DNA from: Candidatus Eremiobacteraceae bacterium | Lineage (GTDB): Bacteria > Vulcanimicrobiota > Vulcanimicrobiia > Eremiobacterales > Eremiobacteraceae | Assembly (NCBI GenBank): GCA_035314825.1 | Contig: DATFYX010000024.1 | Span: 1 to 38,659 of the forward strand | Reading direction: 5' to 3' | DNA: 38,659 nt | In this document: piece by piece, positions 1-38,659 of the stretch | How positions within the stretch are numbered: the first letter of the stretch is position 1 | How the letters are laid out: every line of letters starts with the position of its first letter | The notes under the pieces: generated by a model | Told to the model about the DNA's origin: nothing | The model's database searches: none | What the model saw: the letters and a program-made list of their open reading frames with translations, nothing else | Program-made: the position numbers and the translations under genes

Positions 1-1569
1 GCGGGAATGCTGTGGTGCAAGCAGTACTACAACTACGTCGTCTATCGCTGGCTGGAGGGCGATCCGGCGATGCCGCCGCCGCCGCCGCAACGCAAACGGG
101 GGCGCAACCGCACCTGGAAGCATCTCGAAGCAGACGACGTCATGTCCATGCCCGACAACTGGGAGTACCCATGGTTCGCCGCCTGGGATACGGCGTTCCA
201 CTGCATCACGCTCGCGCTCATCGACCCGGTATTCGCCAAGCGCCAGCTCGACCTGCTCACGCGCGAGTGGTACATGCATCCGAACGGGCACATGCCGGCG
301 TACGAATGGAGTTTCAACGACGCCAACCCGCCCGTGCACGCGTGGGCCGCGTACCGGGTCTACAAGATCGAACAAAAGATGTTCGGTAGCACCGACCGCA
401 TGTTCTTGGAGCGCGTCTTCCAAAAACTGCTGCTCAACTTCACCTGGTGGTGCAATCGCAGGGACGCCGAGGGCAATAACATCTTCCAGGGCGGCTTCCT
501 CGGCCTCGATAATATCGGCGCCTTCGACCGCAACGCCATGCTGTGGGAGCGCTCGCGCGTGGACCAAGCGGACGCGACGAGCTGGATGGGGGTCTATTGC
601 CTGAGCATGTTGGCCATCGCGGTCGAGCTCGCGCAGGAAAACCCGGTCTACGAGGATATCGCGACCAAATTCTTCGAGCACTTCGTCTACATCGCCGACG
701 CCATCAACGGCACGGGCGAAGACGCCATCGGCTTGTGGGACGATAAGACCGGCTTCTATTACGACGCGCTGGTGGTGGACGGCAAGCCGCCGATGCCGCT
801 GATGGTGCGTTCGATGGTCGGGCTCATCCCGCTCATGGCGGTTGCGACCGCCGAGGACGTGCAGGTCTCGATGCTGCCGAACTTCGAGCGCCGCCTGCAG
901 TGGTTCTTCCGCAACCGGCCCGATCTGCACGCGTTCGCCGCCAATCTGGGTACGAAGAGCGTGCGCGGCAAGCGCCTGCTGTCGATCGTGGATGAGGACA
1001 AACTGCGTCTGATACTCGCGAAAATGCTCGACGAATCGGAGTTCTTGAGCGGTCACGGCATCCGCTCGCTGTCGAAGTACCATCTGCAGCATCCGTACGA
1101 GCTGCGCATCGACGGCGACGTCCACGTCGTCGACTACGAGCCGGGCGAATCCACCACGCCGCTGTTCGGGGGCAACTCGAACTGGCGCGGGCCGGTGTGG
1201 TTCCCCTCGAACTACATGATCATCGAGGCGCTGCAGCGTTTCCATTACTATTTCGGCGATGAGTTCAAGGTCGAATGCCCCACCGGTTCGGGCAAGCTCA
1301 TGAACTTGTGGGAAGTGGCCTCGGAGCTCTCGCGCCGCCTCATCGACCTGTTCGTGCCCGGCAGCGACGGACGCCGGCCGATGCTCGGCGATTCCGAGAA
1401 GCTGCAACGCGATCCGAATTTCCGCGAGCTCTTGGTGTTCCCGGAGTACTTCAACGGCGACAACGGATACGGCCTCGGAGCGATGCATCAGACAGGCTGG
1501 ACCGGTCTGGTCGCCAAGCTGCTGCAGCAGAGCGCCGAATACTCGCGCCCAGAAAAAGGTCAGATATGA
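1..1569 (+). CDS. GH63-like glucosidase (MGH1-like), 5' end outside window
   Basis: The frame is open from base 1 (reading A-G-M-L-W), so the ATG at 7 is probably internal and the N-terminus lies upstream of the window. Known relatives run to roughly 850-900 residues, while about 522 are present here. The visible part has the conserved blocks of bacterial mannosyl-oligosaccharide-glucosidase-like (alpha/alpha)6 barrels: [16 protein letters not shown] at the left edge, [44 protein letters not shown], and a C-terminal [20 protein letters not shown]. It probably hydrolyses an alpha-glucosidic bond in an oligosaccharide, but the substrate cannot be read from the sequence. A poly-proline run (CCG repeats near 70-88) is a small oddity. 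Its stop overlaps the next gene's start, and glycogen synthase lies two genes on, which suggests alpha-glucan or compatible-solute metabolism. The family call is firm, the substrate is not. Confidence 0.85.
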
Positions 1570-2918
1570 CAGCCCAAGCCGTCGACGCCATCGTGATCGG
1601 CAGCGGCCAAGGCGGCGTGCCGTTCGCCGCCGACCTCGCGCGCGAGGGCAAGCAGGTCGTGTTGTTCGAGCGCGGGCGGCTGGGCGGCAGCTGCATAAAC
1701 TATGGCTGCACGCCATCGAAAGCGTTCTTGGCTGCTGCGCACAGCGCCGGGCGGGCGCGGCGTGCGCAGGTGCTGGGCGTCGACGCGCAGGTGCACGTCG
1801 ATTTTCCAGCCGTGATGGAGCGCGTGCGCATGATCCGCGACGACTTCATGCACCGCGTCGGCCAGCGGCTCGAGCAGGCGGGGGTGAAAGTCGTGCACGC
1901 GCAGGCGTCCTTTTCGGGCGAGCGCACGGTGACGGGCGGCGATCGGACGTTCACGGCGCCGCTGGTAGTGATCGACACCGGCACGACCGCTTTCGTTCCA
2001 GGGATCGACGGGCTTGCGGGCACGCCGTATCTCACCAACGAGACGTTTTTCGATCTGACGGCCTTGCCGCGGCGGCTGCTGGTGTTGGGCGGCGGATACA
2101 TCGGTCTCGAGCTGGGCCAAGGCATGGCACGTGCGGGCGCGGAGGTCCACATCGTCGACCGCAACGCGCGCGTGCTCTCACGCGAAGAGCCCGAAGCGAG
2201 CACGGCGCTGGAGTCCAGTCTGCATGAGGACGGCGTCTATCTGCATCTCGGCCCGCAAGTATCGCGCGTGGAGCATTCCGCCCAGGGCTTCGCTCTGACT
2301 TTGGACACCGGGCAGCGCCTCGAGGGCGATGCGCTGCTGGTGGCGATCGGGCGCACGCCGAATAGCGGCGCGCTCGACTGCGCGGCTGGCGGCGTCGAGC
2401 TCGACGCCCAAGGCATGATCGTGACGGACCGGCAGCTGCGAACGACCGCTGCAGGCGTGTACGCGATCGGCGACGTCGCCGGCCAGCCGGCCTTCACGCA
2501 TGTGTCGTGGGAAGACTATCGCCGTCTGAAGGACATCACGGCGGGCGGCACGCGCACGCGCGACGACCGCGTGCTCGCCTACACGACGTTCACCGAGCCG
2601 CAGGTCGCCCGAGTCGGGTTCACTCTCGATGAGGCGCTGGCCAAAGACTTCGATGCGCGCTGCGTCACCTACGAGGCGAGCTGGATCGCACGCGCCATCG
2701 AGTGGGGCCAGACATCGGGCTTCTACCGGTTGGTGGTGGACAAGAAGACGGATAGGATCTTGGGGGCCACGATGGTGGGCTACGAGGCCGGTGAACTCAT
2801 CCACGTCATCCTTGCGCACATGGAAGCCGGCTCCACGTGGCAGGTGCTCGAGCGCTCCGTGCACATCCATCCGACGTACGCCGAAGCGCTGCCGAGCCTC
2901 GCTCGCATGCTGGCCTAA
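1566..2918 (+). CDS. Class I pyridine nucleotide-disulfide oxidoreductase (FAD)
   Basis: This is a 450-residue flavoprotein of the dihydrolipoamide/mercuric/glutathione reductase class. The FAD-binding motif GSGQGG is at the N-terminus. The redox-active pair follows in [13 protein letters not shown], with CxxxxC spacing. The NAD(P)-binding motif is LGGGYIGLE, the second FAD motif ends in YAIGDVAG, and the dimer-interface active site is [13 protein letters not shown], with the His and Glu of the HPxxxE pattern. There is no N-terminal HMA domain and no C-terminal vicinal cysteine pair, so it should not be called mercuric reductase. The ATG at 1566 overlaps the preceding TGA (ATGA), and an AAAGG-type ribosome site lies just upstream, which indicates translational coupling. 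A longer frame starting at 1275 overlaps the glucosidase and is rejected. The electron acceptor is unknown. Confidence 0.9.
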
Positions 2919-2941
2919 CCACGTGATCGCGAGGCATTAGC

Positions 2942-4381
2942 GTGCGGGTGCTCTTCGCATCGCCAGAGATCTATCCGATGGCCAAGACCGGCGGGCTCGG
3001 CGACGTAGGCGCTGCGCTGCCGGCGGCATTGGCCGCCCAAGGCATGGACGTGCGCCTGGTGATGCCGGCCTATCCGTCTGCACTACGCGCCGTGGTCGAC
3101 GCAGCACCGCCGCGCTTCCTCGCGCAGTTCGAGGGGTTAGGGCGGGCGGACGTGATCGAAGCTGTGACGCCCGATTCACGGCTGCCGATCTGGCTGATCG
3201 CCAACCCAGACTTGTACGATCGCGGCGGTGACCCGTATCGGGACGACGCGGGCGCCGACTGGCCTGACAATCTCGAGCGCTTCGCGTTGTTCTCGCGGGC
3301 GGCGGCACGGTTGAGCGAGCAGGGCTCGCCGTTCGAATGGCAGCCGGACGTCGTGCACGCCAACGATTGGCACGCCGGTCTCATGGTGCCGCTGCTGCTG
3401 GGCGAGGCGCGCCGCCCGCGGCTGCTGTTCACGGTGCACAACATCGCGTTCCAGGGAACCTTTGCCGCCGAGCGGTTCGCGCTCACCGGGCTGCCAGAGG
3501 AGCTGCGCGCAGAGGCCGGCATCGGGCACGACGGCGGCTTCTCACTGCTCAAGGCCGGCCTGCAATTCGCGGACTGGGTCACGACCGTGAGCCCGACCTA
3601 CGCGTGCGAGATCCAGACGCCGCAATTCGGCTGCGGGTTGGAGGGTTTGCTCGCCGGCCGCGCAGAGAGCCTCAGCGGCATTCTCAACGGCGTAGACTAT
3701 TCGCTGTGGGATCCGGCTCGCGATGCGTCGCTGACGGCGCGGTACAGCGCCGAGGATCTATCGGGCAAAGCAGCATGCAAGGCCGCATTGCTGCGCGATT
3801 TCGGACTGCCTGAGTCTCCCGGCGCGCCGTTGTTCGGCATCGTGAGCCGTTTGACCGAGCAAAAAGGCATCGACCTCGTGCCAGCGGCGCTCGAGCGTGC
3901 GCTCGACGCCGGCGCCCAGCTGGTCGTCTTGGGCCGAGGCGACACGCCCTTCGAGCTGCTGCTGCAAGAGTTTGCAGCGGCGCGATCTGGCAATGTAGCG
4001 CTGCGCCTGACCTACGACGAGCCGCTCGCGCACGCGGTCGAGGCCGGAGCCGATATCTTCTTGATGCCCTCGCGCTTCGAACCGTCCGGGCTCAACCAGA
4101 TGTACAGTCTGCGCTACGGCACCCCGCCGATCGTCCATCGAGTGGGGGGGTTGGCCGACACCGTGGTGGATTCAGACGTCGCGTCGCTGCACGACGAGAC
4201 GGCGACCGGCTTCTGTTTCGACGAGCCGGCGGCGGCCGCGTTCGAGCAAGCGATTGCCCGCGCGCTTGCGCTCTTCGCCGACACGACGCAGTGGCGGCAG
4301 TTGCAGCGCAATGGGATGCGCCAGGATTTCAGCTGGCACCGGTCCGCGCACGAGTACATCGATCTTTACAACTCCCTCTAA
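2942..4381 (+). CDS. glgA: Glycogen synthase (GT5, ADP-glucose type)
   Basis: GlgA transfers glucose from ADP-glucose to the non-reducing end of an alpha-1,4-glucan in the cytoplasm. The protein is 479 residues, the normal length. It starts with the GT5 signature EIYPMAKTGGLGDV, whose KTGGL motif binds the sugar nucleotide. It continues with VHANDWHAGL, FTVHNIAFQG, NGVDYSLWDP, GIVSRLTEQKG and the C-terminal nucleotide-binding block PSRFEPSGLNQMYSLRYGTPPIV (split here across the EPSGL and RYGT motifs). The start is a GTG at 2942 with GAGG about 8 bases upstream. It follows the flavoprotein after 23 bases and probably shares its transcript. The GH63-like gene two positions upstream gives a plausible synthesis-and-trimming pair, but that link is inference. 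Confidence 0.95.
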   Translation: MRVLFASPEIYPMAKTGGLGDVGAALPAALAAQGMDVRLVMPAYPSALRAVVDAAPPRFLAQFEGLGRADVIEAVTPDSRLPIWLIANPDLYDRGGDPYRDDAGADWPDNLERFALFSRAAARLSEQGSPFEWQPDVVHANDWHAGLMVPLLLGEARRPRLLFTVHNIAFQGTFAAERFALTGLPEELRAEAGIGHDGGFSLLKAGLQFADWVTTVSPTYACEIQTPQFGCGLEGLLAGRAESLSGILNGVDYSLWDPARDASLTARYSAEDLSGKAACKAALLRDFGLPESPGAPLFGIVSRLTEQKGIDLVPAALERALDAGAQLVVLGRGDTPFELLLQEFAAARSGNVALRLTYDEPLAHAVEAGADIFLMPSRFEPSGLNQMYSLRYGTPPIVHRVGGLADTVVDSDVASLHDETATGFCFDEPAAAAFEQAIARALALFADTTQWRQLQRNGMRQDFSWHRSAHEYIDLYNSL

Positions 4382-4485
4382 ACAAGCTCTCATCAGCCTT
4401 TAAGCAGGAACGACAGCGCCGGCGGTATGCTTGACGAAGGATGCAACCGGCCCCGGAAGGGGCACCATACACAGAGGTACTGGAC

Positions 4486-4845
4486 ATGACACGCAACATC
4501 TTGACCCTTATCGCCATCGCAGGCGTGCTGGCGTGCGCGGCCGTCCGAGCTGACGCGCGCGTCATCTACGGCGGCCCCGCATTGGTGTTCACACCCGCCG
4601 TCGTGGCCGACGCCGATGACCGTTACGCTGGAGCGTACGACGTCCAGGGCGTCGTCACGAGCTTTGACCGCTTCAACATGACGCTGCGCGTCGACGGCCG
4701 GCAGTTCCCGGTGGTCCTGCATCAGGGCACCGTCATCCGCCCGACGGGCACGACGCTGGCGCCCAGCATGGTCGTGAACATCGCGGGCTACTGGCAGAAC
4801 GGCGCGTTCTTCGCCAATAAGATCGTCGTCGTCCGCTACTCGTGA
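4486..4845 (+). CDS. Small exported protein, DUF5666-like
   Basis: The protein is 119 residues with a clear signal peptide (MTRNILTLIAIAGVLACAAV, cleavage near ADA). The mature part is rich in beta strands: GVVTSFDRFNMTLRVDGRQF, then VVLHQGTVIRPTG and PSMVVNIAGYWQNGAFFANK. The alternation of a 'VxGVV' strand, a hydrophobic strand and 'G...F.A..I.V' resembles the OB-like DUF5666 repeats of exported proteins. This is a resemblance by eye, not a profile match. The ATG at 4486 is preferred over one at 4441 because it begins the signal peptide and has AGAGG about 9 bases upstream. It is followed after 20 bases by the FecR protein, so the two are probably co-transcribed. The function is unknown. 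Confidence 0.75.
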   Translation: MTRNILTLIAIAGVLACAAVRADARVIYGGPALVFTPAVVADADDRYAGAYDVQGVVTSFDRFNMTLRVDGRQFPVVLHQGTVIRPTGTTLAPSMVVNIAGYWQNGAFFANKIVVVRYS

Positions 4846-4865
4846 TCGCGCAATCGGGAGGTCCA

Positions 4866-6629
4866 ATGACCTTGACTATCGTTCGCGGCGCGAAGGTCCT
4901 CGCAGGCCTGAGCGCTGCGCTTGCACTGCTGGCAGGCGCGTGGCCGGCGCCGGCGCGCGCCGATGACGGGTCCGGCGTGGCGAGGATCAGCAGTCTGAAC
5001 GGGACCGTCACGATGCAGCGCGCCGATTCGGGCGACACCGTCGCGGCCGCGATCAACGCGCCGGTGAGCGTCGGCGATTACATCTCGACCGGACAAGCGT
5101 CGCGCACCGAAGTCCAGCTGGATGCTGCGAACTTCGTCCGCGTCGGCTCAAGCAGCCAGCTGCGTTTCACGAACCTCGATCCGACGGACAGCACTTTGCA
5201 GGTCGCACAGGGCACCATCGAAGTGCGCGTGCTGGACGTCACCGGCGATCGTCCCCTCGTCCAAACGCCGTCGATCGGCATCCGCCCGGCCGTCGCCGGA
5301 CGGTATCGCATCAACGTCACCAACGACGGCGACACGCTGGTGAGCGTTCGTTCAGGCAGCGCGACGCTCGTCTCGCCGCTGGGCTCACAGACGATCGCGA
5401 CTGGAACAACGGTCATGGTCAGCGGCTCGTCGTCGAACCCGCAGGTCAGCACAGTCGCCAACATCGCCTATGATGATTTCGATTCCTGGAACAGCCAGCG
5501 CGATCAGTTCGTCGCCGCGGCGGCCGGCGATCCGTACGCGAACACGGGCATTCCGGGTCTTGCCGACCTCGACTCGTACGGACACTGGGTCTCGTATCCG
5601 AGTTACGGTCAGGTGTGGGTCGCGTCGAGCTACCCAGCCAATTGGGCGCCGTATCAGGACGGCCGTTGGGTCTGGCAGCCGTATTACGGTTGGACCTGGG
5701 TCGGGTACGAACCGTGGGGCTGGGCGCCCTACCATTATGGACGTTGGTTCTACGCGCAGCGCATCGGCTGGGCGTGGTATCCGGGTCCGGTCTACGTGCG
5801 CCCCGTGTACCGGCCGGCGCTGGTCGCCTTCTTCGGATTCGGCGGCGGCGGCAGCGGCTTCTCGTTCAACCTCTCGTTCGGCAACGTCGGCTGGGTGCCG
5901 CTGGCGCCGTACGAGTCGTATCATCCGTGGTGGGGTCCGGGCTACGTGAACCGCACGACCGTCGTATACAACTACACGAACGTCACCAACATCACCAACG
6001 TGAACATCACCAAGATCTACCGCAACGCCGCGGTGCCGCACGCGGTCTCAGCTGTCTCGACCACGAACTTCACGAACGGCGGCGCGTACCACTATGTGCC
6101 GGTGAACGACCAGGATCTGCACAACGCCGCGCTGGTGCGCAGCGCGTTGCCGGTCGTGCCGACCAAGCAGAACCTGAGCTACACGAACTGGAGCTCAGGG
6201 CATGTCGCCTCAGGCGCGCCGCTGTCGTCGCACTTCAGCAAGCTGCCGCCGCCGAAGACATTGCCGCCGACGTTTGCGCAGCAGCGTTCGACCGTGCAGA
6301 CCGTCGCGCAACACGTCTATCCCGGCGCGGTCACAAACGGCACCGCGTTGGACAAAGTCAACACAACCACGCACGCACCGAGCTCGGCGTGGGATCGGTT
6401 CAACAACCCGAACCCGGCCAACGGTGCGAACGCGTCACACACGAATTCGTACAGCCCGAACACGTACAAAGGGAACACGACGTGGAACGCATCGGGCCAG
6501 CCTAAGGGCACCGGCGGCAGCGGTTCGGGCGGCAGCGGCTCCGGCGGCAGCGGCGGCCACAAGACGACCAAGACCCATACCAACACGAAGCCCGCCCCGG
6601 TCCATACGCCGAAGCCGAGCAAGGCGTAG
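4866..6629 (+). CDS. Exported FecR-domain protein with Trp/Tyr-rich DUF6600-like region
   Basis: This is a 587-residue exported protein. A signal peptide (about residues 1-33, ending PAPARA) is followed by a FecR-type beta domain (roughly 40-190), with GDYISTGQASRTEVQLDAAN and FVRVGSSSQLRF. Residues about 235-320 are strikingly Trp/Tyr-rich with repeating 'YGxWxxxxxYxxxWxPYxxGRW' units, characteristic of DUF6600. After that come a Gly/Phe patch, Asn/Thr-rich sequence and a Gly-Ser-rich low-complexity tail ending in Lys/Pro/Thr residues. The ATG at 4866 is chosen over a GTG at 4842 because GGGAGG lies 5 bases upstream and the signal peptide follows directly. FecR domains elsewhere sense or bind at the envelope. 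There is no sigma factor or TonB receptor beside it, so iron signalling is not supported. It is probably a periplasmic or surface structural protein. Confidence 0.85.
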   Translation: MTLTIVRGAKVLAGLSAALALLAGAWPAPARADDGSGVARISSLNGTVTMQRADSGDTVAAAINAPVSVGDYISTGQASRTEVQLDAANFVRVGSSSQLRFTNLDPTDSTLQVAQGTIEVRVLDVTGDRPLVQTPSIGIRPAVAGRYRINVTNDGDTLVSVRSGSATLVSPLGSQTIATGTTVMVSGSSSNPQVSTVANIAYDDFDSWNSQRDQFVAAAAGDPYANTGIPGLADLDSYGHWVSYPSYGQVWVASSYPANWAPYQDGRWVWQPYYGWTWVGYEPWGWAPYHYGRWFYAQRIGWAWYPGPVYVRPVYRPALVAFFGFGGGGSGFSFNLSFGNVGWVPLAPYESYHPWWGPGYVNRTTVVYNYTNVTNITNVNITKIYRNAAVPHAVSAVSTTNFTNGGAYHYVPVNDQDLHNAALVRSALPVVPTKQNLSYTNWSSGHVASGAPLSSHFSKLPPPKTLPPTFAQQRSTVQTVAQHVYPGAVTNGTALDKVNTTTHAPSSAWDRFNNPNPANGANASHTNSYSPNTYKGNTTWNASGQPKGTGGSGSGGSGSGGSGGHKTTKTHTNTKPAPVHTPKPSKA

Positions 6630-6634
6630 CGGTA

Positions 6635-6658
6635 GTCTCGCGGTCAAGAACGCGGGAC
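6635..6658. terminator. Possible bidirectional hairpin between convergent genes
   Basis: An 8-bp stem (GTCTCGCG pairing with CGCGGGAC, one G-U pair) encloses an 8-base loop just after the FecR stop codon and overlapping the end of the DUF309 gene. There is no T-run on either side. A role in ending convergent transcripts is possible but weakly supported. Confidence 0.25.
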
Positions 6659-6997
6659 CACGTTCAGGCGCGGGCGGTCGGCGACGATCTCCCGCGCCTG
6701 GCCGTCCTCAAGGGCTTTGCCCACGCGCGCCGCGTACTCGTCCATGATCTTCAAATCGATGGCGTTGGGCGCGTTGGCCGGGTTGGCCAAGCGGCCGCGC
6801 GCGCGCGCGATCATCGTGCGCGCCCCTTTGAGATTGCCTCGTTCGATGTGATAGAGCGAGACGGCGAGCTGGATCAGCCCGCGCAGACCGTCGTCGCGGC
6901 GCCGCACCCACAGGCCTTCGAGCACCTCGTGCGCCGCAAAGAAATCGCCGGCGTTCCAGCACTGCGCGAAGGCGGGTATTTCCGGTTCGTCGTCCAA
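6644..6997 (-). CDS. DUF309 family protein
   Basis: The protein is 117 residues with the DUF309 signatures CWNAGDFFAAHEVLEGLW (two helices with the conserved His-Glu) and GLIQLAVSLYHIERGNLKGA. The family is all-helical, its function is unknown, and the length is normal. No ATG or GTG lies close upstream in frame. The TTG at 6997 gives MDDEPEIPAFAQCW, which is where relatives begin, so a TTG start is proposed. The next upstream ATG would add about 110 residues that read like the antisense of the neighbouring gene. It is divergent from the DUF2721 gene, with only 9 bases between the proposed starts, so at least one promoter must lie inside coding sequence. Confidence 0.75.
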   Translation of the reverse strand: MDDEPEIPAFAQCWNAGDFFAAHEVLEGLWVRRRDDGLRGLIQLAVSLYHIERGNLKGARTMIARARGRLANPANAPNAIDLKIMDEYAARVGKALEDGQAREIVADRPRLNVVPRS

Positions 6998-7006
6998 AGC
7001 ACGCGC

Positions 7007-7510
7007 ATGTTCGGCAGCGGTATCACCATGCTCCCGTCGCTGCAGGTGGTCACCGGCATGATCACGCCGGCCATCCTCATCCTGGCAGCAGGGTCGTTGG
7101 TCCAGGGCACCCTCATCCGCCTCGGACGCATCGTCGACAATATCCGCGCGCTGATCGCGCGCGGCCTCGAGATGCGGCAGGCCGGCAACGAGCATGCGCT
7201 GCTGCTCATCGACCAGCATCTCAGCATCCTGCAGCGCCGCAACGAGCTGGCGCGCACCGCGCTCGTGTGCTACTACGTCGCGATCAGCTTGTTCTTGCTC
7301 TCGACGCTGGTCATCGCGTTGACGCTGCTCTTCCACAGCAAGCTGGACTGGCTCGGTCCGGTGATCGTCATGCTGGGCGGCACGTTCTTGTTCGCCGGGT
7401 CGGCCGCATTCGTGCTCGAGGTCAACGTCTCGGCCGGCTCGACGCGACAGGAGATCCAGTGGTATCGACAGCGGGCCTTCGATCCGCCGGAGATATCCTC
7501 TCGAACGTGA
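7007..7510 (+). CDS. DUF2721 membrane protein
   Basis: The protein is 167 residues. It opens with a hydrophobic segment, VTGMITPAILILAAGSLVQG, then the conserved block RLGRIVDNIRALIARG. A cytosolic helix (LIDQHLSILQRRNELARTAL) follows, then two further membrane segments (VAISLFLLSTLVIALTLLF and VIVMLGGTFLFAGSAAFVLE). This is the DUF2721 arrangement; the function is unknown. The start could be ATG 7007 or ATG 7028. The longer frame from 6848 runs antisense through DUF309 and is rejected. Confidence 0.8.
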   Translation: MFGSGITMLPSLQVVTGMITPAILILAAGSLVQGTLIRLGRIVDNIRALIARGLEMRQAGNEHALLLIDQHLSILQRRNELARTALVCYYVAISLFLLSTLVIALTLLFHSKLDWLGPVIVMLGGTFLFAGSAAFVLEVNVSAGSTRQEIQWYRQRAFDPPEISSRT

Positions 7511-7513
7511 TCA

Positions 7514-8422
7514 TCACTCGCTGAGCGCGTCGACGCGCGCCACCATGTCGAGGATCGCAGGATAGATGCGGTCCACGGGAAGCTTGCCCGCGAAGTTGTC
7601 GATGATGTCGTGCGGCAGCTTGCCGGCGTCGAGGATCTCGCGCACGGTGCGGGCGCCGCGCTTCTGCCAGCGGTCGTAGAGGCTCTCTGAGATCCGATTG
7701 TTCACGGCTGGATCGTGCGCGTTCACGAACAGCCCGGATCCCTGCGCGCGCGGCAGCGACTTGATGCGGGCCGCGATCTGCAGTTGCGCCGCCAGCGCGT
7801 GGGTCGGATAGCGCGCGTAGGCGTACGGCGGCGTGGCCGGGTTGTTCGCGCCTACGCGCGGATCCCACCACAAGTAGAAGTTCGGCAGCAGCGAGAGGGT
7901 GCCGGCCAGCAGCGAGTTCGCCCATCCGGGCAGGTTGCGGACTCCCATGAAGGGAGATATCGCCGTCGCGCCCGCCAGCGGCTGGTTCTCGCCCGCCCAG
8001 GCGGCCAAGACGCCTCCGAGCGAGATGCCGGCGACGTGGGCGCGCGAGCCCAGACCCGCAGCCATGTCGGCGGCCTGCGCGGCGGCGCGCGTGAGGTCGT
8101 CTCGGGTCACCTGCGCCAGCGACGTCGTCATCTTGTCACGCATGCCGTGACCTGGCAGACGCGGTATGTAGACGTTGTAGCCCGCGTCGAAAAAGCGCTG
8201 CCCGAGCTCGACGAACTGCTGCGGGCAGTTGGTGAAGCCGTGATAGAAGGCGATCGCGCGCTCCGCTCGGCTGCCGCGGTCCATCAAGCGCGAGTAGCCC
8301 AGCGGGTCGATGCGGTCGTCAGCGCGCTCGGCGGCCGCGAGCGAGTCGAAGGCGGCGCGGGCCTGCTCGTACGTCACCCGGACCGATTCGGTCCGGCGAC
8401 TCGTTCTCTTCCCGCCGGTCAT
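7514..8422 (-). CDS. Alpha/beta hydrolase (carboxylesterase/lipase-like)
   Basis: The protein is 302 residues with an alpha/beta hydrolase fold. The oxyanion strand is FYHGFTNCPQQF, the cap approach is YIPRLPGHGMRDKM, and the nucleophile elbow is HVAGISLGG (GxSxG, Ser nucleophile). An Asp-containing strand (FVNAHDPAVNN) and a late LPHDII supply the likely acid and catalytic His. The order resembles monoacylglycerol lipase or carboxylesterase. No signal peptide is visible and the N-terminal 25 residues are basic and polar. The start is the ATG at 8422; the frame runs on to 8605 but overlaps the TSUP gene. It lies 32 bases after the TSUP gene on the same strand, so the two may be co-transcribed. 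The substrate is unknown. Confidence 0.85.
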   Translation of the reverse strand: MTGGKRTSRRTESVRVTYEQARAAFDSLAAAERADDRIDPLGYSRLMDRGSRAERAIAFYHGFTNCPQQFVELGQRFFDAGYNVYIPRLPGHGMRDKMTTSLAQVTRDDLTRAAAQAADMAAGLGSRAHVAGISLGGVLAAWAGENQPLAGATAISPFMGVRNLPGWANSLLAGTLSLLPNFYLWWDPRVGANNPATPPYAYARYPTHALAAQLQIAARIKSLPRAQGSGLFVNAHDPAVNNRISESLYDRWQKRGARTVREILDAGKLPHDIIDNFAGKLPVDRIYPAILDMVARVDALSE

Positions 8423-8454
8423 GCACAACCTAACAACACCGGTCGGGACTACGG

Positions 8455-9210
8455 CTAGGTGCGCAGGTAGAGCAGCAGCGCGGTCACCAGCAGCAAGGCG
8501 CTGAAGCCGTACTTGAGCGCGGTCTCGGGCAGCTTGTGCGCGAGCGACACGCCCCACGACACGGTGCAGACGCTGCCGGCGGCCAAAGCGAGGCCGATCG
8601 GCCAATGGATGTCTCCCGCGCCGCCGTAGACCACGAGGCCGAGAAGCAGGCCGGGAATGACGAGCGCGAGCCCGACGCCTTGTGCGACGGTCTGCGACAT
8701 GCCGAACAGCAACGTCAGGGCCGGCACCGAGAACACCGCACCGCCGACCGTGAACAGCCCGGACAGCGCGCCGCCGAACAAGCCGACGATCCCCGTGTAC
8801 GGCCAGGGCAGCACGATCGGTTTGATCTTGAGGCGCGATTCAGCGTAACCGCGCCACGCGTAATACAGCGCAAGCACGACCAAGAAGATCGCGAACCAGC
8901 GCCGCAGCGGCGCGCTTGGCAGAGCGACGGCGACGCGGGCGAAGATGTAGGTCATGGTTCCGGCGGTGGCCATCATGAGCGCGATGACGCGACCGTCCAT
9001 GCCGCCGCGGCGCCAGTATTGATAGAGCCCGATGAGCACGGTCGGCACGACCATGACAAGCGAGGTGCCTTGGGCGTGCTGCTGGTCCATGCCGAACGCC
9101 AGGCCCAGGATCGAGATGGCGATGAGTCCGCCGCCGATGCCGAATAGGCCGCCAAGCCAGCCAAGCAGCAGTCCGAGAGCCAAGAACAGGATGAAGTCGA
9201 GAACCGGCAC
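8455..9210 (-). CDS. TSUP (TauE/SafE) family sulfite/sulfonate-type exporter
   Basis: This is a 251-residue integral membrane protein. It begins with the TSUP hallmark of a hydrophobic helix running into GWLGGLFGIGGGLIAISIL, and the second half repeats it as GLFGGALSGLFTVGGAVFSV. About seven or eight membrane helices alternate with short loops. Members move small organic anions, sulfite or sulfonates across the inner membrane, but the substrate cannot be inferred here. The start is GTG at 9210, at the head of the first helix, with only a weak ribosome site. Its 82-base spacer from the divergent lipoprotein gene must contain both promoters. Confidence 0.9.
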   Translation of the reverse strand: MPVLDFILFLALGLLLGWLGGLFGIGGGLIAISILGLAFGMDQQHAQGTSLVMVVPTVLIGLYQYWRRGGMDGRVIALMMATAGTMTYIFARVAVALPSAPLRRWFAIFLVVLALYYAWRGYAESRLKIKPIVLPWPYTGIVGLFGGALSGLFTVGGAVFSVPALTLLFGMSQTVAQGVGLALVIPGLLLGLVVYGGAGDIHWPIGLALAAGSVCTVSWGVSLAHKLPETALKYGFSALLLVTALLLYLRT

Positions 9211-9292
9211 CGTCAGCGTGGCTTAGCCGGGCGCAGCGAGCAGGGCCTTCGGGTGCTAGGAGTTTGGTCTCATTGTCCGTATTGGGCCCTTC

Positions 9293-9739
9293 GTGCGTAC
9301 GCTCAACACTCTCATATTTATCGCGCTGGTGGTCGTCGTGTCCGGCTGCGCCCCAACCACCACGGTGACCAACGATGCAGACTCGCAAAGCGTCATGGAC
9401 ACGGTGATCCCGGCGGTGTTCGGGCACTGGAGCGTCGATGCGCTCGTCAAGTTCGCCGACCCCTCCGTGTACACGCCCGCCCGCGTTGCGCGCGACCGCG
9501 TCTTCTTCAGCCAGCTCTCGGACAAGCTCGGCCCGATGGTGGCCTACAACAAAGCGCATGGGACGACCGAGATCAGCGGCAGCGGTTCGGATCAGGTCAA
9601 GAGGGCGTCCTACGACTCGTTGGTCGTCTTCAAAAGGGGCCAGGCTGTCATCCACGTCGATGCCGTGAAGAAGAACGGCCAGTGGTCGGTCGTCAACGCC
9701 AGCGTGCAGCCCGGGAAACAGTTGGGCGTGCACCCTTAG
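9293..9739 (+). CDS. Putative lipoprotein of unknown function
   Basis: The protein is 148 residues. A signal sequence ends in the lipobox VVVSGC (Cys about residue 19), so the mature protein should be lipid-anchored. The body (IPAVFGHWSVDALVKFADP, then GSGSDQVKRASYDSLVVFKRG and a C-terminal NGQWSVVNASVQ strand) looks like a small alpha+beta domain of the NTF2/DUF4019 kind, in which a helix pair precedes a curved sheet. That is a visual impression only. The start is a GTG at 9293. It is convergent with alkB, separated by six bases. Confidence 0.75.
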   Translation: MRTLNTLIFIALVVVVSGCAPTTTVTNDADSQSVMDTVIPAVFGHWSVDALVKFADPSVYTPARVARDRVFFSQLSDKLGPMVAYNKAHGTTEISGSGSDQVKRASYDSLVVFKRGQAVIHVDAVKKNGQWSVVNASVQPGKQLGVHP

Positions 9740-9745
9740 GGTCTC

Positions 9746-10339
9746 TTATTTCGCGGGCGTCTTGGGAACGCGCCGGAATGCGACGCTGATGCGCGGGCCG
9801 ACGGGCTCGCGCGTCTTCGGGATGCCGTGCAGAAAATTGAGATGGCTGGCGTAGCTCATGATCAGGAGGCTGCCGGCTTCCAGATCGCGATCGAGGATAC
9901 GCCGCGGTTTGGCGTTGCTGCGGATCGTCATGCGGCGCGTCGCGCCGAGACTGACGAGCGCCACCGGCGCACGATCCGCTTGACGTTCGATGTGATCGCC
10001 GTGCGGCGCGACGCTGTCGTTCCCGTCTCGATAGAAGTTCAGCCCGGCCGAGAGGAAGGCGACGCCGCACGCCTGCTCGACAACCGGACGCATCTCGCGG
10101 ATCGGCGATGGGACGCCCGGGGATCCGAGCGCGAACGATGCGACCAACCGAGGGACGTCGACGACGCGATCGTACATCGGGCGGCTCTCCGAGCGCCAGG
10201 CGACGCCATCGCGCAGCTCCTGGAACCACGTCTGCGTCTGCTGCGGATCGAAGAGCGCGCGCCGGTAGATGATCTGCCCCGACTCGTCGTCGTTGAGCAC
10301 TTCGACGTCGGACAGTTGGAGCAACGAGAGCTGCATCAT
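9746..10339 (-). CDS. alkB: AlkB-like 2-oxoglutarate/Fe(II) dioxygenase
   Basis: The protein is 197 residues. AlkB-family enzymes oxidatively demethylate alkylated nucleic acid bases (or proteins), using 2-oxoglutarate, O2 and Fe(II). The iron ligands are visible as His113 and Asp115 in APHGDHIE and His171 in NFLHGIPKT. The 2-oxoglutarate-binding RxxxxxR is PRISVAFRRV (Arg183, Arg189). The upstream NFYRDGNDS segment is the usual substrate-side motif. Length and order match ALKBH2/3-like bacterial proteins; the substrate is not determined. Tandem ATGs sit at 10339 and 10336. The first overlaps, on the opposite strand, a possible ATG of the divergent membrane protein. There is no adaptive-response regulator (Ada) nearby. 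Confidence 0.88.
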   Translation of the reverse strand: MMQLSLLQLSDVEVLNDDESGQIIYRRALFDPQQTQTWFQELRDGVAWRSESRPMYDRVVDVPRLVASFALGSPGVPSPIREMRPVVEQACGVAFLSAGLNFYRDGNDSVAPHGDHIERQADRAPVALVSLGATRRMTIRSNAKPRRILDRDLEAGSLLIMSYASHLNFLHGIPKTREPVGPRISVAFRRVPKTPAK

Positions 10340-10394
10340 GGTGGATTCTCTATTTTCGAGGGCGGAACCGGGCACTCCGCCCAATACTACACGG

Positions 10395-10838
10395 GTGAGG
10401 CGCTTCTTCGAGGTCCCCCGCAATCCGGCGCTGGCGCTGTGGCTGGTCGCGGGTTGTCTAGTCGCGATCGGCGCGATCGATCTTGCCTACTCCCTGCGCG
10501 GGCTGCTCCCATTCATCCCGCCGCCGCACATCCCGCCTCCCGTCGACCGGCTCGCACACCGTCCGGTGGTCGACGTCGTCGGCGTGGCGCATCTGGCCGC
10601 CGGGTTAGGTCTGTTCGCGCGCCAGGCGTGGGCACGAGTGCTGGCCCTGGTCATCATCGCGTTCTGGGCGGTGATGACGGGCGCGGCCCTGGCGCTCACC
10701 ATGCCGTTCACGGTGTTCTGGAACCCCCAAGACGTGCGGCCTATCCTCATATCGACGGCCACGATGGGGCTGGTGTATGCCTGGATGCTTGTAACGCTGT
10801 GGCGCGATGACGTCCTAGGAGCGCTGAAGGTGAGATAG
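10395..10838 (+). CDS. Four-helix membrane protein, function unknown
   Basis: The protein is 147 residues from GTG 10395. It has four hydrophobic segments: LALWLVAGCLVAIGAIDLAY, VVGVAHLAAGLGLFA, VLALVIIAFWAVMTGAALAL and ISTATMGLVYAWMLVTLW. A Pro-rich periplasmic loop (PFIPPPHIPPPVDR) follows the first helix. The pattern resembles small DUF7144-type four-helix proteins. An alternative ATG at 10338 would overlap the alkB start codon on the other strand and add 19 polar residues. GTG 10395 places the start just before the conserved-looking helix, but no ribosome site decides between them. Confidence 0.65.
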   Translation: MRRFFEVPRNPALALWLVAGCLVAIGAIDLAYSLRGLLPFIPPPHIPPPVDRLAHRPVVDVVGVAHLAAGLGLFARQAWARVLALVIIAFWAVMTGAALALTMPFTVFWNPQDVRPILISTATMGLVYAWMLVTLWRDDVLGALKVR

Positions 10839-10841
10839 AGG

Positions 10842-10860
10842 CGGCGTTACGCACGTCGCC
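10842..10860. terminator. Weak hairpin after membrane-protein gene
   Basis: GGCGGCGT and ACGTCGCC can pair over 8 bp (one G-U) around a TACGC loop, a few bases after the stop codon. There is no T-run. It could end the upstream transcript, but the support is slight. Confidence 0.2.
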
Positions 10861-10897
10861 GTTACACGGCCTTCATATCATTAACTCCGGCATTGTC

Positions 10898-10903
10898 TAT
10901 CAT
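10898..10903 (+). promoter_or_regulatory. Candidate -10 box for a leaderless transcript
   Basis: TATCAT ends six bases before the ATG at 10910, so transcription would start at or next to the start codon. No ribosome site is present and no convincing -35 is seen. TANNNT placed directly before start codons is the pattern of leaderless genes in several lineages. Confidence 0.35.
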
Positions 10904-10909
10904 AGCTGC

Positions 10910-12415
10910 ATGTCGTGCATGTTGGCGCTACGACCACCCTCAAGCGAACCCGCGAGTATCGAACAGCTGTTGCGCAAGCTCGAACGCCTGCGCGACGAGG
11001 TCGCATCGGAGGGCCGGCGCACCTTCGACGGTTGGCGTCCGCGCATCGCCCGGCGCGCATTCGCCTTGAGCGCGCTCAACCTCGCCAACTACCTCGCGTT
11101 GCGGCGCAACGACCTGCGGGCGTTGCAGCTCGAGCTGATGCCGCTCGGGCTTTCCTCGCTAGGCCGGTGCGAAGCACGCGTCCTGCCCAACCTCGATGCC
11201 GTGATCGCGAGCCTTTCGGCGGTCAAGGCACATGAGTCGGCCGACGCGCGCTATCCGAGCGCGCATGCGTTCTTCCGCGGCGAGCGGCTGCTGCGCCGCG
11301 AGACCGAGATCGTCTTCGGACCGACGCCACCCAACCGCGCCGTGCATATCATGGTGACGCTCCCGCCGGAAGCCGCGTCCTCCTATGACGTGGTCAAGGA
11401 GCTCGTCGAACTCGGCATGGATTGCGCGCGCATCAACTGCGCGCACGACGACCGTGGCGCATGGGAGGCGATGGTCGCGCACGTCCGGCGCGCTGCGGCG
11501 GAATCTGGTCGAACGTGCCGCGTCTGCATCGATCTCGCCGGACCGAAGGTCCGCACTGCCGGGGTCGAGTTGCCGAGCGAAGACCACCGGCTGCACGTCG
11601 GCGACACGATCGTGCTCACCGGCGGCACCGCCATGGTCGTGCCGGATCACCTGGTCAGGATGCGCTGCACGATCCCTGACGTCATCGAACATCTCCACAA
11701 GGGCGATCCGGTCTGGATCAATGATGGTAAGATCGGCGCCGTCGTCGATGACATGCTGCCGATGGGCGCCATGCTGCGCGTCACGACCGCCCGGCCGAAG
11801 GGCGAGAAACTGCGCGCCGACAAGGGTTTGAATTTTCCCGACACGGCGCTCCCGGTCGCCGCGCTCACGCAGCGCGATTGCGAAGACCTCGACTTCGTGG
11901 CCACGCACGCCGATATCATCGGCTATTCATTCGTGCGGGAAGCAAGCGATGTGCGCCGGCTTCAGCGCGAGCTCGCAGCACGGCGCTCCGATCCCCAACG
12001 CTTGGCGATCATGTTGAAAGTAGAAACGGCGCAGGCGGTGCGCAACCTTCCCGAGCTGATCGTCGAGGTCGGCGGCAGCCAGCCGGTGGCCGTCATGATC
12101 GCGCGCGGCGATTTGGCGGTCGAGATCGGCTATCGGCGGCTTGCGGAGATGCAAGAAGAACTGCTGTGGCTGTGCGAAGCCGCGAGCGTCCCCGTGGTGT
12201 GGGCGACGCAGGTGCTCGACGGTTTCGTCAAAAGCGGCATACCCTCGCGCGCGGAATTCACGGACGTTGCGATGGCCGAACGTGCCGAGTGCGTCATGCT
12301 CAACAAAGGGCCGTATGTCGCTGACGCGGTCGCGCTGCTGGACGACGTGCTCGGCCGCATGGAGGGCCACCAGGTCAAAAAGACGTCGCGGCTGCGCGCA
12401 TTGCACTCGTGGTAA
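10910..12415 (+). CDS. Atypical pyruvate kinase-like protein, no C-terminal domain
   Basis: The protein is 501 residues. Residues 1-145 form an N-terminal extension (helical, Arg/Leu-rich, including LNLANYLALRRNDLR) absent from classical enzymes. The kinase barrel follows: RINCAH (174-179, compare RxNxSH), DLAGPKVRT (208-216), INDGKI (270-275), LNFPDT, LKVET with Lys370/Glu372, ARGDLAVEIG (398-407), ATQVLDGF (432-439) and SRAEFTDVA (446-454). The usual 'GET' block is replaced by MLNKGPY. The protein ends soon after, so the allosteric C-terminal domain is missing. The catalytic Lys and the metal ligand Glu are kept. This supports phosphoenolpyruvate chemistry, but ADP phosphorylation and regulation may differ. 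No ribosome site precedes the ATG; see the candidate leaderless promoter. Confidence 0.8.
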   Translation: MSCMLALRPPSSEPASIEQLLRKLERLRDEVASEGRRTFDGWRPRIARRAFALSALNLANYLALRRNDLRALQLELMPLGLSSLGRCEARVLPNLDAVIASLSAVKAHESADARYPSAHAFFRGERLLRRETEIVFGPTPPNRAVHIMVTLPPEAASSYDVVKELVELGMDCARINCAHDDRGAWEAMVAHVRRAAAESGRTCRVCIDLAGPKVRTAGVELPSEDHRLHVGDTIVLTGGTAMVVPDHLVRMRCTIPDVIEHLHKGDPVWINDGKIGAVVDDMLPMGAMLRVTTARPKGEKLRADKGLNFPDTALPVAALTQRDCEDLDFVATHADIIGYSFVREASDVRRLQRELAARRSDPQRLAIMLKVETAQAVRNLPELIVEVGGSQPVAVMIARGDLAVEIGYRRLAEMQEELLWLCEAASVPVVWATQVLDGFVKSGIPSRAEFTDVAMAERAECVMLNKGPYVADAVALLDDVLGRMEGHQVKKTSRLRALHSW

Positions 12416-12426
12416 GGTGCCGCTCC

Positions 12427-13200
12427 CTACTTGCCGATGAGCCCGAACGCCGCGCCCTGCGGGTCCTTCACAATGGCGAAATGGCCCATACCCGAAACCC
12501 CGATCGGTCCTAGGACGACGCGTCCGCCCAGCCGCTTGGCTTTCGCGACCGTTTTGGTGCAGTCCACGACCTTCCAGTGCGTGATCCAGCTCGGCGGCAG
12601 CTTCTTGGATGGCTCGGGCCAGATGCCGCACACGCCGTCGCCTTTAAGGGTGAGCAGATGATACTTGTTCCCGTCGAAGTCTTGATCCACTAGCTTCCAC
12701 CCGAAGACCTTCGTGTAGAACTTGCCGGCGGCGGCCGGTTTAGGCGTGTTCAAGTCGTGCCATGTCACCGTGCCCGGCTTATCGGTCAGCGCTGCGCCTC
12801 GATGAGCGCGTGCCTGCCATAGCGCGACGCCGCCGCCGATCGGGTCCGTGATGATCGCCACGCGGCCTTGATCCATGACGTCCATCGGCTTCATGCCGAT
12901 CTTTCCGCCGGCGGCTCTCGCCTTCTTAGCGGCCGCGTCGACGCTCTTGACTGCGATGTACGGCAGCCAAAACGGCGCGCTTTTCGCCTTCTTCTGCTCC
13001 GCGGACATCGGATAGATCGCGCATACGTCTTTGCCGCCGATGCGCATCATCGAGTATTTCTCGTCCCCCGGGCCCATGGGCAAATCCACCGATTTCCACC
13101 CGAAGAGGCTCCGATAGAACTTCTTCGCGGCGGCGACGTCTCTTGCGCCGAGATCGGTCCAGCAAAATTCGCCCGGTTCGTACGTGCGGATGGGGCTCAT
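12427..13200 (-). CDS. Two-domain VOC (glyoxalase-like) protein
   Basis: The protein is 257 residues made of two vicinal-oxygen-chelate domains (about 7-120 and 132-255). Each begins with the typical first strand and helix: CWTDLGARDVAAAKKFYRSL with FGWK, and TWHDLNTPKPAAAGKFYTKV with FGWK. Each ends with an 'ITDPIGGGVALW' or 'VKDPQGAAFGLI' strand. Tandem VOC proteins of this length are common in soil bacteria and are often annotated as hydrolases or glyoxalases without proof. The first-strand metal position is not clearly His in domain 1, so metal dependence is uncertain. The ATG at 13200 has a strong AAAGGAGA ribosome site. It is convergent with the kinase-like gene, with 11 bases between them. 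Confidence 0.88.
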   Translation of the reverse strand: MSPIRTYEPGEFCWTDLGARDVAAAKKFYRSLFGWKSVDLPMGPGDEKYSMMRIGGKDVCAIYPMSAEQKKAKSAPFWLPYIAVKSVDAAAKKARAAGGKIGMKPMDVMDQGRVAIITDPIGGGVALWQARAHRGAALTDKPGTVTWHDLNTPKPAAAGKFYTKVFGWKLVDQDFDGNKYHLLTLKGDGVCGIWPEPSKKLPPSWITHWKVVDCTKTVAKAKRLGGRVVLGPIGVSGMGHFAIVKDPQGAAFGLIGK

Positions 13201-13270
13201 ACAGCAGTCTCCTTTACCGTTCTTGCGAGACGCTCCGCTTGACCACCTCGAGGTGAACACCCTGCGCCGC

Positions 13271-13276
13271 TATAAG
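13271..13276 (+). promoter_or_regulatory. Candidate -10 box before the protease gene
   Basis: TATAAG lies 8 bases before the ATG at 13285. This again puts the expected transcription start at the initiation codon, with no ribosome-binding sequence. A TTGACC at 13239-13244 is too far away (26 bases) to be a normal -35. Confidence 0.3.
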
Positions 13277-13284
13277 TCAGCGGC

Positions 13285-14373
13285 ATGCGCGTTGGCCGCA
13301 TCTTCGGCATCGACATCTACATCGACCCGAGCTGGTTATTCATCTTCGTGCTCGTCGCGTGGATGCTCAGCAGCGACGTCGGACCGTTGCGGTCGGCGGG
13401 ACTGTCTGCAGGCGACCGATGGGCGCTTGGGATTCTCACCGCGCTGCTCTTCTTCGCGAGCGTGCTCGCGCACGAGCTGGCGCACTCAGTCGTGGCGCGC
13501 ATGCGCGGGCTGCCGGTCACGCGTATCACGCTGTTCATCTTCGGCGGCATCTCCCAGATCGGCGGCGATTTCGACAGCGCCAGCGGCGAGGGATGGATCG
13601 CGTTTGTCGGCCCGCTCATGAGCCTCGTGCTCGCAGGGGTCTTCTACTTGATCGCCCAGGCGCTTGGCGCGCATTCGGCGATGGGCCTTGCCGCCGGCTA
13701 CCTCGCCTGGGCGAACGGCGTGCTCGCGATCTTCAATCTGGTGCCCGCGTACCCGCTCGACGGCGGTAAAGTGCTGCACTCGCTCATCTGGCGCGCGACC
13801 GGCGATCGCCGGCGCGCGACCCGCGTGGCCGTGGCGATCGGCCAGACCATCGCGCTGCTCATGATCGCGCTTGGCATCTTCATGTCGTTCACGGTCAGCT
13901 TCTTCAGCGGGCTGTGGTTTGTGCTCATCGGATGGTTCCTGTTGCAAGCCGGAAGGGCCGAGGCGTATCAATCCGAGCTGGGCATGGCGTTGCACGGGCT
14001 GACGGCGAGCTCGATCGCGGTGGCGCCACCACCGCCGTTTTCGCCGGATACGAGCGCGCGCGCGGCGACCGAGGCGCTGCTGCGCAGCGGGCAGCGGGCT
14101 GCCGCCGTGGTCGCCGATGGACGATTCGCCGGCATCGTCACGCTGACGGATCTGGCGCGAGTTCACGCGAGCGGCCCGGACACTCCGGTGTCCGCGCTGA
14201 TGACGCCGGCCGACAAGGTCAAGAGCGTTGCGCCGGCAAGCGACTCGATGCAAGCGCTGAGCGTGCTCGCGCAGAGCGGATATCATCAGCTTCCGGTCGT
14301 CGACGGGACCGGCGCGGTCGTGGGGTTCATCACGCGCGAGGGATTGCTGCAGCGGCTGGCGCTGGCTCGCTAG
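13285..14373 (+). CDS. Site-2-type intramembrane metalloprotease (M50) with two CBS domains
   Basis: The protein is 362 residues. It is an integral membrane zinc protease of family M50B. Zinc ligands are His63 and His67 with catalytic Glu64 in AHELAHS, and Asp159 in NLVPAYPLDGGKVL. The hydrophobic segments run to about residue 220. A cytosolic pair of CBS domains follows (about 240-295 and 300-360: ADGRFAGIVTLTDLARV and YHQLPVVDGTGAVVGFITRE), which usually bind adenosine nucleotides and gate activity. The layout matches SpoIVFB-like rhomboid-independent S2P enzymes with a CBS tail. Its substrate, typically a membrane-bound anti-sigma or transcription factor, is not apparent nearby. It is convergent with the next gene, overlapping it by four bases at the stop codons. 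Confidence 0.92.
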   Translation: MRVGRIFGIDIYIDPSWLFIFVLVAWMLSSDVGPLRSAGLSAGDRWALGILTALLFFASVLAHELAHSVVARMRGLPVTRITLFIFGGISQIGGDFDSASGEGWIAFVGPLMSLVLAGVFYLIAQALGAHSAMGLAAGYLAWANGVLAIFNLVPAYPLDGGKVLHSLIWRATGDRRRATRVAVAIGQTIALLMIALGIFMSFTVSFFSGLWFVLIGWFLLQAGRAEAYQSELGMALHGLTASSIAVAPPPPFSPDTSARAATEALLRSGQRAAAVVADGRFAGIVTLTDLARVHASGPDTPVSALMTPADKVKSVAPASDSMQALSVLAQSGYHQLPVVDGTGAVVGFITREGLLQRLALAR

Positions 14374-14924
14374 CGCGCGCCGGAGCTCGGCGGTTCATCG
14401 TGGCCGCCGATCACGATGTACGTGACGATGTCCCACGCATTGTGGATCCCGACGAAGATCAGGGAAAGGACGCCGGCTGCGAGTGCGAACAACGCGTCCA
14501 CCGGCGCAGCGGGAAGCACGATGGCGCCGCCGAGGATGGCGCCGTACGCGATGAGCGGAAGAATCGTATACCAAGCCCAGTCCTCGAGATCGGCGGTGTA
14601 CACGCTCAGCCGCATCGTCCGGTACAGCAAAGTCAGCACATAGAGGATGCCGCACAGACCGGCGAGGCCAAGCAACGTGGCCGGGTGGACCAGCGCGCGC
14701 CACGGCGCGCTAAGAATCGCGCAAACCAGCAAAGCGGAACCGAAATGGACCACCGTCGGCGTGCTGAACGTCGAGATCCCATCGCTCGACCTCTTGGAGC
14801 GCTCCACGCCGGTGACCAGTGTGATCACGACGAACATCAAGCCGGTCAGGCCGGCGGCCGCCGAGCCGCACATGATATAGAAGTTCGACCACGGAGCGAG
14901 GAGGGACGGCGTGCTTTCAACCAT
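14370..14924 (-). CDS. Five-helix membrane protein, function unknown
   Basis: The protein is 184 residues with five hydrophobic stretches, beginning YIMCGSAAAGLTGLMFVVIT and ending LFALAAGVLSLIFVGIHNAW. The opening 'W..FY...G.AAAGLTGL.FV' followed by a short basic loop is a common pattern in uncharacterised bacterial membrane proteins. The start ATG lies three bases after the amine oxidase stop, so translation is probably coupled to it. The stop overlaps that of the protease gene on the other strand. No function is assigned. Confidence 0.75.
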   Translation of the reverse strand: MVESTPSLLAPWSNFYIMCGSAAAGLTGLMFVVITLVTGVERSKRSSDGISTFSTPTVVHFGSALLVCAILSAPWRALVHPATLLGLAGLCGILYVLTLLYRTMRLSVYTADLEDWAWYTILPLIAYGAILGGAIVLPAAPVDALFALAAGVLSLIFVGIHNAWDIVTYIVIGGHDEPPSSGAR

Positions 14925-14927
14925 TAG

Positions 14928-16229
14928 TCACCCAGATGTTCCGAGCGCGGTCGCAACTTCCGAAGCGGCGCGCTCGCCGGTTTGTAACGCCCCGTTCACC
15001 GTACCGCCCTGGCCATCATCCGACGTCGCCTCGCCCGCGAAGAACAGCGTGTCGTCGACCGGCGTTGCGAGCTCCGCGCGGGCGTTTCCGCCGCCGACTC
15101 TGACGTAGCTGTACGCGCCGCGCGCGAACGGGTCGCGGCCCCAATCGTGCGTCACTCCGGCTTCGAATTCCCTGTGCGCGAGTTCGGGCTCGCCGAGGAG
15201 TGCTCCGAATCCGGCGAGCGCGCGCACGATAAGCTCTTCATGCGAGTAGCCGCTCAGCGCGGCCGCCTTCGGACCGCCTGCCCACGCCACGATCATCTCG
15301 CTTCGCACCGGCACCTGCGTCCAATACCCCGCGAACGGCTGCGTCGGGCAACGGAAGAACGCAGCCCCGCAGTAACGCCCTTCGCAGATCCGCTCCCAGA
15401 ACGCGGTCCGAAACCACAGCACCACTCGGACCACGTGGCCCATCTCGATCTTCGCAAGCGCCTCGCGCTTGGCCGCCGGCAGGCCGGGCTCGAAGAGGAC
15501 GGCCGTGTCATCGTCGCGATGCCGCAAGACGCCCGCTGGAAGCGTCACGAGAACCGCTCGCGCGCGAATCGTCTGCGCTGTTCCGAGCGGCCCCATTGCG
15601 GTGACGTCGACGGCGCCAGGACGCCACGAGACCCGCTTCACAGCGGTCGACAGAGCTATCTGAACGCCAGCCCCGGCGCAGTCGTCGCACAGGCGCTCGA
15701 AGATCGGCCGGTAACCGCTGATGGGACGCGAACTCGCGTAATCGACGCCCGAGCGCACTTCGTCCGCGATGGATCGCACGCTCGCAATCGCGGGATCTGC
15801 GGCCTCGAATCCCTCGACGAATGCGCGCGCCGCTGCAACCGTATCTCGCAAGGATTCATCGCGCTGGAAGCGTCTCAGATATCGATCGACGCTCTCGTCG
15901 CCGGCGAGGTTACGGGCTTCGGCGAGGATGTTCGTGGCCGACACGAAGCCGGATTCGTCGAGTCTCAGGACCCCGTCCTCGCCGCAGGTCCACGACTCGC
16001 CGCCGGTGTCGATCGCCGCGCTCCCGGCGTCTTTGAGCAAGGCCATGCTCTCCTGCGCCCGACCGTGGATGAACTCCGCACCGAGTTCGGCCGGCACCGC
16101 GGTCCTGGCCGATGGGACCCACCACACGCGTCCGCCGACGCGGTCGCGCGCTTCCAGTACGGTGACCCGTAGCGAGTGCGCGGCGAGGCTGCGCGCCGCC
16201 GCTAAGCCGGCCGCGCCTGCGCCGACCAC
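14928..16229 (-). CDS. Flavin monoamine oxidase family protein, start uncertain
   Basis: This is an FAD-dependent amine oxidase fold of about 433 residues. It has VGAGAAGLAAARSLAAHSLR (dinucleotide-binding turn), TVLEARDRVGGRV (the adenosine-ribose Glu and GGR), a substrate-domain middle, and the C-terminal FAD block LFFAGEATSDDGQGGTVNGAL. The family oxidises amines or polyamines to imines and releases H2O2. The only standard start codon in the open frame is GTG 16229, which yields M-V-G-A-G and removes the 'DVIV' strand that clearly continues upstream in frame (D-I-D-A-D-V-I-V-V-G). No ATG, GTG or TTG occurs from 16304 to 16230. True initiation may therefore be at a rare codon, or the N-terminus may depend on the preceding SnoaL-like gene. 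No ribosome site is seen. Family confidence is high, the start is not. Confidence 0.82.
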   Translation of the reverse strand: MVGAGAAGLAAARSLAAHSLRVTVLEARDRVGGRVWWVPSARTAVPAELGAEFIHGRAQESMALLKDAGSAAIDTGGESWTCGEDGVLRLDESGFVSATNILAEARNLAGDESVDRYLRRFQRDESLRDTVAAARAFVEGFEAADPAIASVRSIADEVRSGVDYASSRPISGYRPIFERLCDDCAGAGVQIALSTAVKRVSWRPGAVDVTAMGPLGTAQTIRARAVLVTLPAGVLRHRDDDTAVLFEPGLPAAKREALAKIEMGHVVRVVLWFRTAFWERICEGRYCGAAFFRCPTQPFAGYWTQVPVRSEMIVAWAGGPKAAALSGYSHEELIVRALAGFGALLGEPELAHREFEAGVTHDWGRDPFARGAYSYVRVGGGNARAELATPVDDTLFFAGEATSDDGQGGTVNGALQTGERAASEVATALGTSG

Positions 16230-16249
16230 GATGACGTCTGCGTCGATGT

Positions 16250-16690
16250 CTACGCCAGACCGATCTGTTTCATGAACGTCTGGTTGTCCCAGAACAGGTA
16301 TTCCTCATCCATCACGCCGTCTTTCCAGTGGCCGACGGTGCACATCGGCAGCTTGTACGACTTGCCGGTCGGCGCAATCGTATTTCCATCGCCTATCGGC
16401 ATCGGTTTGGTGAACGTCCCCTCCATCACGCCGATCACACACGTCCAGTCACCTGAGCCGAACTTGACCGGGTGAACGCGGATCCGGTTATCGGGCGCAT
16501 AAACGAACATCGCGCCGAGATCCTCGATATGTTTCTCGATCCCCTTGGTCGCGTGACCGTCAGGCCAATGCACGAGAATGTCTTTCGAATGGCTACGGGT
16601 GAGCTCATCCCACTTCTGGTTTGTGAACACATTGAAATCCAAGTCGTCGAACGTCGCGATGTGTTCGTTGATGGTTTGTTCGGTCGTCAT
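16250..16690 (-). CDS. SnoaL/NTF2-like polyketide-cyclase-type protein
   Basis: The protein is 146 residues with the SnoaL-like cone fold pattern. A helical N-terminus (INEHIATFDDLDFNVFTNQK) leads to SHSKDILVHWPDGHATKGIE, the aspartate-containing pocket entry typical of ester cyclases. Strands WTCVIGVMEGTFTKP and KLPMCTVGHWKDGVMDEEYL follow. Members include cyclases and many proteins of unknown function. The ATG at 16690 has an excellent AGGAGGGT ribosome site. It sits between the LLM oxidoreductase (22 bases upstream) and the amine oxidase (20 bases downstream), which suggests one transcript. Confidence 0.85.
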   Translation of the reverse strand: MTTEQTINEHIATFDDLDFNVFTNQKWDELTRSHSKDILVHWPDGHATKGIEKHIEDLGAMFVYAPDNRIRVHPVKFGSGDWTCVIGVMEGTFTKPMPIGDGNTIAPTGKSYKLPMCTVGHWKDGVMDEEYLFWDNQTFMKQIGLA

Positions 16691-16712
16691 GGTACCCTCC
16701 TAGCAGGTCAGT

Positions 16713-17744
16713 TCAGGCGAGCAATTGTCGGACGAGGGGTATCACCTTGGAGCCGTACAGCTCAACGCAGCGCATCAGCTTCTCGTGCGAGAGCGTTCCC
16801 GCGCTGTACTTCATGTCGAAGCGTGCGATGCCAAGCGCTTTCGCGGTCGCCGCTATCTTGCGCGCGACCGTCTCGGGTGAGCCGCAGTAAAGCGATCCGC
16901 TCTCGGCTTCCTGGTCGAACTCAGCGCGGCTGAGCGGACCCCAGCCTCGCTCGGCTCCGATCCGGTCGCGCATGACCTTGAACGGCTGCCACAGCTCGTC
17001 TTTGGCGTGTGCGTCAGTGTCGGCGACGTAACCGGGCGAGTGGACGCCGATCGGCAGCGAGGCGGCTCCCAGCTTGGCGAGGGTGCGGAGATACAGTTCG
17101 ATGTACGGCGCGAATCGTCTGGGTTCGCCGCCGATGATCGCGAGCATCATCGGCAAGCGGTAGCGAGCCGCGCGGACCACGGATTCAGGACTTCCACCGA
17201 CGCCGATCCACGTCTTGAGCGATCCGGACTCGATCGTCGGAAAGACGCGCTGCTTGGTCAGAGCCGCGCGCGTGCTGCCCTGCCAGGTCACCGGCTCCTG
17301 GGTGATCAGCGCCGCGAACAGGTCGAGCTTCTCCGCGAACAGCTCCTCGTACTGGCTGAGGTCGTAGCCGAACAGCGGGAACGATTCGGTGAAGGAACCT
17401 CGTCCGAGAATCACTTCTGCTCGTCCGTGCGAGATCGCGTCGAGCGTGGCGAAGCGCTGGAACACGCGGACTGGATCATCCGAGCTAAGCACGGTGACGG
17501 CCGAACCGAGACGGATGCGGCGCGTGCGTCCTGCGATTCCCGCCAATACGACCTCTGGCGATGATATCGCGAAGTCGCCCCTGTGATGCTCGCCGACGCC
17601 GATGAAGTCCACACCCAAACCGTCGGCAAGCACCGCCTCGTCGATGACATTGCGTATCACCTGTGCGTGCGACAACAACGTGCCGCCGGCACCCGCCGTG
17701 ACATCGCCGAACGTATCCAGCCCAAGCTCGAGCTGCTGCGCCAT
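16713..17744 (-). CDS. LLM-class flavin-dependent oxidoreductase
   Basis: The protein is 343 residues, a luciferase-like TIM barrel that uses FMN or F420. Signature parts are LGVDFIGVGEHHRGDFAISS, IRLGSAVTVLSSDDPVRVF, RFATLDAISHGRAEVILGRG and the C-terminal GSLYCGSPETVARKI. EHH followed by 'SPEVVLA' is typical of alkanal-monooxygenase-like members. FMN versus F420 use cannot be read from the sequence with confidence, and no flavin reductase is adjacent. The ATG at 17744 has AAAGGAG upstream. It heads a run of four minus-strand genes with gaps of 22, 20 and 3 bases. Confidence 0.92.
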   Translation of the reverse strand: MAQQLELGLDTFGDVTAGAGGTLLSHAQVIRNVIDEAVLADGLGVDFIGVGEHHRGDFAISSPEVVLAGIAGRTRRIRLGSAVTVLSSDDPVRVFQRFATLDAISHGRAEVILGRGSFTESFPLFGYDLSQYEELFAEKLDLFAALITQEPVTWQGSTRAALTKQRVFPTIESGSLKTWIGVGGSPESVVRAARYRLPMMLAIIGGEPRRFAPYIELYLRTLAKLGAASLPIGVHSPGYVADTDAHAKDELWQPFKVMRDRIGAERGWGPLSRAEFDQEAESGSLYCGSPETVARKIAATAKALGIARFDMKYSAGTLSHEKLMRCVELYGSKVIPLVRQLLA

Positions 17745-17939
17745 ACCGTGCTCCTTTGTCCGGCCCGATTCCGGCGCGAGGCTGCCGCGACCCCTGCTCG
17801 CCGCGTGCTGAAGGCCAGAATGCTCGAACGCGTGCTCGATATTACGTGCTTCCCATTAGATGAGAACCCCACGCGCGGCGCAAATCGAGCCAGCCCGCAA
17901 ACACCGGCTCCCCAATCAAGCTTGAAAGTGAAGTGAGTG

Positions 17940-18788
17940 ATGCCCACCTTTAAGACGCACGATCACACGGAGATCTACTACAAGGACTGGGGAACAGGCC
18001 AACCTATCGTCTTCAGCCACGGCTGGCCGTTGAGCGCCGACGCATGGGAAGACCAAATGTTCTTCCTGTCCTCCCATGGATTTCGCTGCATCTCCCATGA
18101 CCGTCGCGGCCACGGCCGATCAGGCCAGCCATGGAACGGCAACGACATGGACACCTACGTCGACGACCTCAACCAGCTCATGGAAAAACTAGACATCAAA
18201 GACGCGATCCACGTCGGTCACTCGACCGGCGGCGGCGAGGCCACCCGCTTTGTCGCTCGTCATGGTAAGAGCAGGCGCGCGGCCGGCCTGGTCATCGTCG
18301 ACGGCATACCGCCCCTGATGCTCAAGACTTCGACCAATCCGGCCGGCACCCCGATCGAGGCCTTCGACGCCATCCGCGCCGGTGTCCAAGCCGACCGCTC
18401 GCAGTTCTGGAAAGACCTCAGCGCGCCGTTCTACGGCGCCAACAGACCTGACTCCAAGGTCTCGCAAGGTCTGCGCGACTCATTTTGGTTGCAGGGGATG
18501 CTGTGCGGGTACCCGGGCGCATACGACTGCATCAAGGTCTTCTCTGAAACCGATTTCACCGAAGATTGCAAGCAGATCGACGTCCCCACGCTCATCGTCC
18601 ATGGAGACGACGATCAGATCGTTCCCATCGCAGCTTCGGCGATGCTGTCCTCGAAACTGATCAAGGGCGCGGAGCTTAAGATCTACAAGGGCGGGCCGCA
18701 CGGCTTGCCTTCAACGATGAAGGACAAACTCAACGCAGACCTTCTGCAGTTCGCGACCACGAAAGCGAAGACTCTAGTCGCCAATTAG
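17940..18788 (+). CDS. Alpha/beta hydrolase, non-haem chloroperoxidase-like
   Basis: The protein is 282 residues and closely follows the cofactor-free haloperoxidase/arylesterase group. It has [20 protein letters not shown] (oxyanion strand and turn), [14 protein letters not shown], the nucleophile motif [10 protein letters not shown] (Ser in HSTGG), acid DGDDDQIVP (in [12 protein letters not shown]) and catalytic His in KGGPHGLP. Such enzymes are esterases that can make peracids. Physiological halogenation is doubtful. The ATG at 17940 is chosen over the adjoining GTG at 17937, because relatives begin 'MPTF'. A strong hairpin follows the stop codon. Confidence 0.92.
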
Positions 18789-18798
18789 AAGGCGTGGT

Positions 18799-18836
18799 GG
18801 TTCTCCACCGCGGCGTCCTCGCCGCGGTGGAGAATC
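18799..18836 (+). terminator. Strong hairpin after the hydrolase gene
   Basis: A perfect 15-bp inverted repeat (TTCTCCACCGCGGCG at 18801-18815 and its complement at 18820-18834) surrounds a TCCT loop. It sits just after the stop at 18788. A G-U and a G-C pair can lengthen the stem. No T-run follows, so it could be a terminator of low intrinsic strength or a transcript-stabilising structure. Confidence 0.6.
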
Positions 18837-18870
18837 CAATCGTCGAAAAAGGGACGCATAGCTGTTCGGC

Positions 18871-19254
18871 ATGTTTCATCTCGCTCAGCTGACCGATTAC
18901 GGCCTGCTCTTTCTTCGAGTCATGGCCGGCGCGATCTACATCAACAGCGGGTACAACGATCTCAAAGATCCGGACTCGCGCGCCAAAAGCATCGGGCTGC
19001 CGAAAACCTTCACGATTTTCCTCGCCGTGGCCGAGCTCGCGGGCGGAGCCGGTGTGATCTTGGGCGTGCTTCAACAGCTTGCCGCCATCGGACTGATTCT
19101 GGTCATGCTCGGCGCGATCCAAAAGAAGATATTCGTTTGGAAGACCGGGTTTTGGGGCAGCGACGGATACGGCTGGTCATACGACACGACGCTGATCTCG
19201 ATGCTGCTCGTCATCCTCTTCACAGATGGCGGCAGGTTGGTTCTCTTACCATAG
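18871..19254 (+). CDS. DoxX family membrane protein
   Basis: The protein is 127 residues with four hydrophobic segments: YGLLFLRVMAGAIYINSGYN, FTIFLAVAELAGGAGVILGV, LAAIGLILVMLGAIQKK and TLISMLLVILFTDGGRLVLL. The 'FLRV..GA....SGYNDLKDP' opening and 'AELAGG.G.ILG' are DoxX signatures. DoxX relatives are quinone-linked or redox-associated membrane subunits, and most are uncharacterised. The gene lies nine bases before the UBP zinc-finger gene and is probably co-transcribed with it. Confidence 0.88.
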   Translation: MFHLAQLTDYGLLFLRVMAGAIYINSGYNDLKDPDSRAKSIGLPKTFTIFLAVAELAGGAGVILGVLQQLAAIGLILVMLGAIQKKIFVWKTGFWGSDGYGWSYDTTLISMLLVILFTDGGRLVLLP

Positions 19255-19263
19255 GAGCCCACG

Positions 19264-19614
19264 GTGAAACCTGAGCGAAGCGGTATCGATCTAAGCGCGA
19301 AACCGACCGGCACGGGGTGCGTCGAGTGTTCGGCGACGGACAGCTGGTGGTTTCATCTGCGCCGATGCGCCGAGTGTGGACACATCGGCTGCTGCGATCA
19401 ATCGCCGAACCAGCACGCTTCCAAACATAACAGCGCGACGGGCCATCCGGTCATCGCGAGCTTCGAGCCCGGAGAACACTGGTTCTATGATTACCGAACC
19501 AACGAGTTTTTTGAGGCGCCGCCTCTGCCCGCTCCCCACTCTCATCCGTCGAGCCAACCGGTGCCCGGCCCCGCAGGACGCGTTCCCCCGAATTGGGAGA
19601 GCCTCCTCAACTAA
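19264..19614 (+). CDS. UBP-type zinc-finger protein
   Basis: The protein is 116 residues. The Zn-UBP pattern is visible as CVECSATDSWWFHLRRC, then CGHIGCCDQSPNQHASKH and TGHPVIASFEPGEHWFYDY: paired cysteines, the 'WxHLRxC..CGhigCcD' block and the later histidines. In eukaryotes this fold binds the ubiquitin C-terminus. Bacterial stand-alone versions are common in soil bacteria and their partner is unknown. The C-terminus is Pro-rich and polar. GTG 19264 has a good AGGAG ribosome site. Confidence 0.9.
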   Translation: MKPERSGIDLSAKPTGTGCVECSATDSWWFHLRRCAECGHIGCCDQSPNQHASKHNSATGHPVIASFEPGEHWFYDYRTNEFFEAPPLPAPHSHPSSQPVPGPAGRVPPNWESLLN

Positions 19615-19641
19615 TGAGTTGGTGCGAACGAGACTGCGTGC

Positions 19642-20296
19642 ATGTCTGAGTATTTGCTAGGCAACACAGACGGAGAGCACGAGCGTCTCATTCGACAGGC
19701 GGCGCGCCTCGCGCCGATCACCGACGCCTCCGAAGCCGGCTTGCACAATGTGCGCTTTGTGGAGGGCGATGTCACGCGATTCTCCAGCGAGACCCTTTTC
19801 GATGCAGCCGTCGGCCGGTTCATCCTCCAGTTTCTTCCCGACCCAGTGGCGGTTCTGCGTTCGGTGTCCGCGCTAGTGCGGCCCGGCGGAGCCGTCGCCT
19901 TTCAGGAGAACTCCTGGGGTCCATTTGTCCTATTCTCCGCGCACTTGCCTCTTTATGTCTGCCTGCGTTTCCGTCATGCACGAAAGCGCCAAGCAATGGG
20001 GTGTGAACACGGAGCAAGGGCTCGCGTTGCACAAGGCTTTTCAGGATGCCGGGCTTCCCAAGCCACGCATGTGTTTGGAAATGGTTTTGGGCGGCGATCC
20101 GGACTTCACGCGCTGGGTCTACGATGCCCTCTGCAGCAAGAAGCCAGTCATCGAGAAACTCGATCTTTCCTTCGAACGACTGGGGGATATGGATACGCTT
20201 CAAGACCGGCTCCAAGCAGAAGTTGCGGCATCGAACACGGTCGTGCCGTGGCTCGCGCTAGTAGGCGCGTGGTGCCGGGTGCCGACGGTCCGCTAA
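19642..20296 (+). pseudogene. SAM-dependent methyltransferase, internally deleted and frameshifted
   Basis: The start matches class I methyltransferases (MSEYLLGNTDGEHERLIRQA, then ARLAPIT). The sequence then jumps straight to DASEAGLHNVRFVEGDVTRF. The roughly 45-50 residues carrying the glycine-rich SAM-binding motif I and its neighbouring helix are absent, while the frame is kept. Motifs around DAAVGRFILQFLPDP and VRPGGAVAFQENSW remain. Near 19950-19960 the similarity moves to another frame, in which VMHESAKQWGVNTEQGLALH, KAFQDAGLPKP and the C-terminal VVPWLALVGAWCR continue to a stop at 20296. The two lesions make a functional SAM-dependent enzyme very unlikely. A sequencing or assembly error could explain the frameshift, but hardly the clean deletion. 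Confidence 0.85.
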
Positions 20297-20305
20297 TATG
20301 CCCCA

Positions 20306-20743
20306 TTAGACGCTTAAGTCAAGTATCGCGATTCCGACGTCGGCGTCCGGCAGCTTTTGCAACCGGTACGAATAGACGTCGACAAAGAGCTCAAGCGTTG
20401 GCCACACGCGGCCCATGATGAGGTGGCCGCCGGTGACGGAGCCATCGCGGTGTCCTACCAGCGCATGGGCGTGCAGCAGCGGTGCACCATCCCGCAACGC
20501 GATATCGCCGACGAGCGAAAGCACTTCAACTTGCTCGGGGACCGGAAACGGTTGGTATTGTTTCTTATCGCGGTCGAAGTAGCCGAGAGTCGCCTGCGAG
20601 AATCCGCCGATTCCCGTAAGGCGCGCCGCCGTCACGTTCTCGAGTTTGGCGAAGGCCGTGATCTCGGAGACGGCTTCGTCGTCTGTCGCGAGGACTAATG
20701 CGTACGTCTTCGTCGCTCCGTCCGCAATCTGAGCGTATCTCAT
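20306..20743 (-). CDS. DUF296/PPC-domain protein
   Basis: The protein is 145 residues and consists almost wholly of the PPC (plants and prokaryotes conserved, DUF296) domain. It has YALVLATDDEAVSEITAFAK, ARLTGIGGFSQATLGYFDRD, the metal-site region LLHAHALVGHRDGSVTGGHL and GRVWPTLELFVDVY. In plants the domain accompanies AT-hooks in DNA-binding proteins. Bacterial single-domain forms are trimers of unknown role. No DNA-binding extension is present here. The start lies four bases after the SDR stop, which suggests coupling. Confidence 0.88.
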   Translation of the reverse strand: MRYAQIADGATKTYALVLATDDEAVSEITAFAKLENVTAARLTGIGGFSQATLGYFDRDKKQYQPFPVPEQVEVLSLVGDIALRDGAPLLHAHALVGHRDGSVTGGHLIMGRVWPTLELFVDVYSYRLQKLPDADVGIAILDLSV

Positions 20744-20747
20744 GTGA

Positions 20748-21629
20748 TCACGCCGTATTGTGGGCGCTGTCGCCGCCCGTCACGTCGTAGGTCGCGCCTG
20801 AGACCATACGAGCTGCGTCTGAGGCAAGGAAGGCCACCACGGGCGCAAGATCGGCGGGCTCGATCCAGGGCACCCCGAGCGGCGTTCTGGTCGTAAGAAT
20901 CTCCCGAGCCTCTTTTTCGTCTGCCGGGGTACCTGTAGGGGATTTGCCGGCGTCCTCGAGCACTTGAGCGAGACGCTCCTTGTGGCGCGTCAGCGGCGTG
21001 TCGATCAGACCGGGGACGAGAGCGTTTACCGTGATGTTGTATCTACCGAATTCCAACGCCGCGGACTTCATCAAGCCGATAATCCCCCATTTCGACGCTG
21101 AATAGGCGGCCCCGAACTTCGTGCCGTGCCGTCCTTGGGTCGAAGAGGTCACGATAATGCGTCCGCCGCCGCGCTTCACGATATGCGGCGCGAATGCCCG
21201 GATGGCGTTCGCCGTACCTGTAAGGTTGACATCGATGGTGATCTGCCAATCCGAATCCTCCATCTCGAGCAGCGGATAGAAGCTCTGGGTGCCGGCGTTG
21301 GCGAACAGGATATCGATGCCGCCGAACTCACGCTCGGCTTGTAGGCCAGCCGCTCGCAGCGCGGGTAGGTCACGCTGGTCGAGCCTGATGCCCAGCCAGC
21401 GGCGGGCAGATGTCCGGATCAGTCGTCCGGTTTCTTCCAAGTCCTCTGGGGTTGATGGTTGAACGCCTGAACGCGGATCCACCGTCGCGCAGATATCAAG
21501 ACCGATTACGTCCGCGCCTTGGCGAGCAAAGGCGACGGCCACCGCGCGGCCGATCCCGCGAGCGGCGCCAGTGACCACGGCGACCTTACCGCGCAGACAT
21601 CCTTCCTGCTCCGGCATTGTTGTGCTCAC
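20748..21629 (-). CDS. Short-chain dehydrogenase, mycofactocin-coupled type
   Basis: This is a 293-residue Rossmann-fold oxidoreductase. The cofactor motif is VVTGAARGIGRAVA, the NAG motif is ILFANAGTQSF, the catalytic Ser is in IIVTSSTQGR, and the Tyr-Lys pair is in YSASKWG (YxxxK). After the second strand (VIGLDICATV) an insertion, SGVQPSTPEDLEETGRLI, matches the long loop of mycofactocin-dependent SDRs, which hold NAD so tightly that they need mycofactocin as external acceptor. No mycofactocin biosynthesis gene is seen in the window. The start is GTG 21629, supported by AAGGAG eight bases upstream; ATG 21617 is the alternative. It is co-directional with oxalate decarboxylase, 24 bases behind it. 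Confidence 0.9.
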   Translation of the reverse strand: MSTTMPEQEGCLRGKVAVVTGAARGIGRAVAVAFARQGADVIGLDICATVDPRSGVQPSTPEDLEETGRLIRTSARRWLGIRLDQRDLPALRAAGLQAEREFGGIDILFANAGTQSFYPLLEMEDSDWQITIDVNLTGTANAIRAFAPHIVKRGGGRIIVTSSTQGRHGTKFGAAYSASKWGIIGLMKSAALEFGRYNITVNALVPGLIDTPLTRHKERLAQVLEDAGKSPTGTPADEKEAREILTTRTPLGVPWIEPADLAPVVAFLASDAARMVSGATYDVTGGDSAHNTA

Positions 21630-21653
21630 AGTCCGCTCCTTCTGATCTTACCG

Positions 21654-22820
21654 TTAGCGCACGATGATGGGCTTGTCTTTGCGCAAGGCGGCCATCGTTT
21701 GCGCATCCAGGTTCAGGTGAGCCTGCACCAGCTCGGGCGGCGTCAGCGCCATCCACTGGTTCAGCGACAGGTCGACGAAGCGTGCGCTGCGGAAGATCTC
21801 CAGGTAGCGCAGCGGCTCATCGCCCAGGTTCTGGACGTAGTGCGCCATCGAAAACGGCACGTAGCCCACGTCGCCCGCCTCGTAGTTGAAGGTCCGCGCC
21901 GTCTCGGCCGAGGCGAACACGGTCATGCGCCCGCGCCCTGAGATGTAATACTGCCACTCGTCGTGCGGGTGCCGGTGCAACTCGCGCATCCCACCGGGCT
22001 CGACGTTCACCAGCGCCGCCGCGATGGTGGTCGCAGCGGGGAAATTTGTGGAGTCGGTGATACGCACCCAGCCTCCCGCCGCTTTGATCGGTTCTTGGGC
22101 CATCATGTGGTGGCTGAAGGTGTGAGGCACGATGCCCGCCCCCGACTGGACGACGTCCGCGGCCATCGGACCGGGAACCTTGCCGGTGAAGATGTAGCGC
22201 TCGTGCTCGATATCGAGTGGGATGTTGGCGAACGCCGCCTGCGGAACGCCGAAGTTCTTGGCCAGCACGTCGCGCGGCGTGTGCTTGAATAGGTCGGTGA
22301 TCAGGAAGGTCTGGTTCTCCGAGAAAGCGCCGTTGTCGAACACCAGCAAGAATTCGCATCCCTCCTCCAAGCCCTGGATCGAATGAGGAATAGCTGAAGG
22401 GAAGTTCCACAGGTCTCCCTCACAGACGTCGTCGATGAAAGTGCGGCCCAGCTCGTCAACAGCCGTGATCCGAGCGCGTCCGGCGAGCATGTACGCCCAC
22501 TCGGCTTCCTTGTGCCAGTGCATCTCGCGGATGCCCCCAGGTTTCAGGCGCATGTTGACGCCGGCAAGCTCTGTAGCCACCGGCAGCTCCCGCACTGTCA
22601 CCTCGCGCGCCCAACCGCCCGTGAGGAGGCGGTTACGCGCGGTGGCGAAAGAAAACTTGAGGTTGGGAAGCGTCTTGGAGTCGGTGTACGGGGAGGCTAG
22701 CTGGTCGGGATTTTCGCGCTCCAGCGGTATGTTGCGCGGACCCATGATCGATGCGCCGAAGTCGCCTCGGATCGGTTGGGGTGAATCTTGGTCCGCGGTC
22801 TTGCTGTTTTCATAAGCCAT
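21654..22820 (-). CDS. oxdC: Oxalate decarboxylase-type bicupin
   Basis: The protein is 388 residues with two cupin domains, each with a Mn site. Site 1: His101, His103 and Glu107 in EMHWHKEAEWAYM, plus His146 in SAIPHSI. Site 2: His282, His284 and Glu288 in ELHRHPHDEWQYY, plus His327 in SMAHYV. The flexible lid that separates decarboxylases from oxidases reads S-E-N-Q-T (167-171), keeping the catalytic Glu168, so conversion of oxalate to formate and CO2 is expected. Bacillus OxdC has SENST at this place. No signal or Tat sequence is seen, so it should act in the cytoplasm. A formate dehydrogenase is not visible nearby. The ATG at 22820 has AAGGCG upstream. Confidence 0.92.
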   Translation of the reverse strand: MAYENSKTADQDSPQPIRGDFGASIMGPRNIPLERENPDQLASPYTDSKTLPNLKFSFATARNRLLTGGWAREVTVRELPVATELAGVNMRLKPGGIREMHWHKEAEWAYMLAGRARITAVDELGRTFIDDVCEGDLWNFPSAIPHSIQGLEEGCEFLLVFDNGAFSENQTFLITDLFKHTPRDVLAKNFGVPQAAFANIPLDIEHERYIFTGKVPGPMAADVVQSGAGIVPHTFSHHMMAQEPIKAAGGWVRITDSTNFPAATTIAAALVNVEPGGMRELHRHPHDEWQYYISGRGRMTVFASAETARTFNYEAGDVGYVPFSMAHYVQNLGDEPLRYLEIFRSARFVDLSLNQWMALTPPELVQAHLNLDAQTMAALRKDKPIIVR

Positions 22821-22874
22821 CGAGAGCGCCTTCAGTTCTGGTCAGACGAGGCAGCGACCGTCCCGGTATCAGTA

Positions 22875-24155
22875 CTAGTATGAATCGGGCGGTACGTTCG
22901 ACGGTGGCATCGCGACGAGGTCCGCGTCGGTGACCGCCGTTTGGACGGTGACGTATGCACCGGGCGTTTGTGCAAAATCGAAGCAATCCGACAAATCGTC
23001 CGCGCGGGTGTCGGTGGTTCCGATCTCGGGCAATCCGAAGACCTTCTCGGTGAATTTGAGAATGCTGCCGAATTCATGGCGATGGTGCGATACGTATCCC
23101 CGTTTCGCATACGGCGAGATTACGATCATAGGCACGCGAAACCCCAAACCCATCGCGTCCAGCTGGGGCGGTGCGACATGATCGTACCATCCTCCCCAAT
23201 CGTCCCAGACCACGATGAGCACGGTCGTATTCCAAAGCTTGCTGTGGCCGAGCGCATTCGCGATGGATGCGACCCACTGCGGGCCAAGGTCGGTACGCGC
23301 GGCCAGCTCGCGGCCGCCGATACCATACTGCGAGTGATCCGAACTGCGAAAATCGGGGGTCACCCACGAGACGGCGGGGAGCGTTCCCGCGGCGATGTCC
23401 GTGAGCACTTGCGTCTGAGGCGTGATGACGTTCGTGCTCCAATCGGCCCCGTACCGGATATGCTTGATGGCATCAAAGGCCGACCAGATGGAGCCCAGGT
23501 CGTCGGATGTCGGAGCATACGAGCGCCAGGTCACGTGATGCTGATCGAGCACATCGGCGAGCGTCGGATAATCGAAGCAGGGAAAAACCCTTTGCCCATC
23601 CGCGCCATTTGGACCGAGCAGCGCGACGGTCACGCCTTTGGGCGAATCGCATCCCCACCAAAAGACATCTTTCGCCGTTCGGGTGGGATTATCGACCGCC
23701 GTGCCCGACTCGCCGGAGATCAGGTATTGGTGAGCGGGAAAGCTCGGGCCGCCGACCGATTCGAACGTCTCGTCGGCGAACGTGAAGTTACGAGCCAGCG
23801 TCCAGTAAGGCTGCGTTTCGCTGCGAGGCACAAACGCATAGGGGTAGTCGCCATCTCGTTTCGGCAAGGTGCCGATCGTGTTAAAGCCATCCATCTTCCC
23901 GCCATCGTACGAATTGAGGAACGTCTGACGCGCGTGATCGACGTCGACCGGGTCATTGAGGCTGACCGCATGCAGCCGGACGACGGAGCCATCGTGGCGC
24001 TTGCCGGATTGCACCGTATCTGCGCCGGGAAAGCCGTTGAAGAGGTTATCAACGCTTCGGTTCTCTTGAATGACGATTATGACGTGCTGAATCGGTTGGT
24101 TCGCGATGACGGCGAGCGCCGCCGAGAGCACTGCAGCAGCGATCATGAGAGCCAC
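22875..24155 (-). CDS. Exported phosphoesterase (phospholipase C/acid phosphatase family)
   Basis: The protein is 426 residues with a short N-terminal hydrophobic export signal ([18 protein letters not shown]). The PF04185-type domain opens with [20 protein letters not shown], whose Glu-Asn metal site is typical of non-haemolytic phospholipase C and AcpA-like acid phosphatases. Further parts are [62 protein letters not shown] and [20 protein letters not shown], giving the C-terminal metal ligands. It acts in the periplasm or outside the cell, on phosphodiesters or phosphomonoesters. GTG 24155 or ATG 24146 may start it. Both lie within the end of the aldo/keto reductase gene (about 13 bases of overlap), suggesting coupling. 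Confidence 0.9.
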
Positions 24156-25039
24156 TCGGGATGCAACTCGGTGCTATCGAAATGCTGGCTGACTTTGTAG
24201 CGCTCCGATGCTCCATTCTCGGCAGCCTTCGCGGTTCTTGCCAAGAGCGCCACACGTTCGTGCGGCGTCAACGGTGTGAACGTTTCGACCATATCAAGAG
24301 CCTGCTGCAGGATCGCCATGGAATCCATCCCGGTGATCGTCACGCTGACCGGCAGGCTCATTGCGTAGCGCAGGCACTCCTGCGCACTGAGGCCACTGCT
24401 GTGCAGCACGAACGGATCGCCCATCGATTTCATGCCGAGCACCCCCATTTGCTTGCGCACCGCTGTGGGAAGCACCATGTGCTCGAAGCTGTGAAAGTGC
24501 GCGTCCATGACGTTGAGCGGCATCTGTAGCGTATCGAAACGGAAGTCATGCTGGTCCGCAACCTCGAGCATATGTCTGTGGATCTCGGGACTCTTGTGAC
24601 CGGTGAACCCGATGTAGCGTGTTTTGCCTTGCTCGCGCGCCCTAAGCACGGCTTCGAGCGCGCCACCTGGCGCGAAGATGCGCTCGGGCTCTTCCATGCG
24701 GATCACTTCGTGGAACTGCAAGAGGTCGACGTGATCGGTCTGCAGGCGCTGCAACGACTCCTCGAGCTGCCGAGCGGCGCCTTTGGCGCTGCGACTATCG
24801 ATCTTGGTCATCAGGAACGCCTTGTCTCGATAGCCGTCGCGTAAGGCCTGACCCATGCGCCGCTCGCTCTCGCCCTCGCCATAGTCCCAGCTGTTGTCCA
24901 GGAAGTTGATGCCGTTATCCAGCGCCGTGCGCACGATGCGGATCGCCAAGTGCGGGTCATCTGGCTTGCTGAGGTGGAAGCCGCCGACGCCGACCATCGA
25001 GACCCGCTCGCCGGTCTGGCCGAGAACTCGGTATTTCAT
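24143..25039 (-). CDS. Aldo/keto reductase
   Basis: The protein is 298 residues, an NADPH-type TIM-barrel reductase. The N-terminus [20 protein letters not shown] is typical. The catalytic tetrad can be placed at Asp and Tyr of [14 protein letters not shown], Lys of FLMTKIDSR and His of LLQFHEV. Downstream, [14 protein letters not shown] and [18 protein letters not shown] carry the usual later strands. The C-terminus lacks the standard cofactor-binding insert, as in short soil AKRs. The substrate is unknown. The ATG lies four bases after the YceI stop codon, so the two are likely translated in a coupled way. Confidence 0.9.
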
Positions 25040-25042
25040 GAG

Positions 25043-25588
25043 CTAATCGGCTACGGCCTCGACGTCGAGAACGACGTCGATCTGCGGGCTTACCACCACG
25101 CCTCCGTCTGGCAGTTTGTCGTTCCACGCGACGCCGAAATCGTAGCGGTCGATGCGCGTATGCCCAGTGAATCCGGCGCGCGTCTTGGGACCTTTGTCCA
25201 CGCCGTCCTCCCACCACGGCGTCTGCCACATGCCGAGGTAGCGGATGTTCAACGTCACCGACTTGGTGACGTCTCGTATGGTCAAGTCGCCTGTCACTCG
25301 ATAGTCGGCCGGGCCGACCTCCGCGACGCCGGTGCCCTTGAAACGGATCTGCGGAAAGCGCTCGCAACTGAGGAAATCCGGGCTTCGGAGGTGGTTGTCG
25401 CGCGTCGGCTCTCCGGTCCAACATCCCGATGTATCGATGGTCGCCTCGACCGCGAGCGCGCGCGGGCTCGCAGGATCAAAATCGAGGCTTCCGTGCATGT
25501 TCTTGAACGAGCCGCGCACCCACGTGACCATCATGTGGCGCGCGCGGAACTCGGCAGCGCTATGGCCTGGTTCGAACGTCCACTTCAT
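25043..25588 (-). CDS. YceI family protein
   Basis: The protein is 181 residues, a lipocalin-like YceI barrel. It has WTFEPGHSAAEFRARHMMVT and WVRGSFKNMHGSLDFDP at the start, then ATIDTSGCWTGEPTRDNHLR, SPDFLSCERFPQIRFKGTG and the late GFTGHTRIDRYDFGVAWN. The family binds polyisoprenoid lipids or amphiphiles. Most members are periplasmic, but no signal peptide is visible here, so a cytoplasmic location is likely. The ATG at 25588 has a strong GAGGAGAG site. Confidence 0.92.
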   Translation of the reverse strand: MKWTFEPGHSAAEFRARHMMVTWVRGSFKNMHGSLDFDPASPRALAVEATIDTSGCWTGEPTRDNHLRSPDFLSCERFPQIRFKGTGVAEVGPADYRVTGDLTIRDVTKSVTLNIRYLGMWQTPWWEDGVDKGPKTRAGFTGHTRIDRYDFGVAWNDKLPDGGVVVSPQIDVVLDVEAVAD

Positions 25589-25623
25589 ATGCTCTCCTCA
25601 CTGAATGGCTTTTGTTGCGGGGC

Positions 25624-26052
25624 TTATGGAGCTCGAAGCACGACGGCTATAAACGCGAGAACGCCGACGACAAGGACGATCAGCGTGACCGGCAACACGC
25701 GAGAATGTTGCCGTCTTTCAGCCGCAATCGCCTTGAACTCCGGGCTCCACAAGTAGTCGCTGATCGAGCGATAGTCAAACACAGCCAGGAACATGGCAAG
25801 GATTCCGGTGCCAATGAGGACTAGACCGAGATCGCGCGCCGCGTAGGGATGGACAGCATGATTCGGCTGGGGCAGCTTGTCGAGAACCTGATAGATGGTA
25901 AAGCCGAACGCGATCAGCGAGGTGCCGGTTCGAACCCACGACATCTGCGTTCGCTCCAGCGCCATGCGCGTGCGCACCCATGCGAAATGACTGTCGGAGG
26001 TGACCCGCACCTCAAAGCGCGCAGCACCATGCTTAGCCGAATCGTCGCTCAT
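25624..26052 (-). CDS. DUF202 (YidH-like) membrane protein
   Basis: The protein is 142 residues. The DUF202 signature is FAWVRTRMALERTQMSWVRT leading into the first membrane helix (GTSLIAFGFTIYQVLD). A second helix (LGLVLIGTGILAMFLAVFDY) and a third (LPVTLIVLVVGVLAFIAVVL) follow. Its role is unknown. It starts six bases after the preceding secreted protein gene ends and is 35 bases ahead of yceI, so it belongs to the same minus-strand run. Confidence 0.9.
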   Translation of the reverse strand: MSDDSAKHGAARFEVRVTSDSHFAWVRTRMALERTQMSWVRTGTSLIAFGFTIYQVLDKLPQPNHAVHPYAARDLGLVLIGTGILAMFLAVFDYRSISDYLWSPEFKAIAAERRQHSRVLPVTLIVLVVGVLAFIAVVLRAP

Positions 26053-26058
26053 ATCGAC

Positions 26059-26853
26059 TTACGTGGAAACGAGGGTGAGCGTCCCGATGTTGACCGAATA
26101 GTTGCCAGGGGCGACCGTTGCGTTCGGCGCAGCGCAAATGACGCTCCCAGAGTAGTTTATGACGACGAGATTCGGGCCGCACGGCACCTGACGCAGACCA
26201 TAGCTTGAAAGAAGAGTGTAACCGGGGCTGCTTTGTACGACAACGTACGTCGTGGGATACGATGGCTGGCTCGCGGCGATGATCGCGGCCGTCGTCCCCG
26301 CAACGACCGCGCCAACGGCAAAAGCGCCCCAGAATCCCCCGCCCCAATAGCTCGACGTCGGATACCAGACGGTACCCCCGTGCCATCCCCAGGTGCTATA
26401 GCCGTGGGGGTTGGTCACATAGTAGTTGGAGCCGTTGTAATGGTAGTTGCTATAGCCGCTGTAGTTGTGATTGTAGTTGTTGTTGTAACCGGTGTTGGTG
26501 TGGTACTGGTTCACGGTGTTCGTGTTTTTGTTGTAGGTCGTGGTGGTGCCGGTGTTCTTGTTGTACGTCGCGCCGTTACCGGTGTTCTTATTGTACGCAC
26601 CGGCGGAGTTGCTGCCGTTGTAACTATGGCTGTAATCGGCAGAGTCGTCGTAGTGGCTCGCGGAGGTATGATCGGCGGCCGAATCGCCGGAAAAATCCGC
26701 GCCGCTCGTGGTAGCATGCCCGCTATAGGGGGAGTGATAACCGCCCCCACCGCCTCCACGAGCGTAGCCCCACACCACGGCGGGTGGCGCGACGAGGGCC
26801 AACGCCAGAATCGCGGCCAGGCTTTGCGTTCTGGTGCCGAGCGTATGTGCCAT
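26059..26853 (-). CDS. Secreted Tyr/Asn/Gly-rich repeat protein
   Basis: The protein is 264 residues. A signal peptide (to about VVWGYA) is followed by a poly-Gly turn and a low-complexity region (about 35-165). This region contains three YNKNT units (GAYNKNTGNGA, TYNKNTGTTT, TYNKNTNTVN) and then Tyr/Asn/His-rich sequence. Next comes a Gly/Ala hydrophobic stretch (WGAFAVGAVVAGTTAAIIAA, glycine-zipper-like). The C-terminal domain contains a Cys pair (QVPCGPN and SVICAAPN) and the ending PGNYSVNIGTLTLV. The C-terminal region resembles small exported domains of proteobacterial and acidobacterial envelope proteins. It shares its architecture with the repeat protein at 28319-28936. It is probably a surface or matrix component. 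The ribosome site is AGGAGA before ATG 26853. Confidence 0.75.
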   Translation of the reverse strand: MAHTLGTRTQSLAAILALALVAPPAVVWGYARGGGGGGYHSPYSGHATTSGADFSGDSAADHTSASHYDDSADYSHSYNGSNSAGAYNKNTGNGATYNKNTGTTTTYNKNTNTVNQYHTNTGYNNNYNHNYSGYSNYHYNGSNYYVTNPHGYSTWGWHGGTVWYPTSSYWGGGFWGAFAVGAVVAGTTAAIIAASQPSYPTTYVVVQSSPGYTLLSSYGLRQVPCGPNLVVINYSGSVICAAPNATVAPGNYSVNIGTLTLVST

Positions 26854-26865
26854 ATCGACGTTCTC

Positions 26866-27312
26866 CTAAGGAAGGCTCGTCGAGTCGACGAAGCCGACGC
26901 CCGAAATGTGCGTTCCCTTCACGGTGACGATATCGAGCTTGAGCGTGTTCGGCGTGAGGGTGTAAGGCGAATTCTCTATGCCGACGGACTTTTCGGTTCC
27001 ATTGTAGTACAGCATAACGCTCGACGCATCGAGGTCGGTGCGGACACCGTATCGGTCCCAGGCGACCCCGGTCCCGGTGCACACCTGAAGTTCACCCTTC
27101 TTAGAACACGCAGTCTTTACCACGATCAGCATCTGATGGGCGGCGTTGTCTACGAAGTAGACCGCGGACGCCGCGTTGACAACCCTGAGACCCGGGAAGA
27201 CTTTCTGCGAACCATCGGGGGAGACTGCGCGCAGCTCGCCCTCGGCAAGAGCAGCGACGGGCAGCAAGAACAGTGCTATCCCAAGGAGTAGCGAACGGCG
27301 CCAAGATCGCAT
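26866..27312 (-). CDS. Small exported protein of unknown function
   Basis: The protein is 148 residues from ATG 27312, with a clear signal peptide (MRSWRRSLLLGIALFLLPVA, cleavage near ALAEG) and a GGGGAG ribosome site. The mature part is beta-rich, with two cysteines (TACSKKGELQVCTGTG) that could form a disulfide. A longer frame reaching 27501 runs through the tRNA-Asn gene and is rejected. It lies 12 bases before the next secreted protein gene. No family is recognised. Confidence 0.7.
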   Translation of the reverse strand: MRSWRRSLLLGIALFLLPVAALAEGELRAVSPDGSQKVFPGLRVVNAASAVYFVDNAAHQMLIVVKTACSKKGELQVCTGTGVAWDRYGVRTDLDASSVMLYYNGTEKSVGIENSPYTLTPNTLKLDIVTVKGTHISGVGFVDSTSLP

Positions 27313-27417
27313 GAAATACTCCCCGTCATGAAACATCCTTTTGCCTTCTCGATTAGAGCGACGGCAATTCAACTGTGCGCGAAACCCGACCTGCCGAGAT
27401 GAGAGCGGACTCGACCT

Positions 27418-27452
27418 AAACAAAGGCGCCGATCCTTTACGGAATCGGCACC
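27418..27452 (-). terminator. Intrinsic terminator of tRNA-Asn
   Basis: On the minus strand, GGTGCCGAT pairs with ATCGGCGCC (one G-U) and is followed by TTTGTTT, a standard Rho-independent terminator. It lies about 20 bases past the tRNA 3' end and separates the tRNA from the small exported protein gene. Confidence 0.8.
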
Positions 27453-27471
27453 TTCGCTTGTGGAATCGATG

Positions 27472-27544
27472 CTCCCCGAGTTGGACCCGAACTAACGACA
27501 TTCTGATTAACAGTCAGACGCTCTACCAGCTGAGCTATCGGGGA
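27472..27544 (-). tRNA. tRNA-Asn(GTT), T-arm irregular
   Basis: The gene is 73 bases and folds as a tRNA: a 7-bp acceptor stem (TCCCCGA with TCGGGGA), D-arm GCTC/GAGC with loop AGCTGGTA, and anticodon arm TCTGA-CTGTTAA-TCAGA, giving anticodon GTT. The discriminator is G and CCA is not encoded. The T-arm is GTTAG-TTCGGGT-CCAAC, with an A-C mismatch in the stem and G in place of the near-universal A58. The second tRNA-Asn at the window end has GTTGG-TTCGAGT-CCAAC and encoded CCA. This copy may be functional but weak, or decaying. Confidence 0.85.
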
Positions 27545-27576
27545 ATGCCGACCGCCCGGACCCGGGCAACTCAAGC

Positions 27577-27605
27577 ATTATAGCAAACCGCTATCGGTCC
27601 TTCAA
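27577..27605 (-). promoter_or_regulatory. Consensus-like promoter of tRNA-Asn
   Basis: On the minus strand, TTGAAG (27600-27605) and a perfect TATAAT (27577-27582) are separated by exactly 17 bases, about 30 bases before the tRNA 5' end. This is the best sigma-70-type promoter seen in the window. Confidence 0.85.
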
Positions 27606-27612
27606 GCGCTCC

Positions 27613-28299
27613 CTAGCGCTTCTGGAAATTCGAGTTCACGTCCTGAACGGTCAACGATTTGCTGGAACCGTTAACGGTGAGGTTCGCAACGTAGTTGGTG
27701 CCATCGCCAAGCTGCCCGAACGCAGCGGCAATCGTCACGCCGTCCGAGGGGCCGCTTAGATACGTCGAGACATTCAGGCTGACGATCGCTTCTTGCGCGC
27801 GGTTGAACACCAAGGTCACCGAGTCGCCCGACTTGACGTAGTTGTGGATGATAAGGGAGACCGTGTTCGCGGCGCCACCGGATCCTAGGACGACCTGACC
27901 CTGTTGGTACAGCGATTGCAGTTTGCCAGGATCTGGCTGCGCATAACTTTGCGCGAGCGCGCCGATCTGTTTGGCATAGTCAGCGTAGTTCTGCTCGATG
28001 TGGTGCTTGATTCCGTGCGGACGCCCGGCCGGCGGGGGCGCGGACTCCAAAGACTTCTGCGGCTTGCCGTCCGGACCGATCTGCACCTGGTACTGCTCTT
28101 GATCCTTGACGTCGCCTCTGACCGAGATCGTCTCGGTCTGTTGCCAGGTGTACTGCGCGAGGCGTTGCTGATTCGCGCTGATGGAGGCTTTGATCTGCGC
28201 CAGCTTGGCCTGGAGCGAAGCGTTGTCGGCCAGCACCGGCGAGATCGAAACGGCGACCAGGCTCAGCACGCCGACCGCAGCGTGTCGGAACTTGCTCAT
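27613..28299 (-). CDS. Exported protein of unknown function, acidobacterial-type
   Basis: The protein is 228 residues. A signal peptide (AVGVLSLVAVSISPVLA) is followed by a helical, Gln-rich stretch, SLQAKLAQIKASISANQQRL, and the motif QYTWQQTETISVRGDVK with QEQYQVQIGPDGKPQK. It resembles a group of uncharacterised secreted proteins I recall from acidobacteria. The C-terminal half (SVTLVFNRAQEAIVSLNVST, and NYVANLTVNGSSKSL) is a probable beta domain. ATG 28299 is used, since the preceding TTG is not needed. It is the last gene of a three-gene run after the repeat protein, 19 bases away. The function is unknown. Confidence 0.75.
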   Translation of the reverse strand: MSKFRHAAVGVLSLVAVSISPVLADNASLQAKLAQIKASISANQQRLAQYTWQQTETISVRGDVKDQEQYQVQIGPDGKPQKSLESAPPPAGRPHGIKHHIEQNYADYAKQIGALAQSYAQPDPGKLQSLYQQGQVVLGSGGAANTVSLIIHNYVKSGDSVTLVFNRAQEAIVSLNVSTYLSGPSDGVTIAAAFGQLGDGTNYVANLTVNGSSKSLTVQDVNSNFQKR

Positions 28300-28318
28300 C
28301 AAGTGTTCTCTTTCCGAG

Positions 28319-28936
28319 TTACGGAGCGGTGACGACCGTGTAGTAGAGTCCGTTGGCTCCGTACGCAGGCTGGAACCATGTGGTACCGCAGACAGTATAC
28401 GTCACACCCGACACGACTTGAGCGGCGCAACCCGTTGCCGGCACCGTGGCCGTCCTTTCGCCGATCGAATACGCGACTGCCGCTCCCGCGACCGCAGCGC
28501 CGGCGATGCAGCCGGCACAACTCGAATAACAATTGTAGCAGCCGGCGGCGTATACCGGGGGCGGCGGGGGATAGCCGTAGTAGCCGCCCGTGTGGTACGC
28601 GCTGTTGTACGTCGCCGAGGTGGTGCCGCCGTACGTGTTCGTGTGCGTCGCACCGTTGCCGTACTGCCCTGACGTCGTGCCCCCGTAGACATTCGAGTGC
28701 GTGGCTCCGCTCCCGTACTTGCCCGAGGTGGTGCCGCCGTACGTGTTCGTATGCGTCGCACCGTTGCCGTACGAGCCCGACGTGTGGCCGCCGTAGGCGT
28801 TCGTATGCGACGTCGAGTCGTAGCTGTGCGACGTGCTGCCCCCGTACGCGTTGGCATGAGCGTAGGCGAACGCGGGGCTGCACTGCAACGCGCCCAGCGC
28901 GAGTCCGAGTGCTCCTATGGCGATCTTCTTCAACAT
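28319..28936 (-). CDS. Secreted protein with four 18-residue YGG repeats
   Basis: The protein is 205 residues. Signal peptide: KKIAIGALGLALGALQCSPA up to AFA. Residues 43-114 are four tandem 18-residue units, of the form THTNTYGGTTSGKYGSGA. Then come a Pro-Tyr segment, a Cys-rich patch (CYNCYSSCAGC), a glycine-zipper-like hydrophobic stretch (IAGAAVAGAAVAYSIG) and the C-terminal motif VTYTVCGTTWFQPAYGANGL, found in many small exported proteobacterial proteins. Three ATGs in a row occur (28942, 28939, 28936). The AGAGGA ribosome site is correctly spaced for the last. The repeats may form an extended, surface-exposed polymerising or adhesive region; that is inference. It is 25 bases after the DUF2092 gene. 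Confidence 0.8.
   Translation of the reverse strand: MLKKIAIGALGLALGALQCSPAFAYAHANAYGGSTSHSYDSTSHTNAYGGHTSGSYGNGATHTNTYGGTTSGKYGSGATHSNVYGGTTSGQYGNGATHTNTYGGTTSATYNSAYHTGGYYGYPPPPPVYAAGCYNCYSSCAGCIAGAAVAGAAVAYSIGERTATVPATGCAAQVVSGVTYTVCGTTWFQPAYGANGLYYTVVTAP
28595..28810 (-). repeat. Four tandem 54-bp coding repeats
   Basis: Four contiguous in-frame 54-bp units (216 bp) encode residues 43-114 of the secreted protein. The nucleotide copies are similar, for example the shared GTTCGT(A/G)TGCGTCGCACCG stretch on the plus strand, so the array may change copy number by slippage or recombination. Confidence 0.85.
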
Positions 28937-28961
28937 CATCATATCCTCTTGAGATCTCTTT

Positions 28962-29777
28962 CTAGGAATTCTTCTTCGGTGCCGGCGTGGGCCCGGGCCA
29001 CGGATGCTTGAATGGGATACGTTTTGCGTTAGCGGCTGCGCCTGAGCTGAACGCGTCGGCTCCCACGACCGGGTCGATCTGCCAGTCGGAGAACGCAAGC
29101 TCGTGGCGCAACTGCGCCGGATCATTCAGATATACCGCGCGCACGAGACGCGGCAGCTTGTCATCCGCGCCGATCCACACCTGCTCGAAGACTCCGAACG
29201 CGACGTACGCGACCACATCGGTCGTCGTCCCACCGACCACCTTCGATTGACCGACGTAATAAGCAAGTTTGAGACCCGGCGAGAGATCCGTGTATGGATC
29301 GGTGACGATGACGTCCGTGAACGGGAAATAGGTCCCCGAAAGCTTGTAGGCCGCTTCGAGCATAGTGTCAATCGTCGCGGGAGCCGGCGAGACGGCGGCC
29401 AGGTTTTCCGTCGGAAAGTACCCGGTGACCGTCTTTCCGTCGTAGTAGTATTCGCGAGGCGACCCGTCTCCAGGCATGATGATGCGCAGCTTATCAGGGC
29501 GCACGAGCGTCACTTGATACTGGGTCGAGGATGCCAGTGGGTGCCCCTGGCGGCTGGGCTGCTCGAAGATCTCCAGGGCGGCGAACGACATGCTCTTGGC
29601 CGCCGCCAGCCGCGCGCTGCTCGCTTTGAGGATGTCCAGCGCCCTTGGCTCCAACGGAGGCGGGGTCGCGGTCGGCCGCGGCGTGGGCTGCGCTGCCGTG
29701 GCTTGGTGGGCCAAACCGAAAACGGCCGGCCCGAGCAGCAACAGCGCGATGAGGACGCGCCCTATGGTCGTTCTCAT
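28962..29777 (-). CDS. DUF2092-like exported (LolA-fold) protein
   Basis: The protein is 271 residues. A signal peptide (IGRVLIALLLLGPAVFGLAH) is followed by a Pro/Thr-rich linker. A domain of the DUF2092/LolA-like type comes next: RALDILKASSARLAAAKSMS, then QYQVTLVRPDKLRIIMPGDG, EYYYDGKTVTGYFP and VWIGADDKLPRLVRAVYLND. These proteins are predicted periplasmic half-barrels that may bind lipids or hydrophobic ligands. ATG 29777 with GGAGA is preferred to ATG 29822. It leads the three-gene run of exported proteins, 163 bases after the maturase gene. Confidence 0.85.
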   Translation of the reverse strand: MRTTIGRVLIALLLLGPAVFGLAHQATAAQPTPRPTATPPPLEPRALDILKASSARLAAAKSMSFAALEIFEQPSRQGHPLASSTQYQVTLVRPDKLRIIMPGDGSPREYYYDGKTVTGYFPTENLAAVSPAPATIDTMLEAAYKLSGTYFPFTDVIVTDPYTDLSPGLKLAYYVGQSKVVGGTTTDVVAYVAFGVFEQVWIGADDKLPRLVRAVYLNDPAQLRHELAFSDWQIDPVVGADAFSSGAAANAKRIPFKHPWPGPTPAPKKNS

Positions 29778-29940
29778 GTTCTCCAGCTCTCTATTTCGCC
29801 TTGACGTGGTGGACTCGACCACCCAGAGGGTGTTCTGTTGCGAAACCGCGGCTCATATCCTCCACTTTACGCCGGGGTAGGTGATACGTAGGAAGAACCG
29901 CTGTCAACTCCCACGGGGCAACGTCGCCCTCGAGATACCC

Positions 29941-31260
29941 TCAGTTCGTTTTCGCGGCGACGGCGTTTGCGCCGTGGCATTTCTTATACTTTCTGGAGCT
30001 TCCGCAAGGGCAAAGCTCATTGCGGCCGGCCTTCGCGAATGCCGATGCGCGATCGCGTGTGTGCTCGGCGGCGAGCAGAGGCATGACGCCTTTGGCTTCT
30101 TGTCCTCGCTTCAGGAACTCGCCGATGAGCCGCATCGGTCTATCGATGTGATGGAAGAACGCTTTGTAGCCTTCGCACAGGTAATTCAGGCCTTGCTCGC
30201 CATCCGGGGTGGTGATGAAGCGATTCTTCGGACATTCGCCGTGACAGGCGAAACGCACGTCGCATTCTCGGCAATATTTCGGAAGCGATTCCAGCTTCGC
30301 ACGCCCGAAATCACGCTGAAAATCTGAATTGACCATCTCCCTCATCGGGCGTTCGCCGATATTGCCGAGCAAGTATTTCGGTTCGACGAAATGATCACAA
30401 GAGTAGAGATCGCCATTGTGCTCCAGCGCGAGCCCGGCTCCGCAAGTCGCATCGAACACACACATGCCGGATGGCAATCCTAGCCAGCTTCTTGCAGCTG
30501 CCTCAAACGTCTGCACGAAGACCTTCCCCACGTCGTAGCGCACCCACTCGTCAAAGACCGCGCTGAGGAAGTCGCCCAGCTGTTTGGGCAGCACGGATCG
30601 CTCCGAGACCTTCGATCCTTGTTGATACAGCGTCCGTCCATCGTCGTTCACGCGCTCGATGACCGGGATGAACTGGATCCATGTCGTCCGGGCCTCGTCG
30701 CGCAAGAAGCGATACACCTCGAGCGGGTGATCGCCGTTCACGCGATTGACCGTGGTCAGGATGTTGTACTCGACGCCGTGCTTTTGAAGCAGCCGTAGGC
30801 CGCGCATCACGTTGTCGAACGTCCCACGCCCGCCCTTATCAACACGATTGGTGTCGTGAAGCTCACGCGGTCCATCGATGCTGATGCCGATGAGGTAGTT
30901 GTTGGCCTTGAAGAACTCGCACCATTCGTCGGTCAGCAAGGTGCCGTTCGTCTGCAGCGTGTTCTCGAACACCATGCCCGGCTTTTTGTGTTTGTTCTGG
31001 AATGCAATCGCACGGCGATAGAAATCGACGCCCATGATCGTCGGCTCACCGCCTTGCCACGCCACGGTCACGTGGTTGCTGCGGTGCCCTTCGATCAACT
31101 GCCGGATGTAGGTCTCGAGCATAGCGTCGTCCATCCGGAACCGGCTCCCCGGATAGAGTTGTTCTTTGTCTAGAAAAAAGCAGTAGGAACAATCAAGGTT
31201 GCAAATCGCCCCTGCCGGTTTCGCCATCACATGAAATCGCGATAGAGTCCGTTCATCCAT
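29941..31260 (-). CDS. Radical SAM/SPASM anaerobic sulfatase maturase with SEC-C tail
   Basis: The protein is 439 residues. The radical SAM cluster motif is CNLDCSYC (Cys20, Cys24, Cys27). VAWQGGEPT and QTNGTLLTDEWCEFF are the SAM-binding and barrel strands, and IGISIDGPRELHD is typical of sulfatase-maturating enzymes. The SPASM auxiliary clusters are formed by the cysteines of MCVFDATCGAGLAL, LYSCDHF and KYCRECDVRFACHGECPKN. Such enzymes convert the Cys or Ser of a sulfatase active site to formylglycine. A C-terminal SEC-C metal-binding motif, GRNELCPCGSSRKYKKCHG, is an added feature, usually seen in SecA and assorted bacterial proteins. It lies 69 bases after the HAD pair, and its probable client is the CTPTR sulfatase at 36972-38432. 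Confidence 0.92.
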   Translation of the reverse strand: MDERTLSRFHVMAKPAGAICNLDCSYCFFLDKEQLYPGSRFRMDDAMLETYIRQLIEGHRSNHVTVAWQGGEPTIMGVDFYRRAIAFQNKHKKPGMVFENTLQTNGTLLTDEWCEFFKANNYLIGISIDGPRELHDTNRVDKGGRGTFDNVMRGLRLLQKHGVEYNILTTVNRVNGDHPLEVYRFLRDEARTTWIQFIPVIERVNDDGRTLYQQGSKVSERSVLPKQLGDFLSAVFDEWVRYDVGKVFVQTFEAAARSWLGLPSGMCVFDATCGAGLALEHNGDLYSCDHFVEPKYLLGNIGERPMREMVNSDFQRDFGRAKLESLPKYCRECDVRFACHGECPKNRFITTPDGEQGLNYLCEGYKAFFHHIDRPMRLIGEFLKRGQEAKGVMPLLAAEHTRDRASAFAKAGRNELCPCGSSRKYKKCHGANAVAAKTN

Positions 31261-31329
31261 TTCCTATAGGATAGTGCCGGCTCTCTCCTTCGCGTATGAA
31301 GCCCGTGAGAAAAAGTGGTGATGCCAGAT

Positions 31330-32394
31330 CTACGACCCGAAGGCGAAGAGGCGTTTCCAGTCCTGCTTCATGCTGATGACGGACCACTTTCGGGCCTTCG
31401 CCTCATCATAGAGCGCCTGGGTAAACGTGCCGACCTTCGTATCCGGCAGGCCCGTGGCCGGGCCGTAGGCATATTCGCGTTGTGCATCGTCATGCAACAC
31501 GAGCATCATCAAGCACGCCCCGCCCCCTGACTGCGTGTACTCGAGCATCTGCTGATCACCGGTCGAGTTGCCGAACGCCGCTTGCGGCGGGCCTCCGATG
31601 AACAGATAGATATCCTCGGCTTTGCCCGACATGTTGTCGTTTAGCTCCAGCTTCGGCGCCCGCATCAAGACCGTCTGTCCGTTCTTGCCGTAGGTGTATT
31701 GCGTCTCGACCGCGGACCCGATGATTTGCCGGGATGGGATGCCGTACACGCGATCGCTATAGGCGCGGACGAAATCTTGACCGCCTCCGGTCACGATGTA
31801 GGTCATATAGCCGTTGGCACGCAGGTAGCGCATCACCTCAAGCATCGGCAGGTAGACAAGGTCGGTGTACAGATGGTTCCAGCGGGGCTGCTTCGCTGTG
31901 CCGATCCAATCCGCTGCTATGGCGCTGAATGCATTCACAGACATCCCAGTGTGGGTGGCAAAGACGATCGCTTCGAAATCCTTCACGGTGAACTTGGCCA
32001 TCGCAGCTTTGTCGCCAGAGAGCACCGACTTGAACGGCTCTGTGGTTTTCCACTCCGGATGCTGCGGCGCCAGCGCGATGACCCGATCGAACGCGAACAC
32101 GACTTGCGTATATATCGGGTGCTCAACCCACATGGTGCCGTCTTGATCAAAGGTGGCGACGCGTTGTGAGGGCGCGACGTACTTGGGATTGGAGCTGTCC
32201 GTGGTGACGCGCACGAATTCGAGGATCGCCTGCTTCGCCGCGCCATCGTTCCAGGACGGCAGCGGATCGGAGCCCGCTTCGCCGGTGAGCCCGACGGTTG
32301 CGAGCAGCGCGCCGCCGAACGCCAAGAACTCTTGGCGCGCCATTGCGCCGGGGCGGCCGCTTGGACGACTGGGTAAACCCTTGATTCGCTTCAT
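31330..32394 (-). CDS. HAD-superfamily phosphatase-like hydrolase (copy 1, probably exported)
   Basis: The protein is 354 residues. HAD motif I is ATFDQDGTMW (Asp83 nucleophile, Asp85 acid), the motif II region is YIVTGGGQDF, and the motif IV region is AFGNSTGDQQM. The N-terminus is basic, with ARQEFLAFGGALLATVGLTG resembling a degenerate Tat or Sec signal, so it may be exported. It is closely similar along its length to the gene before it. Both share VEHP(I/M)YTQ, ALAPQHPEWK and the final QALYD..A...W.VISMK. Its ATG overlaps the stop of copy 2 (ATGA), which indicates coupled translation. The substrate is unknown; phosphoserine-phosphatase-like annotations are not specific. Confidence 0.88.
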   Translation of the reverse strand: MKRIKGLPSRPSGRPGAMARQEFLAFGGALLATVGLTGEAGSDPLPSWNDGAAKQAILEFVRVTTDSSNPKYVAPSQRVATFDQDGTMWVEHPIYTQVVFAFDRVIALAPQHPEWKTTEPFKSVLSGDKAAMAKFTVKDFEAIVFATHTGMSVNAFSAIAADWIGTAKQPRWNHLYTDLVYLPMLEVMRYLRANGYMTYIVTGGGQDFVRAYSDRVYGIPSRQIIGSAVETQYTYGKNGQTVLMRAPKLELNDNMSGKAEDIYLFIGGPPQAAFGNSTGDQQMLEYTQSGGGACLMMLVLHDDAQREYAYGPATGLPDTKVGTFTQALYDEAKARKWSVISMKQDWKRLFAFGS

Positions 32395-33362
32395 GATGTT
32401 CTCCCTGATGTCGAAGCCTCGAAGGCGAAGAGGCGCTTCCAGTCGTTTTTCATACTGATGACGATCCAGCCCTTGGCCTTCGCGTCGTCATACAGCGCTT
32501 GAGTGAAGGTGCCGAACGGCGTGTCGGGCAGCCCGGTCGCCGGCCCGTAGAGATACTCCCGCGCCGCGTCGTCATGGAAGACGAGCATCATGAGGCGCGC
32601 GCCGCGATTCCCGCTCGTATACTCGAGCATCGCCTGATCACCCGTCGAGTTCCCGAACGCCGCGTGCGGACGGCGACCGAGAAAGAGGTAGATATCTTCG
32701 GGCTTGGCAGCGACGTCGTTAAAGAGAAGAATATCAGGCTGCTTCATGAGGACGCCGCGGCCCTCTGAATCTGACACATATTCAGTCTTGGCCGCAGAGC
32801 CGATGACGTGCTCTGGGGGTACTCCATACACCTTTTGCGCGAACGCGCGCACAAACGCTTGGCCTCCGCCGGTGACGAGATACACTCGGAAACCGCTGGC
32901 ACGCAGATAGTTCATCACCTCCAGCATGGGCTGGTAGGTGAGCTCCGTGTATGGCCTTCCCCAGCGCGGATCTCTCGCTTTCGCGATCCAATCGGCGACG
33001 ATCTCGGCAAACGCCTCGGTCGTCACTCCGGCATGCGTCGTCATCACGATCGCCTCTAGATCTTTCATGGTGAATTTCGACAGCGCGGCCTTGTCGCCCG
33101 CGAGCACCGACTTGAACGGCTCGGTGTTCTTCCACTCAGGATGCTGTGGCGCCAGCGCCACAACCCGATCGAGCGCGAAGACGAGTTGCGTGTACATCGG
33201 GTGCTCGACCCACAGCGTGCCATCCTGATCGAAGGTCGCGAAGCGGTCTTCTTCCCGCACGAAATCGGGGCTCGCCTTGTCGGTCGCCCTCTGCACAAAA
33301 TCTACGATTGCCGCCTTCGCGGGCCCCTCGTTCCATGAAGGCAACAGGTCAGCGACGGTCAT
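32391..33362 (-). CDS. HAD-superfamily phosphatase-like hydrolase (copy 2)
   Basis: The protein is 323 residues and is the tandem paralogue of the following gene. It has the same catalytic parts: ATFDQDGTLWVEHP (nucleophile and acid aspartates), YLVTGGGQAFVRAF and AFGNSTGDQAMLEY. It differs in beginning directly at MTVADLLPSWNEGP, with no signal-like segment, so it is probably cytoplasmic while copy 1 may be exported. ATG 33362 is used; GTG 33365 directly before it would add one residue. It follows the outer-membrane factor gene after 53 bases and is likely part of the same transcript. Confidence 0.88.
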   Translation of the reverse strand: MTVADLLPSWNEGPAKAAIVDFVQRATDKASPDFVREEDRFATFDQDGTLWVEHPMYTQLVFALDRVVALAPQHPEWKNTEPFKSVLAGDKAALSKFTMKDLEAIVMTTHAGVTTEAFAEIVADWIAKARDPRWGRPYTELTYQPMLEVMNYLRASGFRVYLVTGGGQAFVRAFAQKVYGVPPEHVIGSAAKTEYVSDSEGRGVLMKQPDILLFNDVAAKPEDIYLFLGRRPHAAFGNSTGDQAMLEYTSGNRGARLMMLVFHDDAAREYLYGPATGLPDTPFGTFTQALYDDAKAKGWIVISMKNDWKRLFAFEASTSGRTS

Positions 33363-33415
33363 CACGGTGCTTTCCGTTCCACGTGCCTAGGTTCACCTCG
33401 TGAAGACGCCTTGTC

Positions 33416-34831
33416 CTATGGACTCGGCGAGGGCTCGGCTGCGACCGGCTCCGGCTGCCAGCCGCCCCCCGTCGCATGGTAGAGCTGGACCAGAGCAAGC
33501 CGCTCGGCCAATTCGCCCTGGGACTGCGCGATCTCAGCCTCGTATGCGCGCGACTCGCTGTCCAGCACCTCGAGATACGAGGTCTGGCCGTTCACGTACC
33601 TGATATTCGCGAGCTGCAGCGACTTCAGCGCAGCCGCACTGTTCGCCGCCTGCGCCACGGCGTATTTCCGATTGAGATCGTAGGCGATTAGCGCGTCTGC
33701 GACATCGCCCACGCCTTGATGGATCGACTGGACGTATTCGAGGACCGCCTGCTCTTTCGCGGCCTGCGATTTCGTCACATTGGCGTGAGCTGCGCCGGTG
33801 TTGAACACCTGCTGCACGATCTGCGGCAGGATCGAAATCGCGCTCTCGGGATAGTTGACGCCGTTGATCTGCGCGGTGCCTGCGCCCGCGGCCGCGCCGA
33901 TCGTGAACTGAGGGAAGAGCAATGCGCGCGCAACCCCGATCTGCGCGTTCGCGGCGATGAGGTTCTCCTCGGATGCTCGGATGTCTGGGCGTTGCTCGAG
34001 CAGCGCCGATGGCAGGCCCGCCGAGGGCACGGCCGGCATCGCGACCTGCGATTGCAGCGGCAGCCCGCGGGGGATCGAGCCAGGGTAGTTGCCCAACAGG
34101 ATGCTGAGCGCGTCCTCGACGGTCGCCGCGTCTCGCTGAATCAGGAGGATCGACGCGGTGACCTCCGCGACGAGTTCCTGGGCCTGCGCGACGTCCTGGA
34201 GGCCGTTCTTGCCTGCATGGTATCGCTCCAGCACGATCTTCAGGCTCTGGTTGCGCGACCGCAGCGCCTCTTGGGAGATGGCGAACTCCACATCGAGCTC
34301 GCGCAATTGGAAATAGAGACTCGCGACCGATTTGACGACGCTCGCCGTCACCGTCTCGCGCGCGAACTCCGACTGCAGCACCTGTGCGGCAGCCGATGCC
34401 GTCTCGCTGTGCACCTTGCCGAAGAGATCGACCTCGTACTGCAGCGTCAGCAGCGCCACAGGGATGAACTCTTCGCGCGGGATGAACGCGTTTTCGGGTC
34501 CGTCCGTCTTGGAGTACTGCGCGCTTGCAACCGCGTTGATCTGTGGATATCGGTTGCCGCTGACGATCGTCAGCTGCGCCTGCGCCTGCTGCACGCGTTG
34601 CATCGCGATGCGCACGTCGTAGTTCTGCGCCACCGCGGTCCGCAACAGCGTCTGCAACTCCGGGTCCTTGAATATCTCCCACCAGCCGAGCGCTCCCATC
34701 GGCGGCATCGTCTGCGATTGGGTCTGGTCCCGATACGCCGGCGGCATGGAGGCGTCAGGCCGCACGTACGCAGGTCCAGAACAAGTCGAAAGTAGCTGGA
34801 GAAGCGCGAACGTCGCGATGGCGAGTTTCAT
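33416..34831 (-). CDS. NodT/TolC-type outer-membrane efflux factor
   Basis: The protein is 471 residues, the usual length. The N-terminus has a signal sequence with a degenerate lipobox (LLSTC), followed by the NodT-type start GPAYVRPDASMP and WWEIFKDPELQTLLRTAVAQ. The two OEP repeats are visible: NYDVRIAMQRVQQAQAQLTI leading to YEVDLFGKV, and QRPDIRASEENLIAANAQIG leading to the helical hairpin and TSYLEVLDSESRAYEAEIAQ. It forms the trimeric outer-membrane channel of a tripartite exporter and implies a diderm envelope. It stands 27 bases after the adaptor gene. Confidence 0.93.
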   Translation of the reverse strand: MKLAIATFALLQLLSTCSGPAYVRPDASMPPAYRDQTQSQTMPPMGALGWWEIFKDPELQTLLRTAVAQNYDVRIAMQRVQQAQAQLTIVSGNRYPQINAVASAQYSKTDGPENAFIPREEFIPVALLTLQYEVDLFGKVHSETASAAAQVLQSEFARETVTASVVKSVASLYFQLRELDVEFAISQEALRSRNQSLKIVLERYHAGKNGLQDVAQAQELVAEVTASILLIQRDAATVEDALSILLGNYPGSIPRGLPLQSQVAMPAVPSAGLPSALLEQRPDIRASEENLIAANAQIGVARALLFPQFTIGAAAGAGTAQINGVNYPESAISILPQIVQQVFNTGAAHANVTKSQAAKEQAVLEYVQSIHQGVGDVADALIAYDLNRKYAVAQAANSAAALKSLQLANIRYVNGQTSYLEVLDSESRAYEAEIAQSQGELAERLALVQLYHATGGGWQPEPVAAEPSPSP

Positions 34832-34858
34832 GGCATCACGTCAAAGGTGCGCCCGCCA

Positions 34859-36154
34859 TCAGAACGGGATCGGATACAACCAGTTGAGCCATGTCTTCGT
34901 CCTGATGTCGATCTTGCGCAGAGCCGCCCAGGGGCCGCTGCTCTGCGCATACACCGCTGCCACGCCTTGCGCGCCGATGGGGAACCCGGCAGGGGCAGGC
35001 TCGTCCTTGGTCGGCTGGTCCATGAAGATCTGCACAGCGAACTGGTTTTGCGGCAGGTTCGGGTTCGCGGGAGAGAATGTAGGAATGACATCGCTCGGCA
35101 GATATTGCCCTTGGCCGTTGGCGTACCAGATGCTGCCGACTTTCGCCGTGAAGATCTGTCCAGGATACAGATTGAGCGCGACCTCGACCGGTTGGCCCGC
35201 CTTGACATACTTGAGGACTTCTTGGTTGAAGGTGGCAAGGAGATAGCGATCCGCATCGACGACGAACGTCGCGATGCCGCCGACCCGCACGATACCAGAA
35301 ACCATCCCCGGCCGGACCTGCACGTTGATCATGTGGCCGTCCGCGGGCGCCACGATCGTGGTGTTGTCCAAGTAGTAGTGCGCGAGCGCGAGCTGGCCTT
35401 TGGCGGCCTTCACGTTCGCGATCGACGAGCTCAGGTTGGCCCGGCCCTGTGCCAAGGCTGCCTGCGCGCTCGCGACCACCGTATTGACGCCGCCGATCTG
35501 CGATTCGTACTCAAGACGAGCGCGCTCAACGCCGGCCTGCGCCCCTTTGATCTCGGCGCGGTCGGCACTCACTTGGGCATCCCATTTTTGGACGTCTTCG
35601 ACCGGGCCTGAACCAGTGCGCGCGAGCCTCGCGGAAAGGTTTTCCTCATATTGCGAGTACTTCAGCTCGCTGCGTCCTTTGACGACCCGCTGCTGTGCTG
35701 CGTCCAGGTCTGCTTTGAGCACACCGACCTGCTGCCCGGCCGCGGCGAGTTGCGACTGGAGCTGCGCGACATCGTATTGTGCGGTGGTCACTTTCGCGGT
35801 ATCGGCGTCAAGCTGCCCTTCGGCTTGTCTGACCTGGAATTCGTACGGGCGCCGATCGAGCTGGAAGAGCGGCTGTCCCTTCTTCACAGGAACATTCTGC
35901 TGCGCCAAGACAGCGGTGACGAGCGTAGGTTCGGGCAGGCGGGGGATCAGCTGAACCGTATACTGGACGATCTTTGCGTCGGACGACTGCGGAGTCGCGA
36001 ACCGCACCCCGATGAGAACGCCGAGAAGGATATGAAGTATGATCAAGCCCGACACGACCGCCCACGCGGGACTGAACTTGAGCCATTTGAACCTGAAGAA
36101 GACGAGCCAGATGAACAGGAGGTAGCCGACCGTGATGATGATGATGATCCCCAC
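34859..36154 (-). CDS. HlyD-family periplasmic adaptor (YiaV/YibH-like)
   Basis: The protein is 431 residues. Two hydrophobic segments open it (IIIIITVGYLLFIWLVFFRF and AVVSGLIILHILLGVLIGV). Then come the lipoyl half NVPVKKGQPLFQLDRRPYEF, a long coiled-coil hairpin (about 110-240), the second lipoyl half (IVAPADGHMINVQVRPGMV) and a beta-barrel with YLLATFNQEVLKYVKAGQPV. The adaptor links an inner-membrane partner to the outer-membrane factor. With the DUF3302 protein just upstream it matches the E. coli YiaWV/YibIH pairing. No MFS, RND or ABC transporter gene is in the operon, so the energy source is unknown. Its start is seven bases after the DUF3302 stop. Confidence 0.92.
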   Translation of the reverse strand: MGIIIIITVGYLLFIWLVFFRFKWLKFSPAWAVVSGLIILHILLGVLIGVRFATPQSSDAKIVQYTVQLIPRLPEPTLVTAVLAQQNVPVKKGQPLFQLDRRPYEFQVRQAEGQLDADTAKVTTAQYDVAQLQSQLAAAGQQVGVLKADLDAAQQRVVKGRSELKYSQYEENLSARLARTGSGPVEDVQKWDAQVSADRAEIKGAQAGVERARLEYESQIGGVNTVVASAQAALAQGRANLSSSIANVKAAKGQLALAHYYLDNTTIVAPADGHMINVQVRPGMVSGIVRVGGIATFVVDADRYLLATFNQEVLKYVKAGQPVEVALNLYPGQIFTAKVGSIWYANGQGQYLPSDVIPTFSPANPNLPQNQFAVQIFMDQPTKDEPAPAGFPIGAQGVAAVYAQSSGPWAALRKIDIRTKTWLNWLYPIPF

Positions 36155-36160
36155 GCGCGG

Positions 36161-36526
36161 CTATGCCCCCGGCTCGTCGTTCGGATGCGTCGGCGGTTTC
36201 GTCGAGTCGGACGTTGGCGGAGCGGGCTCTCCCTTCAGCTTGGCGATCATGTCGCGGATGTTGCGCTGCTCCTGCTCGGGCAGGTAGCGGATGTCGACGA
36301 CGTCAGTCGGCTTAAACGCCCACATGAACGCTTGAATCCATGGAACGACCGCCAGAAAACCGAGCCATCCCATGAGGTTGACCGCATCCGCATCGGGATG
36401 CTTGCGCGCGATCGCGATTCGTCCTGGTAAGCCGAGAATGAAAACGAGCGATACCAAAAAGATGACAGCCAATAAGAACAGCACTGCAAATGTGATGAAA
36501 TCCCAGCCGTCTACTTTAAAACCCAT
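36161..36526 (-). CDS. DUF3302 membrane protein (YiaW/YibI-like)
   Basis: The protein is 121 residues. A helix, FITFAVLFLLAVIFLVSLVF, is followed by the family block LPGRIAIARKHPDADAVNLM and a second helix (GWLGFLAVVPWIQAFMWAF). The tail is charged and Pro-rich. The 'HP.ADA....GW' signature agrees with E. coli YiaW. In that pair DUF3302 accompanies a HlyD-like adaptor. Its role is unproven but may be to anchor or gate the adaptor. It is the first gene of the long minus-strand run and its promoter must lie in the 445-base gap. Confidence 0.88.
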   Translation of the reverse strand: MGFKVDGWDFITFAVLFLLAVIFLVSLVFILGLPGRIAIARKHPDADAVNLMGWLGFLAVVPWIQAFMWAFKPTDVVDIRYLPEQEQRNIRDMIAKLKGEPAPPTSDSTKPPTHPNDEPGA

Positions 36527-36705
36527 GTGGCCCTCAGGTGAGCTGGCGGACCACCTCGCCGCCTTGGTATCTCCTCCGTGCGTGCCCTAGTCGGAGAGAA
36601 GCAATGCGTCCCCTCGCAATAGCCTGTATGTGAAGTTCATTGAAAGATGCGAAGGAGTGTCAACGCCCGTAAGAGGCCGACGTTTCTTCCTGCGGCTATG
36701 TTCAA

Positions 36706-36754
36706 CCTACTACCGTTACAGAGGACCCGCACGCTCTGACGCAGTGCGGGTCTT
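36706..36754. repeat. Direct repeat copy 1 with decayed terminator hairpin
   Basis: CCTACTACCGTTACAGA is followed by a hairpin (ACCCGCAC/GTGCGGGT) and CTT. The 17-base left part and both hairpin arms are identical to copy 2 at 38549-38596. The two bases next to the hairpin (GG instead of AA) break the T-run that copy 2 has on the minus strand, so this copy is probably no longer an intrinsic terminator. Confidence 0.8.
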
Positions 36755-36775
36755 GGCTGAATTCTGACTAACGGT
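36752..36775 (-). pseudogene. Possible tRNA-Asn fragment
   Basis: Directly after repeat copy 1 come CTTGGCT (the complement of a tRNA 3' end reading AGCCAAG, as in the intact copy) and TTCTGACTAACGGT. The latter matches the anticodon-arm strand TTCTGATTAACAGT of the end-of-window tRNA-Asn at 12 of 14 bases. The region between them is lost. The match is short, so chance is not excluded. Confidence 0.4.
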
Positions 36776-36971
36776 GATTCACGCGCTTCGGGGGACCGCA
36801 TGGGCGGACCCGAGCTACGGCGGAGTTCCTTGGGCGATAGCCTCAATCCTGAGAACTTCGAAAAAGGGACGCCCACCTAACTCCTTCAATTTGCCCTGCG
36901 TCAAGTACCCCTGCTGTGCGCAGTTCTCGCGGTGCTGCCACTTACCCGCAATGACGTTCTGGAGGCATCCC

Positions 36972-38432
36972 ATGATCAAAGCTCGTTACTTAGTCGCCTT
37001 GCTTTGCGCGATCGCGCTTGCACTGAGCGCTTCGAGTCGAGCGGCACAGGCCGCCGACCAGAAGCCCAACATCGTGTTCATCCTGGTCGACAATGTCGGC
37101 TGGGGAACTTTTGGGGTGTACGGTGGAACAGTGGCCACGCCGCGCATCGACGAGCTGGCCAACAGCGGTATCCGTTTCAACAATTACAACGTGGAGGTGC
37201 AATGCACGCCGACGCGCTCGGCCATCCACACCGGGCGCTACTCGGTTCGGTCAGGGACATATACGGTACCCTTGCCAGGGCAAGGGCCGGGTGGAATGTC
37301 GCCGTGGGAATACACGATTGCCAAACTCCTCTCGGATGCCGGATACACCACCGCGCTCTACGGCAAGTGGCACCTTGGCGATACCCAGGGCCGTCTGCCG
37401 AATGACCAGGGCTACGACGAGTGGTGGGGCCTTCCGGAGACCTGGGATGTGGCCGGTTACACGTCCTATCCGCTGTTCAAGGAGAGCGGCGAGCCCGTCC
37501 CCATGCTGTGGGAGGGCAAGAAGGGCCAACCATCGAGACCGGTGATGCCGATCAACCTCAGCAATCGGGCAATCATGGATGAGAAATACATTATTCCGAA
37601 GACGATTGACTTCATCAAACGTAATGCAACGGCGAAGAAGCCGTTCTTCGTGTACGTCGGTTACTCAGAAATGCATCCACCGATGATCGCCAATCCGAAT
37701 TTTGCGGGTAAGTCCACGCAGCGCGGCGGCGTGTTTGCGGACCTGGTCGCCGAAATGGACTACCGCGTCGGCCAAATCATGGATGCCATCAAGGCGGCGG
37801 GCATCGACGACAATACCATCGTCATCCTCAGTAGCGACAATGGCAGCGGTGGGGCAATCCTGCAGCTTGGCGGAAGTGAGCAAGGGCCATGGCGCGGAGA
37901 TTTCTTCAACACGCCATTTGAGGGGAGCTATCGCGTGCCGGCGATGATCCGCTGGCCCGGGCATGTGCCTGCGGGTGTCGTCACGCAAGAAATGCTCGCG
38001 GACGTGGATTGGATGCCGACGCTGGCCGGAATGGTCGGTGCGCCGAATCTGGTGCCCAAGGACCGACCGATCGACGGCATCGATGCCTCTGCCTTCATGC
38101 TGGGGAAAAGCCCATCAACCGGCCGTGACAGCTATATGCTCTTCGATACGGACGCCCAGCTCATGTCGATCAAATGGAAGATCTACAAGACGATCTTTCG
38201 CTACACCGATGCGCAAATAAGACCCGCCATGGAGCAACCCTACGTAACGCCTGAGCTTCCCATGATCTACGACCTCAGCAGCGATCCGCACGAAGACAAC
38301 AACTTGTTCTATAGCGATCTGACGTGCGGTTGGATCCTCGGTCCGGACTTCAAGATCATCGGAGCATATGAGCGCAGCATAAAGGAGTTTCCGAACATCA
38401 AACCGGGCGAGGACTTCAAAGGCTATAGGTAG
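36972..38432 (+). CDS. Exported arylsulfatase (family S1, Cys-type)
   Basis: The protein is 486 residues. A signal peptide (YLVALLCAIALALSASSRAA up to AQA) is followed by the sulfatase core. NIVFILVDNVGWG carries the metal ligands Asp40 and Asn41 (classical enzymes have Asp-Asp). The formylglycine motif is CTPTR (Cys78 to Arg82). YGKWHLGD has Lys132 and His134, EMHPP has His235, and SSDNGSGG has Asp289 and Asn290. It hydrolyses a sulfate ester in the periplasm after Cys78 is converted to formylglycine. The only maturase candidate in view is the radical SAM protein at 29941-31260. ATG 36972 has GGAGG seven bases upstream; a frame starting at 36774 runs through non-coding sequence and is rejected. 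The natural substrate is unknown. Confidence 0.93.
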   Translation: MIKARYLVALLCAIALALSASSRAAQAADQKPNIVFILVDNVGWGTFGVYGGTVATPRIDELANSGIRFNNYNVEVQCTPTRSAIHTGRYSVRSGTYTVPLPGQGPGGMSPWEYTIAKLLSDAGYTTALYGKWHLGDTQGRLPNDQGYDEWWGLPETWDVAGYTSYPLFKESGEPVPMLWEGKKGQPSRPVMPINLSNRAIMDEKYIIPKTIDFIKRNATAKKPFFVYVGYSEMHPPMIANPNFAGKSTQRGGVFADLVAEMDYRVGQIMDAIKAAGIDDNTIVILSSDNGSGGAILQLGGSEQGPWRGDFFNTPFEGSYRVPAMIRWPGHVPAGVVTQEMLADVDWMPTLAGMVGAPNLVPKDRPIDGIDASAFMLGKSPSTGRDSYMLFDTDAQLMSIKWKIYKTIFRYTDAQIRPAMEQPYVTPELPMIYDLSSDPHEDNNLFYSDLTCGWILGPDFKIIGAYERSIKEFPNIKPGEDFKGYR

Positions 38433-38458
38433 TTCCGCGCGGCAGGGCCGAGTGATAA

Positions 38459-38484
38459 GGAACCGCGGAGCTCTCCGCGGTCCC
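38459..38484 (+). terminator. Hairpin after the sulfatase gene
   Basis: ACCGCGGA pairs with TCCGCGGT around GCTC, 30 bases after the stop codon, followed by a pyrimidine-rich CCCTCCTCGTTCTC stretch. It probably ends the sulfatase transcript. Confidence 0.55.
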
Positions 38485-38548
38485 TCCTCGTTCTCGACGC
38501 ACCAGCTATTGGATTCGGACTGCAGCAGCGCGTTGTGACAGGCTTGAC

Positions 38549-38596
38549 CCTACTACCGTTACAGAAAACCCGCACGCTTTACGAGGTGCGGGTCTT
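38549..38596. repeat. Direct repeat copy 2, containing tRNA terminator
   Basis: This is the partner of the repeat at 36706-36754: the same 17-base left block and the same hairpin arms, with a different loop. The pair brackets the sulfatase gene, about 1.84 kb apart and in the same orientation. Confidence 0.8.
38563..38593 (-). terminator. Intrinsic terminator of the second tRNA-Asn
   Basis: On the minus strand ACCCGCAC and GTGCGGGT form an 8-bp stem followed by TTTTC, about 20 bases past the tRNA 3' end. Confidence 0.75.
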
Positions 38597-38610
38597 CTTC
38601 TTGTTGAGCT

Positions 38611-38659
38611 TGGCTCCCCGAGTTGGACTCGAACCAACGACTTTCTGATTAACAGTCAG
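38611..38659 (-). tRNA. tRNA-Asn(GTT), 5' part beyond window
   Basis: The 3' two-thirds are visible: anticodon arm CTGA-CTGTTAA-TCAG (anticodon GTT), a perfect T-arm GTTGG-TTCGAGT-CCAAC with the conserved A58, acceptor strand TCGGGGA, discriminator G and an encoded CCA. The D-arm and 5' acceptor strand lie past the window end. It appears to be the intact counterpart of the copy at 27472-27544. Confidence 0.85.

Follow-up and report, generated by a model that had tools for sequence, protein, structure and literature searches.

A variant sulfatase-like enzyme, an anaerobic sulfatase maturase, two HAD proteins and a DUF3302-HlyD-outer-membrane factor set on a tRNA-Asn-bounded segment of a Candidatus Eremiobacteraceae bacterium

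Results

Gene content and genomic setting

We analysed a stretch of 38,659 nucleotides from a Candidatus Eremiobacteraceae bacterium (contig DATFYX010000024.1), hereafter the window, in which a divergent intergenic region of 445 bases (36527-36971, delimited by sequence reading) separates six minus-strand genes from one plus-strand gene. The minus strand encodes a small DUF3302 membrane protein of the E. coli YibI family (36161-36526; PF11742 36.2 bits, cut-off 32), a HlyD-type periplasmic adaptor (34859-36154) with TIGR00998/MdtN-like matches below cut-off, an outer-membrane factor of the NodT/OEP type (33416-34831), the phosphatase-like protein HAD1 being signal-less and predicted cytoplasmic (32391-33365), its paralogue HAD2 carrying an N-terminal signal and predicted to be exported (31330-32394), and an anaerobic sulfatase maturase (anSME; radical SAM/SPASM) with a C-terminal SEC-C motif (29941-31260; TIGR03942, PF04055, PF13186, PF02810). 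The plus strand encodes a variant S1 sulfatase-like enzyme of 486 amino acids with signal peptide and CTPTR motif (36972-38432; PF00884). The minus-strand genes are separated by 6, 27, 50, -4 and 69 bases, the third gap becoming 53 bases with HAD1 starting at ATG 33362. ORF coordinates and Pfam/NCBIfam scores thereby confirm the seven genes, strands and gaps of the original prediction. This spacing suggests that the six minus-strand genes form one transcript. A promoter consensus scan returned 3 sites versus 2.3 (sd 1.3) in shuffled sequences, and no promoter-like match within the divergent intergenic region.

The locus extends beyond the span first proposed, lying between a tRNA-Asn gene at 27471-27544 and a second one at the contig end. 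The left bound, copy B (minus strand; ARAGORN), has no CCA and differs from copy A by three substitutions; the right bound at 38613-38659 (minus strand) is the 3' part of the intact copy A, cut by the contig end and matching copy B at 94%. The final 141 bases of the contig are identical, in reverse complement, to the terminus of another contig, C65, which holds the whole of copy A. The segment lies in a lineage-variable region, a hotspot in the family that hosts integrase-bearing elements in relatives. The distance from tRNA-Asn to the M50 gene is 3.2 kb in the same-genus genome G022 versus 24 kb here, an empty-site comparison made with G022 of the two same-genus genomes, in which a deletion is possible. 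As in tRNA-bounded genomic islands, an accessory segment is flanked by tRNA copies in a hotspot; unlike in these, no integrase was found among ten proteins scanned within the segment, and both tRNA-Asn copies are full length, by which we rejected a standard island bounded by a full tRNA gene and a 3' fragment. The segment also contains a gene for a predicted periplasmic DUF2092 protein (28962-29822, minus strand; PF09865 171 bits), with zero matches among the other 13 family genomes searched; it shares the segment with the locus, and a role within the system is unproven.

The sulfatase-like enzyme belongs to a variant subfamily

The sulfatase-like enzyme matches PF00884 with 166 bits and shows the CxPxR signature (CTPTRSAIHTGR). 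Its open frame opens at GTG 36774; the true start is most likely ATG 36972, as this codon is preceded by GGAGG, and numbering from there places the CTPTR cysteine at position 78, as predicted. The KWH and DNG motifs are retained, the Asp13-Asp14 metal pair reads Asp-Asn instead of Asp-Asp, and equivalents of Lys375 and Lys302 are absent. The column of the active-site lysine (AtsA Lys375) holds F in the window enzyme, at a position where the alignment is gapped and the model poor. Among 70 aligned sulfatases 64 have K in this column, and all 5 Asp-Asn sequences are without it. According to PMC5066984, from which the AtsA residues for the motif comparison were also taken, the active-site lysine is kept in 96% of 4058 S1 sequences, and conservation of Asp14 in the S1 family is just 76%. 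Near the absent lysine, the quality of the predicted model (mean pLDDT 74) does not allow a substitute residue to be identified. Judged by its sequence, the enzyme is a member of a variant, lysine-less S1 subfamily. The designation as sulfatase thus holds for the PF00884 fold and the CxPxR motif, and sulfatase activity is unproven given a subfamily without the lysine that 96% of S1 sequences carry.

The maturase and its relation to the sulfatase

The radical SAM protein scores 488 bits against TIGR03942, the anaerobic sulfatase maturase model (cut-off 349), far above its scores for RiPP maturase models, so that a RiPP maturase identity was rejected; its nearest solved relatives are 4k36/4k37. 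It contains CNLDCSYC, which we take to be the CX3CX2C radical-SAM motif, and Cys 267, 273, 288, 330, 333, 339, 343 and 362, presumably the SPASM cysteines, are invariant in 5 sequences, with Asp 289 following Cys 288. Close anSME relatives were found in 11 genomes of the phylum set, all 11 also having PF00884 genes, versus 47 of 149 genomes overall. The assignment as likely maturase therefore stands at the level of the family. Dependence of the sulfatase on this maturase is weakened by two observations: the same genome encodes an FGE adjoining another sulfatase (L094), and the same-genus genome G021 has four PF00884 matches without a close anSME. Given the genomic FGE, the maturase may not be essential for the sulfatase.

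A HAD pair predicted to be split between cytoplasm and periplasm

Both HAD proteins match PF12710 and are 64-65% identical to each other, HAD1 having a short N-terminus with in-frame stops upstream and HAD2 a hydrophobic one. D44, D46, G47, T48, K219, G240 and D241 are invariant across 20 HAD sequences, and we take these residues to be the DxDGT nucleophile motif, the motif III Lys and the motif IV GD. The HAD1 model (pLDDT 92) has 4ovy as top solved match, followed by the phosphorylcholine phosphatase PchP (4as2; E 4e-9), sharing the HAD phosphatase fold and differing in sequence with only 16% identity. By a simple hydrophobicity rule, not SignalP, a hydrophobic N-terminus was called in 81 of 94 parsed HAD sequences, window and own phylum included, 9 more being unparsed. 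HAD1 falls into a 100/98 clade of six own-phylum sequences, all six signal-less by the same rule, in a tree that omits seven partial sequences and L155 (>600 aa) and whose bootstrap had not settled. L070, another signal-less HAD of this phylum, sits on a long branch and does not join the HAD1 clade. The family is accordingly predicted to be mostly exported, with HAD2 keeping the signal and HAD1 grouping in a clade of own-phylum HADs that are without it.

Sulfatases are linked to HAD genes across phyla

We inspected the loci of the best 80 of at least 583 confirmed HAD relatives, labelled as 11 phyla and not a random sample, using a sulfatase profile built from sulfatases of those same loci. 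ORFs in the GC-rich DNA of relatives were called by codon position; longest-ORF calling gave misleading antisense ORFs. An S1 sulfatase lies within 2 kb of the HAD gene in 49 of these best 80 loci, being on the same strand and upstream in 39 of the 49. Loci that extend 5 kb or more to either side also number 49 among the best 80, and 31 of them have a sulfatase within 2 kb. The kilobase just upstream of the HAD gene contains a sulfatase midpoint in 28 of the 74 loci having that stretch, whereas distant bins at 6-9 kb contain 0-1 midpoints in 54-61 loci each, again within the best 80 of at least 583. No sulfatase was found in the fetched DNA of 27 of the best 80, 14 of the 27 reaching 5 kb or more in each direction. 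Most HAD-adjacent sulfatases elsewhere have a CTAGR or CTPGR motif and keep the lysine. Among the best 80, 11 loci have an FGE and 2 an anSME no more than 5 kb from the HAD gene; in the own phylum, three HADs without signal (L056, L059, L060) lie tail to tail with an FGE gene, 2-12 bases apart. HlyD of the window type was detected in only 5 of the best 80 of at least 583 (L129, L141, L152, L159, L167), DUF3302 being confirmed in three of these five.

An export set without a recognisable pump

The outer-membrane factor is well supported (PF02321 145 bits; TIGR01845 285 bits, cut-off 210). The HlyD protein stays below the cut-offs of its own models (PF16576 25.7 vs 30; TIGR01730 80 vs 95; TIGR00998 90 vs 391), its identity being real despite these scores, and the DUF3302 protein reached 36.7 bits when the whole genome was scanned. 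The ten proteins scanned between 27.6 and 38.4 kb include no pump of the MFS, RND or ABC type, leaving DUF3302 as sole candidate membrane partner for HlyD and the outer-membrane factor. Of the proposed tripartite export set, adaptor and outer-membrane factor are thus retained and a known pump was not found. The same ten proteins include no uptake gene; we therefore rejected an uptake system, and the proposal that the locus takes up a compound is not supported.

In Hyphomicrobiales, 7 of 22 DUF3302-HlyD loci have a sulfatase within 10 kb, with 0.57 expected (Poisson P ~2e-6, a rough value ignoring contig ends and sulfatase clustering), and 15 of the 22 have none within this distance. G149 and G158, picked earlier because of their HAD loci, are omitted from this test. 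G367 has two DUF3302 genes, which enter as a single locus and as a miss, the nearest sulfatase being 11.1 kb away. Certain DUF3302-HlyD pairs adjoin SulP and PPK2 rather than a sulfatase, and on an annotated plasmid one gene separates DUF3302-HlyD from an arylsulfatase. A control search detected DUF3302 in E. coli, where the DUF3302-HlyD pairs are presumably YiaW-YiaV and YibI-YibH, likewise placing a HlyD adaptor beside a small membrane protein of the DUF3302 family. To our knowledge, the E. coli DUF3302 proteins have no known role, and we know of no sulfatase linkage or own outer-membrane factor for these pairs. PMC7858067 names yibI as DUF3302.

Modules recur while the exact order is met only here

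Parts of the set recur across phyla, and the exact seven-gene order was found nowhere else in the phylum and fetched relatives searched. Inspection of the pieces L056-L089 led us to reject conservation of the whole order inside the phylum. For the exact seven-gene order, the outcome named in the original prediction as refuting, a gene order not conserved among relatives, is what was observed. Both same-genus genomes (G022 being 72% complete) are without a HAD, DUF3302 or DUF2092 match and without a close relative of anSME (1e-60), HlyD (1e-30) or the sulfatase (1e-80). In G023, DUF3302-HlyD-OMF occur in the same order, with HlyD 61% identical and without HAD or anSME, and G059 has anSME-HAD without the exporter; a sulfatase lies on the same contig in both, from ~12 kb (G023) to ~14 kb away. 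Outside the phylum the units co-occur in Hyphomicrobium, Bradyrhizobium and one gammaproteobacterial MAG, with the orders FGE-SULF-HAD-DUF3302-HlyD in Hyphomicrobium (L152), FGE-SULF-HAD-DUF1254-DUF3302-HlyD in L159/L239, and DUF3302-HlyD divergent from SULF-HAD in L167. The Hyphomicrobium arrangement is the closest to the window set. The recurrence of parts, together with the HAD-sulfatase and DUF3302-sulfatase statistics, bears out the view of a meaningful neighbourhood, which is not due to chance.

Discussion

We favour, with a probability of roughly 45%, a model according to which the locus is an accessory envelope module on a tRNA-Asn-bounded variable segment, the sulfatase, HAD and export steps acting jointly. 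Formylglycine would be made from Cys78 by the anSME in the cytoplasm, while the sulfatase-like enzyme is still nascent. Once secreted to the periplasm, this enzyme would hydrolyse a sulfate ester or another ester; there, exported HAD2 may strip phosphate from that compound or a related one, and signal-less HAD1 may dephosphorylate whatever gets into the cytoplasm. DUF3302-HlyD and its own outer-membrane factor would form an envelope conduit through which the product, or the parent compound, leaves the cell. The model builds on the HAD-sulfatase, maturase and DUF3302-HlyD linkages, the hydrophobic HAD N-termini and the HAD fold. Against it count the exact gene order not met elsewhere in the genomes searched, the parts absent in congeners, the HAD and DUF3302 loci unlinked to sulfatases, the rarity of HlyD in the best 80 of at least 583 HAD loci, the absent lysine, the situation in G023 and the missing pump.

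It is possible that the sulfatase and the exported HAD instead scavenge, stripping an environmental ester for sulfur, phosphorus or carbon, the exporter serving an independent detoxification. Export of both enzymes, the few HAD loci with HlyD (5 of the best 80 of at least 583), a phosphorylcholine phosphatase as nearest characterised HAD fold after 4ovy, and SulP/PPK2 beside some DUF3302-HlyD loci, suggesting anion and polyphosphate handling, would fit this, whereas the lack of an uptake gene among the ten scanned proteins and a DUF3302-HlyD-sulfatase link in Hyphomicrobiales too frequent for independence speak against it. Another member of the alkaline phosphatase superfamily, e.g. a phosphodiesterase or phosphonate monoester hydrolase, is an unlikely identity for the sulfatase-like enzyme; the HAD would then remove the phosphate left by the hydrolase, and the locus would be about phosphorus, not sulfur. 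The subfamily without a Lys375 equivalent, the change from Asp-Asp to Asp-Asn and the phosphatase-like partner enzymes point in this direction, as do the formylglycine phosphodiesterases (S1_0) described in PMC5066984. The nearest solved relatives by sequence are, however, arylsulfatases, and the HAD-adjacent sulfatases elsewhere mostly keep the lysine. At its second metal motif the window enzyme shares Asp-Asn with the reference sulfatase AtsA, whereas phosphonate hydrolases carry Asp-His. That exporter and sulfatase/maturase/HAD are unrelated units brought together in a cargo-collecting tRNA hotspot appears improbable: the segment is lineage-variable within an integration hotspot, and G023 and G059 each carry one part without the other, yet the same units stand together in Hyphomicrobium, Bradyrhizobium and the gammaproteobacterial MAG, the genes are tightly spaced, and even G023 and G059 retain a sulfatase on the same contig.

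Comparing the envelope module with known systems, S1 sulfatase-like CxPxR genes near a TIGR03942 anSME are familiar from E. coli aslA-aslB and ydeN-ydeM and from Bacteroides chuR; the window differs in adding the HADs and the export set and in its sulfatase being of a variant subfamily. The Hyphomicrobiales FGE-sulfatase-HAD(-DUF3302-HlyD) loci (L152, L222, L224) likewise cluster sulfatase, maturase, HAD, HlyD and DUF3302, but use the aerobic FGE and one HAD where the window has anSME and two HADs; an outer-membrane factor was not detected in L222 and L224, and the L152 sulfatase is CTAGR with lysine, unlike the window enzyme. We found no paper on these loci in the open-access literature, and neither this literature nor plasmid searches returned a named system for the window set, in agreement with the original prediction that no system with exactly this set is described.

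The recurrence of pieces of the set in many unrelated bacteria points to a shared, unstudied cell-envelope job. We tentatively suggest DUF3302-HlyD, whether or not accompanied by an outer-membrane factor of its own, as a pump-less exporter family whose main partners would be periplasmic formylglycine hydrolases and their maturases, and which with the exported HAD would constitute a widespread, undescribed sulfatase-phosphatase-export system, which here would use an anaerobic maturase, a variant sulfatase lacking the lysine, and two phosphatases, one cytoplasmic and one periplasmic. According to PMC5066984, sulfatases with known substrate are few compared to the diversity of sulfated compounds. 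The exported HAD partner and the linked DUF3302-HlyD pair offer two handles on sulfatase substrates, DUF3302 gains a first functional lead, tied to sulfate-ester chemistry, and the lysine-less sulfatase subfamily departs from the accepted active site in a way that can be tested.

Gene content of the locus

The window is the entire contig C24 of a 2.55 Mb genome (97% complete, 89 contigs), and the seven genes of the original prediction and the gaps between them agree in position and spacing with the ORF map. Pfam and NCBIfam identify an S1 sulfatase (36972-38432, plus strand) and, on the minus strand, DUF3302 (36161-36526), a NodT-type outer-membrane factor (OMF, 33416-34831) and two HAD hydrolases, HAD1 (32391-33365) and HAD2 (31330-32394), the HlyD-type adaptor (34859-36154) matching its model below cut-off. 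The radical SAM gene (29941-31260, minus strand) encodes an anaerobic sulfatase maturase (anSME) that scores 488 bits vs cut-off 349 and whose C-terminal part carries a SEC-C motif. Two of the ten proteins in the 27.6-38.4 kb scan matched no family, and none of the ten was identified as an inner-membrane pump, an uptake protein or a regulator. The glycine/tyrosine-rich ORF (28319-29125) and the DUF2092 gene (28962-29822) beside the maturase may be members of the set, as relatives of both adjoin a HAD gene in Xenophilus (L138, 8411-9890).

HAD hydrolases as neighbours of sulfatases

Scanning the HAD alignment against named genomes returned at least 583 relatives, and the DNA around the best 80 of these was retrieved; 11 phyla besides the organism's own are labelled among the tree rows. 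Within these best 80 of at least 583 loci, a sulfatase lies within 500 bases of the HAD gene in 39 and within 2 kb in 49, in 39 of these 49 upstream on the same strand. In 49 loci the flanks reach 5 kb or more in either direction, and 31 of these show a sulfatase within 2 kb; the fetched DNA of 27 of the 80 contains no sulfatase, 14 of these 27 likewise having flanks of 5 kb or more in either direction. Per kilobase, sulfatases number 28/74 in the first upstream bin and 0-1 of 54-61 in each bin 6-9 kb off. Maturases within 5 kb are the aerobic FGE (11/80) and anSME (2/80). Named plasmid records of Ensifer canadensis and Rhizobium laguerreae show the same pattern, arylsulfatase followed by HAD. 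In a Planctomicrobium MAG (L141, 11076-12281) a stop codon or a shift of frame splits the HAD-adjacent sulfatase, which was excluded from the alignment.

A simple hydrophobicity test predicts an exported form for 81 of 94 parsed HAD rows, and by this rule HAD2 carries an N-terminal signal and HAD1 does not. HAD1 falls within a clade of six own-phylum sequences (support 100/98); since all six are signal-less, a single loss of the signal in the ancestor of the clade is probable. Three of the six genes (L056, L059, L060; three phylum genomes) are arranged tail to tail with an FGE gene at a distance of 2-12 bases, the signal-less form thus remaining adjacent to a maturase gene. A further signal-less row (L070) sits outside the clade on a long branch. 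The grouping of HAD2 is a weak one, with L057, which has a signal, and L062, in which the same rule sees no clear one. The HAD catalytic motifs are complete; for the HAD1 model (pLDDT 92) the best match is 4ovy, a HAD without an assigned function, followed by phosphorylcholine phosphatase (E 4e-9, 16% identity).

DUF3302-HlyD as a second partner

HlyD of the window type was detected in only 5 of the best 80 of at least 583 HAD loci, with DUF3302 confirmed in three. We searched DUF3302 across 249 genomes of the order of the Hyphomicrobium locus L152, chosen to avoid ascertainment through HAD, and found 22 above cut-off. Excluding two genomes picked earlier for HAD loci, a sulfatase lies within 10 kb in 7/22 loci vs 0.57 expected from 124 PF00884 matches per 114 Mb in the DUF3302-bearing genomes (P about 2e-6, a rough value), in five of them within 2.1 kb; 15/22 have none within 10 kb. 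The 23 fetched pieces, one being from a genome picked earlier, contain HlyD (21), sulfatase (7), DUF1254 (7), FGE (5), HAD (2) and OMF (1). The order is FGE-SULF-HAD-DUF3302-HlyD (SULF, sulfatase) in L152, FGE-SULF-HAD-HlyD in L222 and L224, where DUF3302 maps to the same place, and FGE-SULF-DUF1254-DUF3302-HlyD in L221, while in L167 DUF3302-HlyD is divergent from SULF-HAD. An annotated Agrobacterium plasmid groups arylsulfatase, alpha/beta hydrolase, DUF3302, HlyD and DUF1254 genes, and the window's OMF-HlyD-DUF3302 arrangement recurs in L073, L236 and L242. A second recurrent DUF3302-HlyD setting has a SulP anion transporter and PPK2 as neighbours: L183 (7660-12981) and L279 (7654-12993), both annotated and with an AI-2E transporter, L217 (9670-13825, Pfam) and L241 (9633-13520, by look only). 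This second setting, the 15 loci with no sulfatase nearby and the few HlyD detections among HAD loci count against the sulfatase link.

Sulfatase-maturase pairs are ordinary. No report of sulfatase with DUF3302 or with DUF1254 was found in the open-access literature, nor a title matching exported HAD or DUF3302-HlyD as sulfatase partner (titles and abstract openings), both partnerships apparently being undescribed there.

A variant sulfatase and the proposed function

The likeliest sulfatase start is ATG 36972, preceded by GGAGG, placing the CTPTR cysteine at Cys78. The enzyme retains CxPxR, the KWH motif, the histidine and DNG, has Asp-Asn where Asp-Asp is usual and lacks the lysine in the column of Lys375 of the reference sulfatase AtsA. 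Among 70 aligned sulfatases 64 have this lysine; none of the five Asp-Asn sequences does. In a 4058-sequence survey this lysine, described as functionally important, shows 96% conservation, and the second aspartate 76% (PMC5066984). A paralogue on contig C3 (53%) shares both changes. By these residues the enzyme is a non-standard sulfatase, and because of them its predicted sulfatase activity is plausible but not safe to assume; that the sulfatase-like gene encodes a phosphodiesterase-type enzyme is a less likely reading. The genome has seven PF00884 genes, and an FGE adjoins another sulfatase (L094, 5817-6920, contig C20); it thus holds both maturation routes, and anSME need not be the sole maturase.

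Our best reading, to which we give a probability of roughly 0.45, joins anSME, a periplasmic sulfatase, the HAD pair and outward transport. The maturase would form formylglycine in the cytoplasm prior to export of the sulfatase-like enzyme, which would act in the periplasm; HAD2 in the periplasm and HAD1 inside the cell would remove phosphate, and a product would move outward through DUF3302-HlyD-OMF. What the analysis shows is gene content, family membership, predicted location and linkage; we infer activities, substrate and direction. Scavenging with the exporter being independent is a somewhat weaker candidate. A chance assemblage is the least probable explanation.

Distribution and genomic setting

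Conservation of the modules within the phylum is patchy. With the own genome counted, HAD relatives (E 1e-3) occur in 19/149 genomes, anSME (1e-60) in 11/149, close sulfatase relatives (1e-80) in 3/149, and close HlyD relatives (1e-30) and DUF3302 above cut-off in 2/149 each. At these thresholds the two same-genus genomes have zero matches for all five; they carry 4 and 1 other PF00884 genes. PF00884 genes are present in 11/11 close-anSME genomes vs 47/149 overall. In G059 an exported HAD (68%) is divergent from anSME (75-76%), a sulfatase lying 14 kb further along that contig. The 14 kb piece of G023 contains DUF3302-HlyD-OMF and neither HAD nor anSME, and a sulfatase is some 12 kb distant. 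As the modules are separate in these relatives, the window locus is a join of them.

All genes of the finding lie in an 11 kb segment between two tRNA-Asn copies. One is at 27471-27544; its 3' part matches the window's last 47 bases (38613-38659), and, read in reverse complement, the window's final 141 bases coincide exactly with the end of contig C65, which has a complete tRNA-Asn with CCA. Compared to the C65 copy, that at 27471-27544 lacks CCA, differs at three positions and has a T-stem mismatch (by reading of the sequence), the upstream promoter region also being duplicated. Within the segment no integrase was found. In relatives, partial tRNA-Asn copies lie 0.9-19 kb from the full gene (G018, L273/L274; G026, L276; G023, L269), and integrase genes or fragments lie beside tRNA-Asn in G018 (L273/L274) and G016 (L267), tRNA-Asn being a repeated integration site in the family. 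The same-genus genome G022 has the order C65-type genes, tRNA-Asn, M50 gene, with a tRNA-M50 distance of 3.2 kb vs 24 kb here. From this shorter gap and the partial tRNA copies and integrases of relatives, the locus is cargo carried by a lineage-variable segment that occupies an integration hotspot.

Follow-up and report, generated by a model that had tools for sequence, protein, structure and literature searches.

The sulfatase gene near the right end of the window, by which we mean the whole stretch of DNA analysed (38,659 nucleotides, one entire contig, C24, of a 2.55-Mb genome in 89 contigs), was acquired horizontally from a proteobacterial source and stands beside a tRNA-Asn gene that is an integration hotspot in the class. 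We regard it as probable that the gene arrived as a single-gene cassette without an integrase, inserted 3' of this tRNA-Asn gene by an integrase that acted in trans or has since been lost, and that the left end of the insertion has decayed. Such an account gives a reason for the presence of a lone foreign sulfatase next to a tRNA gene. The association is not accidental, since genes for this enzyme adjoin four different types of tRNA gene across two phyla, and this reuse across phyla is the most interesting part of the results.

The sulfatase and its surroundings

The sulfatase belongs to family S1, with a PF00884 match at E = 8.6e-49 (166.9 bits against a cut-off of 25) and the C/S-x-P-x-R motif; among NCBIfam equivalogs for named arylsulfatases and choline sulfatases, the best model reached 99 bits against a cut-off of 481. 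As an enzyme of the Cys type it requires a maturase. Its nearest homologues are those of Polynucleobacter, Caulobacter and Bauldia (70-74%), and in the tree it falls within a 14-row clade with 100/99 support whose other 13 members are all from Pseudomonadota. The closest protein of its own class is a paralogue (53-55%) within the same genome, and an origin of the sulfatase within the class was rejected on the basis of the tree. Its coding GC of 0.58 is below the window mean of 0.63. An own-genome paralogue beside tRNA-Val (C3, L078) was not counted as a tRNA-bounded case because no direct repeat of tRNA-Val is present at that sulfatase.

Table 1. Features of the window around the tRNA-Asn locus
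Feature	Position	Strand	Basis or remark
Second full-length tRNA-Asn	27471..27544	-	ARAGORN
Accessory block (9-kb) between remnant and second tRNA-Asn	27545..36700	.	annotation
Anaerobic sulfatase maturase (TIGR03942)	29941-31260	-	488 bits vs cut-off 349
Left repeat: second terminator copy + distal motif	36701..36754	-	
Decayed tRNA-Asn remnant: ACCGTTAGTCAGAAT + AGCCAAG, T-arm deleted	36752..36775	-	
Sulfatase, 486 aa, PF00884 + SGSH_C, Cys-type motif CTPTR	36972..38432	+	convergent with tRNA
Right repeat: hairpin terminator of intact tRNA-Asn + distal motif TCTGTAACGGTAGTAGG	38544..38596	-	
Intact tRNA-Asn(GTT), 3' part (nt 28-76)	38611..38659	-	5' part on contig C65 (L004:6176-6251)

A preliminary description made from the letters of the window had placed direct repeats of about 49 bp on both sides of the sulfatase, and a search against the whole genome recovers the pair as a single match of 49 nt at 88% identity (E = 1e-9), composed of 36701-36735/38544-38578 (89%) and 36739-36754/38581-38596 (88%). 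Each copy consists of a terminator hairpin and a distal motif, and the unit so bounded (36755-38612) measures 1858 bp. The right copy is, as had been proposed, the terminator of a tRNA-Asn: the window breaks off within this tRNA, and contig C65, which has exactly 141 nt in common with the end of the window, completes it (76 nt, GTT anticodon) and continues into hemN, hemG and hemH. A match on C65 was rejected as a third copy of the repeat, as it is the same place seen through the overlap. The single fixed overlap length suggests an assembly-graph branch at the tRNA-Asn; such a branch would be compatible with strain variation there, which is only a hint. The 16-nt core of the repeat, CTACTACCGTTACAGA, occurs at two places only in the 2.55-Mb genome, and its chance expectation within the window is 0.06. 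The concern that the repeat might be a common terminator scattered over unrelated sites was set aside on the strength of this unique core and the E-values. In a class-wide search the left repeat region had no counterpart in other genomes, bar one weak match of 25 nt.

In tRNA orientation, ACCGTTAGTCAGAAT-TC-AGCCAAG stands before the left repeat; its alignment to the tRNA covers nt 31-45 and the 3' end and leaves the T-arm as a deletion. The deleted tRNA-Asn fragment that had been suspected at this place is borne out by shuffling, 4 of 5000 shuffled sequences matching the tRNA 3' half as well (1 to 11 of 5000 under different gap costs), and its start is the same tRNA position at which the intact 3' halves of relatives begin. 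Decayed D-arm and leader sequence may carry the remnant on to about 36813; on its 5' side there is a weak likeness to these parts of the second tRNA-Asn (6-18 of 2000 shuffles), a match that is only suggestive because it was arrived at after several gap costs and two targets had been tried. The remnant may be either a 3' half displaced by integration or a full-length tRNA that decayed after duplication. The earlier statement that no integrase is visible also holds, since neither the annotation nor a search of all window frames with an HMM built from the tRNA-Asn integrases of the class revealed one.

Two features of the neighbourhood had been missed in the preliminary description, namely the second tRNA-Asn and the anaerobic sulfatase maturase. 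The second tRNA-Asn, its promoter included, matches the intact copy at 93% over 138 nt (27471-27608), and with A58 replaced by G, a mismatch in the T-stem and the encoded CCA absent, it is probably a non-functional pseudogene. Between it and the remnant lies a block that encodes, besides the maturase, a DUF2092 protein, two HAD hydrolases, an outer-membrane efflux protein, a HlyD-like adaptor and a DUF3302 protein. Among 60 other genomes a close relative of the HlyD-like adaptor was found in one and of the maturase in one, and the whole stretch between the full-length tRNA-Asn copies can therefore be considered accessory. The maturase, 6 kb away, could serve the sulfatase. Co-transfer of the sulfatase with this block was considered and rejected, as no maturase- or efflux-type neighbours of the sulfatase are present in Polynucleobacter or Caulobacter. 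Two minor features of the block are a pair of adjacent HAD hydrolase genes (31330-33365) whose proteins are 65% identical, a tandem duplication, and a 54-nt tandem repeat (28600-28809) within an open reading frame at 28299-28883 (-) that has no Pfam family.

tRNA genes as probable insertion sites in the class and in Polynucleobacter

With the tRNA-Asn sequence as query we searched 117 genomes of the class for intact copies and fragments, and find that the gene is a hotspot of integration. tRNA-Asn 3' halves lie downstream of the intact gene in G003 (two), G004, G005, G019 (three), G020, G024, G035 and G051, with further 3' halves in G109 and G115; they start at nt 31-33, in the anticodon loop (…CTGTTAATCAG…), and each is followed by its own hairpin. 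Tyrosine integrases directly adjoin the tRNA-Asn gene or a fragment of it in G004, G006, G019, G020, G035, G036 and G043, and integrase-free units of 0.7-2.3 kb occur in G003, G024, G051 and G115. The cargo of the small units is one or two ordinary genes, such as those for a SnoaL protein (0.7 kb), a cupin (0.9 kb) or a copper amine oxidase N-domain protein (1.2 kb), and several relatives have a new terminator at the restored tRNA. In G006 a tRNA-Asn 5' half (nt 1-41, 100%; L138 8071-8111) adjoins hemG, and a full tRNA-Asn (L156 2284-2359) with a broken-up integrase directly upstream lies 40.7 kb from it, which suggests an element whose distal end supplies an entire tRNA.

The same pattern extends to tRNA-Asp, 3' halves of both tRNAs, with starts in the anticodon loop throughout, recurring downstream of intact genes in the class, singly or in arrays and often next to tyrosine integrases. 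In the genome of the window, contig C88 (L159 5453-7775) carries an intact tRNA-Asp, a 1.6-kb unit with a HEAT-repeat protein, a 3' half and a truncated integrase. The tRNA-Asp 3' halves of this genome, on C88 and C35 (also L160 256-300 and L161 371-415), have a shared upstream arm. In G003, contig C25 holds a tandem tRNA-Asp array in which one unit contains a sulfatase, and a DUF3302-HlyD-efflux cluster is found on the same contig; the repeats of this array are 88-90% alike over about 190 nt, including the part outside the tRNA. They lie at 3681, 6985, 9999, 10760 and 19343 of L162 (also L164 9977 and L165 1472), bound units of 0.8 to 8.6 kb and combine short repeats of the GTGTAGCATAAG type with a conserved stretch and the tRNA-Asp 3' half; a repeat 89% alike to this type is found in another genus (G009). 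Copper amine oxidase N-domain proteins fill the tRNA-Asn unit of G024 (L081 1303-2013) and follow a tRNA-Asp 3' half in the genome of the window (L160 368-1117), the same type of cargo at a different tRNA.

The place of the tRNA-Asn is itself widely kept: hemG/hemH lie upstream of it in many family members (G005, G007, G009, G010, G011 and G013), and hemH-hemG-hemN is common to the genome of the window and G001, a member of the same genus whose contig ends about 50 nt beyond hemN, short of the tRNA. A relative without the sulfatase and with a single terminator, the kind of locus that the preliminary description had recommended looking for, is G002 of the same genus, in which one tRNA-Asn is followed by a terminator of different sequence, with no sulfatase, no second tRNA piece and no copy of the repeat at the locus; a sulfatase-free locus that keeps both repeats is thus not what G002 displays. 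An SDR gene lies about 135 nt past its tRNA-Asn, and the distance from the tRNA to an M50 peptidase gene is 3.2 kb in G002 as against 24 kb in the window, a comparison to be read with the 72% completeness of G002 and with other differences of its downstream region from the window. None of the family relatives has sulfatase, efflux or maturase genes at the tRNA-Asn, where other cargo is found instead.

Outside the class, the homologue of the sulfatase in Polynucleobacter is the first gene of a four-gene module that further encodes a second sulfatase, an outer-membrane protein and a formylglycine-generating enzyme and likewise tends to lie at tRNA genes. The module is located 182 nt (L090) or 187 nt (L094) 3' of tRNA-Ser, 240 nt 3' of tRNA-Met (L091) and 262 nt past a tRNA-Met 3' half (L102), and at L090 the unit is closed 5.4 kb away by 14 nt copied from the 3' end of tRNA-Ser. 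In P. alcilacus it stands between two of five tRNA-Arg(TCT) 3' halves that trail an intact tRNA-Arg, in a 17-kb array without a match to the integrase profile of the class, which was made from six integrases of another phylum than Polynucleobacter and which a divergent integrase could escape. Since some of the Polynucleobacter loci are of common ancestry, we count about three independent addresses (Ser, Met and Arg) besides the Asn of the window. With no tRNA piece close by at L092, L095, L097 and L098, the link between sulfatase and tRNA is frequent, not universal. In the window the sulfatase and the tRNA are convergent, in Polynucleobacter co-directional, so that conservation does not extend to the whole cassette.

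Integration, duplication and the extent of the unit

The evidence assembled for an integrated cassette comprises the repeats, an intact tRNA on one side and a remnant on the other, a relative without the unit, a foreign gene, a hotspot and the presence of the same gene at other tRNAs. A cassette bringing a tRNA-Asn 3' half and terminator would have recombined with the chromosomal gene around its anticodon loop, under a tyrosine integrase supplied in trans or one since lost. Site-specific recombination as the cause at this locus and an integrase acting in trans are what we infer; the lack of an integrase in the unit implies either movement through one encoded elsewhere or a unit now stranded. 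On the right the tRNA and its terminator would be restored, the displaced 3' half and old terminator would come to lie left of the cargo, and the displaced copy, free of selection, would decay and lose most of its T-arm. Several observations do not fit so easily: similarity to leader and D-arm 5' of the remnant is not expected after integration at the anticodon loop, the remnant has decayed beyond detection by plain BLAST, the terminators of both copies match, unlike the new terminators of several relatives, no integrase is found in the window, and the orientation of the sulfatase to the tRNA differs from that in Polynucleobacter.

The preliminary description had left insertion at the tRNA-Asn 3' flank and duplication of that flank side by side; its account is supported, with insertion the more probable of the two at this locus. 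On the duplication reading a segmental duplication of promoter, tRNA-Asn and terminator without any recombinase would have given three copies, those at 36.7 kb and 27.5 kb having decayed, and the foreign genes would have entered between them by homologous or illegitimate recombination. What makes this a real rival is the copy at 27.5 kb, full length and with its promoter (93%, 138 nt), which simple integration of a 3' half does not yield; the weak likeness of the 36.7-kb remnant to the leader and D-arm of that copy and the same type of terminator on both sides of the sulfatase point the same way. We nevertheless hold it to be unlikely, given that displaced copies throughout the class are 3' halves with a constant start in the anticodon loop rather than full copies, that integrases are present at tRNA-Asn sites of the class, and that elements in G004 and G006 carry a full tRNA-Asn at one end with an integrase directly upstream, which makes a full-length copy compatible with integration. 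Chance, with two tRNA-type terminators of common sequence around the sulfatase and a coincidental likeness to tRNA in the remnant, is very improbable: taken by itself the remnant offers no more than about 24 matched letters and has to be aligned with gaps, but the 49-nt repeat (E = 1e-9) is unique in the genome, the remnant has p ~0.001 at the expected position, and the sulfatase recurs with tRNA genes elsewhere.

A further question is how much of the locus moved together. The mobile unit might have been the whole 11 kb between the two full-length tRNA-Asn genes, with the 36.7-kb remnant an internal scar, as the genes in between are all rare in the class, the sulfatase and its possible maturase are close to each other, and the DUF3302-HlyD-efflux cluster of G003 likewise lies in a tRNA-bounded array (tRNA-Asp). 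This we judge to be distinctly unlikely, for the Polynucleobacter homologues have no such maturase or efflux neighbours, and the remnant with its own terminator forms a boundary between two blocks.

Relation to known tRNA-bounded elements

Collection of genes beside tRNA genes by bacteria is already known, and the window unit is a partly decayed additional case of the tRNA-bounded cassettes on record; the literature on tRNA-cassette arrays yielded additive islands and Islander, with nothing for this class. In additive flexible genomic islands a tRNA is the target for gene cassettes, as described in Alteromonas (PMC4119200), Ca. Actinomarinales (PMC7771536) and Ca. Methylopumilus (PMC10872708), and the cassettes span 330 bp-42 kb and 1 to 63 CDS, so that a single gene is possible, with metabolic cargo (PMC10872708). 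An island of this type, mobilised in trans or stranded, is the best reading of the window: the boundary is a tRNA gene conserved in its genomic position, the cargo at that place varies among strains or species, and the cargo is horizontally acquired (Pseudomonadota clade, 100/99). The window differs in that its displaced tRNA copy is strongly decayed, with the remnant at the right place (p ~0.001) and the terminator repeat clear, in that the repeat includes the terminator, and in having a full-length second tRNA-Asn with promoter 11 kb off.

The tDNA islands found by Islander (PMC4383910; anticodon-centred attP type A) share with the window an intact tDNA at one end and, at the opposite one, a displaced tDNA end fragment of like orientation, and with the proposed unit a crossover in the anticodon loop, but the fragment in the window is damaged. 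With no tyrosine integrase inside and a length of 1858 bp where at least 2 kb is asked, the unit would fail two Islander filters. Tycheposons of Prochlorococcus (4-200 kb, with a tyrosine recombinase; PMC10872708) resemble it in their tRNA-bounded metabolic cargo, whereas the unit is 1.9 kb long, of a single gene and without recombinase. The Polynucleobacter module of two sulfatases, outer-membrane protein and formylglycine-generating enzyme (L090, L093 and L102) has in common with it the 70-74% sulfatase, the tRNA genes or halves and the absence of a visible integrase, and differs in comprising four genes with a formylglycine-generating enzyme of its own, in the tRNAs used and in its opposite orientation to the tRNA. 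Small integrase-free cassettes of this kind lie below standard island-finder filters (PMC4383910), and tRNA-anchored single-gene transfer may consequently be undercounted, especially in uncultured groups whose only genomes are assemblies interrupted at repeats of this sort.

A broader and more doubtful proposal is that the class and Polynucleobacter maintain arrays of tRNA-anchored, single-gene, integrase-free cassettes whose sole mobile part is the tRNA 3' half with a shared upstream arm, served by one recombinase in trans, an integron-like system built on tRNA halves in which the same sulfatase would have been carried between phyla. Compared with an integron cassette array, the repeats of the window are derived from a tRNA and the window contains no integrase. 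As a minor observation on contig C65, two proteins without a Pfam family are encoded upstream of hemN (L004 2935-3816 and 3823-4731), relatives of which (29-34%) adjoin sulfatases in Polynucleobacter, Caulobacter and Pontiellaceae, and they are possibly outer-membrane partners of sulfatases.
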